A stretch of 64,000 nt of DNA, from positions 186,001-250,000 of the forward strand of contig NZ_QGGB01000003.1 in the NCBI RefSeq assembly GCF_003150675.1, in the 5' to 3' direction. Positions 1 through 64,000 of this stretch are shown piece by piece (within the stretch, counting starts at the first letter, position 1; every line of letters starts with the position of its first letter). The notes beneath the pieces are model-generated. The model saw nothing but the letters and a program-made list of their open reading frames with translations, had not been told where the DNA came from and searched no databases. This stretch comes from Rhodohalobacter mucosus (GTDB taxonomy: Bacteria > Bacteroidota > Rhodothermia > Balneolales > Balneolaceae). The translations under genes were made by a program, and so were the position numbers.

Positions 1-45
1 ACTGAATGTCTTACATAAGATGGCGTACTTTTATATCACAAATTC

Positions 46-1155
46 GTGGGGAATTACGCCGAAATATCTCAGTTCTACCTGTTAAACGAAATCTGGTTGT
101 ACAATACGACCAACCAGGTTTTACTCATCACACTGTTGATGCTGTTTTCTCTGGTAGCCTACCTCTTTCTGAAAAGCAGGTCACGGGAGAACTTTGTGCT
201 CACGTCCAGTGAGCGCTACAGCTACCTGAAAACGATAACGTCCAACTCCGAAACGGCAGATCTGATTCTGGATACCACCAATGTCGTTAAATTTGCAAAC
301 GACAAGTTCCTCGAGCTTTTTAACCTGATTAAACACCAGGTGGATAATAAACCGGTACGGCAGATCGGCATTCCGGACGATCTGGTGAAACAGCTGCTCA
401 AGTATAAGATTGACAATAAAACGTTCACGTTTAATATGTGGGGGAGAAAGTTCTTTGTGAAGTATGCAACGGTAACGACGGATGAAGGACAGTTGCTGGG
501 CAGCCTCATTAAGATCCACGAAGAGAAGAATGTCATATTGGACGATGAGTATGTAAGTCAGTGGATGCACGAACTTAATACCCCTCTGAATGCGATCATG
601 GGATACAGTGAGCTTTTGGCGGGTGAAAAGAATCTGACCCGTGAACAAAAGCGCCAGCTTCATACGATATCAGATCACTCCGCATTGCTGAAAAAGCGAA
701 TCGAAAACCTGCTTATGGACCAGGAGATCAGCCGAATCTATAAGGTTGACAGCAAGCGTGATAATGGACTTGAAAAAATACTTATTGTCGATGATGTAAC
801 GATTAACCGTACACTTCTTAAGATTATCCTGAAAAGGAACGGATATGATGTTACTGAGGCCAAGAACGGACGGGAGGCGGTGGAAAAAATATCGGAAGAG
901 TGGTTCGATATGATTCTGATGGACCTGAGTATGCCGGTAATGGACGGTCTCGAAGCAACAAATCAAATTCGTGAAATGAAGGGTGAGCGTGCAACCGTGC
1001 CCATTATTGCCGTCACTGCAAGTTCGCTCTACAACAGCGATAAAGCACTGAAGGAGAAGGGATTTAACGGGCTGGTAAAAAAACCTTTTAAGGAGGGCGA
1101 GCTTATCTCCATCATCCGGGAGTTTGAAAAAGTATCTAAGGTCAGTTCGGGTTAA
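46..1155 (+). CDS. Membrane sensor protein with PAS-like, HisKA and receiver domains but no ATPase domain
   Basis: The 369-residue product has one transmembrane helix (about 24-43), a PAS-like region (about 65-160), a HisKA helix with the H-box MHELNTPL (His175) and a C-terminal receiver domain (244-365; DD at 249-250, phospho-acceptor Asp293 in ILMDLSMP, Lys345 in VKKPF). HisKA runs almost straight into the receiver: no N, G1, F or G2 boxes of a HATPase_c domain are present, so it cannot autophosphorylate as a normal hybrid kinase. It could dimerise with or be phosphorylated by another kinase, or act as a phospho-transfer scaffold. The start is GTG at 46, since an in-frame stop lies at 16-18; no clear Shine-Dalgarno is visible. 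A separate Hpt protein lies 4.8 kb away. Domain calls are firm; the role is inferred. Confidence 0.85.
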   Translation: MGNYAEISQFYLLNEIWLYNTTNQVLLITLLMLFSLVAYLFLKSRSRENFVLTSSERYSYLKTITSNSETADLILDTTNVVKFANDKFLELFNLIKHQVDNKPVRQIGIPDDLVKQLLKYKIDNKTFTFNMWGRKFFVKYATVTTDEGQLLGSLIKIHEEKNVILDDEYVSQWMHELNTPLNAIMGYSELLAGEKNLTREQKRQLHTISDHSALLKKRIENLLMDQEISRIYKVDSKRDNGLEKILIVDDVTINRTLLKIILKRNGYDVTEAKNGREAVEKISEEWFDMILMDLSMPVMDGLEATNQIREMKGERATVPIIAVTASSLYNSDKALKEKGFNGLVKKPFKEGELISIIREFEKVSKVSSG

Positions 1156-1215
1156 GGAAATGAACCGAAAAAGTCCTCATTCCCCGTAGGGATCCCCTTG
1201 GGAAGCTCATGTTAT

Positions 1216-2466
1216 CTATATAATCTCTTTCATGTGAACCAGGTACGGTTTTACCACCGGTTTGGTCAGTGCAATGATATGTTTCGTGTCTGCCGCCTTT
1301 GAAAATTCGATGGCCTTGTCGTCATCATCCAGAATCCAGATACTTTCCGTTTCATATTTATACGCCTCGCTGAAACTCTCATCAGCATCCAGGTAAAAAG
1401 ATACAGAGTCATCGTCGTGTGGCAAACCGGCCCGCTTGAGCTCCCGGGATGTACGGTCCCTGAAATCACCAAGCAGCTTTTTTTGCTCTTTTTTGCTGGT
1501 AAATGTGGTCTTGAACAATTTTCTGTTAAGGAAACGGGTTGAAAGGTCTGCAAGAATAGCGTCTTCCGCTTCAGACCATGATTTGATACTGATGTACACA
1601 TCATGATCGTCCAGGCGCATATAATGATTCAGCATTTCGGATGTAATCTGTTTTCTGGCAGAAGGCCTCTCGGTCAGGAAATATCGAAGCGAATGTGAGG
1701 GAATAGGGGGAAGCTTATCGTGTTTCCACAGAAAGTGGACACGGCGAAAGATCTGTTTCAGAAGGGAGTCGGCTGATAGTACGGTTTTGTGCAGATACAC
1801 CTGCATGTACATCAGTCTTCTGGACAGGATGTAATTTTCAATTGCATAGATTCCCTTCTTTTCGATTACCACATTTCCCTTAAATACCCGCATTGTTTTC
1901 AGAATCCGGTTTATTCCCACAGAACCTTCAGAAACGCCGGTAAAGAAACTATCCCTTTTAAGATAGTCGAGGCGGTCTATATCAAGCTGGGAGGAGATAA
2001 GCTGGTGCAGAAATTTTTTTGGATAGCGATCCGTAAAAATCCGAATAGCAGTTTCAAGGGCACCGTCAAATTCGGTATTCAGCTCCTGCATGATTCGCAG
2101 AGACATCATTTCATGGTTAAAGTCACGGATCAGGGAGTGTTCCAGTGTATGCGAGAGAGGGCCGTGGCCAACATCGTGCAGCAGGATGGCAATCAGTGTG
2201 CCGTTCAGCTCTGCTTCGCTGATGGTGGTGTCTTTTTCCCTCAAATTTTTCAGAACCCGCTGTCCCAGCTCCAGCGCTCCTATTGCGTGTGAAAACCTGG
2301 AGTGTTCGGCGGCAGGAAATACAAGATAGCCCAGTCCAAGCTGTCTGATACGCCTGAGGCGCTGGATATAGGCATGATCTATCAGCTTCAGGATAATTCC
2401 CTTTGGAACGGTAATAAACCCGTGAATAGGGTCGCTGAAAATTTTATACTGTTTGCTCTTATCCAT
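1216..2466 (-). CDS. HD-domain phosphohydrolase (dGTPase-like, COG1078 type)
   Basis: The 416-residue protein opens with SDPIHGFITVPKGI and RLRRIRQLGLGYLVFPAAEH, hallmarks of the YwfO/COG1078 HD family. The metal-binding HD motif is visible: His60 in RFSH, His97-Asp98 in LLHDVGHGPLSH, and a later Asp in the SQLDIDRLDYL segment. Members hydrolyse phosphoester bonds of (d)NTPs or related nucleotides; the substrate cannot be read from the sequence. Its ATG overlaps the end of the upstream thioesterase gene by 8 bp, so the two are probably co-transcribed. It converges on the sensor gene; the 60-bp gap contains nested complements around GGGATCCC that may act as a terminator. Confidence 0.88.
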   Translation of the reverse strand: MDKSKQYKIFSDPIHGFITVPKGIILKLIDHAYIQRLRRIRQLGLGYLVFPAAEHSRFSHAIGALELGQRVLKNLREKDTTISEAELNGTLIAILLHDVGHGPLSHTLEHSLIRDFNHEMMSLRIMQELNTEFDGALETAIRIFTDRYPKKFLHQLISSQLDIDRLDYLKRDSFFTGVSEGSVGINRILKTMRVFKGNVVIEKKGIYAIENYILSRRLMYMQVYLHKTVLSADSLLKQIFRRVHFLWKHDKLPPIPSHSLRYFLTERPSARKQITSEMLNHYMRLDDHDVYISIKSWSEAEDAILADLSTRFLNRKLFKTTFTSKKEQKKLLGDFRDRTSRELKRAGLPHDDDSVSFYLDADESFSEAYKYETESIWILDDDDKAIEFSKAADTKHIIALTKPVVKPYLVHMKEII

Positions 2467-2905
2467 TCTTATTCATTTTAAACAGATATTGACCGGGATT
2501 GGAAATTTCAGGAAGCCGGGCCGGCCTGTTTCGCTGAAGATCAAACCATACGCCCGTCGTTTCGCAAACCGCATTCAGCTTTTTCGTGCTTTCCGTGTAG
2601 AGTGCCTGTATCCCTTTAACACTACTGTTCCCCAGCTCTTTCATGGAAGAACCCACAATCACTCTTTCACCGCTGTAAACGGGACTCACATAATCCATTT
2701 CCAAATGTGCGAGAATAAATGATTTTCCTTCATTCATGGAAGCTTTCATCTCCGGAACATGATGGATGAAATCAATCCGGGCTTCTTCAAAATAAGTATT
2801 GAATACCGAATTGTTGACATGATTCAGCGGATCGAGGTCTCTGAATCTAACACTCAAAGTTTTCCAGTGAAAAAAAATGTCAGGATCGTATTCAGGTCTG
2901 TACAT
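2459..2905 (-). CDS. Acyl-CoA thioesterase, 4HBT hotdog fold
   Basis: The 148-residue protein carries the 4-hydroxybenzoyl-CoA thioesterase signature RFRDLDPLNHVNNSVF near the N terminus (about 21-36), with the catalytic Asp and the HVNN stretch, followed by FEEAR. It probably hydrolyses acyl-CoA thioesters in the cytoplasm; chain-length preference is unknown. Length and single-domain layout are normal for the YbgC/FadM-like group. It is the first gene of a two-gene unit with the HD phosphohydrolase (8-bp overlap). Confidence 0.85.
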   Translation of the reverse strand: MYRPEYDPDIFFHWKTLSVRFRDLDPLNHVNNSVFNTYFEEARIDFIHHVPEMKASMNEGKSFILAHLEMDYVSPVYSGERVIVGSSMKELGNSSVKGIQALYTESTKKLNAVCETTGVWFDLQRNRPARLPEISNPGQYLFKMNKNG

Positions 2906-3005
2906 GGATTAACTGCGTTTTGGTGATGGTGAAAAGGTACATAGAAATCTTATTAAAGATGAATGCGGATCCGTTCAAATAGGTTTCCTATGATAGAGAT
3001 CCGTT

Positions 3006-4133
3006 ATGTATATTGACCACGATAATACTCAGACAAAACAGGCCGGCTTATTTATGATATTTGATACAAAAGCATTCGATTTTCTTGAAAAACTGCTCAT
3101 TACACCAAGTCCTACAGGGTATGAATCACAAGGGCAAAAGGTCTGGAAATCCTATTTGGAGAATTATTCTGACAGGGTAGAAAGCGATGCCTATGGATCG
3201 GCCATTGCACGCCTTGATATAAATGCAGACGTCATAACTGTTATGCTCGAAGCGCATGCGGACGAAATTGGCATGGTTGTGCAGCACATCAGTGACGACG
3301 GATTTATCACGCTGAATAAGCTGGGAGGCAGCGATTCGACTATTGCACGCGCCAAACGTGTTCACATTCATAACAGGAACGGAATAGTATCAGGTGTTGT
3401 GGGCAATACGGCCATTCATCTGCAGGACAAAAAAAACGGCGGCGGTACGGAGCCTTCATGGAAAGATATTTTTGTTGATATAGGAGTATCAAGCAAAGAA
3501 GAAGCTCTCAGCCTGGTCCAGGTGGGCGACCCCGTAACCTACGTTGATCAGGTTGAGCTGCTGAATGATGAAATCATAACGGCAAGGGCCCTGGATAACC
3601 GCATTGGCGGATTTGTAATTGCACAGGTGATGAGGAATTTAAAGAAGAAGCGAAAAGACCTGAGCGTGAACGTGATAGCACTGAATTCGGTACAGGAAGA
3701 AGTAGGCGGGTTTGGTGCCAGAATGATGAGTTATCGCCATATGCCCGACCTGGCGCTCGTAACGGATGTGACTCATGCAACCGATTCCCCGGGCATCAAT
3801 CAAAAAGAGCATGGTGCCGTTAAGATGGGGTCCGGCCCCTCAATTCAGCATGGCGGAGCAAACCATCCGCAGGTGGTACGGTTAATTGAAAAAGTGTCTG
3901 AAGAGAAAAAAATTGATATCCAGCACGAAGCTACCAGCGTGCGCACAGGAACGGATACGGACAGTATTTTCTACCAGCGTACCGGCATACCCAGCGCACT
4001 CATTTCACTTCCGCTGCGATATATGCATTCACCGGTTGAAACCGCATCCCTGAACGATGTAAAACAGCTTATCAACCTGATGACTCACACCGTACTTGCT
4101 TTGGAGCCTGATCATAGCTTTACGGCGCTGTAG
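3006..4133 (+). CDS. M42 family metallopeptidase (glutamyl aminopeptidase/endoglucanase-like)
   Basis: Visible M42 features are the entry ITPSPTGYES, the first metal His and Asp in LEAHADEIGM, the bridging Asp in ARALDNRIGG, the catalytic Glu pair in VQEEVGGFGAR, an Asp in VTDVTHATD and the final His in RYMHSPVE. Such enzymes are cytosolic, di-metal aminopeptidases that form large tetrahedral complexes and trim peptides released by proteases. The ATG at 3006 gives 375 residues; an internal ATG at 3054 gives an N terminus (MIFDTKAFDFLEKL) that fits the family better, so the first 16 residues are doubtful. It is monocistronic, followed by a repeat-rich spacer. Confidence 0.88.
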   Translation: MYIDHDNTQTKQAGLFMIFDTKAFDFLEKLLITPSPTGYESQGQKVWKSYLENYSDRVESDAYGSAIARLDINADVITVMLEAHADEIGMVVQHISDDGFITLNKLGGSDSTIARAKRVHIHNRNGIVSGVVGNTAIHLQDKKNGGGTEPSWKDIFVDIGVSSKEEALSLVQVGDPVTYVDQVELLNDEIITARALDNRIGGFVIAQVMRNLKKKRKDLSVNVIALNSVQEEVGGFGARMMSYRHMPDLALVTDVTHATDSPGINQKEHGAVKMGSGPSIQHGGANHPQVVRLIEKVSEEKKIDIQHEATSVRTGTDTDSIFYQRTGIPSALISLPLRYMHSPVETASLNDVKQLINLMTHTVLALEPDHSFTAL

Positions 4134-4529
4134 GAGAGGGGAGTTGCGACTGGGTATTTTCGACTTGTGATGAGCGATTTGCGACTGTTATCAGAGTGTC
4201 AGGTTTAAGGCAAAAGGCAGAAAATAGACGAACTCTGATTGATTATATGCGAAAGCTTATCTGAGATCTCTTTATTCTCCGGTTGTCCCGAGAGTTAGGA
4301 ACCAGTCACTTTCCACATTCTGCCTGTCAATCGTCTTCCCTTCGAGAAAAACACTTGGTTATTCGGCATTCTTCTTCTGTTCGTCGGTTCCCGACATCCT
4401 GCCGCCTGCACCCTGCCGCGTGCAGTTCAATTCGCGGAAGTCGCCTTCGGCTCGGAGTACAGTCCCTCGAATTCGGTATAGCCTTCCTGAAATCAGAAAT
4501 TTTGCTTGTAACCTCCGTAATGTAATTCG

Positions 4530-4690
4530 TGGTTTTTCAACCATTCAGCCCGGAGGTTTTGGCCGTTGGCGCCCGTTGGGCTACCGATCAGATGTTCCTC
4601 CGGAACATGGTGAGAGTCATCTATAACTGGGGAGCAGATGAACAGAACAACCGATTAATGATAATTTGTTCGACTGTCACACTGATCACT
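4530..4690 (-). repeat. Dispersed element A, copy 1 (left part only)
   Basis: Read on the minus strand, this matches the left part of two other elements in the window (39899-40317 and 45786-46233). It has the 17-bp palindrome ATGTTCCGGAGGAACAT at 4592-4608, then CTGATCGGTAGCCCAACGGG and a GC-rich CCTCCGGGC segment. A run of C(G/T)GTTNNT octamers lies before the palindrome. The minus-strand-derived peptide phrase WATDQMFLRNM read on the plus strand recurs as WATHQMFLRNM at the 39.9-kb copy. The conserved right half seen in the other two copies is absent. Confidence 0.7.
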
Positions 4691-4775
4691 GACACATTGA
4701 CCCGGATGAACTCTGATTGACGTTATGCGATAATACGATATCAGAGTATTTTCACCCTGCCGCCTGCACCCTGCA

Positions 4776-4824
4776 CCCTGAACCCTGAACCCTGAACCCT
4801 GAACCCTGAACCCTGAACCCTGAA
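4776..4824 (+). repeat. Tandem heptamer (CCCTGAA)7
   Basis: Seven perfect CCCTGAA units occupy 4776-4824, preceded by CCCTGCA variants and followed by a decayed unit TCCTAAA that contains the galE stop codon (4827-4829, minus strand). The same unit occurs 19 times before truA. It is a length-unstable type of sequence abutting a gene end. Confidence 0.95.
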
Positions 4825-4826
4825 TC

Positions 4827-5837
4827 CTAAAACCCTTCCGGATTTTTTGACTGCCAGTTCCATGCGTCGCGGCACATTGTAACGAGATCGCGTTCGGTTT
4901 TCCAGTTTAGTTCCGATTCTGCCCTGGCGGGGTCGGCATAACATATGGCCGCATCACCGGGCCGTCGCGGTGCGATTTTATAGGGGATGGATATACCGGT
5001 CGCTTTTTCAAATGCTTTTACCACGTCAAGAACACTTGACCCGTTGCCCGTCCCCAGGTTGTAGGTCACAACACCGGGATTCTCTTCCAGTTTTTCAAGT
5101 GCTTTCAGGTGACCCACTGAAAGATCTGTTACATGTATGTAGTCGCGGACACCGGTTCCGTCGTGCGTGGGGTAGTCATCCCCGAATATGTTCAGTTTAT
5201 CCAGTTTGCCTACTGCCACCTGCGTCACAAAAGGCATCAGATTATTCGGAATTCCGTTCGGATCTTCGCCGATCAATCCGCTTTCGTGCGCTCCTACCGG
5301 ATTAAAGTATCGAAGCAGTGCAATATTCCATTCCGGGTCTGAGCGGTACAGATCCTTCAGTATGTACTCTATGGTAAGTTTGGTGCGCCCGTATGGATTC
5401 ACAGCGGTAACCGGCGCGGTTTCGGGTATCGGGCTGGTTTCCGGATCACCGTAAACGGTTGCAGAAGAACTGAAGACAAGATTCTTTATCCCGGCTTCAC
5501 TCATTGCTTCGCATAGGTTTACAGTTCCTGATATATTATTTTTATAATAAAGAAGCGGATCCTCCACGGATTCACCTACCGCTTTCAGTCCTGCAAAATG
5601 TATTACTCCGTCAAACGTATACTGCTTAAATAGCGATGAAAGCCCTTCAGTGTCCAGAAGGTCCAGTTTATGAAAGACCACTTCCTTTCCGGTGATCTGC
5701 CGGACCCGGTTTAACGACTCTGTTTTGCTGTTGTGGAGATTGTCCATAACAACCACGTCAAAACCGGCTTCAAGTAGTTCAAGTGTCGTATGGCTTCCGA
5801 TAAATCCTGTTCCGCCGGTAACTAGAATTCGTTTCAT
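4827..5837 (-). CDS. galE: UDP-glucose 4-epimerase
   Basis: The 336-residue short-chain dehydrogenase starts with the NAD-binding GxxGxxG motif (VTGGTGFIGSHT), has the catalytic Ser/Thr region SSSATVYGDP and the Tyr-xxx-Lys pair in YGRTKLTIEY, plus the GalE-typical NPVGAHESGLIGEDP and RDYIHVTDL. It interconverts UDP-glucose and UDP-galactose (some homologues also act on UDP-GlcNAc) and supplies galactose for glycans. The stop codon lies inside the decayed last unit of a CCCTGAA tandem. It is followed upstream (on its strand) by a 73-bp gap and then the Hpt gene, which reads the same way. Confidence 0.95.
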   Translation of the reverse strand: MKRILVTGGTGFIGSHTTLELLEAGFDVVVMDNLHNSKTESLNRVRQITGKEVVFHKLDLLDTEGLSSLFKQYTFDGVIHFAGLKAVGESVEDPLLYYKNNISGTVNLCEAMSEAGIKNLVFSSSATVYGDPETSPIPETAPVTAVNPYGRTKLTIEYILKDLYRSDPEWNIALLRYFNPVGAHESGLIGEDPNGIPNNLMPFVTQVAVGKLDKLNIFGDDYPTHDGTGVRDYIHVTDLSVGHLKALEKLEENPGVVTYNLGTGNGSSVLDVVKAFEKATGISIPYKIAPRRPGDAAICYADPARAESELNWKTERDLVTMCRDAWNWQSKNPEGF

Positions 5838-5910
5838 AATGGTACGATGGTGAGGTGTATCCCTTTTAATTAATTGAAAGACGAGCAGGTATGTGTTGCA
5901 TCATGTACGC

Positions 5911-6258
5911 TCAGACAATGTTGCTGAATTCATCCAGTATCTGGTTGCAATAAGCATCCATTCGGTCTGCAACTCCGTGAAGTTTTGCATCCGGAGCGTC
6001 CTCTTCGATGAGTGTTTTAGACTCTTCATAGATATCAATAATCACGTTCAGGTTCAGCATAAGTGCAGCAGGCTTAATTTTATGTCCGGCCCGACGAAGT
6101 TCTTCCATATCACGCGCAAGAACGTACTTTCTGAACTGCTCCCTGAACTCTGAAAAAGACTGCATGGAGGCTCCCGCAAACTCTTTGATATACTTTTCAT
6201 CCTGATACAGCATTTCGCTGATCAGCTCAATATCCACAAGTGGGTTCTGATTACTCAT
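5911..6258 (-). CDS. Hpt (histidine phosphotransfer) domain protein
   Basis: A 115-residue, wholly helical protein with the Hpt core AGHKIKPAALMLNL (His at about 59, usual form AHxLKGxA) and a flanking helix rich in acidic residues. Stand-alone Hpt proteins relay phosphate between receiver domains in multistep phosphorelays. No kinase or regulator is adjacent: neighbours are galE and a thioesterase. The ATPase-less, receiver-bearing sensor at the left edge of the window is a possible partner, but nothing in the sequence proves it. The gene is 18 bp from the thioesterase gene, so they may be co-transcribed. Confidence 0.82.
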   Translation of the reverse strand: MSNQNPLVDIELISEMLYQDEKYIKEFAGASMQSFSEFREQFRKYVLARDMEELRRAGHKIKPAALMLNLNVIIDIYEESKTLIEEDAPDAKLHGVADRMDAYCNQILDEFSNIV

Positions 6259-6276
6259 AGTCCTGTTTTCTGCATT

Positions 6277-6669
6277 CTATTCATTGGCAGGCTCAGATAC
6301 ACCGTGGGGTGTGGGACGCCCGTTTTCATCAAGATGTACGAATACAATTTTATCAATCCTGATTATTGACTGTTTGGTAAATTTGTGACGCACTTCACAC
6401 TTAACGGTGATGGATGTTGTTCCGAAATGTACCGTTTCCATGCCAATTTCTATGATATCACCCAGTTTCGCAGAGCTCACAAAGTCGATCTCCGACATGA
6501 ACTTGGTTGCAATGTTGCTTTTCCCCAGCTGACATATCACATAAATGGCCGCTTCTTCATCAATCCAGGCCAGAACACTGCCCCCAAAGAGGGTGCCGTG
6601 TGCATTCAGGTCCTCAGGCTTGATCAGTTTGCGGCTGAAAAACCTCATTCCGGGATAAATATCAGGCAT
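6277..6669 (-). CDS. Acyl-CoA thioesterase, YciA/BACH-type hotdog protein
   Basis: The 130-residue protein has the YciA-type signature NAHGTLFGGSVLAWIDEEAA (about 23-42), including the catalytic Asp of the W-I/M-D motif, then SEIDFVSSAKLGDIIEI and VFVHLDENGRP. Members hydrolyse medium to long acyl-CoAs as hexamers in the cytoplasm. It differs clearly from the 4HBT protein at 2459-2905, so the window encodes two distinct hotdog thioesterases. It is the first gene of a leftward unit that continues with the Hpt protein. Confidence 0.88.
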   Translation of the reverse strand: MPDIYPGMRFFSRKLIKPEDLNAHGTLFGGSVLAWIDEEAAIYVICQLGKSNIATKFMSEIDFVSSAKLGDIIEIGMETVHFGTTSITVKCEVRHKFTKQSIIRIDKIVFVHLDENGRPTPHGVSEPANE

Positions 6670-7128
6670 TGTTTAAAAATTGGATCGTGTTATAAAATGC
6701 GTGACCGGCAGATCGTGCATTTGTCTGTAGATTTAGATGTATCAAATCACAAGATACAAAAAGTTGGCTGAAGTATAAGATATGTGACGACCCATCTTTT
6801 TTACTTCAATTTGTAGCCCATCAGTATTAGGACTCACATGCAACCTGTTTATTACATTGGCCAAACCTTTAAATCCAAGCTTAACCCCGCGTTAACAGTT
6901 TGGTAACATGCTCGCTTTATCATTCCCCCGTAGTAACTCCAAGACTACTATCGACAATCAAATAACGGCAAAAGGGGTGCTCCTGATAAGGCACCCTTTT
7001 TCTTTTTGCTAACCTTTTCTATAATACACTTGTAACGATCTTCTATTAGAATTATCCTTATTATTGATAAATCATTTCGTATTGTACACTACAGCGAGCT
7101 TTAATAATCAACGATTACCCATGGAGTA
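6670..7128. other. Divergent intergenic region with an unexplained terminator
   Basis: 459 bp separate the leftward thioesterase from the rightward parA. No gene of useful length is present. A strong hairpin-plus-T-run sits at 6974-7005 although no plus-strand gene ends here, which suggests a short non-coding transcript from about 6900 to 7005. Just before parA, at 7121-7129, the string ATGGAGTAATG contains a two-codon frame (ATG GAG TAA) whose stop overlaps the parA start. Confidence 0.5.
6971..7005 (+). terminator. Rho-independent terminator, possible small-RNA 3' end
   Basis: Stem GGGTGC (6975-6980) pairs with GCACCC (6991-6996) around a 10-nt loop and is followed by TTTTTCTTTTT. The flanking AAA and TTTT could extend the stem. 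It lies between two divergent genes, so on the plus strand it would end a transcript that starts after 6670 and carries no gene. It could also work on the minus strand (TTTT after the reverse stem), but with almost nothing upstream to terminate. Confidence 0.75.
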
Positions 7129-7881
7129 ATGAGGAAAATAGCTTTTACAAATCAAAAGGGCGGGGTTGGGAAAACAACTACGACGGTAAATACGGGTGCC
7201 GGTCTCGCTAATTTAGGGTACAGGGTTTTACTGGTTGATATGGATCCGCAGGCTAACCTGACCTACTCGGTTAAACTCAATTCAAACCGTATTGACAAGA
7301 ATGTATACCATCTACTAAAAGGTGATGTAGCTGTTACAGACATCATCATGAAGCATAAACAGTTTGATATCCTTCCGTCATCCATCGAGCTTTCCGGAGC
7401 CGAAATGGAGCTTGTAAATATTCCCGCCAGGGAGATGCTGCTCAAGGATGCACTGCAGGAGGTAAGCGGAAAGTACGATTTTGTCCTTATTGACTGTCCG
7501 CCAAACCTTGGTGTATTAACCCTGAATGCATTTACGGCTGCTGATGAACTGGTAATCGTACTTCAGTCGGAATACCTTGCACTTCACGGATTGTCGAAAC
7601 TGATGGATGTCATTCAGGTGGTTCAGCGACGCCTCAACAAGAATTTGAAAGTTGAAGGTATTCTTTGTACGCTGTACGACAATCGAAAAAACCTGAACAG
7701 GGAAGTGGTTGGACACATTCGCGATTACTTCGGTGCAAAGGTCTTTAACACGGTAATCAGGGATAATGTGGCGCTTGCCGAAGCCCCAAGTCATCATAAA
7801 ACGATATTTGAATATGATGGTGAAAGCAACGGAGCCATCGACTATCAAATGTTTGCCAAGGAGATCAGAAACGGCCATTAG
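7129..7881 (+). CDS. parA: ParA/Soj-family ATPase
   Basis: The 250-residue P-loop ATPase has the deviant Walker A KGGVGKTTTTVN (about 10-21), Walker A' LVDMDPQANL, and Walker B FVLIDCPPNLGVL. ParA ATPases bind DNA non-specifically and move or position cargo such as replicons or complexes. The start ATG at 7129 overlaps the stop of a two-codon frame; GGAG at 7123-7126 is too close to be a normal Shine-Dalgarno. A ribbon-helix-helix protein gene follows after 25 bp and no ParB-like gene is in the window, so the pair resembles a type Ib-like partition cassette rather than chromosomal parAB. The role is inferred. Confidence 0.88.
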   Translation: MRKIAFTNQKGGVGKTTTTVNTGAGLANLGYRVLLVDMDPQANLTYSVKLNSNRIDKNVYHLLKGDVAVTDIIMKHKQFDILPSSIELSGAEMELVNIPAREMLLKDALQEVSGKYDFVLIDCPPNLGVLTLNAFTAADELVIVLQSEYLALHGLSKLMDVIQVVQRRLNKNLKVEGILCTLYDNRKNLNREVVGHIRDYFGAKVFNTVIRDNVALAEAPSHHKTIFEYDGESNGAIDYQMFAKEIRNGH

Positions 7882-7906
7882 TCATCTACTCATCAATAGG
7901 ATTGAT

Positions 7907-8296
7907 ATGAATACGAAAAAAAGCCTGGGCCATTTTCCACTTGGCTCTGACTATTCGGAACAATCGGATCTTTCGTTCATTCCGAATATCAATGGCGGTC
8001 ATGAAGAGACAGAAATAAAGGGTTCAGTAACATCACTTTTTGAAGCTACTGCGAGTGACAGAGCGAAACGGCGTGCACATCTTTTCTCGGATGATGCGCT
8101 TTCCTCGGAGCTTGTTGAACGGGAAGTTCCCAGTTCTGAAGAACCGGCTAAACCGGTGAAGAAAAAAGTTGTTAGCTACTACCTGGAAGAGTCTCTTATT
8201 GAGCGCCTTAAATCTTACTCAGAAGCGATTGACGCTACCTACTCTTCTGTAGCTTCGGATGCGATAGAAAACTTTATCCTGGACAGGGGTTTTTAA
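7907..8296 (+). CDS. Small protein with C-terminal ribbon-helix-helix domain, ParA partner candidate
   Basis: Starting at ATG 7907, the product has 129 residues: a polar, probably disordered N-terminal two-thirds (about 1-85) and a basic KPVKKKV linker leading to a strand-helix-helix (about 86-129: VVSYYLEESLIERLKSYSEA, then ending in NFILDRGF) typical of RHH/CopG/ParG-type DNA binders. A longer frame reaches back into parA, but the ATG at 7907 follows AGG at a reasonable spacing and gives a clean gene boundary. Position and architecture suggest a centromere-binding partner or regulator of the ParA ATPase. The DNA target is unknown; palindromic DNA lies just downstream. Confidence 0.75.
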   Translation: MNTKKSLGHFPLGSDYSEQSDLSFIPNINGGHEETEIKGSVTSLFEATASDRAKRRAHLFSDDALSSELVEREVPSSEEPAKPVKKKVVSYYLEESLIERLKSYSEAIDATYSSVASDAIENFILDRGF

Positions 8297-8299
8297 CAG

Positions 8300-8373
8300 G
8301 AACCGGTTCAGGCATTTACCTGATTCCGCACGAACACAATTTCTACCCTTACGGAATCCGGAACCTGATTCCG
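8300..8373. repeat. Palindromes downstream of the parA-RHH pair
   Basis: A perfect 10-bp palindrome GAACCGGTTC (8300-8309) begins four bases after the RHH stop codon. A second inverted repeat, CGGAATC (8352-8358) and GATTCCG (8367-8373), is separated by an 8-nt loop, and CCTGATTCCG also occurs at about 8319-8328. No T-run follows, so a terminator is less likely than a protein-binding or repeat sequence. Confidence 0.4.
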
Positions 8374-8441
8374 GTCCATTCGTACAGATAAGGCATCAAA
8401 AGATTATATGATACAGCCCGCATCGTATATCAGAAGTGCAA

Positions 8442-8612
8442 TTATTGAAGCGGGTTTTCGATAAATTCTTCTTCTGTTCTGTAGGCCAGCTTCTGGCGGC
8501 GCTTTTCTTCATACTCTTCCATCACTTCACGCCTGGATTCATAGAGCCCACGCGCCGCAACCAAGGTTACAAGTATGCCCACCACTAGTACCAGTATTGT
8601 TACAGGTTCCAT
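8442..8612 (-). CDS. Small single-pass membrane protein, 56 residues
   Basis: A short frame on the minus strand encodes MEPVTILVLVVGILVTLVAA followed by a charged cytoplasmic-type tail (RGLYESRREVMEEYEEKRRQ and then KLAYRTEEEFIENPLQ). Residues 4-20 form one transmembrane helix; positively charged residues after it suggest an N-out, C-in topology. The codons look normal for the neighbourhood and the hydrophobic/amphipathic split is unlikely by chance. It sits alone between the RHH gene and recC, opposite to both. The function is unknown. Confidence 0.6.
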   Translation of the reverse strand: MEPVTILVLVVGILVTLVAARGLYESRREVMEEYEEKRRQKLAYRTEEEFIENPLQ

Positions 8613-8758
8613 AACTTTCTGATTCGTTATTACTTACTATTGTTTCCTACTACAGCAACCGGGGCATAATCGTTCATCACAGGTGACACTTCCTGTCACC
8701 TGACCTGTTTACATTCAATCCGGGAAGAAATGATACAGTACAGACCTTATATTCCGGC

Positions 8759-11700
8759 ATGATCCATATTTACAGAAGCAACCGGTTAAAAGAACACGCC
8801 GGATTACTGGCCGAATTACCGGAGTTGAGCGGGCACTCCGACCCGTTTCAATCAACACATATAATCGTTCCAAATCTGGATTCATCGCGGTGGCTGAAGC
8901 TGGAGCTTGCCCGGCAAAATGGTTTTGCTGGCAACTTATCCTTTATGCTGCCGGCAGAGTGGCAGTGGAACCAGATTCGAAAACTCTGGCCGGATATTCC
9001 AACCCTGCTTCCATCCGATCCGGAGCCTATGGCCTGGGCCTTGTTCAGAATGCTGACGGACCCTGACTACCTTTCTCAGTTTGATCTGCTTGAGCGCTAT
9101 GTTAACTCACGGCTTTCCGGAATACGTGAAAATGCCATTTTTGAACTGGCGGGCATACTTTCGTCACTATTTGATCAGTATCAGATTTATCGTCCCCACA
9201 TGCTGCTCGGGTGGCAGCAAGGAAGCACAAAAAAAAGGAAGGATGAGAAATGGCAGTCACGAATCTGGAAAGACCTCAATCAGTTCAAATCGGGTTCACG
9301 TTCAGATGAAACAGGCCTGAACAGGGCCGAACTGGTTCAGAAAACGATTTCTGCCTTGAAGAACGGCCAAATAGAAACGGACAGGGATATCTATGTTTTT
9401 AATCCCGGCTTGATTCCAAAACCGGTCGCTAAAATGCTGGAATTGTGGGGCAGAAGCTCCGACGTACATCTTTTTCTGATGACATCTATTGGACAGAGCC
9501 GATCTTCGGGTCAGGATATTCACCCTCTCATCTCATCACTGGGTGCTGAGGCTGAAGCCCAATCCCTTCTTTGGTCGTTCCATCCGGAGAAGACCCGGCT
9601 CAATGAGAATGAGTCTTTTTTGTTACCCGAAGGAAATGAACTTCTCCACCTCATTCAGCGGTCCATTGTAAAAAATGAACCATCCCCCGAAATTGATAAG
9701 CCTGCTGATGGCTTCGAAACGGTAAGGGTGGTGTCGTGCCACAGCCGTCTACGTGAAATTGAGGCCCTGTACGATTTTATCATGGAGTGCTTTGATAACG
9801 ACAGCTCGCTCAGTCCGGAAGAAATTCTTGTAGTTACACCAGACCTTGACCCTTACCGGTCTTCAATTCATACGGTATTCGGACAAACTGAGTCCGGGCT
9901 GCCCGATATTCCATATTACCTGTCAAAGGGCATATCTTCTGAAGAATCAGAACTAATGAGAGCTGTAATACAGCTTTTTGATCTGCCTGAGTCCAGATTT
10001 GAGTTCCGTTCAGTAATGGATCTCTTTATGATGAGGCCTGTTCATACAAATTTTGGGCTGTCGCCGGAAGATGCCGCACGGGTGAAGCACTGGATGAAAG
10101 ATAATCATGTTCACTGGGGACTAGATGAGGACCATCGCAGGGAGTATGACCAGCCCGGCTCATCACTTTACCATACCTGGAGCGCGGCCATGAGAAGAGG
10201 GTGGCTGGGTCAGCTGATGGCACCCGAGCCCGGAGAAATATACAGGAATGCTCTTCTCTATCCGGGAGTACAAACTCTATCAGATAAGGAGATATGGGCG
10301 GCATTCTCGGGTTTTCTGCAAATGCTGGATCAGTTTCGTGAAGATGCACAAAAAGAACGGCCTCCATCCAAATGGGTTGAGTTCCTTGAAAAGAGCCTAT
10401 CTGACTTTCTGTCAGCCGAAGCCATGGAGGCTATTGAAAGCCATTTTATTAACAAAAGCCTGCAGAGGTTCAAAGATACCGTTGATATCGCAGAAGCAGA
10501 CCGGCCTGTTAGCTATGGCATTGCAACAAAATGGTTAAAAAAACAGATATCCTCAGCCGGATCAGCGGGTGCACAATTCAACAGAGGAGTAACTTTCACA
10601 TCCATGGTTCCGGTTCGAAGCATCCCTTTTCGGGTCATTGCAATGGTCGGACTGAATGAGGGTGTGTTTCCGCGAAAAATGACGTCTGCTGATTTTGACC
10701 TTATGCAGCTCTATCCGGACCCGACCGATCGCAACCGTAGAAACGAAGACCGGAATCTATTTTTGGAATCGATTTTGGCTGCCGAAGACGTACACTACTG
10801 CAGTTTTATTGGGCGCAGTCAGGCGGATAATGAACCTGTGCCACCGTCACCGGTGGTAAGCGAGTGGATTGCTTTTCTGTCGCGGTTTACGGGCCTGGAA
10901 GAGAAGAAGATTGTCACGCAGGTTCCGCTGACCGGATACTCGCCGTCCGCATACTCCGACGGCTATCAGGCTTGGTCTGATTCGGGATATAATACCGCCA
11001 AAGAACTCCGGAAAGGAGGGAAGTCCATAAACGGCTTGTATCGGGCGGATGTTGATTTAAGTGATACATTTAAAGGCGACAGGTACATTGAACTTCATAA
11101 GCTGCTCAATGTTGTCTCTAATCCAATTCAGGGGTTTCTGAAAGAGCAGTTCGGGGCGCGATTTTCGGGTTATGATGAAGAGAAGCAGGAGTTCGAGATT
11201 AACGGACTTCAGCGGCACATTCTATTCGACCGGTTATTTGGCTGGAAACTTCATAAGCGGACGGATATCGACTATGAGTCCGTATTACTGGGTTCAGGTA
11301 TTCTTCCGGCAGGAAGGCCCGGAAAGATGGAATTCAGAGGGCTTTTGGATTCCGTCGAGCAGGCTGTGGCAATGATTGAGCAAGCGGGATTTGAACCAAC
11401 ATTACGAAATATTAGCGTGGAGTTAACGCTGAGCGGAAATCAAATCATGGGAGACATTCAAAGCTACTCGGATAGTCTCTACCTCGATCTTCGGGTTGCC
11501 CGAAAAACGGCTGCTGCACTTATCAGGTCCTGGGTAAGTCATTTGATGTTTTCGCTATTAAACCCTGAAAATGCAGGTGAATCGGTGCTGATCACTGATT
11601 TAAAGAACGACCCGATAAAAATAGTTTACTCAAAAACGGAAAATCCTTCCGAACTGCTTCAGCCATATCTTGAGTTGTTTGAAGAGTGTATATCAAAGCC

Positions 11701-11947
11701 GGTGCCGTTCTATCCCGAAACGGTACTTACATATATTGAAAACCTCGAAAAAGGAGAAGATGCCGCACGTGAAAAAGCTGCAAGGGCATTTGAGGGTACC
11801 GGTTACAAATACTCAAGGGCAGAACGGGATAACCTTTATACATCCGTTATGATGGGAACGGGGGTCAGCTTTCGGGATGAGATGCTGGATGAGAGGTATT
11901 GCAGCCTGGTCAGGGACATGCTTCAACACCTAAGGGAGGAGAAATGA
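8759..11947 (+). CDS. recC: Exodeoxyribonuclease V subunit gamma (RecC-like)
   Basis: The 1062-residue protein matches RecC in its inactive helicase/nuclease fold: VPNLDSSRWLKLELA near the N terminus, then GLNEGVFPR with FDLMQLYPDP and RNRRNEDRNLFLESI, and YCSFIGRSQADNEPVPPSPV. In E. coli RecC is the scaffold that splits the DNA strands and recognises Chi; the Chi sequence of this organism is not predictable. It is the first gene of recC-recB-recD; its stop overlaps the recB start (ATGA at 11944-11947). Length is close to E. coli RecC (1122 residues). Confidence 0.93.
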   Translation: MIHIYRSNRLKEHAGLLAELPELSGHSDPFQSTHIIVPNLDSSRWLKLELARQNGFAGNLSFMLPAEWQWNQIRKLWPDIPTLLPSDPEPMAWALFRMLTDPDYLSQFDLLERYVNSRLSGIRENAIFELAGILSSLFDQYQIYRPHMLLGWQQGSTKKRKDEKWQSRIWKDLNQFKSGSRSDETGLNRAELVQKTISALKNGQIETDRDIYVFNPGLIPKPVAKMLELWGRSSDVHLFLMTSIGQSRSSGQDIHPLISSLGAEAEAQSLLWSFHPEKTRLNENESFLLPEGNELLHLIQRSIVKNEPSPEIDKPADGFETVRVVSCHSRLREIEALYDFIMECFDNDSSLSPEEILVVTPDLDPYRSSIHTVFGQTESGLPDIPYYLSKGISSEESELMRAVIQLFDLPESRFEFRSVMDLFMMRPVHTNFGLSPEDAARVKHWMKDNHVHWGLDEDHRREYDQPGSSLYHTWSAAMRRGWLGQLMAPEPGEIYRNALLYPGVQTLSDKEIWAAFSGFLQMLDQFREDAQKERPPSKWVEFLEKSLSDFLSAEAMEAIESHFINKSLQRFKDTVDIAEADRPVSYGIATKWLKKQISSAGSAGAQFNRGVTFTSMVPVRSIPFRVIAMVGLNEGVFPRKMTSADFDLMQLYPDPTDRNRRNEDRNLFLESILAAEDVHYCSFIGRSQADNEPVPPSPVVSEWIAFLSRFTGLEEKKIVTQVPLTGYSPSAYSDGYQAWSDSGYNTAKELRKGGKSINGLYRADVDLSDTFKGDRYIELHKLLNVVSNPIQGFLKEQFGARFSGYDEEKQEFEINGLQRHILFDRLFGWKLHKRTDIDYESVLLGSGILPAGRPGKMEFRGLLDSVEQAVAMIEQAGFEPTLRNISVELTLSGNQIMGDIQSYSDSLYLDLRVARKTAAALIRSWVSHLMFSLLNPENAGESVLITDLKNDPIKIVYSKTENPSELLQPYLELFEECISKPVPFYPETVLTYIENLEKGEDAAREKAARAFEGTGYKYSRAERDNLYTSVMMGTGVSFRDEMLDERYCSLVRDMLQHLREEK

Positions 11948-14900
11948 AGCGACTTGAATCGGTATTTGACCTGAACTGGAAACCCCGGTTGGTGGTAGAA
12001 GCTTCCGCCGGTACCGGAAAAACGTATACCATCGTCGGGCTCTATATCAGGCTGCTTCTCGAAAAGAAACTCAGTGTGGACCAAATCCTGGTCATGACAT
12101 TCACCAATAAAGCTACGTCTGAACTGAGAGGGCGAATACAAAACAGGCTGCAGGAATGTACAGACGTACTTAAATCGGGGTATGAGGGAGATGATGTATT
12201 TCTTAAGGAATGTTCCAACCGATACGGAGGGGCAGGGAAAAGTGAGCATCTTGGCCTATTAATAAACGCAATTAGAAATTTTGACGAAAGCCGGATCTTT
12301 ACCATTCACGGTTTCTGTCAGAGAGTGCTTAGTGAAGAGGCCCTTTATGCAGGAGTTCCGTTTGATATGGATATCATTCAGCATGATACCCTGTTACTTG
12401 AGGCTGCAGAAGATTACTGGCGTGATTTTGTAGACCGGAACGGTGAATCAGTGGGAGGTGAACTGGAAATTGCAAAACTGATGAAACTGGGGAAGTCTCC
12501 GCGTGAACTGATAGGCAGGGATGGTTTATTGACACTTTTCAGATCTGCTGGGGCCAGGATCGAAGGCGATCTGCATCCGGATCCATCCTCAATTTTTGAA
12601 AAGGCATGGACCTTGCGTAAGAATATGAGAGAAGAGTGGAGTGAAAATCGTGAAAAGGTTAGAGCCGAATTGCTTGTGAGTGGTTTAAGCGGTTACACGG
12701 AGAGAAATGTGACAGGCAGGGTACGCAAGATGGATGATTTTCTGCACGACCCAAAGCTGAAAAAGGATTCATTTGATCAGCTGAAATATTTTCTCGCTGA
12801 AACGGTATATGATGAATCAAACCTTACCCAAAAGAGCCGCCGCCTTCCCGAAAAGCTTCGGTTTTTTGACCTCTGCAGCGAGTACAATGCATTGCTGGAT
12901 GATCTCAAACGTGCAGAGACGGCACTCATTTATAATACCTGGAAAGACATCGTAGAGAGGAGAGAAGAAAAATCATCTCAATCGGGTTCAATGACTTACG
13001 ATGACCTCCTCATAAGGCTTTCTGATGTCTTGAAAGATGAAACCGTGGGGCTGCAGCTTCGAAGAAAACTTTTGCAAAGTTATCCGTTTGCTCTGGTGGA
13101 CGAATTTCAGGACACCGATGGTATTCAGTACGAAATCTTTAACTCCATCTACCCGAAAGAAGGCGAGAAGTCAGGGTTACTGATGATTGGTGACCCAAAG
13201 CAGGCTATTTATGCATTCAGGGGTGCGGATGTTTACACGTATTTCAGAGCGAAAAAGGAGGGTGACCCAGAAACCTGGTCGCTTGGAAAGAACTTTCGCA
13301 GCACACCGGGTCTTATCAATGCTGTAAATCGCCTGTTTGACGCTACCGGGGCGAAACCGTTTCTTGAAGCTGAAATTGATTTTAAGCCCACGGAAGCCGG
13401 ACTTCCGGAGAGGGAAAATGAATATCGTACCGGCAGCGCACCCACCGCCCCGTTTCGCTTTATCCTGAAAAAGGGTATTGAAAAGAACAAAAACAGCGCC
13501 AGACACGATATCTACAATCAGACTGTTGCGCAGGTCATAGATATTCTTAATGATGATTCGAATCGGATATTGGATGACAAGACAAACGGGATGAGGCGGG
13601 TTGAGGCCGGCGATATTGCAGTTTTGATCAACAGCCACCGTGATGCCATGCACATTAAAGAGCAGTTGAAAGAGGTGGGCATCGATTCGGTAACCTATTC
13701 GCAGCAGAAAGTATTTGATACGTTTGAGGCCTTTCGTGTTGAAATGGTGATGAACGCAATTTTAAATCCATTCGACCGCACAGCAGTTAACAATGCACTG
13801 TTAAGCGGATTGTTTGGCAGTGATCTTCGCCGGCTGGCGAAACTGAGCGATGACGATGAAGCGCATCAGGGTATATTGAATGAACTGCAGGACCTTCACG
13901 AAATCTGGAAAAAACGAGGCTTTATGCCTGCTTTCAGGAAACTGATCAGAAATGACGGTCGAATGGAGCAAATTGCGTCGTGGAAAGATGCAGAGCGTAT
14001 TTTTATGAATCTTCATCAGCTGGTTGACCATGCAGCGATGGTTGAAACTCAGCAAAATCTGGATCCTGTATCACTGCATATGTGGTTTATCGACGAGATG
14101 ATGAATCCTGACAAGAGTGATGAGCAGTCGCTTCTTTTGGAAAGCGATCGCAATCTGGTGAAAATCAGCACCATTCACGGCAGCAAGGGACTTGAGTTTC
14201 CCATCGTAATATGTCCTGATCTTTGGGAAGGCAAGGATTTAAAAGATCAGTTTATCAGGTATCACAAAAAAGATTCAGGCCGGCTCACCCTCAATATTGA
14301 TTGCCTTGAAACAGAGGATCGGGAAACTGCAAAAAGAGAAGGGAAAATTGAATCCATTGCTGAGGAGATCAGAAAAGTATATGTGGCGCTTACCCGTGCA
14401 AAATATGAGTGCAGAGTAATTTGGGTTACCCACCAGAAGAGTCACCTTTCGGGACTTGGGGCAGCGTTACAGGGTAAAGAACCCGTTCTGGATCGGCTGG
14501 ATACGAAAATTAAAGAGGGTGGGCTTCTAGACGAAGAAACATTGCTTAGTCCGCTTATGAGGCTCGCTGATGAGTATCCGCATTTGATTGCTGTAGAATC
14601 GTTCATCGAAACCAAGGGCATGGTGCAGTATTCCTACTCCGGCATGCCGTTGGAAACACTTCAAAAAAGATCCTATAACGGTAGGTCAGTGATTGAGGTT
14701 GGTCAAAGGGTCGAAAGTTTTTCATCGCTGGCGGGGCATCATTCCGATACATCCGAACCCGATTATGATCAGGTCACAGGCAGATACGCCGACCTTCTCG
14801 GAACCCCTGTAACGGCTCTTCAGGAATTAACCATTTTTGGTTTTCCCAAAGGCCCGGTTGCAGGTACCGCAATTCACAAAATATTTGAGCATAGCGATTT

Positions 14901-15534
14901 TCGCTTTGATACCGCTATGAAAGCGGATCATTCAGAACTGATACATCAGGTATTGGGCTCATACGGTATTGGCGATGAGTGGATCCCCGTGGTACAGACT
15001 ATGATCAGGGATGTAACGGGTGCGGCCCTGGGTGAGTTGGACCTTTCGAAAATTGAGCCTGAAGATGAACTCCGGGAGATGGAGTTTCACTTTCCCATAT
15101 CAAAGCCAAAGGCAGAAAACCTATATAGAATAATTAGGAATAAAGACTATAAACCAATCGGAAGTAGTAATTTAAATCATTTTTTAACAGGTTTTATAGA
15201 TTTAATTGTCAGGCAGAACGGGAAGTACTATGTGCTCGATTATAAATCCAATTACCTTGGTGACATGCCGGAAGATTACAGCAGCGGGGCGCTTGAAGCG
15301 GAGATGCAGGCTGCCGGATACGATTTGCAATATCATCTGTACATGGTTGCCCTCAAAAAATATCTGCAGAGGAGGATACCCGGTTTCAGCTATAATGAGC
15401 ACGTAGGCGGTGCCTGTTATCTGTTTGTAAGGGGAATGCAGAAGCAATCATCACACTCGGTTTACTTTGACAGGCCCGATGAAGAGCTTATCGTTAAGCT
15501 GGAAGAAAACCTGGAGGGGAGATCAGATGGGTGA
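11944..15534 (+). CDS. recB: Exodeoxyribonuclease V subunit beta (RecB)
   Basis: From ATG 11944, preceded by the strong Shine-Dalgarno GGGAGGAG, the product is 1196 residues. It has Walker A ASAGTGKTYT (about 20), FTNKATSELR, Walker B LVDEFQDTDG, IGDPKQAIYAFRGAD, STIHGSKGLEFP and YVALTRAKYE of a UvrD-like 3'-5' helicase, and the C-terminal RecB nuclease with GTAIHKIFEH, FLTGFIDLI and YVLDYKSN. It unwinds and degrades DNA at double-strand breaks to load RecA. The reading frame continues upstream to 11899, but overlap with recC and the Shine-Dalgarno fix the start at 11944. The recD start lies 7 bp inside its end. Confidence 0.95.
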   Translation: MKRLESVFDLNWKPRLVVEASAGTGKTYTIVGLYIRLLLEKKLSVDQILVMTFTNKATSELRGRIQNRLQECTDVLKSGYEGDDVFLKECSNRYGGAGKSEHLGLLINAIRNFDESRIFTIHGFCQRVLSEEALYAGVPFDMDIIQHDTLLLEAAEDYWRDFVDRNGESVGGELEIAKLMKLGKSPRELIGRDGLLTLFRSAGARIEGDLHPDPSSIFEKAWTLRKNMREEWSENREKVRAELLVSGLSGYTERNVTGRVRKMDDFLHDPKLKKDSFDQLKYFLAETVYDESNLTQKSRRLPEKLRFFDLCSEYNALLDDLKRAETALIYNTWKDIVERREEKSSQSGSMTYDDLLIRLSDVLKDETVGLQLRRKLLQSYPFALVDEFQDTDGIQYEIFNSIYPKEGEKSGLLMIGDPKQAIYAFRGADVYTYFRAKKEGDPETWSLGKNFRSTPGLINAVNRLFDATGAKPFLEAEIDFKPTEAGLPERENEYRTGSAPTAPFRFILKKGIEKNKNSARHDIYNQTVAQVIDILNDDSNRILDDKTNGMRRVEAGDIAVLINSHRDAMHIKEQLKEVGIDSVTYSQQKVFDTFEAFRVEMVMNAILNPFDRTAVNNALLSGLFGSDLRRLAKLSDDDEAHQGILNELQDLHEIWKKRGFMPAFRKLIRNDGRMEQIASWKDAERIFMNLHQLVDHAAMVETQQNLDPVSLHMWFIDEMMNPDKSDEQSLLLESDRNLVKISTIHGSKGLEFPIVICPDLWEGKDLKDQFIRYHKKDSGRLTLNIDCLETEDRETAKREGKIESIAEEIRKVYVALTRAKYECRVIWVTHQKSHLSGLGAALQGKEPVLDRLDTKIKEGGLLDEETLLSPLMRLADEYPHLIAVESFIETKGMVQYSYSGMPLETLQKRSYNGRSVIEVGQRVESFSSLAGHHSDTSEPDYDQVTGRYADLLGTPVTALQELTIFGFPKGPVAGTAIHKIFEHSDFRFDTAMKADHSELIHQVLGSYGIGDEWIPVVQTMIRDVTGAALGELDLSKIEPEDELREMEFHFPISKPKAENLYRIIRNKDYKPIGSSNLNHFLTGFIDLIVRQNGKYYVLDYKSNYLGDMPEDYSSGALEAEMQAAGYDLQYHLYMVALKKYLQRRIPGFSYNEHVGGACYLFVRGMQKQSSHSVYFDRPDEELIVKLEENLEGRSDG

Positions 15535-17389
15535 TGGCGCAGTTAAACCGGCATGGTTTCGTCAGGGTCTCGAAGCAGGGTGGATTCGCAGGTCCGAGGA
15601 GGAACTGGTCCGTTTTTTAGAGGGCGAATTTGGAGAACTGAATCAAAGTGAACTGCTGATATCAGTTTTTTTATCGCTCTTTGAAGAGGAGGGACATGTT
15701 GTTCTGCCTCTCTATAAGACACCCCCGGAGTGGGGAGAGATTCTGGGCGTGGATCATCAGGGAATATCTGTTTTACGTAGTTATGCTTCGTCATTTGAGA
15801 TTAGTGAATTATCGGATAGTGCCCTGACAGGGAAGCCGGGAGAAATGGCGCCCTACATTATGGACAAAATCCGTGAAAAAAGTTTTGTGTCCATAAACAG
15901 GTACCGGAACTATGAAGAGAAAATCGACTCGCTGATACGCAAAAAAAGCAGCGCCACCGCTGAAATTTCGGAACCCGAAAAGTTGAAAAAGCAGCTTGAT
16001 GAGCTATTTGACAATGTCTTGATACCCGACTGGCAAAAAGCAGCAGCGGCTCTATCTTTTTTAAAAACATTTTTGATCATCTCCGGCGGGCCCGGTACCG
16101 GAAAAACAACTACGGTAGCACGGATCATCGCCCTTCATCAGAACCTGAACCTGGGCAAACTTAAAATCGGTCTTGCCGCACCTACGGGTAAAGCGGCCGG
16201 CAGAATGGGAGAGGCTATTCAGAAAGAGATGAGCGGGTTTGAATTATCTGATGAAATGCTTGCCAATATCCCCACAGAGGCGAAAACAATTCACCGGATG
16301 CTTTCCGGGACCTCTCAAAAAGGCTTGCTTCCCGACGCGGAAAAGCGAAAGCTTCATTACGATTTGTTGATTGTGGATGAAGCGTCCATGATTGATCTTC
16401 GGATGATGTACCGGCTGTTGACCGCATTGGATGAGCGCACCCGGCTTATACTTCTGGGAGACCGAAGTCAGCTGGCATCTGTGGAGGCCGGCTCAGTATT
16501 TGCAGACCTGTGCAGAAAAACGAAAAATGGTTTCAGTGAGGAGATAGCCGAAAAGCTGTCGGATATCACCGGGTTTGATTTACCGGTGAGTGGTGCAGCT
16601 GAAGCTGACGGATTGCATGATGCAACAATCTATCTGACTAAAAGTTTTCGATTTGATGAATCAAGCGGGATTGGAAAACTGGCAGCCCTTGTAAAAGCTG
16701 ATGGCAGGAAAGACCTGGTTAGGGCTGATGAACCTGAAGAACTTTTTGAATCCCTGGGTGATATTGAACATTCATCTTTCACATTTAACGGTGAAAATCT
16801 TCGGAAACTGGCCGACGACCTGCTGGACCGTCTGGAGAAAACCGCCGCGATCGATGATCCGGAGACCATGCTCAAATTCTGGAAGGAGGGTGCAATGCTC
16901 ACCTGCCACAGACGGGGTCTTGAGGGTTCCGATAGGCTGAACGCATACATGGAACAGATGATAGCAGCGTCCAGAAAACTGCCAATTTCAGATGGCTGGT
17001 ATCACGGGCGTCCGGTGATTATAACGAGGAACGACTACAGCCTGGGTGTATTCAACGGAGATACCGGTGTCTGCGTGAGGGAAGAAGGAAAATCGGGCTC
17101 ATACAGGGTTTGGGTGGATTCGGCCGGTGGCATGAAGCCCATACACCCGAACCGGCTGATGCATGTAAATCCGGCCTACTTCCTGACAGTTCACAAAAGC
17201 CAGGGATCAGAATACAATCGCGTCACCCTCTTGCTGCCGTCCGAAGACAGCCCGGTACTCACAAGGGAGTTGCTCTATACAGCCATAACAAGAGCGAGAA
17301 GTGAATTCCGCCTCCTGGGATCGCTGGAACTGTTCTGCAAGGGGATCAACCGTGAAACCGAGCGATTTACGATGCTGGGGATGCGGTGA
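15527..17389 (+). CDS. recD: Exodeoxyribonuclease V subunit alpha (RecD)
   Basis: From ATG 15527 (Shine-Dalgarno GGAGGGGA at 15513-15520) the protein is 620 residues, the usual RecD size. It shows Walker A GGPGTGKTTTVA (about 187), APTGKAAGRM, Walker B LLIVDEASMIDLRMM, LLGDRSQLASVEAGSVF, and the C-terminal VHKSQGSEYNRV and LYTAITRAR. RecD is the fast 5'-3' SF1 helicase of RecBCD. Its start overlaps the end of recB by 8 bp, so all three subunits are translationally coupled. Confidence 0.95.
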   Translation: MGDGAVKPAWFRQGLEAGWIRRSEEELVRFLEGEFGELNQSELLISVFLSLFEEEGHVVLPLYKTPPEWGEILGVDHQGISVLRSYASSFEISELSDSALTGKPGEMAPYIMDKIREKSFVSINRYRNYEEKIDSLIRKKSSATAEISEPEKLKKQLDELFDNVLIPDWQKAAAALSFLKTFLIISGGPGTGKTTTVARIIALHQNLNLGKLKIGLAAPTGKAAGRMGEAIQKEMSGFELSDEMLANIPTEAKTIHRMLSGTSQKGLLPDAEKRKLHYDLLIVDEASMIDLRMMYRLLTALDERTRLILLGDRSQLASVEAGSVFADLCRKTKNGFSEEIAEKLSDITGFDLPVSGAAEADGLHDATIYLTKSFRFDESSGIGKLAALVKADGRKDLVRADEPEELFESLGDIEHSSFTFNGENLRKLADDLLDRLEKTAAIDDPETMLKFWKEGAMLTCHRRGLEGSDRLNAYMEQMIAASRKLPISDGWYHGRPVIITRNDYSLGVFNGDTGVCVREEGKSGSYRVWVDSAGGMKPIHPNRLMHVNPAYFLTVHKSQGSEYNRVTLLLPSEDSPVLTRELLYTAITRARSEFRLLGSLELFCKGINRETERFTMLGMR

Positions 17390-17583
17390 TGGGCATTTTT
17401 CTGGAAAGATTGACCAAATGATACGTTTGGAGATCCCCCCGCTACGGTCTGCGGCCTGCGCTCGGTATGACAGGGCAATGGGAAAACAGCGGCGGCGCAA
17501 TCAAATACCAAAAATGTGATCAAATCTTTCCCGCGCCGCCAAGTACCTTCCGTGCTTTCTGTGGCAATACCTGTCATGTTCCG

Positions 17584-17615
17584 ACCTCCGCGCCCTCTGG
17601 GCCTTGGCTGTGAAT
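17584..17615 (+). repeat. Dispersed repeat D, copy 1 (diverged)
   Basis: The string ACCTCCGCGCCCTCTGGGCC followed by TTGGCTGTGAATC is a diverged version of the CCTCCGCG-N-CTCTGCGTCTCTGCGGTGAA pattern seen five times in the window (17860, 19622, 44939, 48750). Confidence 0.5.
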
Positions 17616-17618
17616 CAA

Positions 17619-17755
17619 GCCGCCGGCAATTAATTACCGGCTCGTGCATGCCGCCCTCGATGCCTCGGGCTTGGTTGCAATGCCGTAATTACTGATTGAG
17701 AAAAAACCCGCAAAGCGGGGTGACATACACGAACGAGGGATTCAACCCTCGTGCC
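17619..17755 (+). repeat. Dispersed element C, single copy
   Basis: Hairpins follow each other in a fixed order: GCCGG/CCGGC around an AT-rich loop (17622-17641), CCCTCGATGCCTCGGG, CCCGC/GCGGG (17707-17719) and ACGAGGG/CCCTCGT (17732-17752). The same order is found inverted at 39538-39675 and in a four-unit tandem array at 47978-48513. Internal sequences differ but hairpin stems are kept. Confidence 0.75.
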
Positions 17756-17859
17756 AGGGCGCGCAGATTCAGTCATTTTTGAGTTCAATGTCATGTTCTC
17801 ACCACTTATTCCTTCCGTGCATACCGCAGCAATACCCGCCGTGTTCCAACATCCACCAA

Positions 17860-17892
17860 CCCCTCCGTGTCCTCAGCGCCTCAGCGGTGAAC
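17860..17892 (+). repeat. Dispersed repeat D, copy 2
   Basis: CCCCTCCGTGTCCTCAGCGC followed by CTCAGCGGTGAAC matches the D consensus, with the terminal GCGGTGAA fully kept. Confidence 0.65.
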
Positions 17893-17977
17893 CTCTTCTG
17901 ATTATGTGAATATCCTCATCATTTGGGATGCCAATGCATTCTTCCCTATTTTCATCCGCTGATAGCTAAAACAACCA

Positions 17978-18011
17978 ATCCCGAAGACTCGGGACTGCGA
18001 ACTGCACGCAG
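17978..18011 (+). repeat. Double-hairpin repeat E, intergenic copy
   Basis: TCCCGA-AGAC-TCGGGA is followed directly by CTGCG-AACTGCA-CGCAG. The last 27 bases match 23 of 27 positions of a stretch inside pseC (23055-23081), and a partial inverted copy lies at 19104-19124. Confidence 0.7.
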
Positions 18012-18049
18012 CCAACAATTAAGAAACAAGTAACCAATCAGATCATCAC

Positions 18050-19054
18050 ATGAAACACGCACTCGTCACCGGGGCAGCAGGATTTATCGGATTTCATCTG
18101 TCCAAACGATTATTGAGAGAGGGATACAAGGTTACCGGATTCGATAACGTGAACGATTACTACGACGTTACGCTAAAATACGGCCGCATGAAAGAGCTAG
18201 GCGTGGATCACGAGCATCTGGATGAACAGGATCCGGATTCTGCATTTCAATTTGTGAAGGGAGAGCTGTCCGACCGTAAGGATATGGAATCACTTTTTGG
18301 CGGGAATGATTTTGATGTAGTTGTCAACCTGGCCGCGCAGGCCGGAGTGCGGTATAGTCTTGAGAACCCACACGCCTACATAGAGAGCAACATTGACGGC
18401 TTTTTAAATATCCTGGAAGGCTGCCGTTATGGCGGGGTGGAGCATCTGGTGTATGCTTCTTCAAGTTCCGTTTATGGGTCCAACAAGGAGATGCCGTTCA
18501 AAACATCCGATCGCGTGGACAATCCCGTCAGCCTCTATGCCGCCACCAAAAAGAGCAATGAGCTGATGGCACACACCTATTCTCATCTCTATGATATACC
18601 GGCTACCGGACTGCGGTTTTTCACCGTTTATGGTCCATGGGGCAGGCCGGACATGGCGCTATTCATCTTCACCAAGGCAATAGTGGAGGGCCGGCCGATC
18701 CAGGTGTTCAACTACGGTGAGATGCAGAGAGATTTTACCTATATCGACGACATTGTGGAGTCGATTACGCGTCTCATCCCCAAAGCTCCGGAATCAGATA
18801 ACGGAGCACCCCACAACCTGTTCAATATCGGCCACAATAGCCCGGTGAAGCTGATGGACTTCATTCAAGAAATAGAGAAAAATCTTGGCAAGGAAGCCGA
18901 CAAGCAGATGATGCCCATCCAGCCCGGCGACGTTCCCGCCACCTGGGCCGATGTTACCGATCTGTATGATATGATCGACTACAAGCCTAAAGTAGGCATG
19001 GAAGAAGGGGTAAAAGCGTTTATTGATTGGTACAAGGGTTATTATGGGGTGTAG
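18050..19054 (+). CDS. UDP-glucuronate 4-epimerase-like NAD-dependent epimerase
   Basis: The 334-residue SDR protein has GAAGFIGFHL (NAD binding), FDNVNDYYDVTLKYGRM, LAAQAGVRYSLENPHAYI, the catalytic SSSSVYGSNKEMPF and YAATKKSNE (Tyr/Lys), and YGPWGRPDMALFIF. This pattern is characteristic of the CapI/LspL/WbnF group that converts UDP-glucuronate to UDP-galacturonate. It would supply uronic acid for the surface polysaccharide encoded downstream. It is flanked on both sides by repeat E copies and followed by a perfect 8-bp hairpin. Confidence 0.88.
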   Translation: MKHALVTGAAGFIGFHLSKRLLREGYKVTGFDNVNDYYDVTLKYGRMKELGVDHEHLDEQDPDSAFQFVKGELSDRKDMESLFGGNDFDVVVNLAAQAGVRYSLENPHAYIESNIDGFLNILEGCRYGGVEHLVYASSSSVYGSNKEMPFKTSDRVDNPVSLYAATKKSNELMAHTYSHLYDIPATGLRFFTVYGPWGRPDMALFIFTKAIVEGRPIQVFNYGEMQRDFTYIDDIVESITRLIPKAPESDNGAPHNLFNIGHNSPVKLMDFIQEIEKNLGKEADKQMMPIQPGDVPATWADVTDLYDMIDYKPKVGMEEGVKAFIDWYKGYYGV

Positions 19055-19103
19055 GCATTGGCCGAAGGCCAATGGGTAGTTGAACGTTGTTGGTTGTCAG
19101 TTG

Positions 19104-19124
19104 TATGCAGTTCGCAGTTCTGAG
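19104..19124 (-). repeat. Double-hairpin repeat E, partial inverted copy
   Basis: Read on the minus strand, CTCAGAACTGCGAACTGCAT aligns with CTCGGGACTGCGAACTGCAC of the copy at 17986-18005. The two copies bracket the UDP-glucuronate epimerase gene in inverted orientation. Confidence 0.5.
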
Positions 19125-19424
19125 AATTCAGGTTTGTCTGTTGTCAGTAGTAAGAAAAGACGGATTGAATCAACAGCTGAAGGCGCGCAATCAACAGCAC
19201 GATCTGCAGGCAGGGGATAAATCTAAAAATAACGTGGAATAATGACCTGAGACTTCACAGATTAAAACCCATTGTAACCGTATGTAACGCCACTGTAGTA
19301 AACACAGGGCATGAATGTGCTATCATTCCCAAAACAATGTTCTCAATAATTCCAAGAGGTCAAATAAAAGTCGCTGACCCAGATCCTCTCATTTGATTCT
19401 TCTGAGAGCAAGATCAATCTTTTT

Positions 19425-19528
19425 CTGTTTCTCTGTTTCTCTGTTTCTCTGTTTCTCTGTTTCTCTGTTTCTCTGTTTCTCTGTTTCTCTGTTCCTCTGT
19501 TTCTCTGTTTCTCTGTTCCTCTGTTCCT
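19425..19528 (+). repeat. Tandem octamer (CTGTTTCT)13
   Basis: Thirteen in-register 8-bp units span 104 bp. Ten read CTGTTTCT and three read CTGTTCCT (19489, 19513, 19521). Related C(T/G)GTTNNT octamers flank the A elements at about 39.9, 40.3, 45.8 and 46.2 kb. It lies about 155 bp upstream of the polysaccharide co-polymerase gene. Confidence 0.95.
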
Positions 19529-19621
19529 CAGTTTCCTCCACAATCCTCTTTAATAAATCCCCCGCAAACCGTATCTTGACAAAAAATTATCAGATGCAGG
19601 TTTAAACCCAAAATCCCCAAC

Positions 19622-19653
19622 CACCTCCGCGACCTTAGCGTCTCTGCGGTGAT
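19622..19653 (+). repeat. Dispersed repeat D, copy 3
   Basis: CACCTCCGCGACCTTAGCGT followed by CTCTGCGGTGAT, 30 bp before the GTG start of the Wzz-like gene. Confidence 0.7.
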
Positions 19654-19682
19654 TCCCCCTTTTTAATACCCCGTACCAACCC

Positions 19683-20891
19683 GTGAGCGACGACAAAAAA
19701 CAGACCCCGGAGCAGGCCCCGACAGACAAACCTGAAATCCGCTATGTACCCATTGAATACATGCCGGGGATGCACGACGATGACGACGAAATTGACCTGC
19801 TAGAGCTCGCCAAAAAAATCTGGGACGGCCGGTGGACCATCATAAAAATCACCGGTGTCTTTATTCTGCTCGGTCTCTTCTGGGCGCTCTTCAGCCCGGT
19901 GGAGTACGAGAGTGAAGCCATCCTCATGCCGGAAATACAGGTCCAGGAAACAGGTGGAACGGCAGGGCGTTTATTGCAGCAATTTGGAGGTGCTTTCGGA
20001 CTTGGTGGGATTGGTGCCGAGGGTATGCCGGCAGGTACCATTCCGCCGCTGCTCTACCCGCGCATTGTGAACAGCTTGCCGTTCCAGCTGGAGCTGCTGA
20101 ACCATGAAGTGGAGTTCCGCGACTATGGGGTCACCACCACATGGCCCGATTTTCTGGAGATTCACTACCCGACGCCCCTGGCAACGCTTGCAGTCGATTA
20201 TACCGTGAAGCTGCCGTTAACTGTTCTGAGTGGCGTGCGCTCACTTTTTGAGGATGACCCGGATAGTCTGCTCGCAACACTTCCGGATGATCCAACCCAG
20301 TCGCAATACATCTCTATTACGGAAGAGCAGCAGGAACTGGTAAATCAGCTTCGCGAACGCATCTCGGTCAGCCAGGACGAGGAGACCGGCCTGCTCACCA
20401 CCCGCGTGAAACTGCAGGATGCGCGGGCGTCGGCAGAACTGAACCGGTTTCTGATTGAACGCCTGAAGGAATACGTCATTGACTATCGCTTGGAAAAGGC
20501 ACGTCAGAATTTGGAGTTTGCTCAGGATCAGCTTGCCGAGGCAGAAACACGATTTGAAGAAACCCAAGTGGCTCTCGCAGAGTTTCAGGACCGGAATGTA
20601 TCACTGGGGACCGCCAGGGCCCAGATTGAGCTGGAGCGCCTGCAGGACGAAAAAAACCTGGCATTTAATGTTTACAGTTCTGTTGCCCAGCAGGTGGAAC
20701 AAGCAAGGCTAACACTTCAAGAGCAGACTCCCATTTTTAAAGAGGTGCAGGCGGTGACGGTGCCTAGTGAGAATAGTGACCCGAACAGGCCTATGGTGTT
20801 GGTGGTGTTTACACTATTGGGAGGCATACTGGCTGTTGGATATGTTTTTATCAGTCCATTGGTTTCTAATCTCGGTGATCATTTAAGTTGA
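19683..20891 (+). CDS. Wzz-type polysaccharide co-polymerase (chain-length determinant)
   Basis: The 402-residue protein has a polar N-terminal tail, a transmembrane helix at about 52-70 (TIIKITGVFILLGLFWALF), a Wzz domain start SPVEYESEAILMPE, a long periplasmic helical region (about 215-345, coiled-coil rich) and a second transmembrane helix at about 371-394. This two-helix topology without a kinase domain is that of PCP-1/PCP-2 chain-length regulators that act with Wzy. The start is GTG at 19683 with no visible Shine-Dalgarno. It lies just outside the A+T-rich pseudaminic acid block and has the base composition of the core genome. Confidence 0.87.
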   Translation: MSDDKKQTPEQAPTDKPEIRYVPIEYMPGMHDDDDEIDLLELAKKIWDGRWTIIKITGVFILLGLFWALFSPVEYESEAILMPEIQVQETGGTAGRLLQQFGGAFGLGGIGAEGMPAGTIPPLLYPRIVNSLPFQLELLNHEVEFRDYGVTTTWPDFLEIHYPTPLATLAVDYTVKLPLTVLSGVRSLFEDDPDSLLATLPDDPTQSQYISITEEQQELVNQLRERISVSQDEETGLLTTRVKLQDARASAELNRFLIERLKEYVIDYRLEKARQNLEFAQDQLAEAETRFEETQVALAEFQDRNVSLGTARAQIELERLQDEKNLAFNVYSSVAQQVEQARLTLQEQTPIFKEVQAVTVPSENSDPNRPMVLVVFTLLGGILAVGYVFISPLVSNLGDHLS

Positions 20892-21300
20892 TCTGTGGTA
20901 TCCTCAGTTACTTTTAAAATAAAGCGGAATTTCTGTTTTGCATAACAGTCTAAATGATAGATTACTAAGTGTTACTCTAATTTACTGGCCTTGATGTTTT
21001 AGGAGAGAATTTGCTCTGATTGATTGGAAATGAATCTGTTAAATGAGATGTAGCTGATGTTTAAATTTGATGAGTGGACTTCCAAAAAAAGAAGAAAGAA
21101 TTAAAAAGTATGGATCTAATATAGCTTTGACGATTAATCAAATGTAGTGTTGATAGTTAAGTGTTGTTTAAAAGAAAAGAAAAAACAATAATTAAATAAA
21201 ACATAAAACCATCTTTAAGTGTTTCGAATATTTATTATTGAAGAAATCAGTAGTACGAATAATCTTATATTAAGAATATTAATAAAATAAATAATTAGTA
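20892..21300. other. A+T-rich leader region of the pseudaminic acid gene run
   Basis: These 409 bp hold no gene. Base composition shifts abruptly to A+T-rich at about 20.9 kb and stays so through the following genes. A Bacteroidota-type minus-7 match TAAATTTG is at 21062-21069. No repeat family of the other spacers occurs here. Confidence 0.5.
21062..21069 (+). promoter_or_regulatory. Possible Bacteroidota-type minus-7 element
   Basis: TAAATTTG fits the TAnnTTTG consensus exactly. No TTTG is at the expected distance upstream, and it would give a leader of about 225 nt, so the call is weak. Confidence 0.2.
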
Positions 21301-22311
21301 ATGCTAAACGGAAAATCTATACTCATTACAGGCGGTACAGGATCTTTAGGAAAAGCGTTAACTAAACATATTTTTGAGAAATATCCTGACATTAAGAGAC
21401 TGGTAATATTTTCTCGGGATGAGCAGAAGCAATTCCAGATGGGTCAAGAATATCCAAATGACAAATATCCCCAAATAAGATTTTTTATTGGGGATATTCG
21501 AGATGAACAACGTATAAAACGTGCATTACAAGCAATTGATTACGTGATACATGCAGCGGCTATGAAACATGTACCGATTGCTGAATACAATCCAATGGAA
21601 TGTATTCGTACGAATGTATTGGGAGCTGAGAATCTAATCAATGCATGTCTCGAAACAGAAGTTAAGAGAGTAGTTGCTCTTTCAACGGATAAAGCAGCTG
21701 CTCCAATTAACCTTTATGGGGCAACGAAGCTTACTTCTGATAAGCTGTTTATTGCAGCAAATAATATAAGAGGCTGGAATCCGATTAAATTTTCTGTGGT
21801 GAGATATGGAAATGTCATGGGATCAAATGGATCTGTTATTCCTTTCTTTTTGAAAAAGAAAAAAGAAGGGGTTTTGCCTATTACCGATCCAAATATGACG
21901 CGCTTCAATATTTCTCTTCAGGGTGGGGTAAACATGGTGATGCACGCACTTGAATATGCATGGGGAGGAGAGTTGTTTGTTCCTAAAATTCCATCGTATC
22001 GCATTATGGATGTTGCCGAAGCTATTGGACCAAAATGTGAGAAACCGATAATAGGTATCAGGCCGGGAGAAAAAGTTCATGAAGAAATGATTACGGCATC
22101 TGATTCTTTTAATACATACGACTTAGGAAAATATTATGCCATTCTTCCACAGGTGCCACGGTTTAAGTTGAAAGATTTTATTAAACAAAATAATGCCAAA
22201 CCGGTGGAACAAGGCTTCCGCTACAATTCCGGTGAAAATGAGGAATGGGAAACAGTAGAAAGCCTGCGCAAGCTTATCAAAGAACATGTTGACCCAACAT
22301 TTGAGGTTTAG
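21301..22311 (+). CDS. pseB: UDP-N-acetylglucosamine 4,6-dehydratase (inverting)
   Basis: PseB takes UDP-GlcNAc to UDP-2-acetamido-2,6-dideoxy-beta-L-arabino-hexos-4-ulose, the first step to pseudaminic acid. The 336-residue protein has the NADP-binding ITGGTGSLGKAL (9-20), VIHAAAMKHVPIAEYNP and the catalytic Asp130-Lys131 and Tyr139 in LSTDKAAAPINLYGATK, matching the H. pylori FlaA1/PseB triad Asp132-Lys133-Tyr141. It starts the A+T-rich run; pseC follows after 3 bp. Confidence 0.95.
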   Translation: MLNGKSILITGGTGSLGKALTKHIFEKYPDIKRLVIFSRDEQKQFQMGQEYPNDKYPQIRFFIGDIRDEQRIKRALQAIDYVIHAAAMKHVPIAEYNPMECIRTNVLGAENLINACLETEVKRVVALSTDKAAAPINLYGATKLTSDKLFIAANNIRGWNPIKFSVVRYGNVMGSNGSVIPFFLKKKKEGVLPITDPNMTRFNISLQGGVNMVMHALEYAWGGELFVPKIPSYRIMDVAEAIGPKCEKPIIGIRPGEKVHEEMITASDSFNTYDLGKYYAILPQVPRFKLKDFIKQNNAKPVEQGFRYNSGENEEWETVESLRKLIKEHVDPTFEV

Positions 22312-22314
22312 AGC

Positions 22315-23550
22315 ATGGAAGCAATACCTTACGGTCGCCAAAATATAACAGATGAAGATATCCAGGCTGTCGCTGAAACATTAAAATCCGACTACCTCAC
22401 CCAGGGGCCCCGCATAGCCGAGTTTGAAGAAGCCTTTGCGGATTATGTAGGTTCCAAATATGCCGTAGCGGTTTCCAACGGTACGGCTGCCCTTCATCTG
22501 TGTACACTCGCTTTGAATGTGCTTGAAGGAGACAAAGTTATTACAACGCCAATTACCTTTGCGGCTTCGGCTAATTGCGTTAGGTATTGCGGCGGAGAAG
22601 TAATTTTTGCAGATATCGATCCGGACACGTATTTGCTGGATATCGACAAGGTTCAAGAGCTGTTGGAAGCATCTCCTCAAGGCACCTACAAAGGAATGAT
22701 ACCGGTCGATTTTGCAGGGCGAGCTGTGGATCTGGAAGCGTTTCGGAAGCTGGCAGATGATTATGATCTGTGGATCATTGAAGACTCATGCCATGCTCCG
22801 GGCGGATACTTTATCGATAGCAATGGCAAACAGCAAAATTGTGGTAACGGCCAGTTTGCTGACCTGGCAATCTTTTCATTCCATCCGGTGAAGCACATAG
22901 CCTCCGGTGAAGGCGGAATGATCACAACAAGTAACAAAGTGCTTTATGAAAAGCTTCTCAAACTCCGCACCCACGGCATCACCAAATTCGAATCTGAGTA
23001 TAAAAACTCCGTTGAATTTGCAGTGGGCTCTACTCAAAACTCAAAACTTTCCGATGAGTCGGGACTGCGAAAAGCACGCAGAAATACTCAAAAATACCCA
23101 GCATGGTATATGGAAATGCAGGAACTCGGTTATAATTACCGAATTACTGATTTTCAATGTGCATTAGGCCAAAGTCAGCTAAAAAGAGCGGATGAGGGGA
23201 TTGAAATAAGAAGGGAAATAGCTGAACTTTATTTCAATGCTTTTAAAGGAAAGTCGTTCGTCAAAGGACAGTCGGGCGTGGTTGAAGGACATGCCTACCA
23301 TCTATATGTGATTGAAGTAGAAGACCGTTTGGGATTATATAACTATTTGAGAGAAAATAACATCTATGCTCAGATTCATTACATCCCATGTCACTTAATG
23401 CCTTATTATCGTCAGTTTGGATGGAAAGAAGAAGATATGTTAAATGCTGAAAACTATTATAAGCATTGCATTAGTTTGCCGATATATCCAACATTGACTA
23501 AAGAACAACAGGATTTCGTAATTAAAAAGATCAATGAATATTACGAATGA
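22315..23550 (+). CDS. pseC: UDP-4-amino-4,6-dideoxy-N-acetyl-beta-L-altrosamine transaminase
   Basis: PseC is a PLP-dependent DegT/DnrJ/EryC1 aminotransferase that aminates C4 of the PseB product. The PLP lysine is Lys193 in SFHPVKHIASGEGG; DSCHAPGG (about 157-164) and the N-terminal IPYGRQNITDEDI are typical. At 411 residues it is about 36 longer than H. pylori PseC (375). The surplus falls at about residues 226-262, between RTHGIT and YPAWYMEMQELGYNYR, which are adjacent in normal PseC. The DNA there (23055-23081) matches a hairpin repeat found between genes at 17985-18011, so the insert looks like a repeat that entered in frame. Its stop overlaps the pseF start. Confidence 0.92.
   Translation: MEAIPYGRQNITDEDIQAVAETLKSDYLTQGPRIAEFEEAFADYVGSKYAVAVSNGTAALHLCTLALNVLEGDKVITTPITFAASANCVRYCGGEVIFADIDPDTYLLDIDKVQELLEASPQGTYKGMIPVDFAGRAVDLEAFRKLADDYDLWIIEDSCHAPGGYFIDSNGKQQNCGNGQFADLAIFSFHPVKHIASGEGGMITTSNKVLYEKLLKLRTHGITKFESEYKNSVEFAVGSTQNSKLSDESGLRKARRNTQKYPAWYMEMQELGYNYRITDFQCALGQSQLKRADEGIEIRREIAELYFNAFKGKSFVKGQSGVVEGHAYHLYVIEVEDRLGLYNYLRENNIYAQIHYIPCHLMPYYRQFGWKEEDMLNAENYYKHCISLPIYPTLTKEQQDFVIKKINEYYE
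22990..23100 (+). repeat. Repeat E insertion within pseC
   Basis: The extra segment of pseC contains CTACTCAAAACTCAAAA (tandem-like), then a double hairpin: CCGA/TCGG and CTGCG/CGCAG (23065-23081). TCGGGACTGCGAA and GCACGCAG are shared with the intergenic copy near 18.0 kb. It preserves the frame and codes for about 36 residues rich in Ser, Asn, Lys and Arg. Confidence 0.65.
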
Positions 23551-24233
23551 AAAATATAGCAATTATACCGGCTAGGGGAGGAAGTAAGCGAATCCCCAGA
23601 AAAAATATTCGTGATTTTCTGGGCAAGCCTATTATAGCATATTCCATTGAGACTGCATTGGAAAGTGGACTTTTTGACGAAGTGATGGTTTCTACCGATG
23701 ATTTTGAGATTGCTGAAATTTCAGAGAAATATAGAGCGAAAGTTCCTTTTTTAAGATCAGAAGAAACTGCGGATGATTACGCAACTACGGTGAATGTGCT
23801 TCTTGAAGTATTAAAAACATATCAGAAACAAGGAAAAAAATTCGAATATGGTTGTTGTATCTATCCAACAGCACCGCTGTTGAAGCCTTCTATTATAAAA
23901 AGCGGATATAAGAAACTCATGAGTGAAAGTTTTAGTACTGTGTTTCCGGTCGTTGAGTTTTCATATCCTATACTACGATCATTGAAGCTAAGTGGGAATG
24001 ATAAAGTTGAAATGAATTGGCCAGAACATCAGGAGTCTCGTTCACAAGACTTGCCTAAGGCATATCACGATGCAGGTCAGTTCTATTGGTTCAACGTCGA
24101 AGAGTTTCTTAAAGAAGAAGAACTCTTCGGAAAAAATAGTGGGGCACTAATATTGCCAAATACCAGCGTACAGGATATTGATACTGAGGAAGACTGGAAG
24201 TTGGCAGAGATGAAAGCGAAGCTCTCAGAATGA
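23547..24233 (+). CDS. pseF: Pseudaminic acid cytidylyltransferase
   Basis: PseF activates pseudaminic acid with CTP to CMP-Pse. The 228-residue protein has the CMP-sialate synthetase signature IIPARGGSKRIPRKNIRDF (5-23), DEVMVSTDDFEIAE and the metal-binding DIDTEEDW near the C terminus. Size and motifs fit TIGR03584-type PseF. It overlaps pseC by 4 bp and pseG by 4 bp, implying coupled translation. Confidence 0.93.
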   Translation: MKNIAIIPARGGSKRIPRKNIRDFLGKPIIAYSIETALESGLFDEVMVSTDDFEIAEISEKYRAKVPFLRSEETADDYATTVNVLLEVLKTYQKQGKKFEYGCCIYPTAPLLKPSIIKSGYKKLMSESFSTVFPVVEFSYPILRSLKLSGNDKVEMNWPEHQESRSQDLPKAYHDAGQFYWFNVEEFLKEEELFGKNSGALILPNTSVQDIDTEEDWKLAEMKAKLSE

Positions 24234-25231
24234 ATCAGAGGGTATACATACGAACTGATGGAAGTACTGATATAGGATTAGGCCATTTGGTACGGTGTAT
24301 GTCACTTGCTCATATGCTCAAAAATGATTTTTCTATTCATTTCTTTGCATTAGAAATTCCAGATTCTCTTAAAAATGAGATCACTCAAAATGGCTGGGAA
24401 GTGAATGTTGTAGAGAAAGAATTAGATTTTGTGAATGAGCTTACCGGAGATGAAATCGTGGTACTCGATGGATACCAATTTGATTCTGATTGTCAGAAGC
24501 AAATAAAGGGTAAAGAATGCAAATTGGTTTGTATTGATGATTTCCACCAAGGGCATTTCTATGCAGACTTAGTGATCAATCATGCACCTGGTGTAATTAA
24601 AGATGATTATGAGGGCGAGCCATACACAAAATATTTATTGGGTCCTGATTATGCTTTGCTTAGACCAGAGTTTCTTGGTAGTAACTCACGAGCAGAAAAT
24701 AACTCGAAAGGTATAAAGTATATATTCGTCTGTTTTGGAGGCTCCGATAATAAAAACCTTACATCTAAGATTTTATCATGGCTTCCTTCAAAAAATTACT
24801 CGGTCACAGCTGTACTTGGTAATGCTTACCTACATCAAGATGAATTGAATAAAGTGATAAAGAAAAGAGAGGATCTAAAAGTTATTGTAAAAAAATCTTT
24901 GAGTGCAAAAGAGATGAAGCTTGAACTGGAACATTCAGATTTTGCGATAGTGCCTGCAAGCGGCATTCTATTTGAGGTGATTTCAACCAAGCTTCCTGCT
25001 ATGTCAGGGTATTACATTGATAATCAAAAAAGAATATATGACGGATTTAAGGCTTTAGGGTGCATTATTGATGCCATAAATTTTAGTAAAGAACATTTTC
25101 ACAAAGCCATGCACTCAATAGATGATAAGAGCCTTGCATTGATCAGGGAAAACCAAAATCGAGCAATAGATGGAATGTCAATGAATCGAATCAATGAAGA
25201 ATTTAAAAATCTTGCAAGTATATGCTTATAG
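24230..25231 (+). CDS. pseG: UDP-2,4-diacetamido-2,4,6-trideoxy-beta-L-altropyranose hydrolase
   Basis: PseG removes UDP from the altrose intermediate before condensation with phosphoenolpyruvate. The 333-residue GT-B-like hydrolase has RTDGSTDIGLGHLVRCMSLA (8-27; catalytic His19), VCIDDFHQGHFYADLVINHA, YLLGPDYALLRPEF and VCFGGSDNKN. There is no fused N-acetyltransferase domain, which some PseG proteins carry. If the preceding N-4 group is formylated rather than acetylated (see the next gene), the enzyme must accept that substrate. Its last 10 bp overlap the formyltransferase gene. Confidence 0.92.
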   Translation: MNQRVYIRTDGSTDIGLGHLVRCMSLAHMLKNDFSIHFFALEIPDSLKNEITQNGWEVNVVEKELDFVNELTGDEIVVLDGYQFDSDCQKQIKGKECKLVCIDDFHQGHFYADLVINHAPGVIKDDYEGEPYTKYLLGPDYALLRPEFLGSNSRAENNSKGIKYIFVCFGGSDNKNLTSKILSWLPSKNYSVTAVLGNAYLHQDELNKVIKKREDLKVIVKKSLSAKEMKLELEHSDFAIVPASGILFEVISTKLPAMSGYYIDNQKRIYDGFKALGCIIDAINFSKEHFHKAMHSIDDKSLALIRENQNRAIDGMSMNRINEEFKNLASICL

Positions 25232-26097
25232 GGATATTAACATCCGGCGGTCTGGGGTATAAGGTAATATCTGAGATAATAAATCGGATTAAGAAACCTG
25301 AGTTTATTGCCACTGATAGCAACTCTGAGCAAATTATTGAGTTTTCAAATCAAAACGAGGTATTGGCATTTATTGGCAACCCAAGAGGTGGGAAATTAGT
25401 CGATTTTCTGAAAAAGAATGAAATTGAAGTGGATCTAATTCTTTCGATTAATTACCTGTTTCTTTTGGATGAAGAGTTAATTGATTCTTTGCCGATGGCT
25501 ATAAACCTGCATGGAAGCCTTCTTCCTAAATACAGGGGGCGCACTCCACATGTCTGGTCTATTATTAATGGGGAAACCAAAACCGGGGTAACAGCGCATG
25601 TAATTGATACTAATTGTGATACGGGTGATGTCGTAAAACAAGTAGAAGTTCCAATAGAAAAAGACGATACGGGTGCAACAATTCTGAAAAAGTTTGAGAA
25701 GATATACCCTGAGCTATTGTTTTCTGTTATAGAGGAGGCTCAATCAGATGATCTTAAAAGAGTCAAACAAGATAACAGTAAAGCCACTTTTTTTGGAAAG
25801 AGAACCCCGGATGACGGCTTGATTAACTGGAGTTGGCATAAAGAACGCATTCGCAATTGGGTACGGGCACAGGCTAATCCTTATCCAGGAGCATTTAGCC
25901 TGTTAAATGGAGAAAGGGTTATTGTAGACGAAGTAAATTATTCCGATATAGGATTTAGTGATACAACCAAAAACGGTACAATTTTAGATGTCATAGAAAA
26001 TCCTATCATAAAATGTCCTAACGGGGCAGTTGAACTTACTCGAGTTAGGAACCAAGATATTTTGAAAAAATTTAAATCAAAGATGGTACTTAAGTAA
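25222..26097 (+). CDS. Sugar N-formyltransferase (methionyl-tRNA formyltransferase fold)
   Basis: The 291-residue protein has the formyltransferase catalytic triad Asn95, His97 and Asp133 (INLHGSLLPKYRGRTPH, then DTNCDTGDVV); the 38-residue spacing from Asn to Asp equals that of ArnA. The C-terminal part (about 195-291) is a small beta domain as in Fmt. N10-formyltetrahydrofolate-dependent enzymes of this group N-formylate amino sugars. It lies between pseG and pseI where PseH acetyltransferase is usually encoded, and no acetyltransferase is seen anywhere in the run. A role in formylating N-4 of the altrosamine intermediate, giving Pse5Ac7Fo, is inferred. Confidence 0.85.
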   Translation: MLIGILTSGGLGYKVISEIINRIKKPEFIATDSNSEQIIEFSNQNEVLAFIGNPRGGKLVDFLKKNEIEVDLILSINYLFLLDEELIDSLPMAINLHGSLLPKYRGRTPHVWSIINGETKTGVTAHVIDTNCDTGDVVKQVEVPIEKDDTGATILKKFEKIYPELLFSVIEEAQSDDLKRVKQDNSKATFFGKRTPDDGLINWSWHKERIRNWVRAQANPYPGAFSLLNGERVIVDEVNYSDIGFSDTTKNGTILDVIENPIIKCPNGAVELTRVRNQDILKKFKSKMVLK

Positions 26098-27137
26098 TGA
26101 AGATTGCAGATTTTGAAATTTCAGGAAAAAGCAGAACATTTATTATAGCTGAGCTTTCAGCGAATCACAATGGTGATAAGCAGATTGCAATTGATACTAT
26201 CCGTGCGGCAAAAAAAGCTGGGGCGGATGCCATAAAGCTTCAAACCTATACTCCGGATACTATTACGATTGATTGCGATAACGAATACTTCCAGATACAA
26301 GAAGGGCTTTGGGAAGGTAAAACACTATACGAGCTTTACGGTGAAGCTTATACTCCTTGGGAATGGCATGAAGAATTATTCCAAGTGGCTAAAGAAGAGG
26401 GTTTAATATGTTTTTCTTCACCTTTCGATAAATCAGCCGTTGATTTTCTTGAAGAGCTAAATACGCCGGCGTATAAGATTGCTTCTTTTGAAATACAGGA
26501 TATTCCGTTAATAGAATATGCTGCATCAAAGGGAAAACCTATCATTATGAGTACCGGAATTGCCAAAAAAGATGATATTAAACTTGCAATAGATAGCTGC
26601 CGGAATGTTGGTAACGAAGAAATTATTCTGCTAAAATGTACCTCTTCGTATCCGGCACCGATTGAATTGGCTAATCTGAAAACTATGGTCGATATGAAAG
26701 AACGATTTAGTGTTGAAGTGGGGCTTTCTGATCACACGCTTGGAAATACCGTTCCCATTGTGGCAACCAGTCTAGGAGCAAGAATCATCGAGAAACATTT
26801 TATTTTGGATAAATCAATTGGTGGTCCAGATGCGGACTTCTCCTTAGATCTGAAAGAATTTAGTTCCATGGTAAAAGCAGTAAGGGAAGTGGAAAAGGCA
26901 TTAGGAGAAGTTACCTATGTACTTTCTGAAAAAGTTGAAAATAATAAAAAATTTGCTCGGTCCCTTTTTGCTGTTAAAGATATAAAGAAAGGAGAAGTGA
27001 TTACTGAGGAAAATGTTAGATCGATTAGACCAGGGTATGGAATGCATCCTAAGCATTATGATGGAATAAAAGGTAAAAGAGTCGCAACAGATATTGTAAA
27101 GGGAGAGCCCATTAGCCAAATGCACCTTAATCAATGA
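26097..27137 (+). CDS. pseI: Pseudaminic acid synthase
   Basis: PseI condenses 2,4-diacylamino-2,4,6-trideoxy-L-altrose with phosphoenolpyruvate. The 346-residue NeuB-family protein starts with FIIAELSANHNGDKQIAIDT, has AIKLQTYTPDTIT, CTSSYPAPIEL, VGLSDHTLG and the C-terminal SAF (antifreeze-like) domain at about 285-346 (RSLFAVKDIKKGEVI, RPGYGMHP). The TIDCDNEYF segment and overall length favour PseI over NeuB or LegI. ATG overlaps the formyltransferase stop (TAATG). Confidence 0.93.
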   Translation: MKIADFEISGKSRTFIIAELSANHNGDKQIAIDTIRAAKKAGADAIKLQTYTPDTITIDCDNEYFQIQEGLWEGKTLYELYGEAYTPWEWHEELFQVAKEEGLICFSSPFDKSAVDFLEELNTPAYKIASFEIQDIPLIEYAASKGKPIIMSTGIAKKDDIKLAIDSCRNVGNEEIILLKCTSSYPAPIELANLKTMVDMKERFSVEVGLSDHTLGNTVPIVATSLGARIIEKHFILDKSIGGPDADFSLDLKEFSSMVKAVREVEKALGEVTYVLSEKVENNKKFARSLFAVKDIKKGEVITEENVRSIRPGYGMHPKHYDGIKGKRVATDIVKGEPISQMHLNQ

Positions 27138-28576
27138 TAAAGATTTTCAATGCATTACTAAAAAATGGAATAGTACCATTTGTAGGGGTTAAGTATGCTA
27201 GTTTGGGGCTAAGTTTTATAGCGACTCTACTAATAGCTTCAAAATTGGCGCCTTTTTATTTTGGCATATGGGGTTTTATTCTGTTGATACAGCAGTATTT
27301 AACCTATTCTAATTTTGGCGTTAATTATTCATTGAATGCGATATTATCTACCAATTTTGAAAAGGAAGATGAATATAAAAGAAAGTTATTCCACAATACG
27401 CTGTTTCTAACACTATTCATTTCTTTATTTGTTCTTCTATTGTGGATAGGGTACTATTTTTGGCCAACAGATATTTTTGGGAAATATAACTTCAAAGAAT
27501 ATTCATTATACCTATTAATATTTATTTCTTTTGAAAATCTTAATCAGATATTTATAAATGTCTATAGGATATATAATAAACTTTTACTGGTTGGTTTAGC
27601 CCAACTATTTGTAGCACTTTCCAAATTAATACCGGTCTTATTATTAGATGGAGAAGCTTTAATTTATGGTTTGTTGGTTTTTCAAATCATCTTTTCTTCT
27701 CTCTCATTAGTTGTTTTTTGCTGGAATTCTCCACTTAAACTTGGTCTTAGTTTTAATTTAAACACATCAAGTCTTCTGTTAAAGCGTGGCGTTAGCTTGT
27801 TATTCTATAACATTAGCTTTTATTTTATTTTAATGACCACTAAAAGCTTAATTAGTGCTCTTTATTCAGTAGAAATGTATGGGGAGTTTTCTTTCAGTCT
27901 GAAACTGGCCTCTATAGCACATCTAGGAATGAACACTATTTCATTCCTGTTTTTCCCGAAATTTTTAAATCGATTAAAAAAAGATAGGGCTACTTCTGAA
28001 ATCCTAAATAACTTGGACAATATTAAAAATGTTTACTCAACGCTCTACTTTATTATTACTTTACTGTTGGTTGCTTTAGTTCCTTTAATAGATCTAATGT
28101 TTCCAGATTATAAAGAAATAAAGCGCTTAATGATTGTAATTTTATTACTGAATTTAGGACTTAGCATTAAGGCGGGGCATAATTCATTATTAATATCCTG
28201 GGGAAAAGAAATTGCTATTACAGTTATTGGTTTTGTTATTATTGTGTTAAATATGGGCTTGATTTTCATTATTTATTACTTTGTAAAAGATATTTACATA
28301 GTATTGCTCTCTACTGTCGTTTCAGGTTTTCTGTATAGTTATTTGGTAATAATTTGGGGAGAGCGGGTTTTAGGAGAGAAAAGAGGGATAATGAATTCAA
28401 AAATATTTGTAAAATACGGACTTCCACTAATAGTAACCTTATCGATCGCTTATTTGCACAGTGCATTTTATGTTGTTCCGCTATTTATTTATCTAATATT
28501 AAATAGAAGAAATGTGATGACAGTTTGCAAAAAATGTTTGTCTTTGTTAAAAAATAAAGAAGCTTTGTCACTATAA
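27134..28576 (+). CDS. Wzx-type oligosaccharide flippase
   Basis: The 480-residue, highly hydrophobic protein has about 12-14 predicted membrane helices, beginning with GVKYASLGLSFIATLLIASK and spaced as in the polysaccharide biosynthesis protein/MATE-like flippases. Wzx moves undecaprenyl-linked repeat units from the inner to the outer face of the cytoplasmic membrane. The product is very Phe/Ile/Leu/Asn-rich in line with the low-GC DNA. It overlaps pseI by 4 bp and the next gene starts 5 bp later. Confidence 0.85.
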   Translation: MIKIFNALLKNGIVPFVGVKYASLGLSFIATLLIASKLAPFYFGIWGFILLIQQYLTYSNFGVNYSLNAILSTNFEKEDEYKRKLFHNTLFLTLFISLFVLLLWIGYYFWPTDIFGKYNFKEYSLYLLIFISFENLNQIFINVYRIYNKLLLVGLAQLFVALSKLIPVLLLDGEALIYGLLVFQIIFSSLSLVVFCWNSPLKLGLSFNLNTSSLLLKRGVSLLFYNISFYFILMTTKSLISALYSVEMYGEFSFSLKLASIAHLGMNTISFLFFPKFLNRLKKDRATSEILNNLDNIKNVYSTLYFIITLLLVALVPLIDLMFPDYKEIKRLMIVILLLNLGLSIKAGHNSLLISWGKEIAITVIGFVIIVLNMGLIFIIYYFVKDIYIVLLSTVVSGFLYSYLVIIWGERVLGEKRGIMNSKIFVKYGLPLIVTLSIAYLHSAFYVVPLFIYLILNRRNVMTVCKKCLSLLKNKEALSL

Positions 28577-28580
28577 TAAA

Positions 28581-29990
28581 ATGAAATTAGAAGAAGTAGA
28601 GAATGTTTTAGTTAATAGTGGTCTTAATAAAAGCCTGAAATTGGGCAATATAGATTTACAAAAAGTAAGTTATAATATTCTAAAATATCGAGAGGGTGGT
28701 AATGGTATATATATTTCTGGACTTAGATTAACTCTATTTCATATTAAGGAGGCTTTAGAGATTATAATTCAAACTATTTCAGGTAGGTTATATTATATCT
28801 TGGACTCTCTACATAAGTGGAAGTACTTTATCAAAAAAGATGTGTGCTTAATTAAAGCAGGCTCAATTGTGGATAGATTTAAGGATAAAAGCAATAAGAT
28901 ATTTAATTCTATCAGTTTTATTGAATTAAGTTTTTTAACCAAATCAAATTTTTTAAAGTCATTTAAACTGTTTTTTAATAATGATATTAATTACATACCA
29001 GTTTATCACCTAACCATAAGTGGTATATTAAGTTTATATAAATATTTTGTGGAATACCGAAAGCCGTTTTTTAATGGATTAGATGGGTTAAATAGTTATC
29101 AAAAATATTCAATAGAACTGTATTTAATTAAAATGTTATTGTATCGATCGTGGGCTGATTCTTATGCGCAAGTAATTGTCAGAAGATTTCAAGCAAAGGT
29201 TTATATATTTGACGTAGATCAAGATAGAAAATTTCAAATGTTAGCGGATGCATTAAATAAACTGGGACAACAAACTGTATTACTTCAACATGGTATTTTA
29301 ACTAACCCATATTTGTATATACCTACCTGTAGATATATGTTATGTTGCAGTGAAAGAGAAAAAAAAGCATTGATTAAATCAGGTATTGAGCCGTTCAGAT
29401 TAAAAGTAATTGGCAGTCCTGTACAAACCATAATCCCTGAGAAATTTAAATTGGTACCTTCTACTTTTAAAAACAAGTTCTTAATCATAGCAAGTGGTCG
29501 AATATCCACTCAGAAAACCTCTTATTATATTGAGACAATAAATTCAGTCAACTATAAAGAATATAAAACAGTAGTCAGGCTACATCCCCGCAGTTCAAAT
29601 GAGATTGACCAATTATGGAAGAAGAGCTTTAATGATTATGCTTTTGATAATTATTCAGATATTTTTGAGCAAATTCAACATTCCGAAATTATTATTACTT
29701 GTTCATTAGATGCATTAATAAAGTGTCTATACCTTAGAAAACCCACCATTTGTGTACTAACTAAAGAAGAGTATGGATCGGATAAACTAAGTTTTTTGAA
29801 AGATATTTCGGGATTACCTATTTCATATGATTCAAAGTCACATCAAGAAAATTTAAATAAAATTATGGATCCAGATTGCCGTTCAGGAATTGCAAAAAAA
29901 GAATTATTGTACAATTTTGGGGAAAATGATATTCAAAAGGTGTCAAAAAATATTACCTCTGCTTTAATGAATATTTTTGAGTCTAGATGA
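28581..29990 (+). CDS. Probable GT-B glycosyltransferase, pseudaminyltransferase candidate
   Basis: No family is clearly recognised. The 469-residue soluble protein has a Lys/Ile/Asn-rich N-terminal half, then VLLQHGILTNPYLYIPT (about 233), a short Rossmann-like stretch FLIIASGRISTQKTS, VVRLHPRSSNEID (about 332) and IIITCSLDALIKCLYLRKPT (about 370). QHG and (R/K)xHP motifs at these relative positions recur in bacterial sialyltransferase, Kdo-transferase and CDP-glycerol transferase-like GT-B proteins. With CMP-Pse made by the same operon, a CMP-Pse-dependent transferase is a reasonable guess. It could also be an unrelated capsule-synthesis protein. Confidence 0.55.
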   Translation: MKLEEVENVLVNSGLNKSLKLGNIDLQKVSYNILKYREGGNGIYISGLRLTLFHIKEALEIIIQTISGRLYYILDSLHKWKYFIKKDVCLIKAGSIVDRFKDKSNKIFNSISFIELSFLTKSNFLKSFKLFFNNDINYIPVYHLTISGILSLYKYFVEYRKPFFNGLDGLNSYQKYSIELYLIKMLLYRSWADSYAQVIVRRFQAKVYIFDVDQDRKFQMLADALNKLGQQTVLLQHGILTNPYLYIPTCRYMLCCSEREKKALIKSGIEPFRLKVIGSPVQTIIPEKFKLVPSTFKNKFLIIASGRISTQKTSYYIETINSVNYKEYKTVVRLHPRSSNEIDQLWKKSFNDYAFDNYSDIFEQIQHSEIIITCSLDALIKCLYLRKPTICVLTKEEYGSDKLSFLKDISGLPISYDSKSHQENLNKIMDPDCRSGIAKKELLYNFGENDIQKVSKNITSALMNIFESR

Positions 29991-31357
29991 CAGCTATTGG
30001 ATACATAATATTGCCGCTCGTTTTTATTTCAGTTTATTTTATTATAGAAAAAGGAATAAAATTAAACTTAGCCAAATTCTTGGGTTATTCTTTTGTTCTA
30101 TCGTTAACAGTTCAGCTTTTCTTTAATAAAATTATCCCTTCTCTTACAGTAATTGCCGGTACTACAGTGCTGCTTATGCTTATCATAATCTGTGCTATGA
30201 AATTAATGATGAATCCTTCAATATTATCACGGAACAAATATCTTATATATATTATAGCATTCTTTATTCTTATCAGCTTTTATTTTCTGTTCTCTTCACT
30301 GGCATCTCCTGCTTCTCTCTTTAGCTATATTTACGAATTTCGAGTACTGTTTATAGTTTATCTATATACAGCTATAATTTTTGCATTTTCTAAAAGAGAA
30401 ATTCTAAACGATGCTTTTTTATTTAAAGTTTTAGTATGGATGTTTGTTTTCCAGGTAGGTATAGGTGTATTGCAATATTCAAGTTTAGATATATCTAACT
30501 TATTTAAATTTAATCAGTGGGTACATAATGGAGAGATACAAGGAAGGATAGAGGATCAGGCTAACGTAAAAGTGTTAATAGGCACATTTGGTCACATGCA
30601 TTCTTATAGTGCTTATTTAGTAATGATGACTTTATTCTTTGTTGGCTCAATAAAATGCAAGATTATAAAAGGATCATGGAATTATTACTTGTTAATTTGT
30701 ACATCCATTATAATAATATTATTGACTGGTATAAGAACCCCTGTATTAAGTTTAATAGTTGGTATTTTGATGTTCTACTATTTAATAGAGAAAAAAAAAT
30801 TCTTTTTAATACTAATTATTTTAGTCTTAGTTGTTCCATTTGTTGCTGATTTGATTGTATCCTCAATGGGTACTTCTCAATTGTCATCAGCAAATGATTT
30901 TGACAATCCTTTACTTAGAGTTGGATCATTGTTTACATCAATTTCGGGTGGTGCAAGAAGTGAAGATTATGTATTTGTTACACGAGGCAAAGATAAAATA
31001 AATCTAATATTAAATGCATTTATTCAATCTCCATTATTTGGCGCTTCAAAAGGATATTTACTGGGTCATGAATTTGATTCTCCCACAGATTATTATTTAT
31101 TCTTAACAGTAATAGAATTTGGCATCATAGGCTTTTTATTATTATTAGCCCCATTTTTATATGTATTTCAAAAGCTAAAGCAGAATAAGAAAATATTTCC
31201 AATAGTATTTTCTGTATTTACAAGTTTAATAGTTAGTACTTTAGCCCATCATACTATTAATAATATGCCCCATATTATTACATTTGCTACAATCGTAGCT
31301 TTTCTTATTTCTAAATTGAATTTGAAAACTTATCATTTTTATGACAGTTCTCATTAA
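29987..31357 (+). CDS. O-antigen/capsule polymerase (Wzy-like)
   Basis: The 456-residue polytopic membrane protein has about 11-12 helices and a long extracytoplasmic loop after about residue 285 (SSMGTSQLSSANDFDNPLLR, then SGGARSEDY), followed by the motif GASKGYLLGHEFDSPTDYYL, typical of the O-antigen ligase/polymerase (PF04932-like) fold. Wzy joins flipped repeat units in the periplasm under control of Wzz. It overlaps its neighbours by 4 and 17 bp. Confidence 0.82.
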   Translation: MTAIGYIILPLVFISVYFIIEKGIKLNLAKFLGYSFVLSLTVQLFFNKIIPSLTVIAGTTVLLMLIIICAMKLMMNPSILSRNKYLIYIIAFFILISFYFLFSSLASPASLFSYIYEFRVLFIVYLYTAIIFAFSKREILNDAFLFKVLVWMFVFQVGIGVLQYSSLDISNLFKFNQWVHNGEIQGRIEDQANVKVLIGTFGHMHSYSAYLVMMTLFFVGSIKCKIIKGSWNYYLLICTSIIIILLTGIRTPVLSLIVGILMFYYLIEKKKFFLILIILVLVVPFVADLIVSSMGTSQLSSANDFDNPLLRVGSLFTSISGGARSEDYVFVTRGKDKINLILNAFIQSPLFGASKGYLLGHEFDSPTDYYLFLTVIEFGIIGFLLLLAPFLYVFQKLKQNKKIFPIVFSVFTSLIVSTLAHHTINNMPHIITFATIVAFLISKLNLKTYHFYDSSH

Positions 31358-32390
31358 CACTACACCTCCAACTAATTCAGGAGGAGTAGCAAATCATTAC
31401 AAGGGGCTTAAAGAATATTGGACTGAAGAAGTCCACTATAATTATATTGGTGGCCGAAAAAATGTTCCAGGATCAATTATTATATGGTATGATCTGATAA
31501 AATTAATTTGGAAATTGATAGCGATTAAGCCGGACTTAGTTTTACTTAATCCTTCTTTGAGAAAAGGGGCAATCAAAAGAGATGGTCTATTTCTGAGAGT
31601 AAGTAAGATATTTGGTAAGAATACTGTGGTATTTTTTCATGGTTGGAACCAAGAGTTAGCTAAAGAGATTTCAAACTCACCATATAAATTTATTAAACTA
31701 TTTAATAAGGCTGATAAAATTTTGGTTCTGGCTTCAGCGTTTAAAGAACAACTTAAAGACTGGGGTATTACCAAACCTATTTCACTTACAACCACAAAGG
31801 TAGATGATGAGTTAGTTTCACAATTTGTGATTACAGAGAAAAAATATACAAAGACCATTTTATTTTTGGCCCGGATAGAAAAGGCTAAGGGTATATTTAT
31901 TGCATTGGATGCTTTTAAAACAATCAAAGAAGTTGTTACTGATGCAAGAATGATAATTGCAGGAAATGGAAATGCTTTGAATGAAGCGAAAAATTATGTA
32001 AAAAGCTCAAAACTGCGCGATATAAATTTTACAGGTTATTTGAGGGAGGAGGAACTTATCCAAACATATATACAATCTGACTTGTATATATTACCTACTT
32101 ATGGAGAAGGAATGCCTACTTCTGTTTTAGAAGCAATGTCTTTTGGCTTGCCAGTAATTTCTCGGCCGGTTGGTGGAATGGTGGATTTTTTTGAAAATGG
32201 GAAAATGGGGTATTTGGTTAATTCATTCTCTCCGGAAGATTTTGCAAAACGAGTGATAGAAATTTTATTGGAGAAAGAGAAACATCAAGCTACGGGGCGT
32301 TATAATTTTCAGTATGCCAAAGAGCATTTTTATGCTTCGCATGTAGCCCGGGAAATGGAAAAGCATTTTTATGAAGTTGTAACCTTATGA
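31341..32390 (+). CDS. GT4 family glycosyltransferase
   Basis: The 349-residue GT-B enzyme shows an N-terminal acceptor domain (TTPPTNSGGVANHYKGL), LFLARIEKAKGIFIALDAFK, IAGNGNALNEA, and the GT4 donor motif YILPTYGEGMPTSVLEAMSF (EX7E) followed by GLPVISRPVGGMVDFFENG. It transfers a nucleotide-activated sugar to the growing lipid-linked unit at the inner face of the membrane. The donor cannot be read from sequence. It overlaps the polymerase gene by 17 bp and the sulfotransferase by 4 bp. Confidence 0.9.
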   Translation: MTVLINTTPPTNSGGVANHYKGLKEYWTEEVHYNYIGGRKNVPGSIIIWYDLIKLIWKLIAIKPDLVLLNPSLRKGAIKRDGLFLRVSKIFGKNTVVFFHGWNQELAKEISNSPYKFIKLFNKADKILVLASAFKEQLKDWGITKPISLTTTKVDDELVSQFVITEKKYTKTILFLARIEKAKGIFIALDAFKTIKEVVTDARMIIAGNGNALNEAKNYVKSSKLRDINFTGYLREEELIQTYIQSDLYILPTYGEGMPTSVLEAMSFGLPVISRPVGGMVDFFENGKMGYLVNSFSPEDFAKRVIEILLEKEKHQATGRYNFQYAKEHFYASHVAREMEKHFYEVVTL

Positions 32391-33244
32391 GTAAAGAATT
32401 TATCTTCATTGTAGGCCAACATCGCACTGGATCTACCTTGCTTAAAAATATTCTGGATGCCCATTCTGGAATTAATATGGCCTTTGATGAGATGAATTTG
32501 TTTGAACCTTTTCGAAAAAATACACTTGATCGGTTTGTGGAAGAACAGAAGTTAAATGCAAGAGAAGTAGTAGGTTTAATTAAAGGGCAAAAAATTTATG
32601 GTACTTTTTGGAAAGACTTTGAAGAGTCTAGAATTGATTTTGATGATCTAGAAAGATGTCTTCAAAAATCAGAGATTATAAATAGTAAAACTATATTGAA
32701 GGCGATATTAAATCTTCTAAGGAAAAAAAAAGGGAGCATTTATTCAGGTGTTAAATACCCTGTACATGCAAGGAAGGTAGATTTTTTAATCTCTCATTTT
32801 CCAGATGCAAAAATTATTTTCTTAACTCGTAATCCATCTGCAATTATTGCTTCAAAACTGAACGATGAAGCGACACGTCAAAGAAAAAATAAATCTTGGT
32901 TACATCGATTTATTATTCACTATTTTACGATTCTATATTTCGCCATTGAATACATAATTTCTATCAATGCATATGAGAAATTTAAAGATCATGTAAAATT
33001 GATACAGTATGAACATTTAGTTACAGAGCAATCTGTAGCAGTTAGAGCATTATGCAAGTGGCTTGAGGTGGAATTTGATGTAACTATGTTGAATGTTTCT
33101 GGGAAAAAAAGTAGTCATGATATTCAAGAGAAAACCAAAGTCCATGGTTCCAGTCTGGATCGCTATAAAAAAATATTGAATATATGGGACAGGGCTTTGA
33201 TTTGGTTTTTAACTGCTAAACACTTTAAAAAGTTACAAGCTTGA
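32387..33244 (+). CDS. PAPS-dependent sulfotransferase family protein
   Basis: The 285-residue protein has the 5'-phosphosulfate loop FIVGQHRTGSTLLKNILDAH (5-24) and the 3'-phosphate motif IIFLTRNPSAIIASKLND (about 145-162) of the sulfotransferase fold. Bacterial members in polysaccharide loci sulfate sugars. It sits between a GT4 enzyme and a deacetylase-like gene in the same operon, so a cytosolic sulfation of the repeat unit is likely. No APS/PAPS synthesis genes are in the window. Confidence 0.85.
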   Translation: MSKEFIFIVGQHRTGSTLLKNILDAHSGINMAFDEMNLFEPFRKNTLDRFVEEQKLNAREVVGLIKGQKIYGTFWKDFEESRIDFDDLERCLQKSEIINSKTILKAILNLLRKKKGSIYSGVKYPVHARKVDFLISHFPDAKIIFLTRNPSAIIASKLNDEATRQRKNKSWLHRFIIHYFTILYFAIEYIISINAYEKFKDHVKLIQYEHLVTEQSVAVRALCKWLEVEFDVTMLNVSGKKSSHDIQEKTKVHGSSLDRYKKILNIWDRALIWFLTAKHFKKLQA

Positions 33245-33248
33245 CAGC

Positions 33249-34301
33249 ATGAAACTTATACTTACCTTTGATTACGAACTATTCGGGGACGGAACCGGGG
33301 ATGTGTTTGATCAAATGATTGAGCCAACTAAAGCTATTTTGGATGTTTGTGAACAGCAAGATATAAAGACTACTATCTTTTTTGAAGTACTGGAGTATCT
33401 TAAAATCAAAGAAGAGTGGGAAAATGGAAATAAGATGGGCTATAACAAGAATCCTGTTCAGGCTATTGATAATCAGATTCAGCGGGCAGCTGTATTTGGA
33501 CATGATATACAACTACATCTACATCCCCAATGGGTGGGAGCCTCCTGGCAGGAAGATAGCTGGAAATTGAATTTGGAAAACTGGCGGTTGGGTGATTTTA
33601 GCTATCCCGGTTACACGATTGAAAAGTTACTTAAAGAGGGAAAGAATGCAATTGAAAAATTGGTGCAGAAAGTAGTTCCAGATTACCAATGCACCATACT
33701 ACGGGCCGGAGGTTATAATATTATGCCTTCCAGAGAGGTATATGAGGCCATGAAAAACGTTGGTTTGCAGGCGGATAGTTCGGTGTATCCCGGGGGATAT
33801 GAGCATGGGAGTTTATCCCGATACGATTACAGGGAGGTGCCATTGATAAAGGGGATATGGTGGGGAGCTAGAGAAGATTTAAGAAATGAAGGAAACACCA
33901 AAGAGATCATGGAAATTCCAGTATTTGCTTTACCACAACGCCGGATTCATAAATTGTTTAACATAGATAAAATAAAGTTTCTGATATTTGAAAAAGAACA
34001 GAATATAAGTTCGGTATCACGTGAAAAAATACAGAAACGAAGTCTCGGGCAAAAGCTGGAGTTCTTACTTGGAAAAGAAGCCTTTACGTGGGACTTTTGC
34101 TTGTTTAGTACTCATCTTCACAAGGCATTTTTTCGATATATAGAACATAATCTATTACAAGAAAGGAAGATATTTGTAATTATTGGGCACCCCAAAAGTT
34201 ATAAGTCTGATCGTTCACTAAAAGCATTGATTAGCTTAGCCTTAGAAAGAAAGTTTTCATTCATTACGCTGAAGGAGGCTTATGAAAACTTCGTTAGGTA
34301 A
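33249..34301 (+). CDS. Polysaccharide deacetylase-like (NodB/CE4-related) protein
   Basis: The 350-residue protein begins with LILTFDYELFGDG, corresponding to the TFDDG metal/catalytic motif, has TTIFFEVLEY and GHDIQLHLHPQW, corresponding to the HSxxH metal-binding motif, and an LRAGGYNI stretch typical of deacetylase-like proteins in exopolysaccharide loci. CE4 enzymes remove N-acetyl or O-acetyl groups from glycans. No signal peptide is seen, so the substrate may be cytosolic. Its last 20 bp overlap the toroid gene, suggesting tight coupling. The C-terminal 110 residues are not assigned. Confidence 0.75.
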   Translation: MKLILTFDYELFGDGTGDVFDQMIEPTKAILDVCEQQDIKTTIFFEVLEYLKIKEEWENGNKMGYNKNPVQAIDNQIQRAAVFGHDIQLHLHPQWVGASWQEDSWKLNLENWRLGDFSYPGYTIEKLLKEGKNAIEKLVQKVVPDYQCTILRAGGYNIMPSREVYEAMKNVGLQADSSVYPGGYEHGSLSRYDYREVPLIKGIWWGAREDLRNEGNTKEIMEIPVFALPQRRIHKLFNIDKIKFLIFEKEQNISSVSREKIQKRSLGQKLEFLLGKEAFTWDFCLFSTHLHKAFFRYIEHNLLQERKIFVIIGHPKSYKSDRSLKALISLALERKFSFITLKEAYENFVR

Positions 34302-35472
34302 TGCTTTCCAAAAACTGAAAACTTACTGCGAAAACGAAAACTACCAGGGATGGGACCCCTACGACGGGTTAAACTCTAAAATCTTCCAATCTACCCCTTT
34401 TAAGCACTCGTCTTTTGCCCGTTTGGCATGGATTCAGCTTTTTAAACGTAATCCGGTAAACCTTCGCAAGCTGTTTTTGGTGTCCAAAGGCCACAACCCT
34501 AAAGCACTCGGGCTGTTTTTAACCGGCTATTGTAATTTGTATGAATTGGCGCAGGAAGGGAATGAACAGTTTGGCAGTACCGAAGAAATAAGGGAAAAGA
34601 TTCAATACTTGGCAGATTTATTGATAGAACTCCAAACTCCAGGCTATTCCGGAGCCTGCTGGGGCTATAATTTTGACTGGCAGGCTCGGGGCGGGTTATT
34701 CTTCCCGGCTTTTACACCAACCGTAGTAGCCACTACTTATGCCGTAAATGGTTTATTGGATGCAAACCAAATTCTGCAAGATAAAAAGCTGGAAGAAGCG
34801 GCCGTTTCATCGGCAGAGTTTATTTTGCAAGATCTCAATCGAACTCAAAAAAAGGAAGGCTTCTTGTTTTCTTATGCACCTAAGTTTGGCAACAATACGG
34901 TCTATAATGCGTCCCTGTTGGGCAGTCGTTTGCTGGCAAGGATCTATTCGTTGACCAAAAATAAAGAATATGCGGAAGCCGCCCGTCAGTCGGTATTAGC
35001 CTGCTGCAATGCTCAAAATGAGGATGGCTCCTGGTACTACGGAGAGCTGGATATTCAGGATTGGATCGATAGTTTTCACACCGGTTTTAACCTGGATGCC
35101 ATTTACGATTATAAGCAGTATACCGGGGATGAATCTTTTCAGGAAAATTATGAAAAAGGATTTCGGTATTACATTCAACATTTTTTTCTGGATGACGGAA
35201 CTCCAAAATATTATCACGATACAACTTATCCCATAGATATCCACTGTCCGGCACAGTTCATTACTACCTTGTCCAAAACTAATCGTTTTCAACAGCATGA
35301 AACATTGGCTGAAAAGGTTATAAACTGGACCATTCAAAATATGCAGAATGCCAAAGGGTATTTCTACTATCAGAAAAAGAAATCACATACCAATAAAATT
35401 CCCTACATGCGGTGGAGTCAGGCCTGGATGTTTGCGGCAATGTCTTATTATCTAAAGGAAATACAGGATTAA
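34282..35472 (+). CDS. Alpha/alpha-toroid protein of a polysaccharide locus
   Basis: The 396-residue protein is rich in paired helices with W/Y/G-rich turns (CWGYNFDWQARGG, YAVNGLLDANQIL, DGSWYYGELDIQDWIDSFHT, TPKYYHDTTYPIDIHCPAQF), the layout of six-hairpin glycosidase or terpenoid-cyclase-like toroids. Such proteins are common in capsule operons, but their reaction is not established here. It starts at ATG 34282 with a strong GGAGG six bases upstream, inside the deacetylase-like gene (20-bp overlap). No signal peptide is present. It may be a lyase, hydrolase or epimerase acting on the repeat unit. Confidence 0.6.
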   Translation: MKTSLGNAFQKLKTYCENENYQGWDPYDGLNSKIFQSTPFKHSSFARLAWIQLFKRNPVNLRKLFLVSKGHNPKALGLFLTGYCNLYELAQEGNEQFGSTEEIREKIQYLADLLIELQTPGYSGACWGYNFDWQARGGLFFPAFTPTVVATTYAVNGLLDANQILQDKKLEEAAVSSAEFILQDLNRTQKKEGFLFSYAPKFGNNTVYNASLLGSRLLARIYSLTKNKEYAEAARQSVLACCNAQNEDGSWYYGELDIQDWIDSFHTGFNLDAIYDYKQYTGDESFQENYEKGFRYYIQHFFLDDGTPKYYHDTTYPIDIHCPAQFITTLSKTNRFQQHETLAEKVINWTIQNMQNAKGYFYYQKKKSHTNKIPYMRWSQAWMFAAMSYYLKEIQD

Positions 35473-35475
35473 GTC

Positions 35476-36177
35476 ATGAGTAAATCCGTACAAATAAACG
35501 GGTATCGAGTGTATCCATTTAAAAACCGAAAAGCTTTTCTATCCTTTTTGAAAAACGGACATTGGGAAAATATACTGGTTGCCCTGAATGCTGAAAAAAT
35601 CATTCGCGAAGATGAAGAGCTCAGGGACTTGGTAAATAAGAATATCGGCTACCCGGATGGTGTGGGAGCCGTTTGGGCTTTGCGCAGGGCCGGAAAGGAG
35701 GCCATTAAAATTCCCGGAGCAGAATTCTGGCTGGATATTATTGAGGCATTTCATAAGGAAAAAACCTTTTACCTAGTGGGTGGTAAGCCGGAAGTGATGG
35801 AAGATACGATTCAAAAGTTAAAGAAACAGTTTCCAGATCTGAACCTTGCCGGTTACCGCAATGGGTACTTTAATGAAGAAGAGTACCAAATACTCAAGGA
35901 AGAGATCTTCCAAAAAAAACCAGATATAGTGTTTGTAGCAATGGGGAGCCCCAAGCAGGAATATATAATGCAGGAGCTGCAAGAGCAGCACAAAGCCCTT
36001 TACATGGGTCTCGGAGGTAGCTTTGATGTGTATACCGGCTATGTACAACGCGCTCCCAATTCGTGGATTAACCTAAACCTGGAGTGGGCTTATCGATTGC
36101 TGAAGCAACCTTCAAGAATTGGTCGTCAGCGAGTGTTGGTGAAGTTTTTGTATAAGTTGTTGCTCGGAAAGCTTTAG
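35476..36177 (+). CDS. WecG/TagA/CpsF family glycosyltransferase (GT26)
   Basis: The 233-residue protein shows the GT26 signature: VALNAEKIIRED, GYPDGVGAVWALRRAG, the YLVGGKPEVMEDTIQKL block, VFVAMGSPKQEYIM and GLGGSFDVYTGYVQRAPNSW. The N-terminal Asn and the GxPDG motif correspond to the usual T-x-N and D-G acceptor-site residues. The family transfers ManNAc or ManNAcA to undecaprenyl-PP-GlcNAc, the second step of chain assembly. It ends the A+T-rich run and is 300 bp before a wecB pseudogene, whose product would have fed UDP-ManNAc to it. Confidence 0.9.
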   Translation: MSKSVQINGYRVYPFKNRKAFLSFLKNGHWENILVALNAEKIIREDEELRDLVNKNIGYPDGVGAVWALRRAGKEAIKIPGAEFWLDIIEAFHKEKTFYLVGGKPEVMEDTIQKLKKQFPDLNLAGYRNGYFNEEEYQILKEEIFQKKPDIVFVAMGSPKQEYIMQELQEQHKALYMGLGGSFDVYTGYVQRAPNSWINLNLEWAYRLLKQPSRIGRQRVLVKFLYKLLLGKL

Positions 36178-36476
36178 AAGCGGGTCATGATCGTATCCTA
36201 ATCAGTTATATAAGACGTCAGATCGAGCGCGTCAAACTTGCTCAGACTGAAGTGGGGGTAGTCGAAAACACTTGTCTGTCAGTCTCTTCTTGTCTGAGTC
36301 CATATCTTGAAAAAAACTCTCAATTAAGAACCGTAGTATCTTTAATATAAATTACGAATGATTAAATTACAGTTCTAAAATATGGTTTCTCGAGAGTAAT
36401 ATTTCACTTTTTACCTTAATTCGCTTATTACATTACGATCAGTAAACTATTTTAAAATTAAATAGAACAAAACTTC
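36178..36476. other. Spacer before the wecB pseudogene
   Basis: These 299 bp hold no gene, terminator or recognised repeat. The second half is A+T-rich and could contain a promoter for the former wecB gene, but no convincing box was found. Confidence 0.4.
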
Positions 36477-37571
36477 ATGTACATAGACCTCATCGCCGGA
36501 GCACGACCCAATTTTATGAAGATTGCTCCCATCATCGACGCCATCAAAGCAGAACAAGAGAACGGGACAGATATCGATTTTAGGCTGGTGCATACCGGTT
36601 AGCACTATGACAAAAATATGAGTGGTTCTTTTTTTGAACAGCTGGGGATTCCGGCCCCTGATGTAAACTTGGGAGCGGGTGGCGGAACGCAGGCGGTACA
36701 GACCGCGGCCATCATGACCGGCTACGAGAAACTGCTGATAGACAAACCTTAGGATCTATGCCCGTTGGTGGCGGATGTAACTTCCACAATGGCGTGTGCG
36801 ATAACCGCCCAGAAAATGCACATACCGGTAGCACATGTGGAGGCGGGTATCCGGTCGGGCGATTGGAGGATGCCAGAGGAGATTAACCGCCTTGCCACGG
36901 ACGCGGTGACCAATTGGTTTTTTACAACCTCGGAAATTGCCAATGAAAACCTGCGCAAGAGTGGGCTGGAGGATGAGAGGATCTTTTATGTGGGCAATAC
37001 GATGATCTATACACTGCTGAAGCAATGTCCACGGTTCCGAAAGCCGGATGTGTGGGATTAGGTTGGCCTCGAGGAAGGTAATTATATCGTAATGACCCTT
37101 CACCGACCAGTGAATGTAGATGAAGAGGAGGCTCTCATGGGTCTGATGGATGAGCTGATTGCCAACGCTCAAGATCTGCCGCTGGTATTCCCGGTCCACC
37201 CGCGAACGGCAAAAATGCTAGAAAAGCTGGGAATTGGTTATGAGCGTCTGCACATTATCGAACCGTGGGTTACCTTGAGTTTAACTACCTGGTGGAGCGG
37301 TCGAAGGCGGTGGTGACCGACTCGGGCGGTTTTACCTAGGAGACGACAGTCATGGGCATTCAGTGCATGACACTGCGTGATAGAACCGAGCGCCCGGGAG
37401 ACCATCACCATCGGTACCAACAAACTGCTGGGAGTAAACCCGGAAGCAATCAAACCGGCGATGGATAAACTATTCGCCGGCGAGTGGAAAAAGGGAGGCA
37501 TCCCGGAGATGTGGGATGGGAAAACATCGGGAAGAATCGTTGGGGAGATTATGAAGTTGATTGGCAGATAG
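36477..37571 (+). pseudogene. wecB: UDP-N-acetylglucosamine 2-epimerase pseudogene
   Basis: Conceptual translation follows WecB along its length: IAGARPNFMKIAPIIDAI, LVHTG-stop-HYDKNMSGSF (the Gln of HTGQHYD replaced), VADVTSTMACAITAQK, VAHVEAGIRSGDWRMPEEIN, VMTLHRPVNVDEEEAL, PLVFPVHPRTAKMLEKLG, YLVERSKAVVTDSGG and ERPETITIGTNK. Four in-frame amber stops (near 36601, 36751, 37060 and 37337) and two frameshifts (one base lost at about 37268, one gained at about 37382) break it. The rest of the catalytic sequence is well kept, so inactivation looks recent. It would have made UDP-ManNAc for the adjacent WecG-type enzyme and the HexNAc dehydrogenase. Confidence 0.9.
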
Positions 37572-38335
37572 TAGATGGTCAGTGGCAGACGGGAATAAGA
37601 TCAAGCATTTTCAGCGTTAAGTAAACGTCTAGAAATATTAAGTAACGTGAGTTCGAGATAAGGAACTGAACCCGAAAAGTATCACTTGAAGGGGGGAAGA
37701 GACTCGCAAGAGCCGAATGGAACGGGCAGCCCCATCGGGATCCCTGCTAAGCTGAGTGTTGATTTGACTTAAATATTAAAATTTTGGCGTTAATTTCATT
37801 ACGATTCATCACCCACTACCCCTTTCTTTAATAAACTCTCTTGTCGAATTGAAGTTAATCACGAATTTTTCTGTAAAATTCTGTAACGAAAATGATCCAG
37901 CCTTCTCTTTGGGTGTAGTGACAGTGTATCCGGCCGGAGTTTTTAGGAGTGAAACAAGATACAGATCTTCGAATCGGGCTGACCCGCACATGTCACCGCG
38001 AGTACGGCAGTTTTGGATATTTGCCGGTACCAGATATATGGAACCGGTAAAAATTCTGAATAATTGCTTCATGCATTAGGTATTAACTGCATCCTGTGTG
38101 TAGTAAATTTGAAGCCCGCAACTGCTGAATAGTAAAAGTACGCAGGGAATGATTAAAAACATTGGGTTAACACGAAATTAATTCAATACATGCCAAAGTT
38201 TTTTGTTATATTCGCGCATAGATTAAAATCATCTACGGTACGAAGGCCCGGATTTGACGTTTTTCAGGAGTACAAAATAAGATTGGTGGGAAACCGTCAA
38301 ACCGCACATATTGAAAGAATAAAGATATCATTTAC
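37572..38335. other. Long spacer without a recognisable gene
   Basis: 764 bp between the wecB pseudogene and the wecA-type gene. Short frames exist on both strands at 37809-38079, but neither resembles a known protein and they overlap head-on. A CCCCATCGGGATCCCTGC segment (about 37726-37744) recalls the CCCCGTAGGGATCCCC hairpin at about 1182-1199. The region may be the remains of a decayed gene or element. A weak minus-7-like TATATTCG is at 38207-38214. Confidence 0.4.
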
Positions 38336-39517
38336 ATGAATTTGCCACTTTTGCAAACGGTCCTCGCAATGGCTGTGACGGTTGGGATTGTGTACAAACT
38401 AATTCCGCTCCTTGTCAAGGTAGCCTATTTTAAGGATCTGTATGACAAACCTGACGGGGAACGCAAACTTCACGACCGCTACATTACCTACCTCGGAGGG
38501 GTCGCTATATTTATCGGACTCTTCATCGGTTTTTCGCTTAGCGGCTATGCGGGACAGCTTCAGGGTTTTGAGTTTCTCTCCGTTGCAATGATCGCGCTCT
38601 TCTTCACAGGCCTAAAGGATGATTTGATGGGCCTATCCCCATCCAAAAAGCTGGCCATCGAGCTCTTTGCAGCTGTTTTGCTGATTGCAGGGTGCGGGGC
38701 GATGATTTCCAATTTTCATGGAATGTTTGGAATTGAATCGATTCCTGTTTACGTCTCTATCCCCGTTACCATCTTTACTGTGATTGTGGTTATGAACTCC
38801 TTCAACCTGATTGACGGCATCGATGGACTTGCCGGCGGTATCGGCATGATCGCATCACTCTTTCTGGCGGCCGGATTCTACAGCGCCGGCTATACCGCAC
38901 TCATGCTGCTGGCAATCTTTACTGCTGTGTCCCTGTTCGGGTTTTTGATGCATAATTTTCATCCCGCAAGAATCTTTATGGGAGATACCGGATCGCTCGT
39001 GGTTGGACTGTTGCTCGCTTTTCTGACCATCAACTACCTGGGACTGAGCGGAAATACAGAATACGCCGGCTTGTACCATAACGCTTCGGTTATCCTGCCG
39101 GTTGCATTTCTTGCCATTCCTCTATACGATACTCTTACTGTATTTGTGAAACGCCTGGCAAGGGGCGACGGACCCTTTACACCCGGTAAAGATCATGTTC
39201 ACCATCAGCTTCTGGACATGGGCTTTTCTCAAAAACAGACTACGGTCTTTCTCTACCTCGTAACCATCCTTATTGGTTTACTGGCCATCTCATTGTCCGG
39301 CCTGAATAATAACCTGATTCTGGGTGTGATCGTCCTTTTCATGGTCTCATTTCTTCCCACCAACGGCTACAAGCGCAGCATCCTCAAGAAACTGGGCATT
39401 TTCGACCTCGACCGGCACAAGCAGCTGCAGGATCTCCGGGAAGAGCGTCGAACCCTGGTCGAAGAGAAGGAACGTCCCACCCGGCAGCGCGCCGGCCAGG
39501 AGAAAGAACTGGCGTAA
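38336..39517 (+). CDS. Undecaprenyl-phosphate sugar-1-phosphate transferase (WecA/TagO type)
   Basis: The 393-residue polytopic enzyme has about 11 membrane helices and the family motifs GLKDDLMGLSPSKK, MNSFNLIDGIDGLAGG, ARIFMGDTGSLVVG and the late HVHHQLLDMGFSQKQT. These are MraY/WecA/TagO catalytic loops, and the HVHH motif marks the WecA-like branch. It moves HexNAc-1-phosphate from a UDP-sugar to undecaprenyl phosphate and so starts the glycan. The C-terminal 45 residues are a charged cytoplasmic tail (about 350-393). Ordinary base composition contrasts with the pse run. Confidence 0.9.
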   Translation: MNLPLLQTVLAMAVTVGIVYKLIPLLVKVAYFKDLYDKPDGERKLHDRYITYLGGVAIFIGLFIGFSLSGYAGQLQGFEFLSVAMIALFFTGLKDDLMGLSPSKKLAIELFAAVLLIAGCGAMISNFHGMFGIESIPVYVSIPVTIFTVIVVMNSFNLIDGIDGLAGGIGMIASLFLAAGFYSAGYTALMLLAIFTAVSLFGFLMHNFHPARIFMGDTGSLVVGLLLAFLTINYLGLSGNTEYAGLYHNASVILPVAFLAIPLYDTLTVFVKRLARGDGPFTPGKDHVHHQLLDMGFSQKQTTVFLYLVTILIGLLAISLSGLNNNLILGVIVLFMVSFLPTNGYKRSILKKLGIFDLDRHKQLQDLREERRTLVEEKERPTRQRAGQEKELA

Positions 39518-39537
39518 GAAATTACCCTCGGTATTTT

Positions 39538-39675
39538 GAACGAGGGTTAAAACCCTCGCTCGTGTGTGTCACCCAGCTGTCGCGGGGTTTAAGTTCGGCA
39601 AAGATGATGGCTCAAACACCAAGCCCGAGTCATCGAGGGCGACATTAACGAGCCGGTAATTCATTGCCGGCAGAA
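39538..39675 (-). repeat. Dispersed element C, inverted single copy
   Basis: Read on the minus strand it runs: CCGGCAATGAATTACCGG, CCCTCGATGACTCGGGC, CCCCGCGACAGCTGGGTG and a terminal CGAGGGTTTTAACCCTCG hairpin (39541-39558). The order equals that at 17619-17755. The terminal hairpin lies 22 bp after the wecA-type stop and might also terminate transcription. Confidence 0.75.
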
Positions 39676-39898
39676 TTGCATCGGAAACATATTCAGAATT
39701 CTGCAACAGTTCATTTGAAATTCCATCCGCGAACCCCTCGTTTAAAATCCGATTGTTGAATAAAATATCGCTTCGGGGTGGGTGGTGTCATTCATCACTA
39801 CACCGCGCTTCTCACGGCGCTGGTGATTTCGCACCATTGGTGCTGTGGATCCTGCATTTAAGTAGCCTCACAAGAGAGTCAAATTCAACATCCAATTT

Positions 39899-40317
39899 CT
39901 CGGTTTATCGGTTGCTTTTTTTTTCTGTTCTCCCATGTTCCGGAGGAACATCTGGTGGGTAGCCCAAAACGGGCGCCGGCGGCCAGGCCTCCGGGCGGGG
40001 TGGACGAAAAAGCATGGGATGACGTCCGGAGGTTGCACCCAAATCACGGGAATGGGTATTGGGATGTAAATCTCCTCTGTACGTTCTGTCTTAAACCCCT
40101 CGATCTGTATGTGAACGTTGATTACAATTGCGCCTCGGGGGCTATTTTCGTGCTTCATACAACCCCGCGCTGTCGCACGGGGCTATGAACATTCAACGCC
40201 TCCGGCGTTAGTGAAGCTGCAGAGACAGCTATGTAACGCGTAAACGTGTTGAACTACTGCAAGGAGAACACTTTCTCGGTTTATCGGTTGTTCTGTTTTT
40301 CTGTTGTTCTGTTTTTT
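39899..40317 (+). repeat. Dispersed element A, copy 2 (complete)
   Basis: Octamers CGGTTTAT, CGGTTGCT, T8 and CTGTTCTC (39900-39931) lead to the palindrome ATGTTCCGGAGGAACAT (39935-39951), then GTAGCCC and a GC-rich core. The right half has CAACCCCGCGCTG...GCACGGGGC (40170-40183), TATGAACATTCAACGCCTCC (40184-40203), GTAACGCGTAAACG and GGAGAACAC. It closes with octamers CGGTTTAT, CGGTTGTT, CTGTTTTT, CTGTTGTT. The right half is roughly three-quarters identical by eye to that at 46.06-46.17 kb. Confidence 0.75.
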
Positions 40318-40505
40318 TCCCCCGTGCCCTCCGCGGCAACCCCTTATCGAGCTGGTTCCAACATCTAACCCGAACACACACATCCTCTGCGTTCTTTGCC
40401 CCGAGACTTCGGGGCGGTTAATTCCTTTCAGGAAAAAGAAATAAAATCCGTAATTTCGGTACTGATTTACAGAATGCAACCCAACCATAAAACGCCATCA
40501 TCTCC

Positions 40506-42980
40506 ATGCACAAGAAGATCCTGATTCTGCTCAGCCTCTCTGCGCTCTTCACACTGTTTCTTGCATCAGCAGTTCAAGCACAAAGTTTTGGATCGATTGA
40601 TCTCAGCACCGTCAACGTCAATGAACTTAGTGAGGAGCAGATTCGTCAGGCCGATCAGGAAATCCGTGACCGCGGACTCACCCTTCAGCAGTTCGAACAG
40701 CTGGCCATCGCACAGGGTGCCAGCCGCCTGCAGGTATCACAGCTGGTGCAGCGTATTCGCTCATTTCGCGCATCATCCGGAATCGAATCCGCGGAACAAT
40801 CAACCGGGGAGGCACGTGATGTTATGATCCCCCTGGACGAATCGGATGTTTACCGGGAACAGACAGACCGTCTGCCTGTAGCTGATCGCACTCAGACTGA
40901 AAATGACTCGTTGAAGGTATTCGGAATGGATCTGTTTCGGCAGGTCGCCGTCAGTTTTGAACCGTCCCTGAATCTACCCACACCGGTCGATTACGTGCTT
41001 GGGGCAGGGGATGAACTTGTGATCGATATCTGGGGAGCATCTGAGCAGACCTACAGGCTTACGGTGAGTCCGGAGGGATCCATCCGCATTCCCAACCTGA
41101 GCCCGATACAGGTTAACGGTTTGCAGATGAATGAAGCGGAGGAACGGATTTTATCGCGTCTCACAAATATTTACTCCGGTCTGAGGCCTAACAATCCCGG
41201 AGAAGGGAATACCTTTGCCCAGGTGACGCTTGGCAATGTACGCAGCATCAAGGTGACGGTAATTGGTGAGGTTACGCGGCCGGGCACGTATACCATCCCG
41301 TCTCTGGCCACAGCGTTTAATGCGCTCTTTGCTGCCGGCGGACCAACCCGAAATGGCACATTTCGGAATATTCAGATCATCCGCTCAAATGAAGTGGTTG
41401 AAACACTTGATATTTATGATTTTCTTGTGACCGGTACACAGGAGAGTAATATACGTCTCCGTGATCAGGATGTGATCAAGATTGATCCATATGTAAATCG
41501 CGTTCACGTTTGGGGAGAAACCAAGCGAAAAGGTTTTTTTGAAACTATTGATGGTGAGACGCTCAGCGATCTTTTGGAATTTACAGCAGGTTTTACCGAT
41601 CAGGCCTATACACGAACGTTAACCCTGGAAGGGATGACTCCCGAAATGCGCCGTGTCACAACCATCCTCTACCCTGAAGAAGCAAATCTGGAGATCAGGA
41701 ATGGTGATAAACTTCGCATAGGTGAAATTATGGACCGTTTTGTAAACCGCGTTCGGATTCGGGGAGCCGTTTACCGTCCGGGGGCATATGAGTACAAGGA
41801 AGGAATGACACTGTATGATCTGGTTACACAGGCTGATGGCCCTCTGGAAGAAGCGTTTCTGCAGCGTGCTGTGATTGAAAGGCTGAAGGAAAACCGCGAG
41901 CCTGAAATACTCTCTTTCAGCCTGGAACGGCTTTTAAATGATCCTGCCGGTTACGACATTCCTCTTCGTCCGGACGATCTCGTGCGGGTGTCAAACATTT
42001 TTGATCTGCAGGAGGAGTATACCGTTCGCGTAAGGGGTGCGGTTAACAGCAGCGGGACGTTTGAATTCCGCGACGGATTGACCCTTGAAGACGCCATTCT
42101 GCAGGCTGACGGATTTCGGGATAATGCAGCTCCATATCGTGTGGAGGTTGCCAGGAGAATAACAAACGATTCGTCGTCAGAAAGACGTATGGACAGGGTT
42201 GCAGAGGTATTTCAATTTGAGGTTGAAGAGTATCTGGGCCTGAGTGAGGATGACGGTGATTTTGAGCTGATGCCGTTTGATCAGGTCTATGTCCGAACCC
42301 GACCCAATTATCAGGTGCAGCAAACCGTTCGCATAGAAGGAGAGGTGGAGTTCCCCGGTGAATATGTATTGCCAACCAGAACCACCCGTTTGTCGGATAT
42401 CATAGAGATGGCAGGCGGATTGTCGGATTATGCCTATCCGGAAGGGGCTTCATTGGATCGAACCATGTCGGATTTAACGGCCGAAGAACTTGAATTTCTG
42501 GATCCGGAGGAAAGAAGCGATCAGATGAATGGGGGTAATCGTACACTTGTGGGAATTCAATTGAATACCGCACTTCAGCGACCCGGCGGCAGGGATGATC
42601 TTATTCTTGAGAACGGAGACGTGATTACTGTGCCCAAGGAGCTTCAAACCGTTCGTATAGAGGGAGAGGTTTTGTCACCGACCAGTGTTCGGTACGAGTC
42701 CGGTAAATCATTTCAAAGCTATATCAACTCTGCAGGCGGGGTCACGGACAATGCCCGTCGCAAGCGTGCCTATATTGTGTACGCGAACGGTGAGGTGGAC
42801 CGCACCCGTCGTTTTCTTTTTTTCCGGAATAATCCCAGTGTTGAGCCCGGTGCAACGATTGTTATCCCCAGGGAGCCGGAGCAGCGCGAACTAACGGCAC
42901 AGGAACGCGTCAGCATTGCGGCTACGCTGGCATCCACTACTGCAACGATTGCGCTCATAATTGACCGGATTACAAGGTAA
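40506..42980 (+). CDS. Wza/SLBB-domain polysaccharide export protein
   Basis: The 824-residue protein starts with a signal peptide (cleavage probably after VQA, about residue 25). A helical N-terminal region follows, then the Poly_export domain (YVLGAGDELVIDIWGASEQ, about 163-181; SIRIPNLSPIQVNGL), and a series of SLBB domains with recurring VRIRGAVYRPGAYEY, VRVRGAVNSSGTFEF, VRIEGEVEFPGEYVL and VRIEGEVLSPTSVRY. A C-terminal helix (about 800-820) may insert in the membrane. Standard Wza has about 380 residues and two SLBB domains, so this is the extended form common in Bacteroidota. It forms the outer-membrane/periplasmic channel for the polysaccharide. Confidence 0.9.
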   Translation: MHKKILILLSLSALFTLFLASAVQAQSFGSIDLSTVNVNELSEEQIRQADQEIRDRGLTLQQFEQLAIAQGASRLQVSQLVQRIRSFRASSGIESAEQSTGEARDVMIPLDESDVYREQTDRLPVADRTQTENDSLKVFGMDLFRQVAVSFEPSLNLPTPVDYVLGAGDELVIDIWGASEQTYRLTVSPEGSIRIPNLSPIQVNGLQMNEAEERILSRLTNIYSGLRPNNPGEGNTFAQVTLGNVRSIKVTVIGEVTRPGTYTIPSLATAFNALFAAGGPTRNGTFRNIQIIRSNEVVETLDIYDFLVTGTQESNIRLRDQDVIKIDPYVNRVHVWGETKRKGFFETIDGETLSDLLEFTAGFTDQAYTRTLTLEGMTPEMRRVTTILYPEEANLEIRNGDKLRIGEIMDRFVNRVRIRGAVYRPGAYEYKEGMTLYDLVTQADGPLEEAFLQRAVIERLKENREPEILSFSLERLLNDPAGYDIPLRPDDLVRVSNIFDLQEEYTVRVRGAVNSSGTFEFRDGLTLEDAILQADGFRDNAAPYRVEVARRITNDSSSERRMDRVAEVFQFEVEEYLGLSEDDGDFELMPFDQVYVRTRPNYQVQQTVRIEGEVEFPGEYVLPTRTTRLSDIIEMAGGLSDYAYPEGASLDRTMSDLTAEELEFLDPEERSDQMNGGNRTLVGIQLNTALQRPGGRDDLILENGDVITVPKELQTVRIEGEVLSPTSVRYESGKSFQSYINSAGGVTDNARRKRAYIVYANGEVDRTRRFLFFRNNPSVEPGATIVIPREPEQRELTAQERVSIAATLASTTATIALIIDRITR

Positions 42981-43336
42981 TATTTGGTACTGAGTATTTA
43001 ATATTGAGTATTGAGAATTGAACAGGTACCTGGCTATGTCTCAATGCAAAACCTAGTACCTTGTGGCCTGATGCCTGATGCCTGTTGCTTGTTCCTGACT
43101 TAGCCCTGCACCCTGCACACTGGGCCCTGAGCCAAGAAACTTATAAACTTTATAATGTGTACCGCTCGCCGAAACCCCTTACTTTTCTCTGGATAAAGAT
43201 AATTTGTGAAAACCAATTTTTACTCCATTAAAAACATTATAAGGTACAATAATCAGTAACCGGCAACGGACAACTATCAACGGACAACTATCAACGGACA
43301 ACAAGCAACCCACAACCAACCACGACCAATTTCATC
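42981..43336. repeat. Spacer of mixed short tandem repeats
   Basis: 356 bp without a gene. Directly after the export-gene stop come TACTGAG/TATTGAG-type heptamers (about 42989-43018), then TGCCTGA heptamers (about 43066-43086), CCCTGCA units (43103-43118) and, before the dehydrogenase gene, a 14-bp tandem CAACGGACAACTAT (43264-43301, about 2.7 copies) followed by CAACCCACAACCAACCAC. Confidence 0.75.
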
Positions 43337-44662
43337 ATGCTGCAGGAATTACTTACTAAAATCGAGAATAAAGAATATACTATCGGAATTGCAGGCCTTG
43401 GCTATGTAGGCCTGCCCCTTATGTGGACATTTCACGAGCGCGGGATGCCGGTGATCGGCTACGATATCGATCAGAACAAGGTAGACTGTCTGAACTCCGG
43501 TACGCCTTACATTAAACACCTGGGAGAAGAGATGATGGGCAAGCTTGCCAAGTCAGAGCGGTGCGATTCAACGACCGATTTTTCAAGGCTGAAGGAAGCG
43601 GACTGTATCCTGATGTGTGTTCCCACACCGCTGAACCATCACCGGGAGCCGGATATGACCTACGTGGAGCAGACCACACGTACGGTTTCACAAAACATGC
43701 GAAAAGGCCAGCTGGTGATCCTGGAATCCACCACCTACCCGGGAACCACCGAAGAGCTGATCATCCCGATTCTGGAGGAGGGCTCCGGACTGAGTGCTGA
43801 AACAGACTTCTATGTGGCCTACAGCCCTGAAAGGGAAGATCCGGGTAATGAGAATTTCAATACGGCCAAAATACCGAAAGTGGTTGGTGCGCACGGCGAG
43901 GATGCGCTGAAACTGGCCTGCGCGCTCTACGATACGGCCATTGTTCAAACCGTTCCCGTGAGCGACTGCAAGACGGCGGAAGCGGTGAAGCTAACCGAGA
44001 ATATATTCCGGTCGGTGAATATCGCGATGGTAAACGAATTGAAAGTGATCTACCAGGCGATGGGGATTGATGTACATGAGGTGCTGGATGCGGCCGGAAC
44101 CAAGCCTTTCGGGTTTATGAAATTCACTCCGGGGCCGGGTCTGGGCGGACACTGTATCCCGATCGACCCTTTCTACCTTACCTGGAAAGCCCGTGAAGTG
44201 GAACAACCCACACGATTCATTGAACTGGCGGGGGAGATCAATACCGATATGCCAAGATATGTGATCCGTAAAACTCTCGAGGCAATGAATCATCACAAGA
44301 AAGCCCTGAATGGAAGTAAAGTCTTGCTTGTAGGGCTCGCTTATAAGCCCAATGTGGATGATGACCGTGAGTCGCCCACTTATAAGCTGATGGAGCTTTT
44401 TGAGGAGATGGGAGCCGAGGTTAGCTACTACGACTCCTACGTGCCAAAAATCAAACCCTCACGAGAATATGCCCATTATGCAGGAAGGGAATCCGTAAAC
44501 TGGGATAAGGATACCATCAGCAAATTTGATGCTGTTGTGATTTCCACCAATCACGGTGATATCAACTATAGTGAGCTGGGAGAGTGGGCATCCTGTATCG
44601 TTGATACAAGAAATGCGATGAATGGTTACGCCACGAAGGAGGGTCAGCTGTTTAAGGCGTAA
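43337..44662 (+). CDS. UDP-N-acetyl-hexosamine 6-dehydrogenase (WbpA/WecC-like)
   Basis: The 441-residue enzyme has the NAD motif IGIAGLGYVGLPL (17-29), VPTPLNHHREPDM, LESTTYPGTTEEL, YSPEREDPGN, and the catalytic Cys in GPGLGGHCIPIDPFYLTWKA. The FTPGPGLGGHCIPIDPFYL form and the SPEREDPGN motif fit UDP-GlcNAc/UDP-ManNAc dehydrogenases better than UDP-glucose dehydrogenases. It oxidises C6 of a UDP-HexNAc to the uronic acid for capsule assembly. With wecB broken, UDP-GlcNAc is the more likely local substrate unless another epimerase exists elsewhere. Confidence 0.9.
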   Translation: MLQELLTKIENKEYTIGIAGLGYVGLPLMWTFHERGMPVIGYDIDQNKVDCLNSGTPYIKHLGEEMMGKLAKSERCDSTTDFSRLKEADCILMCVPTPLNHHREPDMTYVEQTTRTVSQNMRKGQLVILESTTYPGTTEELIIPILEEGSGLSAETDFYVAYSPEREDPGNENFNTAKIPKVVGAHGEDALKLACALYDTAIVQTVPVSDCKTAEAVKLTENIFRSVNIAMVNELKVIYQAMGIDVHEVLDAAGTKPFGFMKFTPGPGLGGHCIPIDPFYLTWKAREVEQPTRFIELAGEINTDMPRYVIRKTLEAMNHHKKALNGSKVLLVGLAYKPNVDDDRESPTYKLMELFEEMGAEVSYYDSYVPKIKPSREYAHYAGRESVNWDKDTISKFDAVVISTNHGDINYSELGEWASCIVDTRNAMNGYATKEGQLFKA

Positions 44663-44798
44663 GTGCAGGGCTCGGGGTACAGGGTACAAGGTACAAGGTT
44701 TGTTAATATTCGGAATTAGGTGTTTGTTGCCTGTTGCAATTTGAAACAGAACAAATACTGATAAAATTGGAAATAAACGATGAAATAGGCAGATTTTT

Positions 44799-44931
44799 CC
44801 CTGAACCCTGAACCCTGAACCCTGAACCCTGAACCCTGAACCCTGAACCCTGAACCCTGAACCCTGAACCCTGAACCCTGAACCCTGAACCCTGAACCCT
44901 GAACCCTGAACCCTGAACCCTGAACCCTGAA
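44799..44931 (+). repeat. Tandem heptamer (CCCTGAA)19
   Basis: Nineteen perfect, uninterrupted CCCTGAA units fill 133 bp. The same unit occurs seven times at 4776-4824. Perfect identity of all units suggests ongoing slippage. It ends 43 bp before the truA start codon. Confidence 0.98.
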
Positions 44932-44938
44932 ACATAAA

Positions 44939-44970
44939 ACCTCCGCGGCCTCTGTGTCTCTGCGGTGAAT
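44939..44970 (+). repeat. Dispersed repeat D, copy 4
   Basis: AACCTCCGCGGCCTCTGTGT followed by CTCTGCGGTGAA ends four bases before the truA ATG; it is the closest copy to a start codon. Confidence 0.75.
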
Positions 44971-44974
44971 CACT

Positions 44975-45712
44975 ATGCCCCGATACAAACTCACCTTTGA
45001 ATATGACGGCACCGGCTTCAGCGGCTGGCAGGTTCAGCCCGAGGCGCGTACGGTTGAGGGAGTGGCGGAGGAGGCGTTTTCCACGCTCTACCAGCAGCCG
45101 GTGGATTTGATAGGCCAGGGGAGAACCGACGCGGGCGTTCATGCCATGGCTCAGACAGCACATGCGGACCTGCCGGACGTTTATACGGCAAAACGTATTC
45201 TTCATGCCATGAAAGGACTGCTGCCTGACGATGTTGCCCTCTTGCAGATAGAAAAATCAGACCCGCAATTTCATGCCAGGTTCAATGCCCGGTCACGCAG
45301 GTACAGGTACGATGTTCATACACGGCCTTCGCCGCTGAACAGACACAGATACTGGATAGTTAACGGAGATATCGATGAAAGTATTCTGACCGTCTGTGCG
45401 GGAAAAATTATCGGTAAACAGGATTTCAAAAATTTTTGTATCCCGCCGGATACGGAAAAGATGACCACAGAGTGCACAATTCTCTTCAGTGAATGGAAAT
45501 CCTTCCCATCCGGGTTCGGATTCACATACCACATCGAGGGAAATCGATTTCTAAGGCACATGGTTCGACGTCTTGTTGGTGGCATGGTTCACACTGCCCA
45601 GGGGAAAATGTCCATAGATGATTTTGAATCCCTTTTGAACGGGCCTGAGCAAAAGCAAAAAGCCTTTTCCGCACCAGCACACGGACTCACTTTGATGGAA
45701 GTGAAGTATTGA
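44975..45712 (+). CDS. truA: tRNA pseudouridine synthase A
   Basis: TruA converts uridines 38-40 of the tRNA anticodon stem to pseudouridine. The 245-residue protein has LTFEYDGTGFSGWQVQP (5-21), the catalytic Asp in GQGRTDAGVHAMAQTAH, FHARFNARSRRYRYDV and NRFLRHMVRRLVGGM. Length and motifs are standard. The upstream space is a D repeat and 19 heptamers rather than an obvious promoter. TATTGAG heptamers begin at its stop codon. Confidence 0.95.
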   Translation: MPRYKLTFEYDGTGFSGWQVQPEARTVEGVAEEAFSTLYQQPVDLIGQGRTDAGVHAMAQTAHADLPDVYTAKRILHAMKGLLPDDVALLQIEKSDPQFHARFNARSRRYRYDVHTRPSPLNRHRYWIVNGDIDESILTVCAGKIIGKQDFKNFCIPPDTEKMTTECTILFSEWKSFPSGFGFTYHIEGNRFLRHMVRRLVGGMVHTAQGKMSIDDFESLLNGPEQKQKAFSAPAHGLTLMEVKY

Positions 45713-45734
45713 GCATTGAGTATTGAGTATTGAG
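45708..45734 (+). repeat. TATTGAG heptamers at the truA stop
   Basis: TATTGAG, CATTGAG, TATTGAG and TATTGAG follow each other; the first unit contains the TGA stop codon of truA (45710-45712). Similar TATTGAG units follow the stop of the export gene at about 43.0 kb. Confidence 0.8.
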
Positions 45735-45785
45735 AAGCAGGTGCCTTAATAAGGTTGAGGATATTTTATTATGCTTATCCATTCT

Positions 45786-46233
45786 CGGTTGCTCGGTTGC
45801 TCGGTTCCTCCGTTCCACCGTTCATCTGTTCTCCATGTTACGGAGGAACATCTGATCGGTAGCCCAACGGGCACCGGCAGCCGAGCCTCTGGGCTGGATC
45901 TTGGAAAAATCACGAAACAAATTCCAGAGCTTGCAGGCAATTTCCAGAGAACGAATTTCAGGATCTGTGCCAGCTCCTGCACATTTCTACCAAGTATCCC
46001 TCGAACTGCATCTTGGCGTTGTTTGTTATCCCGCCTCGGGGTTCACATTGCAGGCTATATACAACCCCGCGCTGACGCACGGGGCTATGAACATTCAACG
46101 CCTCCAGCGTTGGGCAATCTGCAGAGCCAGCGATGTGACGCGTTAACGTTTTGAAGTACTGCAATGTGAACACTTAATCGGTTCATCGGTTCATCGGTTT
46201 TCTGTTCCTCTGTTGTTCCGTTCTTCCGTTCAT
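45786..46233 (+). repeat. Dispersed element A, copy 3 (complete)
   Basis: It begins with octamers CGGTTGCT, CGGTTGCT, CGGTTCCT, CCGTTCCA, CCGTTCAT (45786-45825), then ATGTTACGGAGGAACAT (45835-45851, one mismatch in the palindrome), CTGATCGGTAGCCCAACGGG and a core unlike copy 2. The right half repeats CAACCCCGCGCTG...GCACGGGGC, TATGAACATTCAACGCCTCC (46085-46104), GTGACGCGTTAACG and TGTGAACAC. It ends with CGGTTCAT, CGGTTCAT and CTGTTCCT-type octamers. The rest of the 45713-46342 spacer shows no gene. Confidence 0.75.
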
Positions 46234-46342
46234 TTAGTTGTGTGAACCTTATTTCAGGATTATCTTCTCTCTATAAACTGACTTTCTGCCGCTTCACATC
46301 GATTTTATTTTTTATTGATCATTAAAATGATTTTCATCACGC

Positions 46343-47047
46343 ATGGCCGACCCCGAACTGGACGTACTGGTATCCGGAAAGACCTCGTTTAAAATTGAAG
46401 TCCCGTATCAGCTCATTGAATCCGGCCCAAAGGCCGAATCAAAACCATTGATTGTCTATTTGCACGGATTTGGAGAGAATGCTGAGACATTCCGTAATGA
46501 GTGTGAAGAGTTACTGGGTATTCCGGCTTATCACCTGTTTATTCAGGCCCCTTATCCGCTTTATGACCGCAGCAGGAAGAAGGAAGTTTCAGAGTGGGGC
46601 AGGGCATGGTATCTTTATGATGGAAATCAAAGCCAGTTTACCAGGTCCCTGGAATTGGCTTCTGAGTTTATTCAGGAGGTAATAGACAACCTGCTGAAAG
46701 TGATAAGCGTAAGCCGCATATGCGTATTCGGTTATTCAATGGGTGGTTACCTGGCAGGTTACTTTGCTCTTACCCGCTGGAAACATGTTAATGAGCTGAT
46801 TGTAGTGGGTGCCCGGATTAAATCAGAAGTACTAAACGATAAGTGGGAACATGTTAAACACCTGAATGTGCTGGCGCTTCACGGATCTGAAGATGATAAA
46901 GTAAAACCGGACCCTCAGCAGGCTGAAATCGACAAAATGAAAGAAAATGGAGTTCGTGCAGAGTTTATATTGGTCGGTGAAAGTCACTCCTTCAGCCAGG
47001 GATATGTTACTGAAGCGGCAGACTGGCTAAAAAAAAGGGGATATTAA
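46343..47047 (+). CDS. Alpha/beta-hydrolase (phospholipase/carboxylesterase type)
   Basis: The 234-residue hydrolase has LIVYLHGFGENAETF (oxyanion region), the nucleophile elbow VFGYSMGGYLAGYFAL (Ser of GYSMG), LALHGSEDDKVKP (catalytic Asp) and GESHSFS (catalytic His). This arrangement fits the carboxylesterase/YitV-like group; the substrate is unknown. No signal peptide is visible. It is followed after 74 bp by the response regulator gene on the same strand. Confidence 0.85.
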   Translation: MADPELDVLVSGKTSFKIEVPYQLIESGPKAESKPLIVYLHGFGENAETFRNECEELLGIPAYHLFIQAPYPLYDRSRKKEVSEWGRAWYLYDGNQSQFTRSLELASEFIQEVIDNLLKVISVSRICVFGYSMGGYLAGYFALTRWKHVNELIVVGARIKSEVLNDKWEHVKHLNVLALHGSEDDKVKPDPQQAEIDKMKENGVRAEFILVGESHSFSQGYVTEAADWLKKRGY

Positions 47048-47121
47048 AATTTTATGGGTTTTGTTAAAATTTTTTATCAATTTAGAGACCTGAAATTAAA
47101 GAAGAATCCGATAGACAAGTT

Positions 47122-47829
47122 ATGGCTACATCTGCAGACCATCAGAACGGAATGAAAATTCTGGTTATTGAGGATGATCCGACCGTACGCACCCTCGTTA
47201 AGGCGGTATTGGAGCATCGGGGCAATGAGGTTTCTGTTGCTGAAACAGCAACAGATGGACAAAATCTGGCTCTTGAGAACGATTTTAATATGATTATTCT
47301 GGACCTGCGTCTACCGGATGGAAACGGGTATGACGTTTGTCAGAAGATACGGGAAGAGGGGGTTACCACACCTGTATTGGTACTGTCAGCTGAGCACGAA
47401 ACCGATGTAAAAATCAAAATTCTGAACGTTGGGGCTGACGATTATCTCACCAAGCCGTTCAACAGTGAAGAACTGATGGCCAGGCTGGATGCCATTGCAC
47501 GGCGCTCGGTACCCAAAGGTGTTGAAAAAGAACTTGTTTGCGGAAACCTTAAGGTTGACCTGATTGCGCGAAAGATGATTATCCATGACAATGAAGTGGA
47601 CCTCACCAACAACGAGTTCAATCTGCTGGTCTATTTTATGCGCAATAAAGGCAAGGTGATCTCACAAGAGGAACTTGCCAAAAATGTGTGGAATATTCAT
47701 TTCGATACACAAACCAATTACATCAATGTGTATATCAGCTATCTTCGCAAAAAGATGCGTGAGCATACCGAATACGACTACATTGAAACCGTACGCAAGA
47801 AAGGCTTTATATTTCAGTGTGACGATTAA
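47122..47829 (+). CDS. OmpR/PhoB-type response regulator
   Basis: The 235-residue protein has a receiver domain (ILVIEDDPTVRTL, phospho-acceptor Asp in IILDLRLPDGNGYD, Lys in DDYLTKPFNSEEL) and a C-terminal winged-helix DNA-binding domain (LTNNEFNLLVYFMRNKGKVI, VYISYLRKKMREH, ETVRKKGFIF). It binds DNA as a dimer when phosphorylated. No sensor kinase is adjacent, so it is an orphan regulator here. ATG 47122 or ATG 47152 (MKILVIEDDP) may be the true start. A strong terminator follows. Confidence 0.92.
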   Translation: MATSADHQNGMKILVIEDDPTVRTLVKAVLEHRGNEVSVAETATDGQNLALENDFNMIILDLRLPDGNGYDVCQKIREEGVTTPVLVLSAEHETDVKIKILNVGADDYLTKPFNSEELMARLDAIARRSVPKGVEKELVCGNLKVDLIARKMIIHDNEVDLTNNEFNLLVYFMRNKGKVISQEELAKNVWNIHFDTQTNYINVYISYLRKKMREHTEYDYIETVRKKGFIFQCDD

Positions 47830-47863
47830 TCCTGGCTTTAACTGACCTCAGGATAAGAAATTC

Positions 47864-47907
47864 AAAAAACCCGGACGTTCATAATTATGAGCGTTCCGGG
47901 TTTTTTT
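47864..47907 (+). terminator. Rho-independent terminator of the response regulator gene
   Basis: CCCGGACGTTCAT (47870-47882) pairs with ATGAGCGTTCCGGG (47887-47900) with a small bulge, preceded by A6 and followed by T7 (47901-47907). It lies 35 bp after the stop codon. Confidence 0.9.
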
Positions 47908-47977
47908 ATGGTATGAATTTATAAATATCTCGCTCCGCCGCCGGCATTGTCTTATAGGAATCACAAAAGGAATAACG

Positions 47978-48513
47978 ACTGCCTTGCTTGCCGGCACTAA
48001 AGTACCGGCTGCTATATGTTGCCCTCGATGCCTCGGGTCTGGTTGTGTAGCCATAATCTTAGCCAAGACCAAACCCCGCAACTGCGGGGTGCCATATACG
48101 AACGAGACTGCCCTGCTTGCCGGAACTAAAGTACAGGCTGCTATATGTTGCCCTCGATGCCTCGGGTCTGGTTGTGTAGCCATAATCTTAGCCAAGACCA
48201 AACCCCGCAACTGCGGGGTGCCATATACGAACGGGACTGCCCTGCTTGCCGGAACTAAAGTACCGGCTGCTATATGTTGCCCTCGATGCCTCGGGCCTGG
48301 TTTTGTAGCCATAATCTTAGCCAAGACCAAATCCAGCAACTGCGGGATGCCATATACGAACGGGACTGCCCTGCTTGCCGGCACTAAAGTACCGGCTGCT
48401 ATATGTTGCCCTCGATGCCTCGGGCTTGGTTGTGTAGCCATAATCTTAGCCAAGACCAAACCCCGCAACTGCGGGGTGCCATATACGAGCGAGGGTTTCA
48501 ACCCTCGTGACCA
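47978..48513 (+). repeat. 129-bp tandem array, four units of element C
   Basis: Unit starts, set at CCGGNACTAAAG, are 47991, 48120, 48249 and 48378: an exact 129-bp period. Each unit has the hairpin order of element C (GCCGG/CCGGC, CCCTCGA-type, ACCCCGCA/TGCGGGGT, CGAACGAG). Only the last ends with the ACGAGCGAGGGTTTCAACCC hairpin. As 129 is a multiple of three, frames stay open on both strands (180 and 217 codons), but they lack initiation signals and have no family resemblance. Units differ at a few positions only. Confidence 0.95.
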
Positions 48514-48749
48514 CGTTGAGGAGTAATATTGGTGGATGATTAGAATAGCAACCCATTGGTATTCATACAGCTATTGAATACAATTTTTCTGCCTGCAGAT
48601 CATCCGGCGATCACCATACCCAGAGTAAAGACAAGGGAATAGAGCATTGAATGCTAAAGGTAAGCTGTTTATAAAACAAGATCTTACGGCAGATGATTTG
48701 CTCATTTAATGCCAGGCCTCATAAAAGTAGAAAATTGCTTTACTTCAAT

Positions 48750-48780
48750 CTCTGCGCCCTCCGCGCCTCCGCGGTGAATA
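48750..48780 (+). repeat. Dispersed repeat D, copy 5
   Basis: TCTCTGCGCCCTCCGCGCCT followed by CCGCGGTGAAT, 19 bp beyond the stop codon of the M23 peptidase gene. Confidence 0.65.
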
Positions 48781-48798
48781 TCCTCCGCAGAGAACCGA

Positions 48799-49773
48799 TT
48801 AATCCATCGACATCGGATTGTTCTCGGAGATCTCCCTGTACATTTGATACTCTTCAGGGGTGATATCAGCAAACAGGAAATTAAGCGGGTCAACGGATCT
48901 GCCGTTTACGCGAACTTCGTAGTGAAGATGGGGGCCTTCACTGACACCGGTATTACCTGTGTAGGCAACCAGCTGTCCCCGGTTTACCTTAGCTCCGGCA
49001 CGAATTCCCTCGGCGAAACCGGATAGATGTGCATATCGTGTCGTGTACCCAAAACCGTGATCAATTTCGAGCAGGTTGCCATATGTACCCCTGCGGCCGG
49101 CAAACTTCACAACTCCTTCGCCGGTGGAAAAAACTTCGGTTCCAATATCAGCTCTGAAATCAGCACCCTCGTGAAGCCGTTGATATTTGAGTACCGGATG
49201 TACCCGCATACCGTAACCGCTCAGCAGGATGCCGCTCAGAGGGCGTATGGCGGGCAGATGGCTCATTCGCTCCTGGTTCTCATTGTAGTATGCCTTAACC
49301 TCTTCAAATGACAATTTTTGGATATTCAGCCTTCGTTCGATGTTATCCAGCTTGGATGCGGTCCAGCGAAGAATTTCAGAGGCGTCTTCACTATACAGGT
49401 CAAATTCAGAATACACATCCGCACCACCCGTACCGGCCATCCGCTCTTCGTAGGAGATAGGCTCCAGTCCCAGAACCGATCGGTACATTTCATTATCCAA
49501 TTCCGCAATCGTATTCAGTCGGGTTTCCAGATCTACAATTGAACTCTTTGTAACTTCAAGCTGATCAAGCAGTACCTGGTTTTCAGCTTTCAGTGCGATT
49601 TCTGCCGGAGTACCGATACTGTAGGAGAGTATTGCAATGCCAATGCTTGCCAGCACAATTCCGTTGATAAGCCAAAAAGAGAGATTGTGTAGTGTTCGTT
49701 TTTTTCGTTCGTAGTGAACGGGAACAAACTCGCATCTTTCGGGGTCGTAGTAGTAATGGTTTGTATTCGCCAT
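48799..49773 (-). CDS. Membrane-anchored M23 family metallopeptidase
   Basis: The 324-residue protein has a short cytoplasmic tail, one transmembrane helix (about 31-52, FWLINGIVLASIGIAILSY), a coiled-coil stretch (about 60-100) and a C-terminal LytM/M23 domain with GYGMRVHPVLKYQRLHEGAD (first zinc His and Asp), TRYAHLSGF, and VSEGPHLHYEVRVNG (HxH). All zinc ligands are present, so it is likely an active peptidoglycan endopeptidase or an activator at the cell wall. It faces the periplasm. It is transcribed alone, leftward. Confidence 0.92.
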   Translation of the reverse strand: MANTNHYYYDPERCEFVPVHYERKKRTLHNLSFWLINGIVLASIGIAILSYSIGTPAEIALKAENQVLLDQLEVTKSSIVDLETRLNTIAELDNEMYRSVLGLEPISYEERMAGTGGADVYSEFDLYSEDASEILRWTASKLDNIERRLNIQKLSFEEVKAYYNENQERMSHLPAIRPLSGILLSGYGMRVHPVLKYQRLHEGADFRADIGTEVFSTGEGVVKFAGRRGTYGNLLEIDHGFGYTTRYAHLSGFAEGIRAGAKVNRGQLVAYTGNTGVSEGPHLHYEVRVNGRSVDPLNFLFADITPEEYQMYREISENNPMSMD

Positions 49774-49857
49774 ACGTCAGATGATGATCATATTTGAGCC
49801 TCAAAAATAAAAATAACGAACGCTATATATATAAAAGAGTAATTTAGAGCCAATTCG

Positions 49858-50886
49858 TTACTCAAAATCTCCTTCAAAATACTCAACGGCCCTTCTGGGC
49901 ATGTCTGAACCGGATTTTTTTTCAGAAATATGCTTCTTCACTTTCTTCTGGAACGCTTCCGCCGCATCATAACCATAATGTTTCAGCAGATAGTTCATTG
50001 CAATCACCTCGGCGATAACGGTAATGTTTTTACCGGGGGTAATGGGCAGATGTATCAGGGGTATTTGGGTACCGAGTATCTCAACTTCATCATGGTCGAG
50101 GCCGGTCCGGTTAATTTTTTCCGTATCCTGCCAAAGAGATAATTCAAGAACAACCTCAAGCCGTTTTTGATATCGTATCGCCCGAATGCCAAACATCGAC
50201 ATCACGTCAATAACGCCAAGCCCCCTGATCTCCATAAAATGCTTATTCATTTCGGTGGCTGATGTCATAAGAACATTGCTCTTCTTGGTGATCATAACGA
50301 CATCATCCGAAACCAGCCTGTGCCCCCTCTCAACCAGATCGAGAGCTACTTCACTCTTCCCAAGACCTGATTTACCCGCAATGAGGATGCCAATGCCGTA
50401 AACGTCAACCATGGTTCCGTGAAGCATCGTCTGCATGGCAAACAGATCTTCCAGGTAATCACGAAGCAGGTACATGAACCTCGTTGTCTCCATTTTGGTA
50501 CGGAAAACCGGCACTTTGCGGTCGTCAGCCAGCCTGAGAAGGGCAGAGGAGAGTTTGTTATTATCCGTCAGAAAAATGACGGGAATGTCGAATGAAACGA
50601 GTCTGCTGAATGCTTCCTTTTGTTTGTCGGGTGACAGATTATCCAGAAACTGGCACTCCGTGTTACCGATAATCTGTATCCGCTGAAACGTAAACAGCTT
50701 TACATAGCCCGCAAGGGCGAGTCCGGGCCGATGCAGGTCTGCCTCGGTAACAAACTTCTTTTCAGCCTGTGACTCTGCTGCACAACCTTCCAGATTTACC
50801 GGAATTTGCTTGTTCAGGCTCTCTATGAGCGCTGCAACCTGTACTTTTTCCCTTATCGGAATGGCTTCCTGATCACCGAAAAGCAT
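49858..50886 (-). CDS. hprK: HPr kinase/phosphorylase
   Basis: The 342-residue protein has the N-terminal HprK domain and the Walker A GIGILIAGKSGLGKSEVALD (about 165-184) followed by LVERGHRLVSDDVVMI and the HprK signature MEIRGLGVIDVMSMFGIRAI. It phosphorylates and dephosphorylates Ser of HPr-like proteins using ATP or PPi. No PTS genes are in the window; in many Bacteroidota relatives it works with an HPr-like protein outside a sugar transport system. It is 117 bp downstream of hpf on the same strand. Confidence 0.95.
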   Translation of the reverse strand: MLFGDQEAIPIREKVQVAALIESLNKQIPVNLEGCAAESQAEKKFVTEADLHRPGLALAGYVKLFTFQRIQIIGNTECQFLDNLSPDKQKEAFSRLVSFDIPVIFLTDNNKLSSALLRLADDRKVPVFRTKMETTRFMYLLRDYLEDLFAMQTMLHGTMVDVYGIGILIAGKSGLGKSEVALDLVERGHRLVSDDVVMITKKSNVLMTSATEMNKHFMEIRGLGVIDVMSMFGIRAIRYQKRLEVVLELSLWQDTEKINRTGLDHDEVEILGTQIPLIHLPITPGKNITVIAEVIAMNYLLKHYGYDAAEAFQKKVKKHISEKKSGSDMPRRAVEYFEGDFE

Positions 50887-51003
50887 AGCAGAGACGATTA
50901 TTTGATTTACTGTAATATACCAAAAAAAAGGCCCGCTAGTCTTTCCGGCCGGATAAAACCCTGAACATGCAGCAGGCCGCGTTTATATCAACCTAACAAC
51001 CCG

Positions 51004-51303
51004 TTAGTAATGCTCAAAATGTTTTGTTTTATACTTTCGAAGCTGCCGAACCGCATTATCCACGGCTTCACTGATAGCTTGTTCAAACGTTGGTGCTGCC
51101 TCAGACACGTTGATCAGGGTTTTCGGGACTTTCACGTTCAACTCAGCAATAGCCGGATTCTCATCGTCCTGACCCTGTGTCAGCACAATGTCACATACCA
51201 GGATTTTATCAAAAAATTGTTCCAGTTTTTCAACGGAACTTAGTGTAAACTCTTTAAGACTTGGGCTGCAGTCGAAATGCCTGGCTGTAAATGTGGTTTT
51301 CAT
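51004..51303 (-). CDS. hpf: Ribosome hibernation promoting factor, short form
   Basis: The 99-residue protein shows the HPF/RaiA fold: FTARHFDCSPSLKEFTLSSV, KILVCDIVLT, AELNVKVPKTLINVSE and EQAISEAVDNAVRQLRKYK. Short HPF binds the decoding centre of 30S subunits in stationary phase; the long-form C-terminal dimerisation domain is absent. A perfect AGGAGG lies nine bases before the ATG. It is 39 bp from the xerC-type gene on the same strand, an arrangement common in Bacteroidota. Confidence 0.93.
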   Translation of the reverse strand: MKTTFTARHFDCSPSLKEFTLSSVEKLEQFFDKILVCDIVLTQGQDDENPAIAELNVKVPKTLINVSEAAPTFEQAISEAVDNAVRQLRKYKTKHFEHY

Positions 51304-51342
51304 AATTGAGGGTCCTCCTTATGTGTAATGATAAATGGTAGA

Positions 51343-52281
51343 TTAAATGTTCTGTCTTTTAATATTGTTTTCGGCTCTTGGGTGGGCTTTGCTGTAAACA
51401 TTTTTAAGCCTTTCCACGCTGGTGTGGGTATAAATCTGTGTAGCTCCCAAACTGGCATGACCCAGAAATTCTTTAATTATCCGAATATCGGCACCTGCAT
51501 CGAGCATATGAGTTGCAAAACTGTGGCGGATCACATGAGGGCTCTTCTGAGTAATTTCACTTGTCTGAAGAAGGTAATGTTTCACAATATTCTGAACCTG
51601 TCTTGGATACATTCGTCTGCCGCGTGGAGCGATGAACATCGCTTTATAATCATTTCCGTCTGTTTTGGAAGAAAAGAGTTCCTCCCGTGACTTCAAATGA
51701 TTTTTACATGCTTTTATCGCTTCACCGCCAAGCGGTATAATACGCTGCTTGTTTCCTTTTCCGGTTACCTTTACCTGAGCAGCCCTGAGATCAATATCAT
51801 CAACATTCAATCCGGTCAGTTCACTAAGCCTCATGCCGGTGGAGTAGAAGAGCTCAAGAATGGCCCTGTGCTGAACAGTTTTTGCATCATCTGCGGAGGC
51901 AAGCTCCATCATACGGCTGATCTCCTCGGGCTGAACGGTTTTTGGCAGCCGCTTTTCAGCTTTTGGTACAATAAGCAGGTGGGCGGGATTTTTTTCTATC
52001 ACACCACGTGTAAACAGGTATTTAAAGAAAGAGCGAAGTGAAGCTGTTTTACGGGCAATTGAGTTGCGGGAAAACCCTTCTTCATTCAGTTTTCCGAGCC
52101 AGAGGCGAATATCAATGCGTTGAATATTGCCCGGATCAATTGAGAAACTATCCTGGCCCAATTCTTCCGATAGAAAAGAGACGAATTGCTCCAGGTCAGT
52201 TCTGTATGAAGTAATGGTATGTTCAGAGGCATTGCGTTCTACCTTCAGAAAACCAATATATTTCTCTATTTGGTCCGTCAT
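51343..52281 (-). CDS. xerC: Tyrosine recombinase XerC/XerD
   Basis: From ATG 52281 the enzyme has 312 residues. The N-terminal SAM-like domain (IEKYIGFLKVERNASEHTI) is followed by a catalytic domain with Arg in STGMRLSELTGLNVDDI, Lys in KVTGKGNKQRIIPL, HxxR in VIRHSFATHMLDAGADI, LGHASLGATQIYTH and the nucleophile Tyr in the VYSKAHPR region or IYTH stretch. A TTG three codons upstream is an alternative start. It likely resolves chromosome dimers at dif. XerC versus XerD cannot be told without a second copy for comparison. Confidence 0.9.
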   Translation of the reverse strand: MTDQIEKYIGFLKVERNASEHTITSYRTDLEQFVSFLSEELGQDSFSIDPGNIQRIDIRLWLGKLNEEGFSRNSIARKTASLRSFFKYLFTRGVIEKNPAHLLIVPKAEKRLPKTVQPEEISRMMELASADDAKTVQHRAILELFYSTGMRLSELTGLNVDDIDLRAAQVKVTGKGNKQRIIPLGGEAIKACKNHLKSREELFSSKTDGNDYKAMFIAPRGRRMYPRQVQNIVKHYLLQTSEITQKSPHVIRHSFATHMLDAGADIRIIKEFLGHASLGATQIYTHTSVERLKNVYSKAHPRAENNIKRQNI

Positions 52282-52465
52282 TAACTGCAATATAGCTTTT
52301 TTGTTACTTCAAATTAAATACAATGACTGAACAGATTGCTCCTCGATATGTTTCCGTTCCACTTTCGCCTTGCGGACGCTATGTTAGTTAAAACGTTAAT
52401 TATGCATGAACAGTTTGATTGAGATCAAGACCGTCTGTAAAAACGTTTATTCAAACGGATTGCAC

Positions 52466-53641
52466 TTAAACATTCCTGCCTTTCCAGTTAACTTTTTTAC
52501 CGGTAAAATGATCATATAATTTTACGAGTCCAAGCCACTGAAACCAAAGCACGCCAATGGGATGTGTGAATGAGTAGATGGGATCCCATTGAAACCAGAT
52601 GGAAAGCATCAACCTGTGAAAGAGGATCAGGGTAACGCTTAAGGCTGAGAGACTGAAGATGGCGGCTGAAGGATAAAATAGCGACCACAACAGTGCGGCA
52701 AAGGGGAGAATGAAAACGATAAGATGAAGAATGGCTGCTGATAAAAAAAGCGGGATTGAATATCCGAATCCGGCCAGAAAATTTTTTCTGAGACCGGTAA
52801 AGAGTTCGGACTGATTTTTATACATTCTGCAGAGCACGCTGCCTGTACCATGGAACATTCTCACCGTGAGGCCGGCCCTTTTGGCAGCTTTAGCCAGCTC
52901 AACATCTTCAACAATTTGCTGTTTAACAGCTTCATGCCCTCCGATTATCTGATAGGCGTCTTTTTTGAAAGCGATGCACTGACCGTTAGCTGCTGCAAAC
53001 ATGGATGAAACACGGACATAAATTCTTTTTGGCATCCATCTGGGTTTACGGTAAACATAAACTGCAGGCAGTACCGAGATGAGTCCATAATAAACAAGCG
53101 GCATCACTGTTTTTTCCCAGAAGGTGCCCAATATTTGTTGAGGCCATACAGTGATCATATCTGACTTATATTCGCGAAATGCAGATGCTATGCCTTGAAG
53201 TGTTCCCGGCCTGAGCTTTGTATCTGCGTCCAGGAAAAGCAAAAGGTCTGTTTCGGGTGATGCATGGCGGGAAAGCTGCATACAGGCCCAGGGTTTTCCA
53301 AGCCAGTCGGCCGGTTTATCTATGCCGTCAACTACCCTGAGAGTATCAGCGTGGTTATTGGAAAAAGAGTTGAGTACCTCACCCGTACGGTCAGTAGACC
53401 CGTCATTCAGAACAATTACCTCAAATTCCACACCTTTTTGAGAAAAAACCGTAGGAAGCAGGACTGGAAGTGTATTTTCTTCATTGCGGGCAGGTATGCA
53501 AACCGATATCTTCAAATCGGCCTTTTTTTCAATCGATGGCAGGCCCGTTAACTCAAATCGGTTTCTGATCAGGATCACGGATGTAATTAACAACCAGCCC
53601 AATGACGCAAAAAGAGACCAAAACAAAAAACTTTCTGTCAA
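52466..53641 (-). CDS. Membrane GT2 glycosyltransferase, carotenoid glucosyltransferase candidate
   Basis: The 391-residue protein has an N-terminal membrane helix (about 4-24), a GT2 domain (SVCIPARNEENTLPVLLPTV, VLNDGSTDRTGEV, DLLLFLDADTKLRPGT for the DxD, GGHEAVKQQIVEDVELAKAA) and three to four C-terminal helices (about 290-370). This layout matches the CrtQ/CruC-type glycosyltransferases. It is divergent from a CrtC-family carotenoid hydratase gene 112 bp away, so a role in glycosylating the hydroxyl made by that enzyme is inferred. The start appears to be TTG at 53641. Confidence 0.8.
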   Translation of the reverse strand: MTESFLFWSLFASLGWLLITSVILIRNRFELTGLPSIEKKADLKISVCIPARNEENTLPVLLPTVFSQKGVEFEVIVLNDGSTDRTGEVLNSFSNNHADTLRVVDGIDKPADWLGKPWACMQLSRHASPETDLLLFLDADTKLRPGTLQGIASAFREYKSDMITVWPQQILGTFWEKTVMPLVYYGLISVLPAVYVYRKPRWMPKRIYVRVSSMFAAANGQCIAFKKDAYQIIGGHEAVKQQIVEDVELAKAAKRAGLTVRMFHGTGSVLCRMYKNQSELFTGLRKNFLAGFGYSIPLFLSAAILHLIVFILPFAALLWSLFYPSAAIFSLSALSVTLILFHRLMLSIWFQWDPIYSFTHPIGVLWFQWLGLVKLYDHFTGKKVNWKGRNV

Positions 53642-53753
53642 AATTGATGAGGGATCTTGTAGCAGGTAGTTGTGAAAATTAGGTAAACAGTTCGCAATCA
53701 GCCATCATTCATCTGCCTCAGGATGTCATAAAAAAAGTAACAACCTAAATCGA

Positions 53754-54842
53754 ATGCATCAATATTCTGACTTTTCAAGGGATGTGCAAACCGAAAAAAA
53801 ACTGCCCGGCAGTTATGAGTGGTGGTATTTTGATGCAGTGTCTGATGACGGCTATGCATTGGTTGTTATATTTTATGACGGGAATCCTTTTTCCCGGCGG
53901 TATATCAAGGCACTTGAGTCATCCCTATCTGATGAAAATGGAGTGGCCTCAAACTATCCGGCTGTCAGCATATCTGTTTACAAGGATGGAAAGCACATCT
54001 TTTACAGTTTTGAAGAAGTAGAGCCCGGAATGGCTCTGTTTTCTTCAGCGCTTCCGGAGGTTTCCATAGCAGGCAATACCCTGAGGGGAAAAAGGGATGA
54101 TAACGGCCTGTGTTACCATCTCAGCCTGGATCAGATGCTGCCCAATGGAGACCGGTTGACAGGAAACCTTGATTTTATTTCAAATCCGGATGATGCCAGT
54201 GGGCTTTCCGTGTTTCAAAAGAATGCCAGTGGCAGAGCAGAAACGGAATCGCATGAATGGAATCTGGTTCAGCCCAAAGCCGAAGTTACAGGCTCATTGA
54301 TAATTTCAGGATATCGTAAGGAGCAGATTACGTTCAGAGGAACCGGATATCATGATCACAATCTGGGCAGGGAACCAATGAAGGAGAGTTTTGAAGAGTG
54401 GTACTGGGGACGGTATCATTTTGAGGGTTGCACACTTGTCTATTACCTGATGAAAGAGCACGGCATATGGAAAAAAAATGCCTGGCTATTGGGTTCATCA
54501 TGTGATGAGTGTGAAATTGGGATATCGGATATGGGCGACTTTGGAGTAAATCCTTTTGGACTCAACACAGCGCGTATGCTTCAGTTTGCAGGAAATAATA
54601 TTTCAATTTATCTGCATAAAGACCGTGTAGCGGACAGCGGGCCGTTTTATCAGCGATTTTTAGGGAGAGCCATCATGAAAAATGGAAACACCATTCAGGA
54701 AGCAAAGGGCATTTCTGAATATATCCGTCCAGGACGTATTTACAACAAGCTTTTCTGGCCTCTGGTTAACATGCGAATTACCTATCCCGGGAAAAAACAC
54801 TGGGTGCAGAAAAGCCCGGTTCTTTATAGGTGGACCTGGTAA
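53754..54842 (+). CDS. CrtC-family carotenoid 1,2-hydratase
   Basis: The 362-residue protein has the family start SYEWWYFDAVSDDGYALVVI and the CrtC-like centre FRGTGYHDHNLGREPMKESF with EEWYWGRYHFEGCTLVYYL. The family has a two-lipocalin-like fold and adds water to the terminal double bond of acyclic carotenoids, giving tertiary hydroxyls. Related lipocalin-like hydrolases share the fold, so substrate is inferred. It faces a GT2 gene across a short divergent spacer, and a two-way terminator separates it from the fasciclin gene. Confidence 0.78.
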   Translation: MHQYSDFSRDVQTEKKLPGSYEWWYFDAVSDDGYALVVIFYDGNPFSRRYIKALESSLSDENGVASNYPAVSISVYKDGKHIFYSFEEVEPGMALFSSALPEVSIAGNTLRGKRDDNGLCYHLSLDQMLPNGDRLTGNLDFISNPDDASGLSVFQKNASGRAETESHEWNLVQPKAEVTGSLIISGYRKEQITFRGTGYHDHNLGREPMKESFEEWYWGRYHFEGCTLVYYLMKEHGIWKKNAWLLGSSCDECEIGISDMGDFGVNPFGLNTARMLQFAGNNISIYLHKDRVADSGPFYQRFLGRAIMKNGNTIQEAKGISEYIRPGRIYNKLFWPLVNMRITYPGKKHWVQKSPVLYRWTW

Positions 54843-54906
54843 AGAGTTTAGTTCACGTCAGAGCTTGGTGAAGGGTATTTATCTGCCAGCTGATGGAGGG
54901 CATTAT

Positions 54907-54954
54907 GAGTCTTTTCTCCCCTTGAGGGGAGTGCCGCCTTAAGGCTGGGATGGG
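54907..54954 (+). repeat. Paired hairpin repeat after the carotenoid hydratase gene
   Basis: CTCCCC-TTGA-GGGGAG (54916-54931) followed by GCCGCC-TTAA-GGCTGG (54933-54948). It resembles small REP-like intergenic repeats and has no T-run. Confidence 0.55.
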
Positions 54955-55052
54955 TGAACCCTAATGAAATCAATGCCGAATTGTAATTGATTCAAACCAT
55001 CTTTCAGCTGATGCCAGGCAATTGATATGGTATCCGGTAGGTAAAGTTTATT

Positions 55053-55089
55053 CAAAAAAAAGGCGGCCTCAAAATGAGACCGCCTTTTT
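55053..55089. terminator. Two-way terminator between crtC-type and fasciclin genes
   Basis: A8 then GGCGGCCTC (55062-55070) pairs with GAGACCGCC (55076-55084) with one mismatch, then TTTTT. Runs on both sides let it serve the plus-strand hydratase and the minus-strand fasciclin gene. Confidence 0.88.
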
Positions 55090-55119
55090 AAAATGTACCT
55101 GTAATACGGTTACCGCATC

Positions 55120-57282
55120 TTAGTTAAAAGACGGAATCAGTACCTCATCAATGATGTGTACCACTCCGTTGGTACCTTCCAGGTCGGCAACAGTTACAAC
55201 CGCAGATGAGCCTGCCGCGTCAATGGTAACCGTACCGCCGGAAACCGTAATGGTGACGTCCTGGTCATTCAGCATCGTAATCGTTTGGGTCGGCTGAAGA
55301 TCAGTTGACAGCACAAGTGCATCGTACACATGGTAGAGAAGTGTCTCAACTACCTGCGGTGTTGTCAGCGTTGCCAGTGTTGCTTCGATGGCCTCAAAAG
55401 CAGCGTTCGTCGGTGCAAACACGGTAAACGGTCCGTCTCCCTGAAGGGTAGTGACCAAGTCATTGTCAGAAAGCAGCCCTACCAGGGTGGTGAGGTCATA
55501 ATTTTTCGAGACAATACCTGTAACATCAAGGAAAGCATTTGGTAAAAGTACTGAGTCAATAACATGAATTACACCGTTGGCTGATTCAACATCCGCTGCA
55601 GTTACTGTAGACGATGCATTTACCGATACACCGGCTTCACCTGAAGTGATGTAGAGTGACTCAGCTGAACCGGATTCTACAGTTTGCTCTGCCGCAAGGT
55701 CGGTTGAAAGAATCGTGCTGCCAATGATCGTGTGGTACAGCAGAATGTTCTCTACCTGCTCGGGAGTGAGTGAGTTTGGATCAACTTCCGCAAAGAGGGC
55801 ATCAAAAGCCTCATTGGTAGGAGCAAATACGGTGATTTCATTATTCGCCACTGCGTCTACAAGGTTTGCCTGCACAAGCAAGTCCACCAGTGTAGTGAAA
55901 TTGTAGTTTTTCTGTGCAACTTCCGCAGTATTCAGAAATGCGTTCGGCAGAAGCACGGTATCTACGGCATGAATCACGCCATTGGTGGCTTCCACATCGG
56001 CTGTTACAACTGTTGAGTTACCATTTACAACAACTCCTTCAGAATCTGCAGTAATGTAGAGTGGTTCTGTTGAGCCTGACTCTACGGTTTGCTCTGCAGC
56101 AAGGTCTGTTGAAAGAATGGTGCTGCCGATTATTGTGTGATAGAGAAGAATATTCTCAACCTGCTCGGGAGTGAGAGATGCAGGGTCTACTTCTGCAAAA
56201 AGTGCGTCAAACGCATCGTTTGTCGGTGCAAAAACTGTTATTTCAGAACTTGCAACAGCGTCCACAAGGTTCGCCTGCACAATAAGGTCAACAAGCGTGG
56301 TAAAGTTGTAGTTCTTCTGGGCTACCTGTACCGCATTCAGAAATGCATTCGGCAGAAGTACTTGATCCACTACGTGAACAACACCGTTGGAGGCTTCAAG
56401 ATCAGCGGGACCTACATTGGCTGAACCGTTTACAACAACACCTTCCTGGCCGGAAGTAATATACAGAGGATCACCGTTGGCTGAGCTTACAGTTTGTTCA
56501 GCTTCAAGATCCGTGGAAAGAATCGGGCTTCCGGTTATGACGTGATACGTGAGGATAAATCCGATCTGCTCTTCGGTTAACGAGGCGGGATCGATCTCTG
56601 CGAACAGTGCATCAAAAGCATCGTCTGTTGGAGCAAACGCGGTGTATGGGCCCAGAAACTGAAGGGTAGTCTTCAGGCCGCCCTGCTCAACAAGGTCGAG
56701 CAATGTGGTAAAATTACCTGCATCCTCTGCAATTTCAACCAGAGACGGGCCTTCAACCGCTACGCGAAACTCTTTGGGAAGGAGTACTTCGTCAACTGCA
56801 TGGATAATTCCGTTGGTTGCTTCTACATCGGCTACAACAACGTTGGAGCTTCCGTTAACAACTACACCGGCAGCACTTGACTGCACAAGGGTGAGCTCTT
56901 CATTCAGCATCTCAACATCCTGTTGGGGTTGCAGGTCACCGGAAGCAATGGTTCCTTCGGTAACATGGTAGCTCAATATTTCAATTATATCATCCTGTGT
57001 CAGGTCGTTAGGATTTACAACTTCAAAAAGCTCCTCGAAAGCAGCATCTGTAGGTGCAAAAACTGTTAATTCATCGGTAGACAAGAGATCCTGGAGTCCG
57101 GCATCCTGTACCAAGCCTACAAGAGTGGTAAACCGGCCGTCTTCCTGGGCTGTTTCTACAATGTTAAGCTCATCATCACCATTGTCGGTGACATCGTTAT
57201 CGTCGCCGCAGGCTGTAAATAGCAATGCTGCCACCAGCGGAGCCAATAGGAGAACCAGTAGTCTGTTGAAAGGTGTCTTCAT
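55120..57282 (-). CDS. Five-domain fasciclin lipoprotein
   Basis: The 720-residue protein has a lipoprotein signal (LLFTACGDDND, lipobox Cys at about 25) followed by an acidic linker and five fasciclin (FAS1) domains of about 130 residues. Each starts with a block like VAQKNYNFTTLVDLLVQANL and contains TVFAPTNxAFDALF, ILLYHTIIGSTILSTDL and GVIHxVDxVLLPNAF. Domains 3 and 4 are almost identical in protein sequence but differ at many synonymous sites. FAS1 domains mediate adhesion or surface binding. It is very acidic, as often seen in salt-adapted bacteria, and likely exposed on the outer membrane. Confidence 0.93.
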   Translation of the reverse strand: MKTPFNRLLVLLLAPLVAALLFTACGDDNDVTDNGDDELNIVETAQEDGRFTTLVGLVQDAGLQDLLSTDELTVFAPTDAAFEELFEVVNPNDLTQDDIIEILSYHVTEGTIASGDLQPQQDVEMLNEELTLVQSSAAGVVVNGSSNVVVADVEATNGIIHAVDEVLLPKEFRVAVEGPSLVEIAEDAGNFTTLLDLVEQGGLKTTLQFLGPYTAFAPTDDAFDALFAEIDPASLTEEQIGFILTYHVITGSPILSTDLEAEQTVSSANGDPLYITSGQEGVVVNGSANVGPADLEASNGVVHVVDQVLLPNAFLNAVQVAQKNYNFTTLVDLIVQANLVDAVASSEITVFAPTNDAFDALFAEVDPASLTPEQVENILLYHTIIGSTILSTDLAAEQTVESGSTEPLYITADSEGVVVNGNSTVVTADVEATNGVIHAVDTVLLPNAFLNTAEVAQKNYNFTTLVDLLVQANLVDAVANNEITVFAPTNEAFDALFAEVDPNSLTPEQVENILLYHTIIGSTILSTDLAAEQTVESGSAESLYITSGEAGVSVNASSTVTAADVESANGVIHVIDSVLLPNAFLDVTGIVSKNYDLTTLVGLLSDNDLVTTLQGDGPFTVFAPTNAAFEAIEATLATLTTPQVVETLLYHVYDALVLSTDLQPTQTITMLNDQDVTITVSGGTVTIDAAGSSAVVTVADLEGTNGVVHIIDEVLIPSFN

Positions 57283-57438
57283 GGTTTTGTTAGTTTGATG
57301 GATTGGGGTTAAGAATCCTGATTGTTAATTATCATGTTCGATGGTCTAACAAGATTCTGTCGCCGAATCGTTTGCAAATTTCCAAAAAAAATTTGAACAA
57401 CCTGAAAATCGTTGTTTAGGATTCAGAAAAGCTTTTTT

Positions 57439-58392
57439 TTACTTCCGGATAGCCTTCGAAATTCGGTTAAAAAGTGGCGGGATGATGTCGTTTTCTGATG
57501 GATCGGGCAGTTTTTCGATTGCAATCTGTGCGTAATTCTGATGATCTGCATATCTGAAGAGATCATACAGTCGTTTTGCAAGCAGTTGAAAGTTTCCGGA
57601 AAAGGAGAGGATGTTTTTATGCCGTTGAGCCAATCCCTTAAGCTCAGGGTTTGAATGAATCAAGTAAAGCGTGTCGTCGTGGGGGTGAAGAGGCAGACTT
57701 TCTATCCAGTAAACCGTCGCCTGCGGTTTGTAATGTGTGTATTTAACCCCGGGGCTTGCCGGTTTATCGGTGTGGGGTAACTCTGTCTCACTGATAATCT
57801 TTTGATCCAGGCACTCTTCCAATGCACGCTTCGAAACTGCACCCGGCCTCAAAATGGTAAAAGGGTGTGAGCTGAGGTCAATTACGGTTGATTCAAGTCC
57901 GATTTCACAGTCACCTCCGTCAACGACCGGAAAATCTTTGCCAAAATCGTCTTCTACGTGATCAGCTTTGGTCGGACTTGGCCTGCCTGATTTGTTGGCA
58001 CTCGGTGCGGTAAGCGGGCCGCACCGGTTAATAAGTTTACGTGTGATAGGATGATCAGGCATGCGTACGGCAACCGTGCGGAGCCCTCCGCTAACGATGT
58101 CGGGTACGGATGGGTGTTTCTCAAGAACGAGTGTCAGAGGTCCCGGCCAGAACTGCGCGGTCAGCTTTTTCAGCGCTTCAGGTGGCTGGACAATAAGTTT
58201 GTCGAGCTGTCCGATATCCGATATATGTACAATCAGAGGATTGTCAGCGGGGCGCCCTTTTTTTAGAAATGTATTCCGGACTGCCTCTGTATTAAATGCA
58301 TCTGCAGCCAGACCATACACCGTTTCTGTGGGTATGGCCACGATACCGCCTGATTGGATAATATGAACAGCCTGCTCCGGGTCTATCTTCAT
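57439..58392 (-). CDS. L-threonylcarbamoyladenylate synthase (Sua5/TsaC)
   Basis: The 317-residue protein has the YrdC domain (GIVAIPTETVYGLAADAFN, FLKKGRPADNPLIVHI, VAVRMPDHPITRKLI, GPLTAPSANKSGRPSPT, DGGDCEIGLESTVID) and a C-terminal Sua5 domain (about 235-317), linked by SPGVKYTHYKPQA. It makes threonylcarbamoyl-AMP for the t6A37 modification of tRNAs. The two-domain Sua5 form is complete. It overlaps mfd by 4 bp and is downstream in the same unit. Confidence 0.94.
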   Translation of the reverse strand: MKIDPEQAVHIIQSGGIVAIPTETVYGLAADAFNTEAVRNTFLKKGRPADNPLIVHISDIGQLDKLIVQPPEALKKLTAQFWPGPLTLVLEKHPSVPDIVSGGLRTVAVRMPDHPITRKLINRCGPLTAPSANKSGRPSPTKADHVEDDFGKDFPVVDGGDCEIGLESTVIDLSSHPFTILRPGAVSKRALEECLDQKIISETELPHTDKPASPGVKYTHYKPQATVYWIESLPLHPHDDTLYLIHSNPELKGLAQRHKNILSFSGNFQLLAKRLYDLFRYADHQNYAQIAIEKLPDPSENDIIPPLFNRISKAIRK

Positions 58393-61300
58393 TCTGCAAG
58401 GTCCGCAACCTGGTTTTCATAGGGCGTCAGCTGCCTGAGGTAGTGAATGGCTTCTTCCGTATTGCTGATATTCTCAATCACAAGCGTAATGGCGTTCTTT
58501 TTTTGAACCACCTTGAAGGGATGGTCATTGCGTGATTGTACTTCACGCATCAGTTGCTGAAAGTAGCCGCTTCTGTAAAACTGTAACCCATAAGATGCGG
58601 AGTCCTGCGGGCCAAGGAGCCACATACGATTCGACCGAATGGTCACTTTTTTTAGCAGCAGCTTGGACGCGTTTAATTTTATCTTTGCCGCTCGTATCAG
58701 GTTTCTGCCGCTGTCGGGCAGGGGGCCAAACCGGTCCGTTATTTCGTCCTCCCACTCTGCGATTTGATTTTCATCCGACGCTTCAGATAGTTTGCGATAG
58801 AGATTGAGCCGCTCCACATTATCCTGAACGTACTCCTGTTCAAGGTAGGCGGAAAGGTCGAATTCAACCTGCGTTTCCGGATAGTCCGGTTTCACGGGTT
58901 CGCTATTGAACAGGTTTTTGTATTCTGTTTCTTTTAGCTCTTTTACGGCTTCATCCAATATTTTTGTGTAGAGTTCAAAACCAATATCCGTGATAAATCC
59001 GCTCTGTTCAGCGCCAAGTATGTCACCCGCACCGCGAATATCAAGATCTCTCATCGCAATATTGAATCCGGCTCCAAGGTCGGAGAACTCTTCGAGTGCC
59101 GTAAGCCTCTTTCTGGCTTCGGGAGTAAGCGTTCCAACCGGCGGTGTAATCAGGTAGCAGAAAGCTTTCCTGTTCGACCGGCCAACCCGCCCACGAAGCT
59201 GATGCAGCTCAGACAAACCGAAATGGTTGGCATTATTTATAATGATGGTATTGGCATTGGCAATGTCGATGCCGTTTTCAACAATATTTGTTGATACCAG
59301 TACGTCAAACTTGTGCCTGTAAAAGTCACTGATAATTTTTTCAAGCCTCGATGGCGTCATCTGGCCGTGTGCAAACCGAACCCTTACATCCGGTACAAGT
59401 TCACGAACCATATCTGCTATCTGTTCAATATTCTTCACACGATTATGGATAAAAAAGACCTGACCTCCGCGTGAGATCTCCTGGATAACCGCATCACGGA
59501 TTAGAGATTCATCAAAACTATGAATCTCAGTGTAGACCGGCTGACGGTTAGGCGGCGGTGTGTTGATGATACTCAGGTCGCGAGCTCCCATCAGAGAAAA
59601 CTGAAGCGTTCTCGGAATAGGAGTAGCGGTAAGAGTCAGTACATCAACGGTGGCACGGAATTCTTTAAGTTTCTCTTTCACGGAAACGCCAAACCGCTGC
59701 TCTTCATCGATGATAAGCAGGCCGAGATCCTTGAATTTAACATCCTTCGAAACAATACGGTGCGTGCCAATCAATATGTCAATCTTACCGGATTCAACAC
59801 GCTCAACGATCTTTTTCTGTTCAGCGGGTGAACGGAACCTGGAGATGGCAGCAACTTCTACGGGGAATTCCTTCATTCTGCTCAGGAAGGTTTTAAAATG
59901 CTGATCTGCAAGAATCGTAGTAGGCACCAGAATTGCAACCTGTTTCTGATTCATGACGGCTTTGAATGCGGCTCGTACGGCCACCTCTGTTTTTCCGAAC
60001 CCAACATCGCCGCAAATCAGGCGGTCCATGGGATGAGGTGATTGCATATCCCTTTTCACTGCCTGTATTGCATCCATCTGATCGGGTGTTTCCTCATATT
60101 CAAACCGTGCTTCCATTTCGGTTTGCCACGGATTGTCAGGGTCAAAACTGAATGCATTCAATGCTTTTCGTTTTGCATAAAGTTCAATAAGATCCCGTGC
60201 AATATCCTTGACCTTTTTCCGGGTACCCGCTTTTTTACGTGCCCATTCACCGGAACCTAATTTTGAAATACGCGGCTCTTTGCCCTCCTTGCCCGAATAT
60301 TTCTGGATTTTGTGAAGGCTCGATACGTTTACATAGAGTATGGAGTCGTCTTTATATCGCAGTACGGCTGCTTCCTGTGTTGCATTGCGGACATCGATTT
60401 TTTTGAATCCTGCAAACTTTGCAATGCCGTAGTCAACGTGTACCACATAATCGCCGATATTGAGATCCTTCAGCTCCTTGAAGGAGATTCCTCCGCGAAC
60501 GCGTTTTCTCTTTATTTTTGCCCTGTGATACCGGTTAAAAATCTGATGATCCGTTAAAACGGATAGGCCCGTATCCTTGAGTAAAAATCCTTCATGCAGG
60601 GTCTTTGTATGAACCCGGTAATTAAATGATTCATCAGCATCGCCAAGCAGCTCTTCAAACCGTTCCTTTTGATTTTCATGATCCGTAAGAATGATCGTTG
60701 TTCCTTTTTGATCGCTGATATAATTCCGAAGCAGTTTGAAGCTGCCGCCGAATTGCGGATGGGGAGCTGCATTTAGGGTTACATCATACACGTCGGGGAT
60801 ATCATCAGAAAAAGTGCCCGTATAGATAACTGCATTATCGGTGAGTGCTTTATTCCATTCATCTGGCGTCAGATAGTCCTCTTCTGGAGCAGACAGGGAG
60901 CTGTCATCCAGCTCCTGGTACGTTTTTCCAGCTTTTTCGTAGAATGCTTCGATTTCCGAATTAATTACACCCGGCTCATCAACAACCAACAGTGCATTTT
61001 CGGGAAGATAGGAGAGAAGGCTCTCTTTATTGCCGCCATCTGACGCGGCTGCGTTTGGAACCATGCGCGTCTCATTGAGATAGGCAATCGAACGCTGGGA
61101 GTCGGGATCAAACTCGCGGATGGTATCGATTTCATCACCAAAAAATTCCAGGCGTACGGGATATTCACCCGAAAAAGGGAATACGTCAAATATTCCGCCG
61201 CGTATGGCATATTCGCCGGGTGAATCCACAAAACGGACGGCCCGGTAGCCCTGGTCCGAAAGATTCTCCGAAAGAGTGTCAATCGGGATGACATCGCCCT

Positions 61301-61733
61301 TTTTTAAGTGAATGGATGATTCATGAAATTGTTCTGAAGGTACAAGTTTTTCAGTGAGCGCCTCTGCGGAGGTTACAATCAGCTTTGTGTTGTTTTTACC
61401 AAGCTGTTCAAGCACTTCTGAGCGCTGCACCATAATGGACAGGTCCAGCACTTTTTCATCGTCATAAGGCTTGCGGCGCAATGATGGAAAAAGGGATACC
61501 CCCTCAATTCCAATCTGTTCAAAATCGGAGGCGACGGCCGCAGCTTTCTCCAAATCCCTGGTGATGTATAGAACGGGATTTCTCTTATCAACGATTTCTG
61601 AAAGAAAGAGATTGACGGATGATCCCGCGAAGCCTTTCAGCCGGATACTTTTATCCTCATTTAGGTGATCCAGAACCTCTTGCGGGGGTATGTTCAGGCC
61701 GGATATAACCGATTTTTTCAGTGAATCAAACAT
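58389..61733 (-). CDS. mfd: Transcription-repair coupling factor
   Basis: The 1114-residue Mfd has the UvrB-like N-terminal region (VRLEFFGDEIDTIREFDPDS), the RNA-polymerase interaction domain (LNIGDYVVHVDYGIAKFAG), the SF2 translocase with GDVGFGKTEVAVRAAFKAV, LIIDEEQRFGV, TLTATPIPRTL, VSTNIVENGIDI and QLRGRVGRSNRKA, and a C-terminal TRCF domain. It removes stalled RNA polymerase and recruits UvrA. Length and motifs are typical. Confidence 0.96.
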   Translation of the reverse strand: MFDSLKKSVISGLNIPPQEVLDHLNEDKSIRLKGFAGSSVNLFLSEIVDKRNPVLYITRDLEKAAAVASDFEQIGIEGVSLFPSLRRKPYDDEKVLDLSIMVQRSEVLEQLGKNNTKLIVTSAEALTEKLVPSEQFHESSIHLKKGDVIPIDTLSENLSDQGYRAVRFVDSPGEYAIRGGIFDVFPFSGEYPVRLEFFGDEIDTIREFDPDSQRSIAYLNETRMVPNAAASDGGNKESLLSYLPENALLVVDEPGVINSEIEAFYEKAGKTYQELDDSSLSAPEEDYLTPDEWNKALTDNAVIYTGTFSDDIPDVYDVTLNAAPHPQFGGSFKLLRNYISDQKGTTIILTDHENQKERFEELLGDADESFNYRVHTKTLHEGFLLKDTGLSVLTDHQIFNRYHRAKIKRKRVRGGISFKELKDLNIGDYVVHVDYGIAKFAGFKKIDVRNATQEAAVLRYKDDSILYVNVSSLHKIQKYSGKEGKEPRISKLGSGEWARKKAGTRKKVKDIARDLIELYAKRKALNAFSFDPDNPWQTEMEARFEYEETPDQMDAIQAVKRDMQSPHPMDRLICGDVGFGKTEVAVRAAFKAVMNQKQVAILVPTTILADQHFKTFLSRMKEFPVEVAAISRFRSPAEQKKIVERVESGKIDILIGTHRIVSKDVKFKDLGLLIIDEEQRFGVSVKEKLKEFRATVDVLTLTATPIPRTLQFSLMGARDLSIINTPPPNRQPVYTEIHSFDESLIRDAVIQEISRGGQVFFIHNRVKNIEQIADMVRELVPDVRVRFAHGQMTPSRLEKIISDFYRHKFDVLVSTNIVENGIDIANANTIIINNANHFGLSELHQLRGRVGRSNRKAFCYLITPPVGTLTPEARKRLTALEEFSDLGAGFNIAMRDLDIRGAGDILGAEQSGFITDIGFELYTKILDEAVKELKETEYKNLFNSEPVKPDYPETQVEFDLSAYLEQEYVQDNVERLNLYRKLSEASDENQIAEWEDEITDRFGPLPDSGRNLIRAAKIKLNASKLLLKKVTIRSNRMWLLGPQDSASYGLQFYRSGYFQQLMREVQSRNDHPFKVVQKKNAITLVIENISNTEEAIHYLRQLTPYENQVADLAE

Positions 61734-61899
61734 TCGGTAATTGAAATTCAGTCTCTGTAAAATGGATAGTGAAAAAAGTTTGTGAGGTCGCCTGAAGGAA
61801 GGATGTTTCTTTCATTCAGGTGGTTTACTCATGTGTCATTGAGTGTATTCTTTACAAGCTGCCCGTGATTGATGTCTTGCCAAAGTAAGGATCACCTGT

Positions 61900-62898
61900 T
61901 CAGGGATGCAGCAACGGAGATCGTGTAATAAATCGTTCATTTACAAATCCCAGGAGAAGAAAGAGAAGCCCGCTTAACAGGTATTGCGGGTACTGCTCTT
62001 CGTAGTCAATGTAGATAATCTCCTCTACTTCCGACTGTTCAAGCTGGTCAATTTCATTGTATACCTCGATAAATTCTTCCAGATCGGTTGCGCGCCAGTA
62101 GCGACCCCCGGTTATTCCTGCAATGTGCTGAAGCATCTCTTCGTCAATTTCGACCGGCACATTCTGGTAACGGCGCCCAAAAATGGGATCGTCAATCGGA
62201 TAAGGAGCCGTTCCGCGAGACCCGATACCAATGGTATATACTTTGATGTTAAAGGTAGAGGCCAGTTCACCCGCTGTAACAGGATCAATTTCGCCTGAAT
62301 TGTTCATTCCGTCGGTAAGCAGGATAATCACTTTGCTCTCCGTTTCTGAATCGCGCAAACGATTGATGGCCGTAGCCAGCCCCATTCCGATTGCCGTTCC
62401 GTCACGAACCATACCAATGTCAATCGTTTCGATTAAACTGCTTACAAGGGCATAATCAAGCGTTGGAGGTACAACGGTGAAACTCTCTCGCGCAAATACA
62501 TTGATTCCGATCCGGTCCGAAATCCGTTTATCTATAAAATCAACAGCTACGTCTTTGGCCGCAATGAGTCTGTTCGGTTTGATGTCTTCTGCCAGCATGG
62601 ATGAAGAAATATCAATGCTGATGACAATATCTATACCCTCGGCAGAGCGTTCAATTGTAGAATTCTGCAGCTGAGGGCGTGCGAGGGAGAGTATGATAAA
62701 CGTGTAGGCCGCCGTATAAAGTATGGGCGTGGCCCAGGTGAGCCATGCTCTGTAATTCCCCTTTATATCACTGAGTTTACCAAGTGAGGAGAAAGTAAGC
62801 TGTGCCTTACGTCCCGAAAAGTAATTCCAAACCTGATACCCCAGGAAAAAGGGAACCACCAGCAACAGCCAAAAATATTCCGGATTCGCCCAGCTCAT
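61900..62898 (-). CDS. batA: BatA-type von Willebrand factor A membrane protein
   Basis: The 332-residue protein has two N-terminal membrane helices (about 8-25 and 55-77), a VWA domain with the MIDAS motif DISSSML (about 94-100), TDGMNNSGEIDP and YTIGIGSRG, and a C-terminal helix (about 308-325). Bat proteins act with a MoxR ATPase in Bacteroidota. It overlaps the upstream Bat-like gene by 4 bp. No BatB gene follows: next is mfd on the same strand after 166 bp. Confidence 0.9.
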   Translation of the reverse strand: MSWANPEYFWLLLVVPFFLGYQVWNYFSGRKAQLTFSSLGKLSDIKGNYRAWLTWATPILYTAAYTFIILSLARPQLQNSTIERSAEGIDIVISIDISSSMLAEDIKPNRLIAAKDVAVDFIDKRISDRIGINVFARESFTVVPPTLDYALVSSLIETIDIGMVRDGTAIGMGLATAINRLRDSETESKVIILLTDGMNNSGEIDPVTAGELASTFNIKVYTIGIGSRGTAPYPIDDPIFGRRYQNVPVEIDEEMLQHIAGITGGRYWRATDLEEFIEVYNEIDQLEQSEVEEIIYIDYEEQYPQYLLSGLLFLLLGFVNERFITRSPLLHP

Positions 62899-63941
62899 AC
62901 CTGTTTATCCTCTGTCTTATCTTCTGTTTCACCTTCGTCTTGCTGAACAGAGTCAACGATATCGTGATCCGTATCATTGTCATCAGTACGGTTCTCATAC
63001 TCCGTGCGCAGCATATCGATACGGTTTTGATCATTTGAACGTGCCAGATCGTAAAATTTCCCTGCGAGAACCAAAACATGCTCTGCGGAATCAGTATCCG
63101 GCTTGAAGTGCGCGAATTTCACAATATCCGCTTCATTCAGAACAGTTCGGGTTATTTTAACCGTCGATGAAGCTGCCTGCTCCTTTTCGAGTTCCAGGCA
63201 AATTTCGCGCGTTGTCATCTCCAGTGCGGGAAATCTGTACGTGCGCTTTATATAACGGCGTATTGCGTCTCCAAGCTCTATATAGAAGGCTTCATACTCT
63301 TCATATTCCGACAGAGCATCAGGGGAGGCCAGGTTACTGATGGAAAGCCGCAGTTCATCAAGGGGGTTGGTAAACGGAATGGGGTCGGGTTTGGCGGAAG
63401 GCGCGGGTTCCGTCTCCCTGTTTTCCATCCACCTATACAGATAGTAACCGCCTGCGATCAAAAGTACCAACAGCAGAATATAGGGCCACCAGGTTCTTGC
63501 AAATGTAAAAACAGGCTTGAAGGGCCTGAAAGCCTCATCTTCTTCAGAGAGCACAGTTTTGAAATAGAGAGGAATTCGGTTCGACCTGAGGGTGGTATCG
63601 CCCTGAGCACGCTGCAGCCGAAAGGCAACCGCAGGTAACACTACGTCGTCAGTGCCAAAGAACTGCAGACGATAAACGAGGCTGTCCTGACCCGCTTCAA
63701 TCTGGTAACGCTGGCGGGAAACCATTTCAACCTCCTCTGGAAATGCAGTCTCATCGGGCAAATCCAGATCTGTGTAGGCGCCCTGAATGACAAACGTGAG
63801 CTCTATTATATCACCAACCTGAACAGAATCGCGATCGGAAAAAGTGAACATCTGCTGGGCAAATGCAGTGCTGTGGAGTGATATCTGAATTGTGAGAATC
63901 GAAAAGAAACAGACAGCCCGTGCAAAAAAGCGTAATTTCAT
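62895..63941 (-). CDS. BatD-like membrane protein of the Bat operon
   Basis: The 348-residue protein has a signal peptide (about 1-28), a beta-rich extracytoplasmic domain (SVQVGDIIELTFVIQGAYTD, about 39-58), a central transmembrane helix (WWPYILLLVLLIAGGYYLYR, about 161-180) and a cytoplasmic helical domain with DAIRRYIKRTYRFPALEMTT, ending in an acidic tail. This layout is that of the proteins encoded just before batA in Bacteroidota moxR-bat operons, related to BatD. It probably partners the VWA protein in the membrane. The operon continues beyond the window edge. Confidence 0.75.
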   Translation of the reverse strand: MKLRFFARAVCFFSILTIQISLHSTAFAQQMFTFSDRDSVQVGDIIELTFVIQGAYTDLDLPDETAFPEEVEMVSRQRYQIEAGQDSLVYRLQFFGTDDVVLPAVAFRLQRAQGDTTLRSNRIPLYFKTVLSEEDEAFRPFKPVFTFARTWWPYILLLVLLIAGGYYLYRWMENRETEPAPSAKPDPIPFTNPLDELRLSISNLASPDALSEYEEYEAFYIELGDAIRRYIKRTYRFPALEMTTREICLELEKEQAASSTVKITRTVLNEADIVKFAHFKPDTDSAEHVLVLAGKFYDLARSNDQNRIDMLRTEYENRTDDNDTDHDIVDSVQQDEGETEDKTEDKQV

Positions 63942-64000
63942 TATATGGTTATCAGGATCGTATAATCTGTCGATGCGTTTGAATATAACAATTTGAACCA

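Follow-up and report, generated by a model that had tools for sequence, protein, structure and literature searches.

In the biosynthesis of pseudaminic acid (Pse), PseH acetylates N-4 of the sugar intermediate before PseG removes the NDP, as set out in a passage of PMC6388019. Passages of two papers (PMC3210612, PMC7281560), the first of which refers to a polysaccharide, cite the 7-formamido form of Pse from a marine bacterium, Pseudoalteromonas distincta, and the initial annotation of the DNA discussed here was right to name N-formyl Pse as a natural sugar. In Halorubrum, an excerpt describes N-formyl legionaminic acid together with a gene "possibly" encoding an N-formyltransferase (PMC6137143). 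A 2016 study of flagellin glycosylation islands in Geobacillus describes, in the passages on these genes, pse genes without pseH, and the type III islands resemble our locus as they combine pseB, pseC, pseF, pseG and pseI with a formyltransferase gene, fmt2 (PMC5109656). For a further gene, fmt3, that replaces the acetyltransferase gene fdtC, the same passages argue that formylation of another sugar occurs instead of acetylation. The passages on fmt2, which we compare with our gene by description, draw no such link to the missing PseH (PMC5109656). Additionally, the main text of a 2026 survey of Pse in Clostridium contains neither "formyl" nor "PseJ" (PMC13317340).

The PseJ structures listed are 6ci2, 6ci4, 6ci5 and 6edk, and the first two of these PDB entries bear the name "formyltransferase PseJ". 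In Anoxybacillus kamchatkensis, PseJ was reportedly shown by Reimer and others in 2018 (ACS Chem Biol) to add a formyl group to the PseC product toward 7-formamido Pse. Given the solved structures and this work, the formyl route proposed for our locus, which is very probably right, was already known; the formyltransferase described below is of a different build from PseJ.

In this report, a stretch of 64,000 nucleotides from Rhodohalobacter mucosus (the window) is examined, in which a formyltransferase gene (FT) lies between pseG and pseI. We will argue that FT is very probably a sugar N-formyltransferase that stands in place of PseH and gives a direct 7-N-formyl route to Pse.

The pse operon of R. 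mucosus

The operon runs from 21301 to 27137 in the order pseB-pseC-pseF-pseG-FT-pseI (window positions):

21301..22311, + strand: pseB, UDP-GlcNAc 4,6-dehydratase (inverting); TIGR03589, 508 bits, cut-off 408
22315..23550, + strand: pseC, aminotransferase making the 4-amino group; TIGR03588, 446 bits, cut-off 424
23547..24233, + strand: pseF, CMP-Pse cytidylyltransferase; TIGR03584, 323 bits, cut-off 206
24230..25231, + strand: pseG, UDP-sugar hydrolase; TIGR03590, 189 bits, cut-off 154
25222..26097, + strand: FT, predicted two-domain ArnA-like sugar N-formyltransferase in the PseH slot; PF00551 and PF02911, catalytic triad, structure model
26097..27137, + strand: pseI, pseudaminic acid synthase; TIGR03586, 524 bits, cut-off 340

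The five pse genes, first recognized from the sequence, are all present, as each product scores above its NCBIfam equivalog cut-off. The accompanying claim that all the genes overlap holds in part: neighbours overlap by 1-10 nt, with the FT stop and the pseI start sharing 1 nt (TAATG), but pseB and pseC are separated by 3 nt.

The formyltransferase and its relatives

The FT open reading frame (25222-26097) begins with ATG, runs without an internal stop and encodes 291 amino acids. The Pfam domains Formyl_trans_N (86 bits) and Formyl_trans_C (52 bits) both score above cut-off and the catalytic triad (N95, H97 and D133) is intact. In the alignment of the FT family the three triad columns are invariant in 15 of 15 rows, as is the HGSLLPKYRGRTPHVW stretch. 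The domains and the alignment bear out the initial reading of a formyltransferase with the Asn95/His97/Asp133 triad between pseG and pseI. The structure predicted from the 15-row alignment has a mean pLDDT of 91 and matches Fmt and ArnA chains over its full length (Z 29-31, rmsd 2.2-2.6, 278-286 residues; Foldseek was also run). From this modelled fold alone the substrate would not be readable.

The closest solved chain by sequence is the N-terminal formyltransferase domain of ArnA (127 bits with the single sequence and 186 bits with the FT family profile), which is also closest by fold, tied with Fmt (2bln_A, Z 30.7, rmsd 2.2, 285 residues, 28% identity). ArnA acts on UDP-Ara4N and makes a 4-formamido UDP-sugar. 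Unlike ArnA, FT sits in a Pse operon and is without the UDP-GlcA oxidase half, scoring 171 bits against the ArnA equivalog cut-off of 777.

With the same family profile, the best chains of Fmt, WbkC, the LgrA formylation domain and PseJ score 120, 103, 74 and 68 bits, respectively; PseJ is not the closest solved chain to FT. Both proteins belong to the formyltransferase superfamily. PseJ is said to be encoded with Pse genes and to formylate a UDP-sugar toward 7-formamido Pse, and its reported setting, among Pse genes with PseH missing, is shared by FT. However, PseJ chains have 192-217 residues in one domain, whereas the 291 residues of FT include the C-terminal PF02911 domain. The absence of PseJ among the best 50 listed matches of either structure search with the FT model carries no weight. 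FT may work like PseJ, yet with its second domain and its profile scores it is not classed as PseJ.

A profile search of the R. mucosus genome found four genes with Formyl_trans_N, namely FT and three others that carry an additional ACT domain (contig C2), carry a C-terminal domain (C9) or have a single domain (C11), and that are probably PurU-like, Fmt-like and PurN-like, respectively. Since all three are separate genes, FT is a dedicated fourth gene. FT and Fmt share the same two-domain fold (Z about 30), which would fit an origin by duplication of a methionyl-tRNA formyltransferase gene and drift of the copy into the cluster, but we give this origin next to no chance. FT scores 138 bits against the Fmt equivalog cut-off of 201.5, the separate Fmt-like gene is found on C9, and the FT tree places the family away from the C9 protein, on one side of a branch recovered in 74% of bootstraps (moderate support). 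The Fmt duplicate was rejected on these three grounds.

The FT family and its position before pseI

Relatives were sought by the FT sequence alone and not by Pse context. Matches were found in five of 296 genomes of the phylum, its own genome included (E<=1e-30), in four of 92 genomes of the host family, in 12 of 397 genomes of the family to which genome G174 belongs, and at two loci in public genome contigs. Merging of repeats, including a locus (L010) on the same contig as L003 that was counted once, left 18 places: 15 family members, with the window itself as one and 45-80% identity to the window FT, and three weaker matches (G066, G151 and G621) with 33-36% identity. The family occurs in Balneolaceae, Flavobacteriaceae and one Chitinophagaceae MAG.

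In all 15 members FT immediately precedes pseI and is encoded on the same strand, with a gap of -41 to +13 nt measured on the longest ORF; this is true of none of the three weaker matches. The G151 match groups in the FT tree with the Fmt-like protein of R. mucosus itself, and the G621 match (L142; 492 amino acids, 34% identity) was not counted among the 15, being located ~3 kb downstream of a PseI relative. Across the 15 loci the outer genes vary in number and size pattern and therefore the conserved unit is the Pse operon with FT. Among mobile elements, 386 plasmid and 60 phage records match FT, none at >=60% identity; the matches listed (40 plasmid, 20 phage) have 27-42% identity, and the annotated ones among them are ArnA or methionyl-tRNA formyltransferase.

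In genomes G434 and G650, PseG and FT form single proteins of 629 and 643 amino acids, with PseG above cut-off in both. These parallel the fusions of PseG to a PseH-like GNAT in other Bacteroidota clusters (467-511 amino acids), and thus FT replaces PseH within the fusion. A GNAT-FT fusion of 483 amino acids in G724 similarly parallels GNAT-GNAT fusions of 337-338 amino acids in G154 and G289.

The position before pseI bears on whether FT formylates a different nucleotide amino sugar of the same glycan, its placement in the pse operon being incidental. Two observations would suit this explanation, as the closest solved relative by sequence, ArnA, is a UDP-Ara4N enzyme, and contig C2 encodes two further strong DegT-type aminotransferases, the products of which FT could formylate in trans. 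However, PseC is the sole DegT-family match at E<=1e-10 on the contig of the window, all 15 clusters keep FT next to pseI despite their differing outer-gene size patterns, and two genomes have FT fused to PseG. These three points disfavour a different amino sugar as the substrate, which we regard as highly improbable.

Lack of a plausible PseH

The R. mucosus genome (3.9 Mb in 17 contigs, 97% complete) was searched for PseH (TIGR03585), which was not found genome-wide, the best match reaching 16.2 bits against a cut-off of 93.1. No ORF of the window was matched by four locally built PseH/GNAT profiles at E<=10. The earlier claim that no PseH is encoded stands up to the genome-wide search. Four proteins of the genome match Acetyltransf_3, three of them above the Pfam cut-off, and all are encoded outside the window (the nearest on the same contig, 33 kb before the window); by eye they look like generic GNATs.

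In the sample of 296 phylum genomes, PseI exceeds its cut-off in 41 and PseH in one. Many GNATs that sit in Pse clusters of the phylum score below the PseH cut-off, and therefore the cut-off by itself can exclude little. More weight is carried by how low the score is in R. mucosus and by the lack of a GNAT profile match among the window ORFs. PseH was above cut-off in none of the 14 FT-bearing genomes searched, a set that omits the Chitinophagaceae MAG as the 15th. In 13 of the 14 the PseH model does pick up at least one protein at E<=0.001, with scores of up to 56 bits and nearly always away from the cluster; R. mucosus and G092 reach just 16 and 25 bits, respectively.

It may be asked whether an acetyltransferase encoded elsewhere serves as PseH, with FT modifying a second position or a later Pse intermediate. 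Most FT genomes do hold GNATs elsewhere, and a GNAT-fold protein lies beside FT in five of the 15 FT clusters. Nonetheless, we consider this explanation improbable, as the best PseH score in R. mucosus is just 16 bits and the four Acetyltransf_3 proteins outside the window appear generic by eye. Furthermore, ten of the 15 clusters pair FT with PseG, and eight of these ten have no PseH-like GNAT in the fetched stretch (~7-10 kb on each side of pseI); the other two (L135 and L143) have a further GNAT adjoining pseC. The N-acetyl group at C-5 of Pse comes with the UDP-GlcNAc, so one new acyl group suffices, which also counts against a PseH elsewhere.

The proposed 7-N-formyl route

The position directly before pseI in 15 of 15 clusters, the PseG fusions in two genomes and the lack of a plausible PseH support FT acting at N-4 of the intermediate (N-7 of Pse), and the direct 7-N-formyl route of the initial annotation gains support from the same three results. 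The substrate, the formyl donor and the final sugar are those that we infer. PseB and PseC would produce UDP-4-amino-4,6-dideoxy-beta-L-AltNAc, and FT would transfer the formyl group of N10-formyl-tetrahydrofolate to the 4-amine with the Asn/His/Asp triad of the ArnA/Fmt superfamily. PseG would then strip UDP from the 4-N-formyl sugar, PseI would join the product to PEP, by which C4 becomes C7, and PseF would form CMP-Pse5Ac7Fo for a surface polysaccharide. FT would carry out the same step as PseH from the same genomic slot, although PseH has the unrelated GNAT fold and uses acetyl-CoA as the donor. FT is a candidate genomic marker for 7-N-formyl Pse in Bacteroidota, and the ArnA-like FT and the natural PseG-FT fusions are possible tools for making CMP-Pse5Ac7Fo.

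A GNAT-fold protein in clusters without PseG

The main doubt on FT standing in for PseH comes from the five FT clusters in which PseG is replaced in position by a GNAT-fold protein, here called GNATA. This conserved protein of 184-188 amino acids is found at the PseG position in ten Pse clusters without PseG:

L011:10168-10725: GNATA, free-standing
L089:11044-11604: GNATA, free-standing
L085:10917-11471: GNATA, free-standing
L078:11078-11635: GNATA, free-standing
L134:9563-10129: GNATA, free-standing
L139:9706-10269: GNATA, free-standing
L004:7441-8004: GNATA, free-standing
L077, L079 and L141: GNATA, fused

Iterated GNAT profiles drift into each other, and the GNATA calls are those of single-sequence phmmer. 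PseG was above cut-off in none of the six GNATA genomes searched (G174, G084, G170, G226, G154 and G289; maximum 23 bits). The fold of GNATA is clearly that of a GNAT (Z 21 to spermidine acetyltransferase and 20 to PseH) and its score with the PseH model is about 21-25 bits. GNATA may have replaced the UDP-sugar hydrolase without being related to it, or it may be an additional acyltransferase. Its presence at the PseG position in five of 15 FT clusters means that an acetyltransferase could do the job of PseH there, and if GNATA is the pathway acetyltransferase, FT would have to act on a different target in these five. This ambiguity does not arise in the ten clusters that have both PseG and FT, except for the extra GNAT in two. 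The idea that GNATA is without the acetyl-CoA loop, as it appeared by eye, was dropped, since the motif occurs in two of 12 GNATA sequences and in 15 of 34 other cluster GNATs, which is insufficient separation.

In L135 (4020-7523) and L143 (4847-8259), a GNAT and three genes of ~290, 254 and 435 amino acids lie between pseC and pseG, and L142 has genes of similar sizes. By eye, the three genes encode an aldo/keto reductase, a cytidylyltransferase and a glutamate-semialdehyde-type aminotransferase, and the insert is perhaps for a further modified nonulosonic acid.

The slot before pseI

For 42 PseI hits above cut-off at 41 loci, the window included, we surveyed which gene or domain immediately precedes pseI and assigned it with our own, uncurated profiles at 30 bits. 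The slot holds a PseH-like GNAT in 26 cases, a member of the FT family in three (G000, G092 and G174), another formyltransferase in one, a carbamoyltransferase in two and other content in ten. One of these ten is L099, in which a short ORF intervenes and a PseG-GNAT fusion lies just upstream. With ten of 42 slots free of a GNAT, formyltransferase or carbamoyltransferase, the slot is no strict rule.

A short formyltransferase-like gene of 217 amino acids lies between pseG and pseI in G183 (L110:10537-11190). It is unlike the window FT family, scores 23 bits to PseJ and by eye has Val at the expected catalytic Asn; with this protein as the query, PseJ was absent among the five best alignments listed.

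Carbamoyltransferases of 559-560 amino acids are encoded between pseG and pseI in L092 (10546-12228; G171) and L100 (7687-9366; G108), both from the genus of the window. They carry PF02543 and PF16861 and match the NodU model with 120 bits. A GNAT was not found in the fetched stretch of either cluster. A carbamoyltransferase in the pseI slot could give a 7-N-carbamoyl (ureido) Pse. We know of no such sugar, and among the papers listed for pseudaminic acid with carbamoyl, none mentions it in its title or abstract opening.

In a PseI tree of 54 rows, the window PseI forms a group with its counterparts in L003 and L143 (support 100/99) and, less firmly (92/87), this group joins eight Flavobacteriaceae FT clusters. 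The window PseI does not group with the PseI proteins of G108 and G171, two genomes of the same genus, and those of L011, L141, L139 and L004 fall elsewhere on the tree. Such a grouping points to movement of the cassette between lineages. Among the labelled rows, no fewer than three changes are required to explain the FT label, by which FT and the acetyltransferase seem to have been swapped more than once.

A swappable gene is thus suggested to set the N-7 acyl group of Pse. The broader proposal treats the slot before pseI as an interchangeable cassette for the N-7 acyl group, for which Bacteroidota recruited an ArnA-like FT independently of PseJ and swapped it on several Pse backgrounds, with members of the genus of the window using a NodU/TobZ-type carbamoyltransferase instead. 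We offer this broader proposal tentatively and think it rather doubtful as a whole.

The surrounding locus

The locus around the pse operon looks like a polysaccharide locus. Its further features within the window are:

29987: O-antigen ligase match, weak and below cut-off
31341: glycosyltransferase
32387-33244: sulfotransferase (PF13469, 94 bits)
40506: export protein with SLBB and Poly_export domains

The sulfotransferase inside the locus suggests a sulfated glycan. Elsewhere in the window there are two perfect or near-perfect tandem arrays, one of 19 copies of a 7-base unit (44799-44931) and one of four copies of a 129-base unit with 95% matches (47977-48493), and a 720-amino-acid protein with five fasciclin domains (PF02469) is encoded at 55120-57282.
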